Of a stretch of 21,157 nt of DNA, positions 1 to 21,157 are shown piece by piece. Position 1 is the stretch's first letter. Each line of letters begins with the position of its first letter. The notes under the pieces were generated by a model that was given only the letters and a program-made list of their open reading frames with translations, did not search any database and was not told where the DNA came from. The DNA lies in the IMG/VR virus record IMGVR_UViG_3300010151_000240, positions 1 to 21,157 of that record; one strand, written 5' to 3'. Made by a program: the position numbers and the translations under genes. The DNA is from a virus.

Positions 1-300
1 ACTTGCAGCTTCAGGTAAACCTTGCTCATTATATTGTCTCTTAAGATCTGCAATTTCTTGCTGTCCCTGAGTATAGTTTGCCTGTGCTTCCTTTAAACTA
101 GAAAACCATGCGTCAACATCGGTGAAGTTCTCAGGAACCGGTTGTCCTGTGGACTCTACATAAGTTTTAAAGGCCTTTTTCTCAGCCGTAATTTGAGGGG
201 AATCATCAACTTTTGTTGGAAATGTAACCGATTGAGATTCTTGAGTTCCTATATTAAGCTGAGTCCCGTCAGAGGATTGTTCAACTTGTTCATTAGTCAT
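1..300 (-). CDS. Probable capsid scaffolding (assembly) protein, N-terminal 100 residues, runs off the window
   Basis: The frame is open from an ATG at 300 to the left edge, so only the first 100 residues are seen. The start has an AAGGAG Shine-Dalgarno about 10 nt upstream. The protein is acidic and polar, with no hydrophobic core. A Ser/Gln/Thr-rich N-terminus (about 1-35) is followed by a segment around residues 52-70 (PVPENFTDVDAWFSSLKEA) and then a Gln/Glu/Lys-rich helix that looks like the start of a coiled coil. Phage scaffolding proteins often have this make-up: a disordered acidic N-terminus, a 'P-x-x-F' segment, then coiled coil. T7-like phages place the scaffold downstream of the portal and just before the major capsid gene, and the position here fits. 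The call is inferred from composition and context rather than from a diagnostic motif. Another virion-internal protein is possible. Confidence 0.5.
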   Translation of the reverse strand, partial: MTNEQVEQSSDGTQLNIGTQESQSVTFPTKVDDSPQITAEKKAFKTYVESTGQPVPENFTDVDAWFSSLKEAQANYTQGQQEIADLKRQYNEQGLPEAAS

Positions 301-329
301 AAATCATATACTCCTTGTTTTTAAAATTC

Positions 330-521
330 TTAACGACCGCCGCCTTCGGCTGCGGAATATGTTCGAGTTACCGCACCCGATTTATTAGTTTTAGCAGTAC
401 TACGGCCCTTTTGAACAGATGCTACGCGGGTTGCTCCTTTTCCACTTGCACCTTTTCCACTCGTACCTTTTCCACTCTTACCTTTTCCCTTCTTACCTTT
501 ACGTTTCTTCTTCTTATCCAT
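330..521 (-). CDS. Very basic Lys/Gly repeat mini-protein (63 aa), function unknown
   Basis: I place the start at the ATG at 521 rather than the in-frame ATG at 581. The 521 start has an AAGGAG site ending 6 nt upstream, and that site overlaps the stop codon of the LamG gene. The first 10 residues are almost all Lys/Arg (MDKKKKRKGK). Residues 8-28 consist of a short unit, roughly [S/T/A]-G-K-G-x, repeated four to five times. The tail is Ser/Thr/Arg-rich and ends in EGGGR. There is no hydrophobic segment, so the protein is probably disordered and binds nucleic acid or an acidic partner. It lies between the LamG structural gene and the probable scaffold gene, which suggests a late or virion role such as DNA condensation or a head-internal peptide. 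I do not recognise a family. Confidence 0.65.
   Translation of the reverse strand: MDKKKKRKGKKGKGKSGKGTSGKGASGKGATRVASVQKGRSTAKTNKSGAVTRTYSAAEGGGR
436..510. repeat. 15-bp tandem repeat, four copies plus a degenerate fifth
   Basis: On the plus strand the unit is close to CCTTTTCCACTCNTA. Copies start at 436, 451, 466 and 481, with a decayed one at 496. The period is a multiple of three, so it encodes the repeated S/T-G-K-G-x peptide of the mini-protein at 330-521, and changes in copy number would keep the frame. Confidence 0.8.
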
Positions 522-531
522 ATTAATCTCC

Positions 532-1521
532 TTACGCAGGGGTACCTGCTCTTGGTGGATTTGTTTTATAGGGATGATCATTATGTAAATAAGAGGTCAC
601 AGCATACTTATGTGCTAAATACCCCTCAATACTCTGTCTATCATCGTCACTTAGTGTCCCATTATAGAATGTTATCTCATATATATCACCAGTAAAACCT
701 GTGATTCCTAGTCGATCAGCGGTAGCATGTTCTCTTGCACCTATAAAGAACTGTTGGGAGTTATCTATATCAACAGTTTCTGTTCCTGTGATATCTGGAT
801 CATTTACAGATATGCTTGCATGTCTCATAAACTGATCTCCGCCTGACCTACCGATAGTCATAATTAGTGGCTGTGTTTGGTCAACTGTCGCATTTGCCTT
901 AGTAGCTGAGCCATTAAAGTATACTTTATAGCTATCATTACCAGATTCTTCTCTAACACTTAAAGCAAAGTCTCTCGTACTATCAGAACATAACACATGT
1001 TTTTCACTCGTTCCTATAGTACCAAACTCTACAAGCATTGTAATTGCAAAGTCACCTGTACCGGGATCTAATTCTCCGTCACCAGACTCATCTAAAGAAT
1101 AAAGATATTGTGTATCAGCGAACTCCATTCCTTTGAATCCATTTAGTTCTGGAGTGAACGTAGGGTTACTTGCTTCAGTATTTGTATTCTCCCACACCAC
1201 ACCATTACCTGATCTATCGTTTGCTTGAACACAAATATCAGCATCAGAGGCAGAAGGATTTAGGTATTCAGGTAACAACCAACATGCTAAGTATGTTGAG
1301 TCAAGTTCTGCTGGTGTCCAGATAGGTCCTAGTTTAATATCCCACGATGTATCCCAATCCTCAGGAAGTTTGAAGCTTCGGTTAGTAAATATATCTTCAC
1401 GAACAGAAAGAATAAATTCTCTAGTACCTTTATTAAGCATCTCAGAATGGTTAGCCTTTAGAATACTAGTAGTATCATTACCAATGATCTCTAGTGTTTT
1501 TAAAGGTGTTCCTATATCCAT
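532..1521 (-). CDS. LamG/concanavalin A-like domain structural protein (329 aa)
   Basis: Residues about 68-305 look like a LamG-type jelly-roll lectin domain. There is a WTPAEL...LACWLLP entry segment, then DRSGNG at 102-107, the core β-strands, and near residues 276-306 the closing pattern FTGDIYEITFYNG...LSDDDRQSIEGYLAHKY, followed by HPYKTNPP at 316-323. That closing pattern is common in LamG proteins of marine phages and bacteria, where the domain binds glycans. The first 60 residues are unlike LamG and may anchor the protein in the virion. The start at 1521 has a GGAAGGA site. The preceding gene stops 1 nt upstream (TGATATG). The position between portal and scaffold suggests a head-associated or adhesive protein that may touch host surface sugars. 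The lectin fold is fairly sure, the virion location is inferred. Confidence 0.72.
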   Translation of the reverse strand: MDIGTPLKTLEIIGNDTTSILKANHSEMLNKGTREFILSVREDIFTNRSFKLPEDWDTSWDIKLGPIWTPAELDSTYLACWLLPEYLNPSASDADICVQANDRSGNGVVWENTNTEASNPTFTPELNGFKGMEFADTQYLYSLDESGDGELDPGTGDFAITMLVEFGTIGTSEKHVLCSDSTRDFALSVREESGNDSYKVYFNGSATKANATVDQTQPLIMTIGRSGGDQFMRHASISVNDPDITGTETVDIDNSQQFFIGAREHATADRLGITGFTGDIYEITFYNGTLSDDDRQSIEGYLAHKYAVTSYLHNDHPYKTNPPRAGTPA

Positions 1522-1522
1522 A

Positions 1523-1729
1523 TCAAATCCTTCCAGCTAACATATTAAAAGCAGCAGTACATATTACACTGAATATGAAAGTAGCAGCATATACTTTAGT
1601 ATCTAATACAGCAAGCTTTCTTTCAATCACAGATAATCTTTTATCTATAGTTATAAGACGCTTGTTTGTTCTCTCTAGCTCATGTACCACATGTACCTTA
1701 TAGGTTTCCCATCCGTTTTGTTCTTCCAT
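1523..1729 (-). CDS. Small coiled-coil plus single-TM protein, XhlA/holin-accessory-like (68 aa)
   Basis: I prefer the ATG at 1729 over the in-frame GTG at 1738, because a GGTGG site lies 5 nt before the ATG and overlaps the GTG. Residues about 10-45 form a charged heptad-like helix (ELERTNKRL, DKRLSVIERKL). One hydrophobic membrane helix follows (about 46-64, AATFIFSVICTAAFNMLAG), with a short charged end. This coiled coil-then-TM design matches the haemolysin XhlA-like proteins found in phage lysis modules, but also many small phage membrane proteins. The gene sits between two structural genes, with an upstream stop 1 nt away (TGATATG), so it is translated with them. A holin-accessory role is possible, and so is a virion membrane-contact role. 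No catalytic residues are expected. Confidence 0.6.
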   Translation of the reverse strand: MEEQNGWETYKVHVVHELERTNKRLITIDKRLSVIERKLAVLDTKVYAATFIFSVICTAAFNMLAGRI

Positions 1730-1730
1730 A

Positions 1731-3752
1731 TCATCCACCAGCCGTATGCTTAACAGTTAATATTCCTGTAGTAGAGCCAAGGTTGCCACCATTAGAGTTT
1801 ACAACCCATCGAATATAAGGTGCAATAGCAGTAGGAAGGGTTACTGAAACAAGCTTAAGACCTACTACATCAGCGGCAATATCTGCAATTACTTCTGTAG
1901 TAGGTGTCCATGTAAACCCATCAAAGGATTGTTCATATCCCAAGTTGCAAGGTACTGCATCTACAGCCCCACTAAAGAGGGACACGGGGAGTATATCTGT
2001 AATACGATTAAAGGTACTGTTGTATGAAATCTTTGCAGTATTTCCTGTAGTACCGGCGTCTGTATGAGAACACACAATTCGACCATCAGTAGCAACAGCT
2101 GTTATACCCGGAGCACCATTAGCGTTATCAGAAATCAGAGCAGCTAAATCATAAGCAGCCCAGTAAGCACTATGAGCACCATTGAATGTACCAGAAGCAT
2201 AGGATCGTGTAGTATCTACACCTCCAGTAAAAGCAGTAGGAACAACTGTACTTAATGCATCATCAAAAGCAATGCCACCAGTGAAATCTACCTTGGACAT
2301 CCCATCAAGCGGGTCTGTTAGGGTAATTGTGGTATTACCAGCTGCACCACTTGTAGCTTGAGTAATAGTTACTACCCCTGTGTCTACACCACCAGTGAAA
2401 TTTGTCTTGGACATGCCAGCAGTTCCGCTGTCTGTTAGAGTAATTGTAGTATCACCAGCTGAACCAGATATAGCCTGAGTAACAGTTACCACAGCCCCAT
2501 CTACCGTAGCAGTAAATCTATCTCCAGCTGGACCCGATCCGGTATTGATAACATTCATTAAACTAGTGGCGGTAGTATCGTTGTCAGTAGAGGCGTTCCA
2601 TGTCCCCGACACAGAACTATGGTCTCCACAGTAGAAATTATAGTTAGTACCATCAGTAGCAACTAGGTTTACATTGTCGCTACCAGCACTGCCGTCACCG
2701 TTAAGTTCGGTGAAGTCTGTAATAGTTATGGTTGCTGTCGCATACGATGTTACTGTCGCAACAGTAGCAGTGAACCTATCTCCCGATGGACCCGATGCAG
2801 TATTAATAACATTCATTAAATTAGTAGCCGTGACAGCATTGGAAGTTGTGGACTCCCACGTACCGGCGACTGAGCTTTGATCACCATTAACAAAATCGTA
2901 GTTATTGGTATCGGTAGCAATCAGGTTTACTTTATCTCCAGTATTTAGTTTGGTAAAGTCTGTAATAGATACAGTACCTGTAGCAGAAGTAGCTGATTTA
3001 GCTATAGCTGTATTACCAGCTGTACCCGGTACTCTTTGATACAAAGAAACCTTGCCTAGGTTAGCGGTGGCATCGGATTCTGAATTCACATTAAAAGAAA
3101 CATCCATCAAGTTACCAGAAACTGTACTACCGAATCCATTCTCGGATAGTATAGCAGCACCTAAGTTAGCAGCAGCATCTTCGGCCTTAGCCTCATCTGT
3201 TGCAGCACCGGTATCATAGATACTAAACCCTACATTAGATCCCACAAGATCACCATTAGTATGACCGATGGTAGTTCCTTCAAACGTTTTAGTAAGAGTA
3301 GTGCCATCTCTCTTAAGGGCGGATAGAGTAATAGTCTGCGCAAGTGCAGCACCCTCGTCGAACTCGAACACAGCCGAAGCAACTTCCCCACTCATATCTC
3401 GTGCAAAAGTTCTAACTGTACCATCAGAGGACTCAAAGGTAATAGTAGGGGTGATTGTTTGTACAGATTCAAGATCAGCCTTTGTAGCACTTAACGTAAA
3501 GTTATTAGTAGCGGATGATCCAACTGTTCCACTAGAAGAGAAAGCTGTTTTAATATCCACACCTACTAATATATCCACACCTCCACCAATAGAAGTACCT
3601 TTAAGCTGGGCTGTCTGTGTACTTAATTTGGCTGTTGCAATTTTATTTGTGGCACTTGAAAGACTTGTAGAGGAGGAGGTTTCAAATACCCTTACCCCCT
3701 TGGTAGTCGTTTGGGAGAACCCGAATGATTGTGAATCTGTTGTGATTGGCAT
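1731..3752 (-). CDS. Ser/Thr/Gly-rich structural protein with two internal repeat families (673 aa)
   Basis: The protein is low in Cys and charge, β-rich in composition and ends in a compact C-terminal domain. Repeat A occurs twice (about 258-330 and 338-416). It begins with a [V/I]-[S/T]-I-T-D-F-T segment and closes with S-G-P-[S/A]-G-D-R-F-T-A-T-V. Repeat B occurs twice (about 419-455 and 459-493). It carries V-T-[V/I]-T-Q-A and G-[D/N]-T-T-I-T-L-T-D, closing in F-T-G-G. The C-terminal part (about 595-673, with G-Y-E-Q-S-F-D-G and Y-I-R-W-V) looks like the ends of virion surface proteins. A good ribosome site (AAGGAG) precedes the ATG at 3752, 4 nt after the portal stop. It could be a head fibre, head decoration or tail-associated protein. 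I recognise this repeat style from marine phage proteins but not an exact assigned role. Confidence 0.7.
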   Translation of the reverse strand: MPITTDSQSFGFSQTTTKGVRVFETSSSTSLSSATNKIATAKLSTQTAQLKGTSIGGGVDILVGVDIKTAFSSSGTVGSSATNNFTLSATKADLESVQTITPTITFESSDGTVRTFARDMSGEVASAVFEFDEGAALAQTITLSALKRDGTTLTKTFEGTTIGHTNGDLVGSNVGFSIYDTGAATDEAKAEDAAANLGAAILSENGFGSTVSGNLMDVSFNVNSESDATANLGKVSLYQRVPGTAGNTAIAKSATSATGTVSITDFTKLNTGDKVNLIATDTNNYDFVNGDQSSVAGTWESTTSNAVTATNLMNVINTASGPSGDRFTATVATVTSYATATITITDFTELNGDGSAGSDNVNLVATDGTNYNFYCGDHSSVSGTWNASTDNDTTATSLMNVINTGSGPAGDRFTATVDGAVVTVTQAISGSAGDTTITLTDSGTAGMSKTNFTGGVDTGVVTITQATSGAAGNTTITLTDPLDGMSKVDFTGGIAFDDALSTVVPTAFTGGVDTTRSYASGTFNGAHSAYWAAYDLAALISDNANGAPGITAVATDGRIVCSHTDAGTTGNTAKISYNSTFNRITDILPVSLFSGAVDAVPCNLGYEQSFDGFTWTPTTEVIADIAADVVGLKLVSVTLPTAIAPYIRWVVNSNGGNLGSTTGILTVKHTAGG

Positions 3753-3755
3753 TTA

Positions 3756-5342
3756 CTATACTCCTTGCATCTGCTGCATTGCTTGCTGAATTCCAGCCCC
3801 ACCGGTTTGCTCTATGTCTTGCTGAGCAGCTTGGGCCATAACCTGTTGTGCCATTTGATTGGCAGCTACTTCATTTTGTTGAGCACCTTGAATCTGTCCC
3901 TGTGCTTGAGCTAGTTTAAGCTGCTCTTCCCTTGCTTGTTCTTCTGTCTTAACCCAAATATCTGAGTTGAAACCAAGAGAAGTAATCAAAGCTTTACCAT
4001 ACTCATCCCACCTAAACATAGCAGCCGCAGGTTCTGGTAAGTTTCGTACCATCTCCCCCATCTGCATAAGCTTTTGTAAATCAGAGTCTCTACTTAATGC
4101 CTGAAGACCAGTTACGATCTCAACATTAAGGAGTCCTTCTTCTACACTAAACATTTCTGCTAACCTTTGATCGACATCGCCTTCAGAGACCATAAGGAAT
4201 ACAGTGCGAGAAACTATAGGTTGCATAAGATCCCGAGCAATAGCAGAGAACGCCCCACCTAATACATGCTCAAGTTCCTGACCAATCATCCTAACGGCTG
4301 TGGCAGTGACTCTCTCCCCTTGAGGAATACTAGCACTATCTAAAAGGAATGCTCTACCAATTTCTTGACGAAGGATATTAACACCTGACTGTGTTGAGGA
4401 AATCTGAGGATTCATTGTAGTAGCTGGGGACACAACGTGTACTTCATTAGGCCTTGCACCTATCCATCCACCAGTTGGAGTCCCATTAATATCATCAATC
4501 TCAGCCATGCCCGTAGGATCAACAGCCATCCAGAAGATAGAGGAGGCTGTAATACCATTAATCAAACCCTCAGTAAATCCCTCAAGAGTTTTGATGTCAC
4601 CTATAAGATCTTCACAATGACTACGACCATAATTCTCACCGGGAATACCGGACCAACGTAGTACAACGAATGGAGGCACCGTAAATTCACCAGAGTTTAT
4701 AGTGTTCCCTTCTTTATCTTCCGTCTTAGATACCCATACATTTCCTTCTTTACACATCTTGGTATACAAAGGACGATACCCTTGTCTATTATCCATATCT
4801 AAACTAGAAGTAAACATCTCTGCATTGTTCATCTCTTCTGGTATAGATTCATATTCTTTATAGATAACTTCCTCTACATCACCATATACATTTCGTCGGA
4901 CAACAAATCTATCTATTCTAATAATGCGATAATTCATATCATCTTCCATGATAACCATCACATCACCAATTACAATAAGGTGTTGGAGAAGTTGATAAAT
5001 AGTTTCTCGTAGATTTCCACCACTTAATTTATTATATACCTGATAACTTAGATTACTTAAGTAGGAATCTACTTGAGGTTCTGGTTCCATACCTGTCGAT
5101 AACTCAAACCTAAAGAATGGTGAGTCGTTCAACGGTAATAAAGCACTAAGCATTCTACTTGCCATAGCCGTGACACCCCGAGCAGCTGTAGAAGAATAAG
5201 GTTGTGGTAATTGCTCTTGTTCCGTCCAGCCCTCTGGTGGAAGTATAGAAGGAACGGTTAGACTAGAGCAATATCTTGCACGTTCTAGTTTACTAGACCT
5301 AAGGGCATCTAGTGTTCTAAATCTGTCCGCTAAAGATGTCAT
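3756..5342 (-). CDS. Head-tail connector (portal) protein, T7 gp8-like (528 aa)
   Basis: Portal subunits form the dodecameric ring at one vertex of the head, through which DNA is packaged and ejected. The length is close to the 536 residues of T7 gp8. The N-terminus carries the family's typical opening: R-x-R-x-x-x-L-D-x-L-R near 8-16, then PSILPPEGW and PYSSTAARGVTAMASRML around residues 30-65, followed by LLPLNDSPFFRFEL. Further conserved-looking blocks are the PPFVVLRWS-x-x-PGENYGRSHCE segment near residue 223 and the QGERVTATAVRMIGQELEHVLG helix near 342. The last 50 residues are rich in Gln and Ala, as in related portals. The gene follows four small coiled-coil or unknown genes. Its ATG has a GGAG site. 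This is the most secure virion gene in the window. Confidence 0.93.
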   Translation of the reverse strand: MTSLADRFRTLDALRSSKLERARYCSSLTVPSILPPEGWTEQEQLPQPYSSTAARGVTAMASRMLSALLPLNDSPFFRFELSTGMEPEPQVDSYLSNLSYQVYNKLSGGNLRETIYQLLQHLIVIGDVMVIMEDDMNYRIIRIDRFVVRRNVYGDVEEVIYKEYESIPEEMNNAEMFTSSLDMDNRQGYRPLYTKMCKEGNVWVSKTEDKEGNTINSGEFTVPPFVVLRWSGIPGENYGRSHCEDLIGDIKTLEGFTEGLINGITASSIFWMAVDPTGMAEIDDINGTPTGGWIGARPNEVHVVSPATTMNPQISSTQSGVNILRQEIGRAFLLDSASIPQGERVTATAVRMIGQELEHVLGGAFSAIARDLMQPIVSRTVFLMVSEGDVDQRLAEMFSVEEGLLNVEIVTGLQALSRDSDLQKLMQMGEMVRNLPEPAAAMFRWDEYGKALITSLGFNSDIWVKTEEQAREEQLKLAQAQGQIQGAQQNEVAANQMAQQVMAQAAQQDIEQTGGAGIQQAMQQMQGV

Positions 5343-5348
5343 AGTTTA

Positions 5349-5729
5349 TTACTCCGGTCTTGTTTCTTCGGTTTGGTTGTTTTCTTCTTGTGAAGCACCC
5401 AAAGCTCCCCACATTCCAGTAATCCTTCGCTCTCGATCAGCCATTGCCGCTTCTTGTTCGCTATCAATATACTCAGCAGCAGCACTTTCTTGTGCTTCAA
5501 TAGCAGCAACTCTATCAGATTCTTGTCTCTTAGTAAGCTCCATTATTTCTGATTCTTGAGCCTTCCTTTCTCGTTCCATCTTCTCTTGGAACTCCCTAGC
5601 TTTGGCATCACGCTCTTCAGCCATCATATTTTCTTTCTCTAATAAAGCAGTACGATCTCCTAAAGATAAGCCTTGGGGCATATCAACACCACCAAAAAAT
5701 AAAGGATGTCTTCGGATATTACAACTCAT
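5349..5729 (-). CDS. Coiled-coil protein of unknown function upstream of the portal (126 aa)
   Basis: The start at 5729 has an AGGAGG site 8 nt upstream and overlaps the previous stop by one base (TAATG). A second in-frame Met at residue 17 has a weaker GGTGG site. After a short hydrophobic N-terminus (PLFFGG), residues 25-105 are almost entirely charged helix (EREN-, EKMERERKAQE- and EAQESAAAEYIDSEQEAAM-type segments). A short acidic tail follows. I recognise no domain. Small helical genes just upstream of the portal are common in T7-like phages (T7 has gp6.7, gp7 and gp7.3 here, some of which are virion or head-tail assembly proteins), so an assembly role is a reasonable guess from position only. 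Confidence 0.7.
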   Translation of the reverse strand: MSCNIRRHPLFFGGVDMPQGLSLGDRTALLEKENMMAEERDAKAREFQEKMERERKAQESEIMELTKRQESDRVAAIEAQESAAAEYIDSEQEAAMADRERRITGMWGALGASQEENNQTEETRPE

Positions 5730-6217
5730 TAGATAGGCCTCCTGGGTATAGTATCTCTGTCAGTTTCTCCCACGCCTCGTTCTTGTTGGGATACATTAGA
5801 TGGGATAGTAGGTTGTACTCTAGCTTTCTTAACACGAGAGGCTATCTTATTTTTATCATAACCAGATTCACTGGAAGGTTTTTCTCTCAACTTTTCTTGA
5901 AAGGCCTTAACATTTTCCTCGTGAGTCTTATCACCCATAAGTTTTTCTTTAAGAAAAGTCTTTTCCTGAGACTTGAAGGCTTCTTTTTGCTCTGCTTGTA
6001 ATGCCTTCATTCTCTTCTCCGCCATTACTCGTTCCTTTGCGTTAGAAGAGTTCATCATTTTCAGAAGCATTGCTTCTTCTGCTGCCCACTCTGCTTTTAA
6101 CTCTGCTGTTATCCTTGCTGTCTCTTCCTCTTTAAAATCAGGATGGATTTCTTTAACACCTAATACATCAGAGACTACAGAAGCTACTCCATCAAATATA
6201 TCACTAAAAAATCCCAT
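5729..6217 (-). CDS. Helical, charge-rich protein of unknown function (162 aa)
   Basis: The ATG at 6217 has a strong AAAGGAG site. The first 20 residues are amphipathic or hydrophobic (MGFFSDIFDGVASVVSDVLG), too polar for a clear signal peptide but able to sit on a membrane. Residues 28-110 are a long Ala/Glu/Lys helix with many Met and Lys residues. The C-terminal 50 residues are Ser/Pro/Arg-rich and probably disordered. The start lies 1 nt after the previous stop and the end overlaps the next gene by 1 nt, so it is translationally linked to the portal cluster. It may be a minor virion or assembly protein. No catalytic motif is visible. Confidence 0.7.
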   Translation of the reverse strand: MGFFSDIFDGVASVVSDVLGVKEIHPDFKEEETARITAELKAEWAAEEAMLLKMMNSSNAKERVMAEKRMKALQAEQKEAFKSQEKTFLKEKLMGDKTHEENVKAFQEKLREKPSSESGYDKNKIASRVKKARVQPTIPSNVSQQERGVGETDRDTIPRRPI

Positions 6218-6218
6218 A

Positions 6219-6410
6219 TTATGCTCCTTTCCTTTGTAAAGATATTAATTGTTCAATAGCTGTGATCGTTTCTTCACGACCATATTGTATAGCAAGCAAG
6301 CGGACCAGCTCATCATTCGTCAGTGTTGGATCGTACCTTGGACTTGGAAACTTTTTTCTTAGGTACAGAATTAGATCCTTGTCCACTAGCGATAGTTGTT
6401 TCCAGCTCAT
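6219..6410 (-). CDS. Small helical protein of unknown function (63 aa), overlapping the gene before it
   Basis: The ATG at 6410 has a clear AGGAG site about 7 nt upstream, even though that site lies inside the previous gene. The protein has a basic N-terminal half (SLVDKDLILYLRKKFPSP) and a helical C-terminal half (LTNDELVRLLAIQYGREETITAIEQLISLQ). It resembles small conserved proteins seen near phage portal genes, with a 'YLRxKFP' start and an 'AxxxGxxxxIxxLExLI' end. I cannot give a function. It overlaps the 73-aa gene by 98 nt in another frame. The good ribosome site and protein-like composition argue that it is real. Confidence 0.6.
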   Translation of the reverse strand: MSWKQLSLVDKDLILYLRKKFPSPRYDPTLTNDELVRLLAIQYGREETITAIEQLISLQRKGA

Positions 6411-6534
6411 TTAAACTCTCCTGAACAGCATCAAGTCGTACTAAGATTTCTCTTACACACAGAACGATTTCTGCGGGCAGTACTTGCCCACCCATTCCAA
6501 TCTTACGTTTGATTGTTTCAAAATTATGTTGCAT
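6313..6534 (-). CDS. Small coiled-coil protein with a Lys/Ser-rich tail, unknown function (73 aa)
   Basis: The start at 6534 overlaps the last codons of the ribonucleotide reductase gene by 11 nt, with a GGAG site inside that gene. Residues 20-50 form a helix (EIVLCVREILVRLDAVQESLNELETT) that fits a short coiled coil. The last 20 residues are basic and polar (PKKKVSKSKVRSN). The coiled-coil part shares DNA with the ribosome site and start of the next gene. I do not recognise a family. Its place between the nucleotide-metabolism block and the virion block gives no firm hint of role. Confidence 0.65.
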   Translation of the reverse strand: MQHNFETIKRKIGMGGQVLPAEIVLCVREILVRLDAVQESLNELETTIASGQGSNSVPKKKVSKSKVRSNTDE

Positions 6535-8437
6535 AAATATTCTCCGTAATGTCTATGACCTCACAAGCACCGCCATGGCAGGCAAGTTCTTGAGAACCGG
6601 TGGTCATATCTTCAGTTTCATACTTAGATAAACCATCCCAATCAATTGAGGCTGGCACTTGTTCTACTATACGATCATATTCAGCTTTACTTATAGCCTC
6701 AAACGGGGCTTGATCGTACACACTATTATCATAGGGAAGGAACGATACTCCGCTCACATACTCCCAATTAGTCCATACCCACTGACCTGTCTCAAGGAAA
6801 CTGTCATCAGTATAGGACACAGTAATACTAGGCTTATGATCACACCATGTTTTTTGATACTCAAGCCATAGGTTGAGGTGTTTAACAGGATCAGTTTCTT
6901 CTTGTATTACACACCCTGTTGGTGAAGCAATTGGAAAACTAAAGATCATGGTCTTGTCTGGTGTTGCCACACAAGGTTCACAAGGAACTCCCTGATCAAT
7001 CATAAACTGACAGATCGGATCCTTTATATCAATACGTGCTCTTCTTATATAATATAAAGAGTATCGGGGATGCATACCAGAGGATGTTCCAGCAACACAA
7101 GAGGTTGTCCCACTTGGCTTACAGCATGTGATAGCCTTGCTTGGGCTAATACCAAGCTTCTCAGCCCAGATAAGATTAGTCTCTTGAGCCACATCCTTAA
7201 GTTTCTGAAGGGTCCACCGAAGCTTAGGAGTTCCAGCTAGCCCACACATCAAACCATTGTCGTAGATCCCTGTGAAAGATACACCAAGTAAGCGTTCTTC
7301 TTCGCAGTTCTTTCTCCAAGCGTCGTCAAGATACGTGAACTTCGTACAAGCTGATTGGATTGTACCGAGGATAGTAGCGTATGCCACCTTGGCAGACAGT
7401 GACTCAAGGTCATCGTGTGCTCTAACCACAACCTCTGTTAGGTTACAGAACTGTTTTGGTCGGAGAATGATTTCAGAACAAGGGTTAGTACCAAAGTCAA
7501 TACCTTCTACTTCTCTTCCTGAGCGTTCAGCTAACATAGTTAAACATTCTCGATTACATATACCCCGCTCTCCAGAGCGTGAGTTATACATAGCAGACCA
7601 CTCATCAAGGAACTGAGACAACGATGGTTTACTGTTATAAACCGCTGAGTTATTACTCAATCGTCGATGACCAGAGGCTTCCCACCATGGACCTGACTTA
7701 GCAGTAGACATATCTCTATCGTGAAGATCGCTAAGAGATATCAGAGCTGACCTGCGTACAGCACCAGCAATAACAATCTCTCCAGTCATACATATAATAT
7801 CATGGACCTCAATAGACGATAGGTTGCGGCCCTTAGCCTTCTCGAATACCTTTACTACATATCTAAACAGTTTTTCCAGAGGCTCTGGGCCACTGGATCT
7901 GCCTCCAAATGTCTTGAGGCGGGCACCAGCCGGTCTTATGGAGCTTGTGTCCCACGTTGGATGGATCCCTGAATATAGATTAGCAAGCAGCAGTCTATAG
8001 GAATCTGCCCACCCTTCTCTGGAGTCAGGGACTGTGATAATCATCTCGTGATCTCGGGTAATATCCTCAGGGACTTCAGGTAGTTCATTTACTACACTTG
8101 ACTCACAAGAGAATCCAACACCGGTCCCACAGCACAAGACATACATCACATCAGAGAAGGCTCGGATGTTATTGATAGGGATATATGAGCAATTATACAT
8201 ACACACATCATCCACATCAGCAGCAGGGCCAGCAGTCATCAAGGCTCTCATTGAAGGAAAGATTTCCCGATTGAGCGTGGCATCACGCAAGTCAGCAAGC
8301 TCTCCAGTTAAATTAAAACGGTTCTCAATGTAGTCATAGTACCGATCTACACATTCTGTCCACGTTTCTCGTCTACCTTTCTCATCATTCCAGCGGCAGT
8401 ATTTGCTTTTGGTAATGAATTGTTGGAAAGTATCCAT
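6524..8437 (-). CDS. nrdJ: Adenosylcobalamin-dependent (class II, monomeric) ribonucleotide reductase (637 aa)
   Basis: This enzyme reduces ribonucleoside triphosphates to dNTPs with a radical made from coenzyme B12, so it works with or without oxygen. The residues expected from the Lactobacillus leichmannii monomeric enzyme are present. Cys83 and Cys331 are the likely reducing pair, Cys320 in T-N-P-C-S-E is the thiyl radical site, and Asn318 and Glu322 are the catalytic partners. Cys620 and Cys625 near the C-terminus (C-x4-C) reload the active site. The G-E-R-G-I-C-N-R block (289-296) and the K-P-S-G-T-T loop (440-445) are also seen. At 637 residues it is shorter than the roughly 740 of the bacterial enzyme, as is usual in phages. 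Its site between exonuclease and virion genes matches T7-like cyanophages and pelagiphages. It ties infection to cobalamin supplied by the host or environment. Confidence 0.95.
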   Translation of the reverse strand: MDTFQQFITKSKYCRWNDEKGRRETWTECVDRYYDYIENRFNLTGELADLRDATLNREIFPSMRALMTAGPAADVDDVCMYNCSYIPINNIRAFSDVMYVLCCGTGVGFSCESSVVNELPEVPEDITRDHEMIITVPDSREGWADSYRLLLANLYSGIHPTWDTSSIRPAGARLKTFGGRSSGPEPLEKLFRYVVKVFEKAKGRNLSSIEVHDIICMTGEIVIAGAVRRSALISLSDLHDRDMSTAKSGPWWEASGHRRLSNNSAVYNSKPSLSQFLDEWSAMYNSRSGERGICNRECLTMLAERSGREVEGIDFGTNPCSEIILRPKQFCNLTEVVVRAHDDLESLSAKVAYATILGTIQSACTKFTYLDDAWRKNCEEERLLGVSFTGIYDNGLMCGLAGTPKLRWTLQKLKDVAQETNLIWAEKLGISPSKAITCCKPSGTTSCVAGTSSGMHPRYSLYYIRRARIDIKDPICQFMIDQGVPCEPCVATPDKTMIFSFPIASPTGCVIQEETDPVKHLNLWLEYQKTWCDHKPSITVSYTDDSFLETGQWVWTNWEYVSGVSFLPYDNSVYDQAPFEAISKAEYDRIVEQVPASIDWDGLSKYETEDMTTGSQELACHGGACEVIDITENIYAT

Positions 8438-8459
8438 AAATATTTTCTCCTGTTAGTCT

Positions 8460-9227
8460 TTATACCCCACCTATAGGTTCCCATAGGTGAATCTCTTCTT
8501 TTTCTATATCATAAGTACCTTTAGATAGGATCCTTACACACCTAGCCATAGCAAGAGCTAAGCTAAGGTCATCTAAATCACAAGTATCCTTCGGTCGGTA
8601 TCGATCTGTACAGTATAACTCAAAAATGTGCTTATGTCTATCCTCTATACCCCATTTTTTAAGAAAAGATTTAGCACGCTTAGGTCCAATCCTCCATAGA
8701 CCGGGGATACAATCCGTGTTATCCCCTGTCATCCACTGAATGCAGAAGAATTCCTCTGCCTCTTCTTCGTCTATATACATAGGGCAGTCTTCCTTGAAGG
8801 GATTATAATGCCAACCTGAGACACCCCTAAGATCCTTATCAATAGTAATAGCTATTGAATCTTGGGCGTGCATACCCATGATATCATCAGCTTCTATCTT
8901 AGGGTACTGCATCCAGCAATATACATCTTTAATGTAATCACGTACCTCAATCAGTAACTCAGGCTCTGGTTTAGTTTCCCTGTTCTTTTTATAATTAGGC
9001 CAAATTTCTCTCCTAAAATTCTCAGCCCTCTTACAAGACAAGGCCATCCAGAACTCCTCGGTGTCAGCAGGAAGCCAGAACTCTAACATCTCCTCAATGA
9101 TATAAGGTATGCGGGCAGGATCACCGACCTCAGCCTGAAGAGCACACCTATAGGCGATGATATCAGCATCAACTATGGCGGTCGTGGGAGGAGAAATAGA
9201 CTGTATCGTCTTCTTCTTCTTCGTCAT
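8460..9227 (-). CDS. 5'-3' exonuclease, T7 gp6-like FEN family (255 aa)
   Basis: The enzyme would remove RNA primers and degrade host or recombination ends, supplying the 5' nuclease that the phage polymerase lacks. The acidic metal ligands of the FEN/PIN fold are visible in order: Asp20 (AIVDADIIAYR), Glu112-Asp114-Asp115 (IEADD), Asp130 and Asp132 (TIDKDLRG), and Asp169 and Asp172 (TGDNTDCIPG). The Gly-rich helix-hairpin-helix LWRIGPKRAKSFL (177-189) follows. A basic stretch near 68-85 (R-x-x-x-W-P-x-Y-K-x-x-R) is the helical arch. The ATG at 9227 is the only plausible start, since no ATG, GTG or TTG lies between it and Asp20, and the ribosome site is a weak purine run. The gene starts inside the preceding kinase-like gene, with a 59-nt overlap. 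Confidence 0.88.
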   Translation of the reverse strand: MTKKKKTIQSISPPTTAIVDADIIAYRCALQAEVGDPARIPYIIEEMLEFWLPADTEEFWMALSCKRAENFRREIWPNYKKNRETKPEPELLIEVRDYIKDVYCWMQYPKIEADDIMGMHAQDSIAITIDKDLRGVSGWHYNPFKEDCPMYIDEEEAEEFFCIQWMTGDNTDCIPGLWRIGPKRAKSFLKKWGIEDRHKHIFELYCTDRYRPKDTCDLDDLSLALAMARCVRILSKGTYDIEKEEIHLWEPIGGV

Positions 9228-9909
9228 CTTCTTCTTCTTTATTTAAATCATCTAAGAATATATCTATTAACTCACTAACAATCTCTGCGGATTCTAGTTT
9301 AGTATAATTATTTTCAGCCTGAAGACCTATCCATATAGGGGCCATAGTTCTTACACGCTCCTCTAAGGTTTCTATACACTCACCATTCGTAAGTACATAT
9401 TTAAACAAAGATAATAAATCATCATCTCCATTTTCAATAGCAGTAGCCATAGCCTCTGAGTGGTGTGTTCTCCACGTACCCTTCATATCATCTAGGTTTC
9501 TTTTACCCGGACTAACGAAGATAGTACAAGCCTTGTGTTTCTTTCCAATAGAAAGCTCATTCTCATATCGACAATCATCTGCAATTACAACTCTCTGCCA
9601 GTAAGGTTTGTTTTCTTTAAGATCCGAAAGCTCCTGCTCGTACTCCTTAAGTAACTTCTCTTCAAACTTCTTCACCCAATAGTTGGGATCCTGTTCTCTC
9701 TTTAACGCACCATGAACTTGGCAAAACTCTCTGTATTCATTTGGTTTATCTTCTTTAGTAAAGCCCCTGTTGTTTGCTTCCCCCTTCAAAGGACCAGCGA
9801 AGGGAAGTATGACAGGTTTAAATCCAAGGTCAAACGCTTGCTTCGCTAATAGGTTTGCCAAAGTTGTTTTTCCAACCTTTGCTACGCCAGAAATGATTAT
9901 CAATTCCAT
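9169..9909 (-). CDS. P-loop deoxynucleoside monophosphate kinase-like protein (246 aa)
   Basis: Residues 8-16 (GVAKVGKTT) are a Walker A loop. A segment near residues 108-117 (VIADDCRYENE) matches the 'D-x-R-x-x-N-E' signature of the phage dNMP kinase family (T4 gp1-like), in which the Arg and Asn-Glu contact the nucleotide. Such enzymes phosphorylate dNMPs released from host DNA to dNDPs. Here that would complement the ribonucleotide reductase. The end is unusual: about ten consecutive Glu/Asp residues (223-234) followed by a His/Arg tail, formed where the gene overlaps the exonuclease start. The ATG at 9909 has an AAGGAG site that lies within the previous gene (80-nt overlap). The P-loop is certain, the exact substrate is inferred. 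Confidence 0.78.
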   Translation of the reverse strand: MELIIISGVAKVGKTTLANLLAKQAFDLGFKPVILPFAGPLKGEANNRGFTKEDKPNEYREFCQVHGALKREQDPNYWVKKFEEKLLKEYEQELSDLKENKPYWQRVVIADDCRYENELSIGKKHKACTIFVSPGKRNLDDMKGTWRTHHSEAMATAIENGDDDLLSLFKYVLTNGECIETLEERVRTMAPIWIGLQAENNYTKLESAEIVSELIDIFLDDLNKEEEDDEEEEDDTVYFSSHDRHS

Positions 9910-10399
9910 TCTCTAGCTCCTTATAAAGTGTGTGTGGTGCTACGTGTAGGTTATTTTTGTAACCACACATTCTCAGTATGTAACTAATTGCCAAAGCACA
10001 TGTCATTGGTACATATGTTTTTGAAAAGAATCTTCCTACCAATAACCAGTAAATATTCTCTTTAAAGGAAGACATTTTAAACTCTGGCCGATCAATGAAC
10101 CAAGACATTTGGGATATACTAACTGGTGCTATTCCTAGGTCAATAGTTTTGAAGTCAGGTATTCTCTTCTGTTGGCTTACCAACCATTCATATCTTTTAT
10201 ATGGTACCAGAAACGAGCCCCGTTGTCTATTGATAACTACTGCATATTTCTCATCTTCTTGTTCAAAAGTTAAGAAGCAATGAGCAATTCTCTGGCAGGT
10301 CATAGCCTGATAAAAACGTGTGCGGGTGTCGGCTTGAAGTGCAGTCTTGACAACAAAGCCAGCCGAAACACAAGTCGGTGTAAATGCTGGTAACATCAT
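9830..10399 (-). CDS. Unknown conserved-looking protein (189 aa), possible papain/NlpC-P60-like fold
   Basis: No function is known to me. The middle has a β-rich part with a His in A-H-C-F-L-T-F (about 37-43) and an aromatic block (V-P-Y-K-R-Y-E-W, 65-72). A later helix carries a Cys (P-M-T-C-A-L-A-I-S-Y-I-L-R-M-C-G, about 131-146), followed by A-P-H-T-L-Y-K-E-L-E-N. Phage proteins with 'T-C-V-x-x-x-K-x-x-L-G-I ... T-P-x-x-L-Y' after a His-bearing strand look similar. The His-then-Cys order is that of circularly permuted NlpC/P60 or papain-like proteins. This is inference from pattern only. The start overlaps the DUF4406 gene by 4 nt and the last 80 nt overlap the kinase-like gene. It sits within the nucleotide-metabolism and replication block. 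Confidence 0.7.
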   Translation of the reverse strand: MMLPAFTPTCVSAGFVVKTALQADTRTRFYQAMTCQRIAHCFLTFEQEDEKYAVVINRQRGSFLVPYKRYEWLVSQQKRIPDFKTIDLGIAPVSISQMSWFIDRPEFKMSSFKENIYWLLVGRFFSKTYVPMTCALAISYILRMCGYKNNLHVAPHTLYKELENGIDNHFWRSKGWKNNFGKPISEASV

Positions 10400-10740
10400 T
10401 GGTACATGATTGTCATTCCCAGCATAGTTGCAAGGGCATGCTCAATCTTAGCACCTTCTGATTTTTCCCAGCCGTTTAGCATATAGACAGCATCACACTT
10501 AAGAACATCTTCAAGATCTCGTCGCATTACAATGCGAAGTCCTTCTTTGGACTCAAGCTCTTGATCCGTCATGCCTGATTGGTCGTCAAACTTAGATGGA
10601 TTGAATGTTTTATAGATACCTACTTCGGTTAAGTGTTTGTCTGCGTTAGCAAATGCCTTACGATTAAAGTTTCTGATCCCTCGCATGGGACCAGCAATAT
10701 AAATCTTAATTAATTCTGTTTCTGGTATAAGTGTTCTCAT
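10396..10740 (-). CDS. DUF4406 protein, nucleoside deoxyribosyltransferase-like fold (114 aa)
   Basis: The pattern I-Y-I-A-G-P-M-R-G (residues 13-21) followed by F-N-x-x-x-F, a central F-N-P, R-R-D-L-x-x-V-L-x-C-D-A-V-Y-M-L-N-G-W (about 73-91) and K-S-E-G-A-K-I-E-H-A-L-A (93-104) is the DUF4406 family. It is related to nucleoside 2-deoxyribosyltransferases. The Glu before G-A-x-x-E is in the place of the catalytic acid in that fold. Phages often carry this family among nucleotide genes, and a role in base exchange, nucleotide salvage or removal of a nucleotide signal is possible but unproven. The ATG has an AGGAG site. The gene lies 10 nt after the DNA polymerase stop and overlaps the next gene by 4 nt. 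Confidence 0.85.
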   Translation of the reverse strand: MRTLIPETELIKIYIAGPMRGIRNFNRKAFANADKHLTEVGIYKTFNPSKFDDQSGMTDQELESKEGLRIVMRRDLEDVLKCDAVYMLNGWEKSEGAKIEHALATMLGMTIMYQ

Positions 10741-10749
10741 AGTTTTCTC

Positions 10750-12444
10750 CTAGTGACAATCTGCCCAGTTATTTCCAATTCTATATTCGCCATCCATATC
10801 TATCACACAGCCAAGACGCTTGCCTGCTTCTTGAATAGCCTCAACTCCAAGTAGTCCTATATCCTCTGCTATATCAGGATCACATTCAAGCTGCCATTCA
10901 TCGTGAACAGTAGCCATGAAATTATACCTTCCTTCATAGGGTTTTAGCAAGTGATTAAAGATAGTTTGTGCAACTTTCATTATCATTGCCCCATCTCCTT
11001 GGATCTGTACGTTCAGTGCTTTGTGTGCAGCACGGCAAGGAACCTCACGCCCATCCAAGAGAGTGAGTGTACCCTTCTTTGCTACCTGAAACTTACAGTT
11101 CTTAAGCAGCATCTTTAGTGCAGGCATTTCTTCAAGATATCTTTCCTTGATTTTCTTACCAGCACCAGATCCTTTGCCGATGATCTTACCTATCTTCTCA
11201 TTACCTGCTCCATAGATAAGAGCATAGAAGAAGGTCTTGCTTGAGGTTCTGTCAGGTAGTCCAGCTTTCTCTTGGTTTACAGTATGTATATCATCATGTA
11301 GTACAGACCTACCAAACTCACCATCATCCCAGACAGCCATACGATTGGCTAGGAGGCGGGCCTCTAGCCCTGAGGCATCGACCCCTACTTGTACCCAACC
11401 ATCACGAGGCTTGAAGAGAGAGCGAGCACGGCTGTCTCCTGACACCTGCTGTAGGTTGGGCTGCGATGCAGTCATCCTACCAGTCACAGTACCCTGAGTG
11501 TTAACATTACCATGTATCCTACCATCACGAGATGTGGTGGCACGGGTAATCCAATCTTCAAGCATACCTAATAGCTTAATGATATCAAAGTACCGCACTA
11601 ATTCCTTAGCTTCATGCCAAGGAAGCTTCTTTAGTTCCGCAGAGTCAACCTTGGGGTTGCCCTTGTCTGTCTTTAGTGGCTTCCATCCATACTTATTTCC
11701 TAATCGCATAGCAATTTGCTGACGAGATGCAGGATTAAAGTGAGTAACCTTGTCCTTCAGACGTTTACCTGTCTTGTCGGACCAACGTTCCTCAACAATG
11801 GGCGGAAAGATCTGACAAAGATTGTCTTCGATCTCCACCTTTTCCATTAGTAAATCCCTTTCGAATTGATCAGCAGCATCAAGATCAAAGCCGAAGCCAT
11901 TGTCAATTTGTCTAGCAATAATACGAGAGAGGAGGTGCTCAAGTTTAATAGACTTGGGATACTTACCGTAGAAGTTTCTTTGACGAAGATAGATACTCCT
12001 TACTAACTCCACATCCCTAACACAATACTTCTCCATTTCTGGTGAGAATTCTGTAAAGTCATGGAAGTCAATCTTCTCCAAGCCAAGGTGTGTACCCCAG
12101 CAAGCAAGAGAGTTACCACCAAGTGGATGGTCGAGCTTATCAGGATACATCATACGAGATACAATCAGGGTATCATAGTATGGTGTATCAATTGACCCAT
12201 GCTTACGTTCGAGCATGGGTAAGTCATACATTGCAATGTTGTGTCCTACAATAAGAGAAGCCTTACGTAGAAGAGCAACACCTAAATCAATGCATTCCTC
12301 AGAGAAAGTATAAGTAGCACCCGAGTCAATATCAATTGCAACCATACAAAAGATTCTGTCTCCTTCTGGAATAGGAGATCCCTTCTTATTAATCACAACC
12401 TCATTAAGTCCATTAGCTTCAATGTCAAAAGCCAGTCGCATCAT
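10750..12444 (-). CDS. Family A DNA polymerase with 3'-5' exonuclease domain, T7 gp5-like (564 aa)
   Basis: Residues 1-160 are the proofreading exonuclease: D-I-E at 7-9, the V-G-H-N...D motif (66-74) and Y-C-V-R-D (140-144). The polymerase domain has motif A V-D-A-S-G-L-E-A-R (355-363, catalytic Asp356), motif B R-T-S-S-K-T-F-F-Y-A-L-I-Y-G (399-412) and motif C V-H-D-E (513-516, catalytic Asp515). The residue at the place of E. coli Pol I Phe762 and T7 Tyr526 is Tyr407, the form linked to fast, virulent phages. At 564 residues it is much shorter than the 704 of T7 gp5, and part of the thumb insertion that binds host thioredoxin seems reduced. The start ATG overlaps the primase-helicase end by 20 nt, with an AGGAAAGG site. 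Confidence 0.95.
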   Translation of the reverse strand: MMRLAFDIEANGLNEVVINKKGSPIPEGDRIFCMVAIDIDSGATYTFSEECIDLGVALLRKASLIVGHNIAMYDLPMLERKHGSIDTPYYDTLIVSRMMYPDKLDHPLGGNSLACWGTHLGLEKIDFHDFTEFSPEMEKYCVRDVELVRSIYLRQRNFYGKYPKSIKLEHLLSRIIARQIDNGFGFDLDAADQFERDLLMEKVEIEDNLCQIFPPIVEERWSDKTGKRLKDKVTHFNPASRQQIAMRLGNKYGWKPLKTDKGNPKVDSAELKKLPWHEAKELVRYFDIIKLLGMLEDWITRATTSRDGRIHGNVNTQGTVTGRMTASQPNLQQVSGDSRARSLFKPRDGWVQVGVDASGLEARLLANRMAVWDDGEFGRSVLHDDIHTVNQEKAGLPDRTSSKTFFYALIYGAGNEKIGKIIGKGSGAGKKIKERYLEEMPALKMLLKNCKFQVAKKGTLTLLDGREVPCRAAHKALNVQIQGDGAMIMKVAQTIFNHLLKPYEGRYNFMATVHDEWQLECDPDIAEDIGLLGVEAIQEAGKRLGCVIDMDGEYRIGNNWADCH

Positions 12445-14143
12445 CAGTCAAAACCTTTCCTGTATCATCAAAAGCAAAGTCAATCTCTTTTAATCGACCT
12501 GTACCATGATCAAACAGTAAACATGTAGCCACACCTGACCTACCAGTAAGCCTGTTCTTTAGTACACGAACAATGGTTGTGTTTGCGACCGCATGATCTG
12601 GGTTCTGTCTATCTCTTTCAAGAGCAATGACAGTATTAGGAACACTCGCAAGTGAACCAGAACCACGAAGATCCTGAAGAGTAATACGATCACCCTCTTC
12701 ATATGCTTTCACTGTCTTCTTAAGTTGAGATACCACATCGATACGAACACCTGTCCTGCTTACCAGTGACCGAAGTTCTTTCATAATGTTATCTATAAGT
12801 AACCTCTCGGACGATCCTCCGTTGAAGTCGCTATCTGTAGAAAGAAGGCCAGCAGCAGCAGCGGTAATATGATCAAGAACGATAACATCCACACCAAGAG
12901 AAACAGACATAAACTCAATACGAGCACACAGATTCTGAAGACCTGAGTTACCCAAGTGGTCATATATGTATAGAGAGTTGGCTTCCAATTGTTTACGGGC
13001 ATCTGCATACTCCTCATCTGTTAGATCATCAATGATGTCTATGTTTATTGGAGGTTTACCCAGCTTGGTACGTAACTCATTCATGATTTTCTTTGCTCGA
13101 ATAGCTCGAACAGGTTTGTTAATCATAAGAGATACCATGTCATCAACTGTTTCTTGGGGAGATTCCTCAAGCATGATTGCTCCAACACTACGGCCTTCAA
13201 TTAAGTGATGATGAATGATCTCACGTAAGATAGTAGACTTGCCACTACCAGTACCGCTAGCCCAAAGAGTAATTTCACCACTACGCTGGCCGAGAAGGAA
13301 CTCAGATAGGTTGTCAAAGGGAAAGGGATAGACCTTTGGATCTACCAGTCCCTCATTAATTACCTGAGACACATGAACAATCTCATCCGGTGAGTATTGT
13401 TGTGCTTCCCACATGGCATTGATTACAGCCTTGCCTTGATTATTTATGAGACATTCATTAGCATCTTTATAAGGAAGCTTGGCTACCTTACATTTTCCCG
13501 GTGGCAGTAGATCTGCTACAGACTTGACTGCTTCTTGACCTGCCTCATCCTGATCGAACATCAAGATAATACTCTCGTAACTACAAAGGAACTCAAGGTT
13601 ATCCTTGATTGCACGAGCAGCACCAGCAGCACCGTTAGGAAGAGAGACTACAGGATACTTGTTGCCATTCAACTGGCTTACAGTCATGCAATCAATCTCG
13701 CCTTCGGTAATAACAATCATACGACCACCAGTTTTACGGAACAAATGCTGGCCCCACAAAGGAACCTGCGTTGTTTGTCCTCTCCATTGGAAGGTCTTGT
13801 TCGGACCACGTAGCTTCTGTGCTATCTTCTGTCCATCACGATAGAAGGAAGAAATCTCTACCCTCTTACCTTCTCTCTCAACAGTCGCATAGTCATACTT
13901 GCGAGCTGTATCCTCATTAATCTTTCGACTACCAATGGCCTGAAGTTTTCCGTTAAGAAACTTCAGACCATTGGAGTCAGGGGTTTGTTCAGACATCACT
14001 TTGGATGTACCTCCGTGTTCATAATATTTACATGAATAGCAATACTTATGTCCATCATCATAGATAGCTAAGTTATCGCCCTTTGTATCTTCATTCTTCG
14101 CAGCACAGGCTGGACACCTGCCCCGTGACATTACCTTAGACAT
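12425..14143 (-). CDS. Bifunctional primase-helicase, T7 gp4-like (572 aa)
   Basis: This protein unwinds DNA at the fork as a ring and makes RNA primers. The N-terminal zinc ribbon has Cys10, Cys13, Cys35 and Cys38. The TOPRIM primase core has Glu147 (ITEGEID) and Asp197/Asp199 (MFDQDE). The helicase has a Walker A loop at 296-304 (SGTGSGKST), a Walker B aspartate at 424 (VIVLDH), the G-S-x-S-L-A-S-V-P-N motif near 495-503 and K-N-R-x-x-G-R-S-G near 529-537, where T7 has its arginine finger. Like T7 gp4 it ends in an acidic tail with a terminal Phe (DDATGF), which in T7 contacts the polymerase. A GTGAGGT ribosome site precedes the ATG. A second start at codon 49 or 50 is possible and is listed separately. 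Confidence 0.96.
   Translation of the reverse strand: MSKVMSRGRCPACAAKNEDTKGDNLAIYDDGHKYCYSCKYYEHGGTSKVMSEQTPDSNGLKFLNGKLQAIGSRKINEDTARKYDYATVEREGKRVEISSFYRDGQKIAQKLRGPNKTFQWRGQTTQVPLWGQHLFRKTGGRMIVITEGEIDCMTVSQLNGNKYPVVSLPNGAAGAARAIKDNLEFLCSYESIILMFDQDEAGQEAVKSVADLLPPGKCKVAKLPYKDANECLINNQGKAVINAMWEAQQYSPDEIVHVSQVINEGLVDPKVYPFPFDNLSEFLLGQRSGEITLWASGTGSGKSTILREIIHHHLIEGRSVGAIMLEESPQETVDDMVSLMINKPVRAIRAKKIMNELRTKLGKPPINIDIIDDLTDEEYADARKQLEANSLYIYDHLGNSGLQNLCARIEFMSVSLGVDVIVLDHITAAAAGLLSTDSDFNGGSSERLLIDNIMKELRSLVSRTGVRIDVVSQLKKTVKAYEEGDRITLQDLRGSGSLASVPNTVIALERDRQNPDHAVANTTIVRVLKNRLTGRSGVATCLLFDHGTGRLKEIDFAFDDTGKVLTDDATGF
13994..14014 (-). promoter_or_regulatory. Possible internal ribosome site and start for a helicase-only form
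   Basis: Inside the primase-helicase gene a GGAGG sequence (14010-14014) lies 10 nt before an in-frame GTG (codon 49) and 13 nt before an in-frame ATG (codon 50). Starting there would remove only the zinc ribbon. T7 makes such a form, gp4B, from an internal start at codon 64. The GGAGG here also encodes Gly-Gly, so it could be coincidence. Confidence 0.4.
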
Positions 14144-14151
14144 TTTTTACC

Positions 14152-14289
14152 TCACTTACAATTACGTTTTGTCCACGGCATCTTGCAATACAACCAAGTC
14201 ATCAATGACCGGCCCATCCAAGCACCCGCAGAGAACATCATCACAGAATAAAAGATTGTACCAAGAGTACTGTTAATCCATTCCATCAT
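14152..14289 (-). CDS. Tiny single-pass membrane protein (45 aa)
   Basis: The ATG at 14289 overlaps the stop of the lipoprotein gene (ATGA), with a GGAG site 8 nt upstream inside that gene. The product starts MMEWINS. It has one hydrophobic helix of about 20 residues (roughly 8-27, L-G-T-I-F-Y-S-V-M-M-F-S-A-G-A-W), then aromatic and basic residues (W-T-K-R-N-C-K) that would face the cytoplasm. The stop is 8 nt before the primase-helicase ATG. The translational coupling to the upstream lipoprotein suggests that the two work together in the envelope. The size and layout would suit a membrane-active or host-takeover peptide, but I recognise no family. Confidence 0.6.
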   Translation of the reverse strand: MMEWINSTLGTIFYSVMMFSAGAWMGRSLMTWLYCKMPWTKRNCK

Positions 14290-14678
14290 AGTTTCATCTC
14301 CTTAATTTTAATTTCGTCATCATTGACGATCTTCCAAACAACCTTTCCTGTCCATGCTAGACTGATTGCGCCAGTACCGATAGCAACAGGCAGGAAGAAC
14401 CAACCACCATACAAGGCGAGTGCCCAGTTAATGGTTATAAAAATTATTCCACCGATCAAAGGTCTCCATCCCATGGATCCTCTGGTGATGACAAGCATTG
14501 CCATACCTGCTAACAGGCACAGCCCACCGATCCACCCAAGCATGGGTGAGCATGCACTTGATCCAGAGACAGCAGTTACCGCTCCATCTGGCATCGAAGA
14601 CATACCCGGTATGATGCTGGTGGCACTGCATCCTACCATTATACACGTTGCCAACGCGAGTGTCAATAGTTTAATCAT
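14286..14678 (-). CDS. Predicted membrane lipoprotein with about three TM segments (130 aa)
   Basis: The N-terminus is a type II signal peptide: a short basic start, a hydrophobic stretch and a lipobox M-V-G-C with the lipidated Cys at 17. Met at the -3 position is less usual than Leu. The mature part has a Ser/Gly/Pro linker, then hydrophobic segments at about 46-64, 72-91 and 92-116, and a charged Lys/Glu tail. Two or three membrane passes after a lipid anchor are unusual, since most phage lipoproteins such as o-spanins are short and soluble. The first 8 nt overlap the previous gene (ATGATTAA), with a GGGGGAAG-type ribosome site. Candidate roles are superinfection exclusion, membrane takeover or lysis. 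None is shown by a known motif. Confidence 0.68.
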   Translation of the reverse strand: MIKLLTLALATCIMVGCSATSIIPGMSSMPDGAVTAVSGSSACSPMLGWIGGLCLLAGMAMLVITRGSMGWRPLIGGIIFITINWALALYGGWFFLPVAIGTGAISLAWTGKVVWKIVNDDEIKIKEMKL

Positions 14679-14811
14679 CCAAATCTTCCCCCTTCATAAG
14701 TTCAGTCATACGACTAAGACTTGCCTCTTCCTCAACACAAAGCCCAAGCAAATGACCTAAGCCATCTACAGCATCCTCAATTAAAACATCCAGCGGCGTA
14801 TCTTTAATCAT
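14671..14811 (-). CDS. Small acidic protein of unknown function (46 aa)
   Basis: A GAGGAGG ribosome site precedes the ATG at 14811, and the gene shares its first 8 nt (ATGATTAA) with the end of the previous ORF. Residues 1-25 form an amphipathic helix (PLDVLIEDAVDGLGHLLGL). The rest is acidic (CVEEEASLSRMTELMKGEDLDD). It is too short for a known domain. Tight coupling on both sides in the same overlap style makes it a real member of the mini-gene cassette. Confidence 0.6.
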   Translation of the reverse strand: MIKDTPLDVLIEDAVDGLGHLLGLCVEEEASLSRMTELMKGEDLDD

Positions 14812-14920
14812 CTAAATCCTCCTCTAATTCATAAGGGTCTAAGATCTCTTGTTGCACTACATCAATACAATCTTCATATAGTATATCATCATCTAAATTA
14901 AAACAATCTTCAGGGGGCAT
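14804..14920 (-). CDS. Very acidic mini-protein (38 aa), unknown function
   Basis: The ATG at 14920 follows a strong AAGGAG site and lies 28 nt downstream of the tRNA gene ending at 14949. About 40% of the residues are Asp or Glu, with two Cys. The end ELEEDLDD includes the next gene's GAGGAGG ribosome site. Acidic mini-proteins of phages can act as DNA mimics or inhibitors of host enzymes, but nothing here proves that. The gene is accepted for its ribosome site and its 8-nt coupled overlap with the next gene. Confidence 0.5.
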   Translation of the reverse strand: MPPEDCFNLDDDILYEDCIDVVQQEILDPYELEEDLDD

Positions 14921-14948
14921 ACAATCTCCTTCATGTTTCTTTCTTTAA

Positions 14949-15021
14949 TAAGCTGGGTCGGATTCGAACCGACGACCAGACGATTATGAGTCGTGTGCTC
15001 TGACCGCTGAGCTACCAGCTC
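14949..15021 (-). tRNA. tRNA with CAU anticodon, probably tRNA-Ile2 (AUA reader), otherwise tRNA-Met
   Basis: The 73-nt cloverleaf has a 7-bp acceptor stem (G1·U72 wobble), D stem GCTC/GAGC, anticodon loop CTCATAA, variable loop TGGTC and T arm GTCGG-TTCGAAT-CCGAC. The discriminator is A and no CCA is encoded. The anticodon stem has a C·C mismatch at 27-43. The anticodon arm and variable loop resemble E. coli ileX more than elongator tRNA-Met (CGA-loop-TCG stem core and TGGTC), and the pair C4-G69 is also as in tRNA-Ile2. If so, C34 must be changed to lysidine by the host TilS enzyme. It lies 3 nt from the next tRNA. Confidence 0.88.
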
Positions 15022-15024
15022 AAG

Positions 15025-15097
15025 TAGCTCCGCTGGGACTCGAACCCAGACTGTATGGATTTTAAGTCCACTGCCTCTGCCATTGGGCTACGGAGCC
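15025..15097 (-). tRNA. tRNA with UAA anticodon (tRNA-Leu, UUA), short variable loop
   Basis: The 73-nt cloverleaf has acceptor GGCTCCG/CGGAGCT (G1·U72), a weak D stem (GCCC/AGGC, three pairs), anticodon stem GTGGA/TCCAT with loop CTTAAAA, variable loop ACAGT and T arm CTGGG-TTCGAGT-CCCAG. The discriminator is A. The anticodon UAA reads UUA. Bacterial tRNA-Leu normally has a long variable arm, so the 5-nt variable loop is unusual. A73, the identity base for Leu, is kept. Confidence 0.85.
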
Positions 15098-15218
15098 AGA
15101 CAAGGTGAGTTGGTGTTAAAGGACATCTGGGCTTTCTATCGGTTCTCTTTGTACGAAGAGCCATCCGCTACATTATGCCATCAGACTCCACCTCACCCAT
15201 TAGTCTACGGAGCCTTGA
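15098..15218 (-). other. Non-coding stretch between two small genes and the tRNA pair
   Basis: I find no convincing ORF in these 121 bases. The stretch holds the tRNA-like remnant at 15191-15214 and a small hairpin at 15141-15162. In that hairpin a 5-bp CTCTT/AAGAG stem with a 6-nt loop is extended by GG/CC across a 2-nt bulge. No T run follows, so it is not an obvious terminator. Confidence 0.5.
15191..15214 (-). pseudogene. tRNA-like 5' remnant
   Basis: These 24 bases match the 5' acceptor and D-arm part of the tRNA-Leu gene (15074-15097) at 20 of 24 positions, including ten identical bases GGCTCCGTAG at the 5' end. Beyond this I could not form an anticodon stem, a T arm or a matching 3' acceptor strand. 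It looks like a partial duplicate or decayed tRNA. Confidence 0.4.
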
Positions 15219-15395
15219 TCAATAGTCTCCAGTGGTTGTATCTACAATCTCATAGTCAAGGACTACGCCGGTGTGAGCGAGTTCTTCCCTGAGAGCATCG
15301 GTTACATCGTTCTTGTAGTCAAGAGAATTCTCTTGCAGACTACGAACGTAGACCGTCATAGTTACTTCGACTTCGTGATCATACATTATCGCCAT
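15219..15395 (-). CDS. Small protein of unknown function (58 aa)
   Basis: The ATG at 15395 overlaps the previous stop by one base (TAATG). The product begins MAIMYDHEVEVTMTVYVRS and has alternating hydrophobic residues, as in two β-strands, around an acidic helix (about 27-42, KNDVTDALREELAHTG). It ends VVLDYEIVDTTTGDY. This β-α-β pattern is like a small folded domain rather than a random frame. The stop is 5 nt before the tRNA-like remnant. I do not recognise a family. Confidence 0.6.
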   Translation of the reverse strand: MAIMYDHEVEVTMTVYVRSLQENSLDYKNDVTDALREELAHTGVVLDYEIVDTTTGDY

Positions 15396-15586
15396 TAGTT
15401 GTCTCTTTCTGCTTCATAATACATTAGAGTAAGATCGTAATACTTATCACCTAATTCCTTAGCCCATTCTGTGTCATCATCGTGGAGAGCACATGCAAAG
15501 CTTTGGATTATTTGAACCAATTCTTCACGACAATAATTGTTCATCGCGTTGTACTCTGAACTATATATGTAGCGTTGGCCTTTCAT
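15395..15586 (-). CDS. Small protein of unknown function (63 aa)
   Basis: I choose the ATG at 15586 over the in-frame ATG at 15592, because an AAGGA site sits 7-8 nt before it and would be too close to the other. The product has Tyr-rich ends, a helix (REELVQIIQSFACALH) and an acidic middle (DDDTEWAKELGDKYYDLTLMYYEAERD), and is probably all helical. It is coupled to the next ORF by a 1-nt overlap and lies directly downstream of tRNA-Arg. No known domain is visible. Confidence 0.6.
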   Translation of the reverse strand: MKGQRYIYSSEYNAMNNYCREELVQIIQSFACALHDDDTEWAKELGDKYYDLTLMYYEAERDN

Positions 15587-15605
15587 TATCATTTCCTTTT
15601 GTTCA

Positions 15606-15678
15606 CACTCCCGGCACGGCTCGAACGTGCGACCTACGGTTTAGAAGACCGTTGCTCTATCCACTGAGCTACGGGAGC
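15606..15678 (-). tRNA. tRNA-Arg (UCU anticodon, reads AGA)
   Basis: The 73-nt cloverleaf has acceptor GCTCCCG/CGGGAGT (G1·U72), D stem GCTC/GAGC, a perfect anticodon stem ACGGT/ACCGT with loop CTTCTAA, variable loop AGGTC and T arm GCACG-TTCGAGC-CGTGC. The discriminator is G, usual for Arg. CCA is not encoded. It sits 15 nt after the RusA stop. A weak -35/-10-like pair (TTGATT, 15 nt, TATAAC at 15684-15710) overlaps the end of RusA, but I would not rely on it. Confidence 0.95.
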
Positions 15679-15693
15679 CGGGGGTTATAGTTG

Positions 15694-16074
15694 TTAATAT
15701 ATATAATCAACTCCAATAATAAAGGAACCCTCTGATCCTTTCTCTGCCCACTGCTTGGTAGCATAGACGGTTTGGATAAGGGTGTCATCGACCCATAGTT
15801 TCTTGTTAAGAGAATCAAAGACAGCCTTAAGAAAGTTATCTATATCTGCTCTTGGCATTGCTAACTTAGTTGTCTTAGGTCTACGAATAAACAATTCGAC
15901 ATCAACTTTAATTGGTTGATCGAATGGTTTAAAGTCAGGACCAAGGACAAAGTCTATTATATCTATGATCTCTTCCCGCCATGCTTTATAAGGCCCAGCG
16001 AAGTAAGCCCCATGCCGTGAGACACGGGGCCTACTTGCTGCGACGGGACTGATTGGGAAAACCCACTCAGGCAT
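15694..16074 (-). CDS. RusA-like Holliday junction resolvase (126 aa)
   Basis: RusA enzymes cut four-way DNA junctions as dimers, to clear recombination intermediates before packaging. The family core is seen: R-P-R-V-S-R early (15-20), then M-P-R-A-D-I-D-N-F-L-K-A-V-F-D-S-L-N (73-90) and W-V-D-D-T-L-I (94-100). Asp77, Asp79 and Asp96/97 are the likely metal ligands, and a later Lys (107) is in the usual place. The length is normal for the family (about 120). The start shares one base with the stop of the ssDNA-binding protein gene (TGATG). In T7 the endonuclease gene 3 sits at this spot after gene 2.5, so RusA seems to take the place of the unrelated T7 endonuclease I. Confidence 0.9.
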   Translation of the reverse strand: MPEWVFPISPVAASRPRVSRHGAYFAGPYKAWREEIIDIIDFVLGPDFKPFDQPIKVDVELFIRRPKTTKLAMPRADIDNFLKAVFDSLNKKLWVDDTLIQTVYATKQWAEKGSEGSFIIGVDYIY

Positions 16075-16601
16075 CAGAAGGGGAGATCATCATCCTGATC
16101 ACCGTCCGAAGACGTTGACTCAGGAGCTTTGTACTTCGAGCCATCGAAACCTTCGGTGGATTCAAAGCCGCAGTCTCCTCCTAGTTCCATTGAATTCTTT
16201 TCAATGATCTGAACACCGTTGAGATAGATACTAAGGCTACCATCTCGGGTTAGCAGAGCCGGTGCAAGACGAAGGCGAACCTTGTCTCCACCAAAAGCTA
16301 CAGCATCTGTTCGTTCCGCAGCCGCATCACGGCAGGGGAATACCTTCACACCCTTCTTAACCAACGTCTTAGACTTGGCTTTCAATAAGGTGCGACCATC
16401 ATCATCGACACGCATGCCGTTGATCTTTGTTGCTCCACTTTCCTTGACAATAGCGTCAAGCTTCTTCTGAAGCTCCTTGTCAACAAGGACAGTGATACTG
16501 TGGTTAGCAGTGTCTTCACCAAACTTATTGTCAGGGGCGTGGAGATGTGACCACACAGCATCCAGTGTGTGTGTGGTAAAAGGACTAATCTTCGTTGTCA
16601 T
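16074..16601 (-). CDS. Single-stranded DNA-binding protein, T7 gp2.5-like (175 aa)
   Basis: The protein would coat ssDNA at the fork and contact polymerase and primase-helicase. It has an OB-fold-like β pattern. The strongest mark is the acidic C-terminus ending in Phe (D-G-D-Q-D-D-D-L-P-F), shared by gp2.5 and SSB proteins and used for protein contacts. It lies just before RusA, as gene 2.5 lies before gene 3 in T7. It is shorter than T7 gp2.5 (232). The frame is open to a GTG at 16613, but that codon overlaps the AGGAG site, so I place the start at the ATG at 16601 (11 nt spacing). A GTG at 16604 (8 nt) is the alternative. It overlaps the upstream gene by 17 nt. Confidence 0.87.
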   Translation of the reverse strand: MTTKISPFTTHTLDAVWSHLHAPDNKFGEDTANHSITVLVDKELQKKLDAIVKESGATKINGMRVDDDGRTLLKAKSKTLVKKGVKVFPCRDAAAERTDAVAFGGDKVRLRLAPALLTRDGSLSIYLNGVQIIEKNSMELGGDCGFESTEGFDGSKYKAPESTSSDGDQDDDLPF

Positions 16602-16773
16602 CACTAGTTTCACTCCTGTTGGACAGCTCTTCCATTGAGCTGTTAATTCCGTTTACAACTGAGAGCAAGGCAATAACTACCTGCTCCATAAAAGTTTTAA
16701 TATCATCAACCTTACAATACATTGGCTCTTCAGCCTGAGTATCTTCGGTCTTTGGTTCTGTTTCTGTACTCAA
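16585..16773 (-). CDS. Small acidic protein of unknown function (62 aa), TTG start
   Basis: The start is a TTG at 16773 that overlaps the TGA of the phosphoesterase gene, with a GGAGG site 7 nt upstream, so coupling is likely. The N-terminus is Glu/Thr-rich. The centre holds a hydrophobic helix (about 27-42, IKTFMEQVVIALLSVVNGIN) long enough to be an amphipathic or dimer-forming helix. The tail is acidic (SETSDDNED). Its place before the ssDNA-binding protein gene suggests a replication-linked role, which is a guess from position. Confidence 0.6.
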   Translation of the reverse strand: MSTETEPKTEDTQAEEPMYCKVDDIKTFMEQVVIALLSVVNGINSSMEELSNRSETSDDNED

Positions 16774-17426
16774 TTCATTACCTCCATATAAGGTTTTCCA
16801 TCTATTACTACACCAGCCCCATTGACCGGCTTTCTTAAAAAGTTACGACCATAATACATTAGTTTGTGGCTCTTGTCAACTCCATTTGGTACATTAAAAC
16901 CAAATATTTTGTTATCATTAGGACCACAGGTATAGTTAATACCTCCAACCGAATGCACATGGCCTGAAACCACACTGTTTCCTGTTGCTTTCGCAATGTT
17001 TAGGGCAGGCGTCATCCCAGATGATCCTGTTCCGTGTACATAATGCACACCATCGATCATAAACTCATGGCTCCACTCCCAGTGGGGTGTACCATAGATT
17101 GTTTGATAATCCTTGAGATACATGGAAGGGATACCTGATGCGGCAGCCAATCTATGAACTCTCTCATCATGATTTCCAATACAGACCGAAGCGTCTCTGA
17201 AATATTTTTTCCAATTTTTTAGAGATTCCATAACAGAACTATACTCTTGCTGAGCAGCCTCAGCTTCTGGGTGTTTGTTATGAAATGATATAGCGTGATG
17301 ATCAATTACATCACCAATAAATACAGTTGTGGTTGTCCTGTATTTCTTCTTCATACTACGGCAGAAGTCAAGGTAGTCCTCTCGTTCAGCCGGTAGGTGT
17401 AAGTCACCTATTACTAGAACTCTCAT
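16770..17426 (-). CDS. Calcineurin-like metallophosphoesterase (218 aa)
   Basis: The two-metal phosphoesterase motifs appear in order: G-D-L-H (Asp8, His10), G-D-V-I-D-H-H (Asp39), G-N-H-D-E (Asn85, His86), H-G-T-G (His131) and G-H-V-H (His156, His158). The enzyme would hydrolyse phosphomono- or diesters. Similar genes are common in marine podoviruses, near the polymerase or DNA-replication genes, but their substrates are not established. They could act on nucleotides, cyclic signalling nucleotides or nucleic acid ends. The ATG has an AAGGA site. The stop overlaps the next gene's TTG start. No signal peptide is seen, so it acts in the cytoplasm. Confidence 0.9.
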   Translation of the reverse strand: MRVLVIGDLHLPAEREDYLDFCRSMKKKYRTTTTVFIGDVIDHHAISFHNKHPEAEAAQQEYSSVMESLKNWKKYFRDASVCIGNHDERVHRLAAASGIPSMYLKDYQTIYGTPHWEWSHEFMIDGVHYVHGTGSSGMTPALNIAKATGNSVVSGHVHSVGGINYTCGPNDNKIFGFNVPNGVDKSHKLMYYGRNFLRKPVNGAGVVIDGKPYMEVMN

Positions 17427-17436
17427 AGTTTATTCC

Positions 17437-17667
17437 TTAGTCATGGTCAGGTATATTCAAAACGATATCTAGATTGTTATCTCTAGGTACCTCGTTAACG
17501 ACAAAGCTTTGGAAAAGATTTTCCATAAATATATGCATGAGTCCAGCACTTGGAAATACAATCCCAAGTTTCTTAGTACTGCCCGGACTCAAAGCAAGTT
17601 TAGTTATGTAATTAATATTATGTTCTAAATCACCTTCACTACTAATAATTAAATTTGTCTTCGACAT
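17437..17667 (-). CDS. Small protein of unknown function (76 aa)
   Basis: The ATG at 17667 has a strong AGGAGGGG site and lies 9 nt after the RNA polymerase stop. The product has mixed α/β character: a short β-like start (NLIISSEGD), a helix (about 15-25, EHNINYITKLAL) and a hydrophobic middle (LGIVFPSAGLMHIFMENLF) too broken for a TM span. It ends acidic (NIPDHD). T7 places its gene 2 RNA polymerase inhibitor and other small host-directed proteins in this general region, but I see no similarity and give no function. Confidence 0.65.
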   Translation of the reverse strand: MSKTNLIISSEGDLEHNINYITKLALSPGSTKKLGIVFPSAGLMHIFMENLFQSFVVNEVPRDNNLDIVLNIPDHD

Positions 17668-17676
17668 CTTCCCCTC

Positions 17677-20121
17677 CTAAGCAAAGAAATATTCTGATTC
17701 AATTACACTCTCCAAGTTGAGGCTACCTTGTGTTGGCGGCTCCGATAAATTAGTTCCAAGATTTTTTTGCACATCTCTTTTGAACTGCTCAAGGCAGTTA
17801 TTCTTATGCATTTGTAAAAACTCTTCTCGTATTAAGTCTCTCATAAGAGGGACGTTGTTTGCATGACACCCATAGGAATCATGTATCATACAGTAATCCT
17901 CTATATCATAGTCTATCATACGGTCAATTGTCAAGAACATATGAGCAGCATCTAGAGAATGAATGTAGTTTGGTGAGATTGCTTGGCGTGCAGCCCGAGG
18001 ATCTGGGTCGCTTGTCCGTACAAAGAAATGAAGTTCCTTGCTACCGAATAGTTTAGCTACAGATCTTCTAGTCTGTGTCTTAGTGTAGTGGTGTATAACT
18101 TTGAACCCACTAGGAGTTACCCAAGACAGGTGTTTGTTAAGTGAGCTAGCAACGTCAGCTATTTCCTTAAGCCAACCCTTACCGTTGTTAGAGTTTACTA
18201 ATGTCTGATCTAATGCAGCCTTAATAGCACGGGCTAACTCAACGATAGCACCACCACGTTTATCTTTTGATATCCAATCAAGATGACCCTCTATTCTAAT
18301 ATATTTCTGTATCCCATAGAAGGTCAGGCCATAGGCTTCGCACATGGTACTACGTTTAGTTACGTTACGATGTATACCTTCTGACCAGTACTCAGAAAAC
18401 TTCTCTAACCAAGAATTTTCATTGGATTTAAACAAGCAGTATTCTGTTGTTCTATCAGCCACGAATTGATAGAGGTCTTCAGGTTTGTTAGATGGGGAGA
18501 CACCAGTTAAATGTGCGATGTTCTTATCCCTCATGATAGCAGACCAGTGTTGATTACCATTACACTTGCCATCAAGCTGCACTGGTATATCCGAGCAGCC
18601 ATCCTCTTTCATTATATCTAAGACAGAGGCCAATCTCTGGAATGATTTGTTCTTTTTCTTAGCGTCATCTACCCACTCCCTATTTTCATAGGGATCCTCA
18701 TTGATCCTTCTTAACATATCCCAGTTATCATCAACCCATTGTACCCTATCATCAAAGGATATTTTATCCTGATCAAATAGATTCGCAAGGTGTACCTTCC
18801 TCCAGTACTCCCCCTCAACCGTTAGTCTTTGCCTGTTAGCCAGACGGATAAGGCCACGGTCAAAGTCAGAGGACTGCGGTGATAGAAGCTCACAAATAGT
18901 ATACCCTCGGCCCCTGAAATCTAATGTCCATACGTGATAGAAGTATTCCCAGTCTAATAAGTCCTCAGCCAACCGAATTCTAACGAGCATTCTTCCACGC
19001 TTCTGCTCATCCTTATACCACTCACCCCACGTTTCCTCCCTAAGCTGGCACCATTTTGCTTGGTCTTCTTTAGTTCCATCTATAGGGTATGGAGCACTGT
19101 ACATAAACTCCTCAAAGGAGAAGTAGGGTAGGTTAGCTAGTCCTGTGTTGTTCTCAAAGAGATTCTTCATGACATTCAGAACCTCAGAGTTTACTGACCA
19201 CTCTGTCCTCATCAAGGCATTAAGACCTTTGATTACTAGATCAGATGGCTCGGAAAACTTCTGTTGTTTCTGTTCATCCCCAAAGAAATTATCTTTATAC
19301 TTCTGAACAACAGGCTTACGTAAGTTAGTGTGTATATACCCACCACTTGCAGCTAATGTATGATCATTCGGTGGTGTTAACATAGGACGATAGATTAACG
19401 TAGAGTTTTGTAGTATCTCATGCCGATTGTGTAGTTCTTTTAATACATCAGTATGAAACTCAACAAAAGAATAGGTTCGATAGGAGTTTCTTATCTTCAC
19501 CTTCTCTTTACGGAGGATAATAATATTAGAAGAAGCAGCGATCTCAAGCATGTGATGACCGAAGCTGTGCTTTTGTTTAGCAGTAAGTTTAATATTCTTC
19601 TGCATCTTCTTAGCAAAAGCATTACATCTCTTTACTGTCCAGTTCTTCACGAACTTAGATTGTTTCTTCCAATCTTGATAGTGATCTTCTTTCGCACGCT
19701 GGTATGCAATGATATCACAAGCATCACTTGCAATCTGTGTTGCTATTTTCTGTGCTAATGGTGGTGTATGTATGTGATCAGAGTATAGGTGTCCCCAGAA
19801 TGACGGCGTAAACCAGTGGCGTATGATCGCACGTATGGTAATGTCAGCCAGCTTTCTTGCCCCCAATTCTAACAAAGGATAGAGCCAATCAGGAGATCTC
19901 TTAGTGTTCTTACACACGATATCAATCCATTCTTGGAAACTATCCTCTAATTCTTTTACAGAAGAATCAATAAGGCATTGCTCTGGTACCCCCTCATCGG
20001 GTGCTCTCTTGTAATCAGACCAGTAGCGGTGCCTGCCATACTCAAGCATGTCCTGCTCATATCTCAACTGTCCATTACGACGGGCTAACTGAACGTCTTC
20101 AGTTTCTGTATCCCATATCAT
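17677..20121 (-). CDS. Single-subunit T7-type DNA-dependent RNA polymerase (814 aa)
   Basis: This enzyme transcribes the phage middle and late genes from phage promoters. All key T7 residues have counterparts: Asp517 in V-Q-L-D-G-K-C-N-G (T7 Asp537), Lys589 and Tyr597 in K-R-S-T-M-C-E-A-Y-G (T7 Lys631, Tyr639), and Asp748 in I-H-D-S-Y-G (T7 Asp812). The F-R-G-R-G-Y block is at 402-407. The end E-Y-F-F-A resembles the T7 'FAFA' foot. The promoter specificity loop lies about residues 680-710. The length is less than the T7 883, mostly from a shorter N-terminal domain. The ATG overlaps the previous stop by 4 nt (ATGA). I did not find a promoter it would use. Confidence 0.97.
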   Translation of the reverse strand: MIWDTETEDVQLARRNGQLRYEQDMLEYGRHRYWSDYKRAPDEGVPEQCLIDSSVKELEDSFQEWIDIVCKNTKRSPDWLYPLLELGARKLADITIRAIIRHWFTPSFWGHLYSDHIHTPPLAQKIATQIASDACDIIAYQRAKEDHYQDWKKQSKFVKNWTVKRCNAFAKKMQKNIKLTAKQKHSFGHHMLEIAASSNIIILRKEKVKIRNSYRTYSFVEFHTDVLKELHNRHEILQNSTLIYRPMLTPPNDHTLAASGGYIHTNLRKPVVQKYKDNFFGDEQKQQKFSEPSDLVIKGLNALMRTEWSVNSEVLNVMKNLFENNTGLANLPYFSFEEFMYSAPYPIDGTKEDQAKWCQLREETWGEWYKDEQKRGRMLVRIRLAEDLLDWEYFYHVWTLDFRGRGYTICELLSPQSSDFDRGLIRLANRQRLTVEGEYWRKVHLANLFDQDKISFDDRVQWVDDNWDMLRRINEDPYENREWVDDAKKKNKSFQRLASVLDIMKEDGCSDIPVQLDGKCNGNQHWSAIMRDKNIAHLTGVSPSNKPEDLYQFVADRTTEYCLFKSNENSWLEKFSEYWSEGIHRNVTKRSTMCEAYGLTFYGIQKYIRIEGHLDWISKDKRGGAIVELARAIKAALDQTLVNSNNGKGWLKEIADVASSLNKHLSWVTPSGFKVIHHYTKTQTRRSVAKLFGSKELHFFVRTSDPDPRAARQAISPNYIHSLDAAHMFLTIDRMIDYDIEDYCMIHDSYGCHANNVPLMRDLIREEFLQMHKNNCLEQFKRDVQKNLGTNLSEPPTQGSLNLESVIESEYFFA

Positions 20122-20387
20122 TCCCCTAGTTCCTCCCGAAGTTCGTTGTATTCTTCTTGAGTTATCTTACCGAAGGCGAGGTCATAGTTGAGATTGTACA
20201 ACTCTTTTGACACAATTCTTTCAGAGCCTTCAATTGTTTGTTTGTTTGGTGTATACAACTCTGGCTTTGGACCGGGGTCAATCCCTCTCTTGCGTGAAGC
20301 TTCCCGTTTTTGATGCTTTGCACGTAGCTTCTTCCAGTTTTTATGCGCATTGAAAGAACCGCCGTGTATCTGATCTGGTATTGACAT
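20118..20387 (-). CDS. Small basic protein upstream of RNA polymerase, unknown function (89 aa)
   Basis: The frame is open to an ATG at 20450, but I choose the ATG at 20387 because it has a good AAGGAG site 7 nt upstream, while the farther ATG lies in the loop of a hairpin. The N-terminal half is rich in Lys and Arg (about 17-35, HKNWKKLRAKHQKREASRKR), so it may bind nucleic acid. The C-terminal part (L-N-Y-D-L-A-F-G-K-I-T-Q-E-E-Y-N-E-L-R-E-E-L) resembles the short SHOCT-like helical motif. The last 4 nt overlap the RNA polymerase start, so the two genes are co-translated. It is possibly an RNAP partner, from context only. Confidence 0.7.
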   Translation of the reverse strand: MSIPDQIHGGSFNAHKNWKKLRAKHQKREASRKRGIDPGPKPELYTPNKQTIEGSERIVSKELYNLNYDLAFGKITQEEYNELREELGE

Positions 20388-20407
20388 ATCTCTTCTCCTT
20401 ATAAGGT

Positions 20408-20480
20408 GAATAGTACCCTGACCCGGCCATTTTAAGGACAGCACACGCATTAGCAGTGGTCCACCGGGCAGGGACTATTC
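20408..20480 (-). promoter_or_regulatory. Long imperfect hairpin upstream of the RNA polymerase operon, RNase III-site-like
   Basis: The arms at 20464-20480 and 20408-20426 pair over 17 bp, interrupted only by two single-base bulges (20415 and 20421) on one arm. The loop is 37 nt and can fold weakly by itself (GGAC/GTCC). The 3' arm ends 7 nt before the AAGGAG ribosome site of the 89-aa gene. T7 has RNase III processing sites between its early genes, including just before gene 1 (RNA polymerase). No T run follows, so termination is less likely. The pairing is seen, the function is inferred. Confidence 0.6.
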
Positions 20481-20486
20481 GTTACC

Positions 20487-21157
20487 TCACATAGCAAGGG
20501 CATGCTGCATAACCTTGCGGCTAGCCTCAGATCCATTACCAATGAGATTACTGTAAGCACGGGATGCTGGCGTAGCCTGACGACCTCTAGCAGATTTGCG
20601 GTGCTGAATATGGTTCGTCACAGCGTTGACAGCAAGCCACCAGCTTGCAGGTAGAAGACCTGACTCTTGCTCGAAGGTGTTATCCCATGTACCAATGGTT
20701 GCAACAGCCTTGGTATGAGCCTTCTCCTCTTCAGGTGTAATCGGACGAGTAGGGATGTACCCTTCCATATCTTGATACACATCGAAGAAGAATCGACGCA
20801 GTTCATTATGACTGATGGGTCGATTGACAAGGGTATCAACCTGATTACGGAACAACATACCTGTGTTCTTGTACTCAGCAAGGATATCCTTAGCCTCTTG
20901 CATCTTAGTATCCATGTCACCATGGTGCTTGATGGTCATCTTGTTCTTAGTATCTTGAGCCAACGCCATGTCCATAGTGTTCTTACAAACAACACGGATA
21001 CTAGTGGGCTTGAGTACAATAGAACTCTTACCATCGTGACCCCAGAACAGAGCCATGTATCGTTCAACAGTATCATCGAGTGATGCCTCAAACGAATCTT
21101 GATTGAGCAACAGGTAGCACTTGCGTCCACCTTGGATAGAGCCAGCAGACTCAACCG
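20487..21157 (-). CDS. DUF932 domain protein (phage/plasmid-like protein), C-terminal 222 residues, 5' end outside window
   Basis: The frame is open to the right edge, and translation continues beyond the TTG at 21110 into residues E-S-A-G-S-I-Q-G-G-R-K, the usual DUF932 block. The next parts, an E-R-Y-M-A-L-F-W segment and T-S-I-R-V-V-C-K-N-T-M-D-M-A-L, match the same family, so the true start lies upstream of the window. DUF932 proteins occur in many phages and plasmids. Their function is unknown, with suggestions of roles near recombination or DNA metabolism. The gene ends just before the hairpin at 20408-20480, so it is part of the early or middle block upstream of RNA polymerase. Confidence 0.85.
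   Translation of the reverse strand, partial: VESAGSIQGGRKCYLLLNQDSFEASLDDTVERYMALFWGHDGKSSIVLKPTSIRVVCKNTMDMALAQDTKNKMTIKHHGDMDTKMQEAKDILAEYKNTGMLFRNQVDTLVNRPISHNELRRFFFDVYQDMEGYIPTRPITPEEEKAHTKAVATIGTWDNTFEQESGLLPASWWLAVNAVTNHIQHRKSARGRQATPASRAYSNLIGNGSEASRKVMQHALAM

Follow-up and report, generated by a model that had tools for sequence, protein, structure and literature searches.

A conserved hairpin slot ahead of a T7-type RNA polymerase gene as a probable, exchangeable transcript boundary in uncultured viruses

The gap between a DUF932 gene and a T7-type RNA polymerase (RNAP) gene holds a strong RNA hairpin in a virus fragment of 21,157 nt (the whole stretch of DNA analysed here, referred to as the window). 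In most related lineages the slot and the pairing are conserved, whereas the sequence is not. The hairpin is probably an exchangeable transcript-boundary element, either a terminator or a processing hairpin, and probably does not serve to cover a ribosome site. More specifically, we hold with moderate confidence that it is a boundary hairpin, which fixes and protects the 3′ end of DUF932 and reduces read-through to the polymerase genes. The gap would then serve to control expression of the phage polymerase, with a fixed position and pairing but a sequence that is swapped as a unit. Its natural variants, with and without a U-run, with a promoter of their own or filled with arrays, offer a way to test how T7-like phages control polymerase dose.

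The hairpin and its gene neighbourhood

The main genes of this 21-kb fragment are all on the minus strand. The order begins with DUF932, which is cut by the contig end and of which the 3′ part is present (20487–21155, −; Pfam PF06067, E 1.2e-28; phrog_1221). It is followed by a small ORF of 89 amino acids (20118–20387, −), a T7-type single-subunit RNA polymerase (17677–20121, −; phrog_414, E 6e-169; PF00940) and then replication genes. The genes after the polymerase include a metallophosphoesterase, a gp2.5-like SSB, a helicase-primase, a DNA polymerase, an exonuclease, a ribonucleotide reductase and a head-tail connector. Three tRNA genes (14949–15097 and 15606–15678, −) lie among the replication genes. 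The small ORF is kept in relatives, and profile searches matched it to no family. A start at 20450, within the hairpin, was rejected for this ORF, as its homology begins at or after 20387.

The window DNA has no relatives in the isolate-phage collection, and the top listed matches of its polymerase to isolate phages are all below 30% identity. Polymerases 50–86% identical to it are found on dozens of IMG/VR contigs, which are taken to be from aquatic or marine viruses. DUF932 is upstream of the polymerase in most loci with enough upstream sequence.

Folding gives a main hairpin (20408–20480, −) made of an 18-bp helix and a structured apex (20428–20462, −). The arms of the helix, 20463–20480 and 20408–20427, form 11 G-C pairs among the 18 and leave two 1-nt bulges, each in the downstream arm. 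The helix begins 7 nt past the DUF932 stop codon. Outside it, a further helix of 7 bp (20484–20490 with 20401–20407) holds the stop codon itself (20487–20489), and the whole element extends over 20401–20490 (−). The Shine-Dalgarno sequence of the small ORF, AAGGAG (20395–20400, −), lies outside the hairpin, 7 nt from the main helix. A sequence-only reading of this DNA had described a 17-bp stem with two single-base bulges, ending 7 nt before the ribosome site. Its coordinates, bulges and spacing agree with the fold; its stem length does not, the helix being 18 bp by folding, and the outer helix and structured apex are two parts beyond that description.

Over 96 nt the hairpin has a minimum free energy of −45.4 (z −5.9), and over 100 nt one of −46.5 (z −6.9). 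In 48 locally shuffled versions of the 21-kb strand, no 100-nt segment was at or below −46.5, in line with the earlier expectation that such a stem would not arise by chance in 21 kb. A strong fold does not by itself prove function, because the window holds a stronger hairpin (15978–16077, −; −50.6 per 100 nt) inside a coding gene, near the start of the ORF at 15694–16074. A 17-nt inverted repeat, 94% complementary, is also present inside the helicase-primase gene (13932–13974, −). When the whole window was searched with the Rfam 15 covariance models at the gathering score, three tRNAs only were returned, and the hairpin matches no family.

Conservation of the slot and exchange of its sequence

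Clustering of the polymerases at 97% gave 51 lineages, all of uncultured viruses. A simple-gap set was formed by 34 lineages, in which DUF932 is in reach and the gap is without a ACAATCTA or ACAATTTA linker. After the DUF932 stop, 30 of the 34 have a helix with 10 bp or more and five or more G-C pairs, compared with 7.4 expected from dinucleotide shuffles, and 26 have one of at least 12 bp (5.5 expected). The combination of at least 12 bp and a U-run (at least five U in the next 8) was found in 11 of the 34 (0.05 expected), and a U-run directly after the stem is present in 12 of the 34 by the stricter count; in all these counts the lineages are related, and hence not independent events. Copies with a U-run occur in several separate clades on the polymerase tree (L034; L020; L022/L023/L025; L078–L091; L085).

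The start of the helix lies a median of 11.5 nt past the DUF932 stop (sd 9 nt), whereas the distance to the next start codon has an sd of 52 nt and can reach 90–170 nt or more in relatives. This steady spacing on one side and variable spacing on the other ties the element to the 3′ end of DUF932. Base pairs changed on both sides were seen in four alignable groups, with four such pairs in L026–L029, two in L045/L047/L053, two in L078–L091 and three in L092/L094/L095, alongside an occasional broken cell in these alignments. The alignment of the window with L024, L020 and L021 is misaligned at the hairpin and was left out of the pair counts. Conservation of pairing in relatives had been set as a check by the sequence-only reading, and it is borne out both by the 30 lineages and by the two-sided changes in these groups. 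The early regions upstream of RNAP in G005, G009 and G013 contain many intergenic gaps with very stable hairpins, some of them then followed by a U-run, and these gaps cluster ahead of the polymerase gene.

Judged by sequence comparison, the hairpin acts like a separate unit that is exchanged independently of the polymerase. Between the window and L024 it differs at 2 of 93 positions (98% identical), apex included, and both differences turn a G-C pair into G-U in the fold. The flanks of the same two loci (DUF932, small ORF and RNAP) are 68–80% identical at the DNA level, and the jump in identity falls exactly at the hairpin edges. The nearest polymerase relative of the window is L020 (86% protein identity), the hairpin of which is unrelated to that of the window and identical to that of L021. 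In the polymerase tree the window pairs with L020, and L024 with L021, both with full support. The hairpin types therefore disagree with the polymerase tree, which means that hairpins and polymerases have different histories. Recombination at the hairpin edges could have produced this pattern, as could strong sequence constraint together with replacement. The window type of hairpin is found in two known lineages only, and a pattern search with its apex returned a single copy, on the L024 contig. A pattern search with the flank ATGTGAGGTAACGAA returned 21 stretches, of which three come from L024, L020 and L021, known members of the clade, and the others are presumed to be chance. Between most lineages, shared hairpin sequence is absent.

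Termination, processing and other explanations

Taken across the family, the sequence signature is that of an intrinsic terminator placed where DUF932 ends. The window copy is a G-C rich hairpin soon after the stop codon, but a U-run right after the stem is missing: the tail is ACCUUAUAAGGA, with 3 U of 8, and no terminator-like match was found at the window hairpin. The window copy is therefore not filed as a canonical terminator. A U-run directly after the helix is also missing in L024, L026–L029, L045/L047/L053, L055, L071 and L074. No sigma-70 promoter with one mismatch or fewer was found between the hairpin and RNAP in the simple-gap lineages, window included, and the polymerase must therefore come from read-through or from another promoter type.

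We propose that the family hairpin acts as a leaky intrinsic terminator at the 3′ end of an early DUF932 message. The host polymerase would end most transcripts at the hairpin, while a minority would continue through the small ORF and on into the gene for the phage polymerase. The outcome, and the effect on polymerase level that we infer, would be an excess of DUF932 over the polymerase. The window copy, with its stable stem and no U-run, would mark the 3′ end of DUF932 and shield it by blocking exonucleases, possibly with processing, and would let more transcription through. One point against the boundary reading is that the window and L024 hairpins are 98% identical across stem and apex, closer than a generic stem requires.

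A related arrangement has been described in the T7-like Pseudomonas phage LUZ100 (OP329100), where the Rho-independent terminator T4 lies upstream of the RNAP gene, after the integrase, and read-through has been proposed as the route to the first polymerase (PMC10134795). As in the window, a hairpin is placed between an upstream gene and a T7-type polymerase gene. The window copy differs from T4 in that it lacks a U-run, its stem is much longer and its apex is complex. Mosaic phages carry conserved boundary sequences and terminator-flanked inserts, and the hairpin resembles these as a short non-coding unit between genes that moves independently of its neighbours. Here, however, position and pairing are kept while the sequence is swapped wholesale, and arrays replace the hairpin in some lineages.

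Cleavage by RNase III, which the sequence-only reading had raised, is the other of two live mechanisms, and not the favoured one. At a putative site like that before T7 gene 1, the host enzyme would cut the stem and part the DUF932 and RNAP messages, leaving protected ends; this is possible, and we put it forward only tentatively. The window does have a long, imperfect double-stranded stem between early cistrons (18 and 7 bp, bulged), with an early gene on one side and the polymerase operon on the other, and further strong hairpins occur in the early region of relatives. T7 likewise has bulged or looped hairpins in the gaps flanking its polymerase gene, and the gaps before genes 1, 1.1 and 1.3 contain sites cleaved by RNase III. 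The T7 folds at the corresponding gaps are much weaker (−22 to −26 per ~95 nt, vs −46.5 in the window). Stem length cannot choose between the boundary and RNase III readings, because T7's own hairpins are shorter, and the U-runs that often follow the stems in the window's relatives, unlike in T7, favour termination instead.

The high conservation of the hairpin relative to its flanks, and its exchange independently of the polymerase, could also be explained if it were a functional RNA in its own right, kept for a specific apex and filling, as a single unit, a slot that other lineages fill with ACAATCTA-linked arrays, which swap modules likewise. This is unlikely, given that the window gap has neither linker nor shared module and that the hairpin is confined to two known lineages. 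The exact edges of the identity jump, and the conflict of hairpin type with the polymerase tree, would equally suit a recombination boundary, i.e. a short conserved junction sequence for module exchange with no role as RNA; pairing is kept without sequence in most lineages, and most have no sequence in common, which makes such a boundary highly improbable. The sequence-only reading had also suggested that the hairpin could mask and release the small ORF's ribosome site, and the outer helix does abut the Shine-Dalgarno sequence. We find this hardly credible: AAGGAG lies outside the helix, is not hidden by the hairpin and is not exposed when the hairpin is deleted in silico, the hairpin is anchored to DUF932, and the next start is 90–170 nt or more away in some relatives.

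Modular RNA arrays in related lineages

From the hairpin, the analysis went on to modular RNA arrays, which have covarying stems and match no Rfam family; they belong to relatives rather than to the window and merit their own study. In about 13 lineages the DUF932–RNAP gap measures 0.2–0.85 kb and is filled with closed structured modules split by ACAATCTA or ACAATTTA (linker consensus ACAATYTA, i.e. ACAAT[CT]TA). Arrays in this slot include L039 (1940–2690), L046 (2200–2700), L049 (460–960), L057 (670–1160) and L070 (2130–2725), among others. Modules are common to several lineages, often at 90–99% identity, with breakpoints at the linkers and a differing order. The window gap shares the location of the arrays, after DUF932 and ahead of the small ORF and RNAP, but not the linker ACAATCTA or the shared modules. 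L020 and L021 were rejected as array lineages, as their linker-like word is downstream of the gap.

Three modules show covariation or a fixed core. A short hairpin module with the loop CGTAA has covarying stems (GATGGG/CCCATC, GGTAGG/CCTACC, GATAGG/CCTATC and AATGGG/CCCATT). Module M11, read by eye, has the terminal helices GTGCG/CGCAC, GTACG/CGTAC and GTGTAG/CTACAC, and also a possible pseudoknot (GCUA/UGGC vs GCCU/AGGC). Module M2 combines a near-invariant core with a side stem of variable length. The arrays that were searched matched no Rfam family, and a relaxed threshold gave two weak sub-gathering matches outside the arrays, which were treated as chance. Arrays and M2 are absent from the isolate-phage collection, the M2 core was found by exact pattern in no GTDB species contig, and no description of the arrays was found in literature searches of open-licence papers. 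It is conceivable, if rather doubtful, that the DUF932–polymerase gap is reserved for structured RNAs that can be exchanged, with the window hairpin as a one-unit occupant bearing a functional, sequence-specific apex and the arrays, partly pseudoknotted and ACAATCTA-linked, as a previously undescribed phage non-coding RNA.

A perfect sigma-70 promoter (TTGACA-N16/17-TATAAT) is present just before the small ORF in six array lineages (L044, L049, L057, L063, L064 and L073). An ATG lies ~6 nt past the −10 box in all of these but L063, which suggests that the RNAP operon message may be leaderless in the other five (L044, L049, L057, L064 and L073). Modules also occur in other contexts (L137, 2200–2800; L142, 7600–8500; L147, 600–1240; L153, 3150–3550; L156, 2400–3560), where they follow an AAA_24 protein and its neighbour or, in L156, precede a distant T7-type polymerase, and some of these out-of-slot arrays adjoin terminator-like hairpins.
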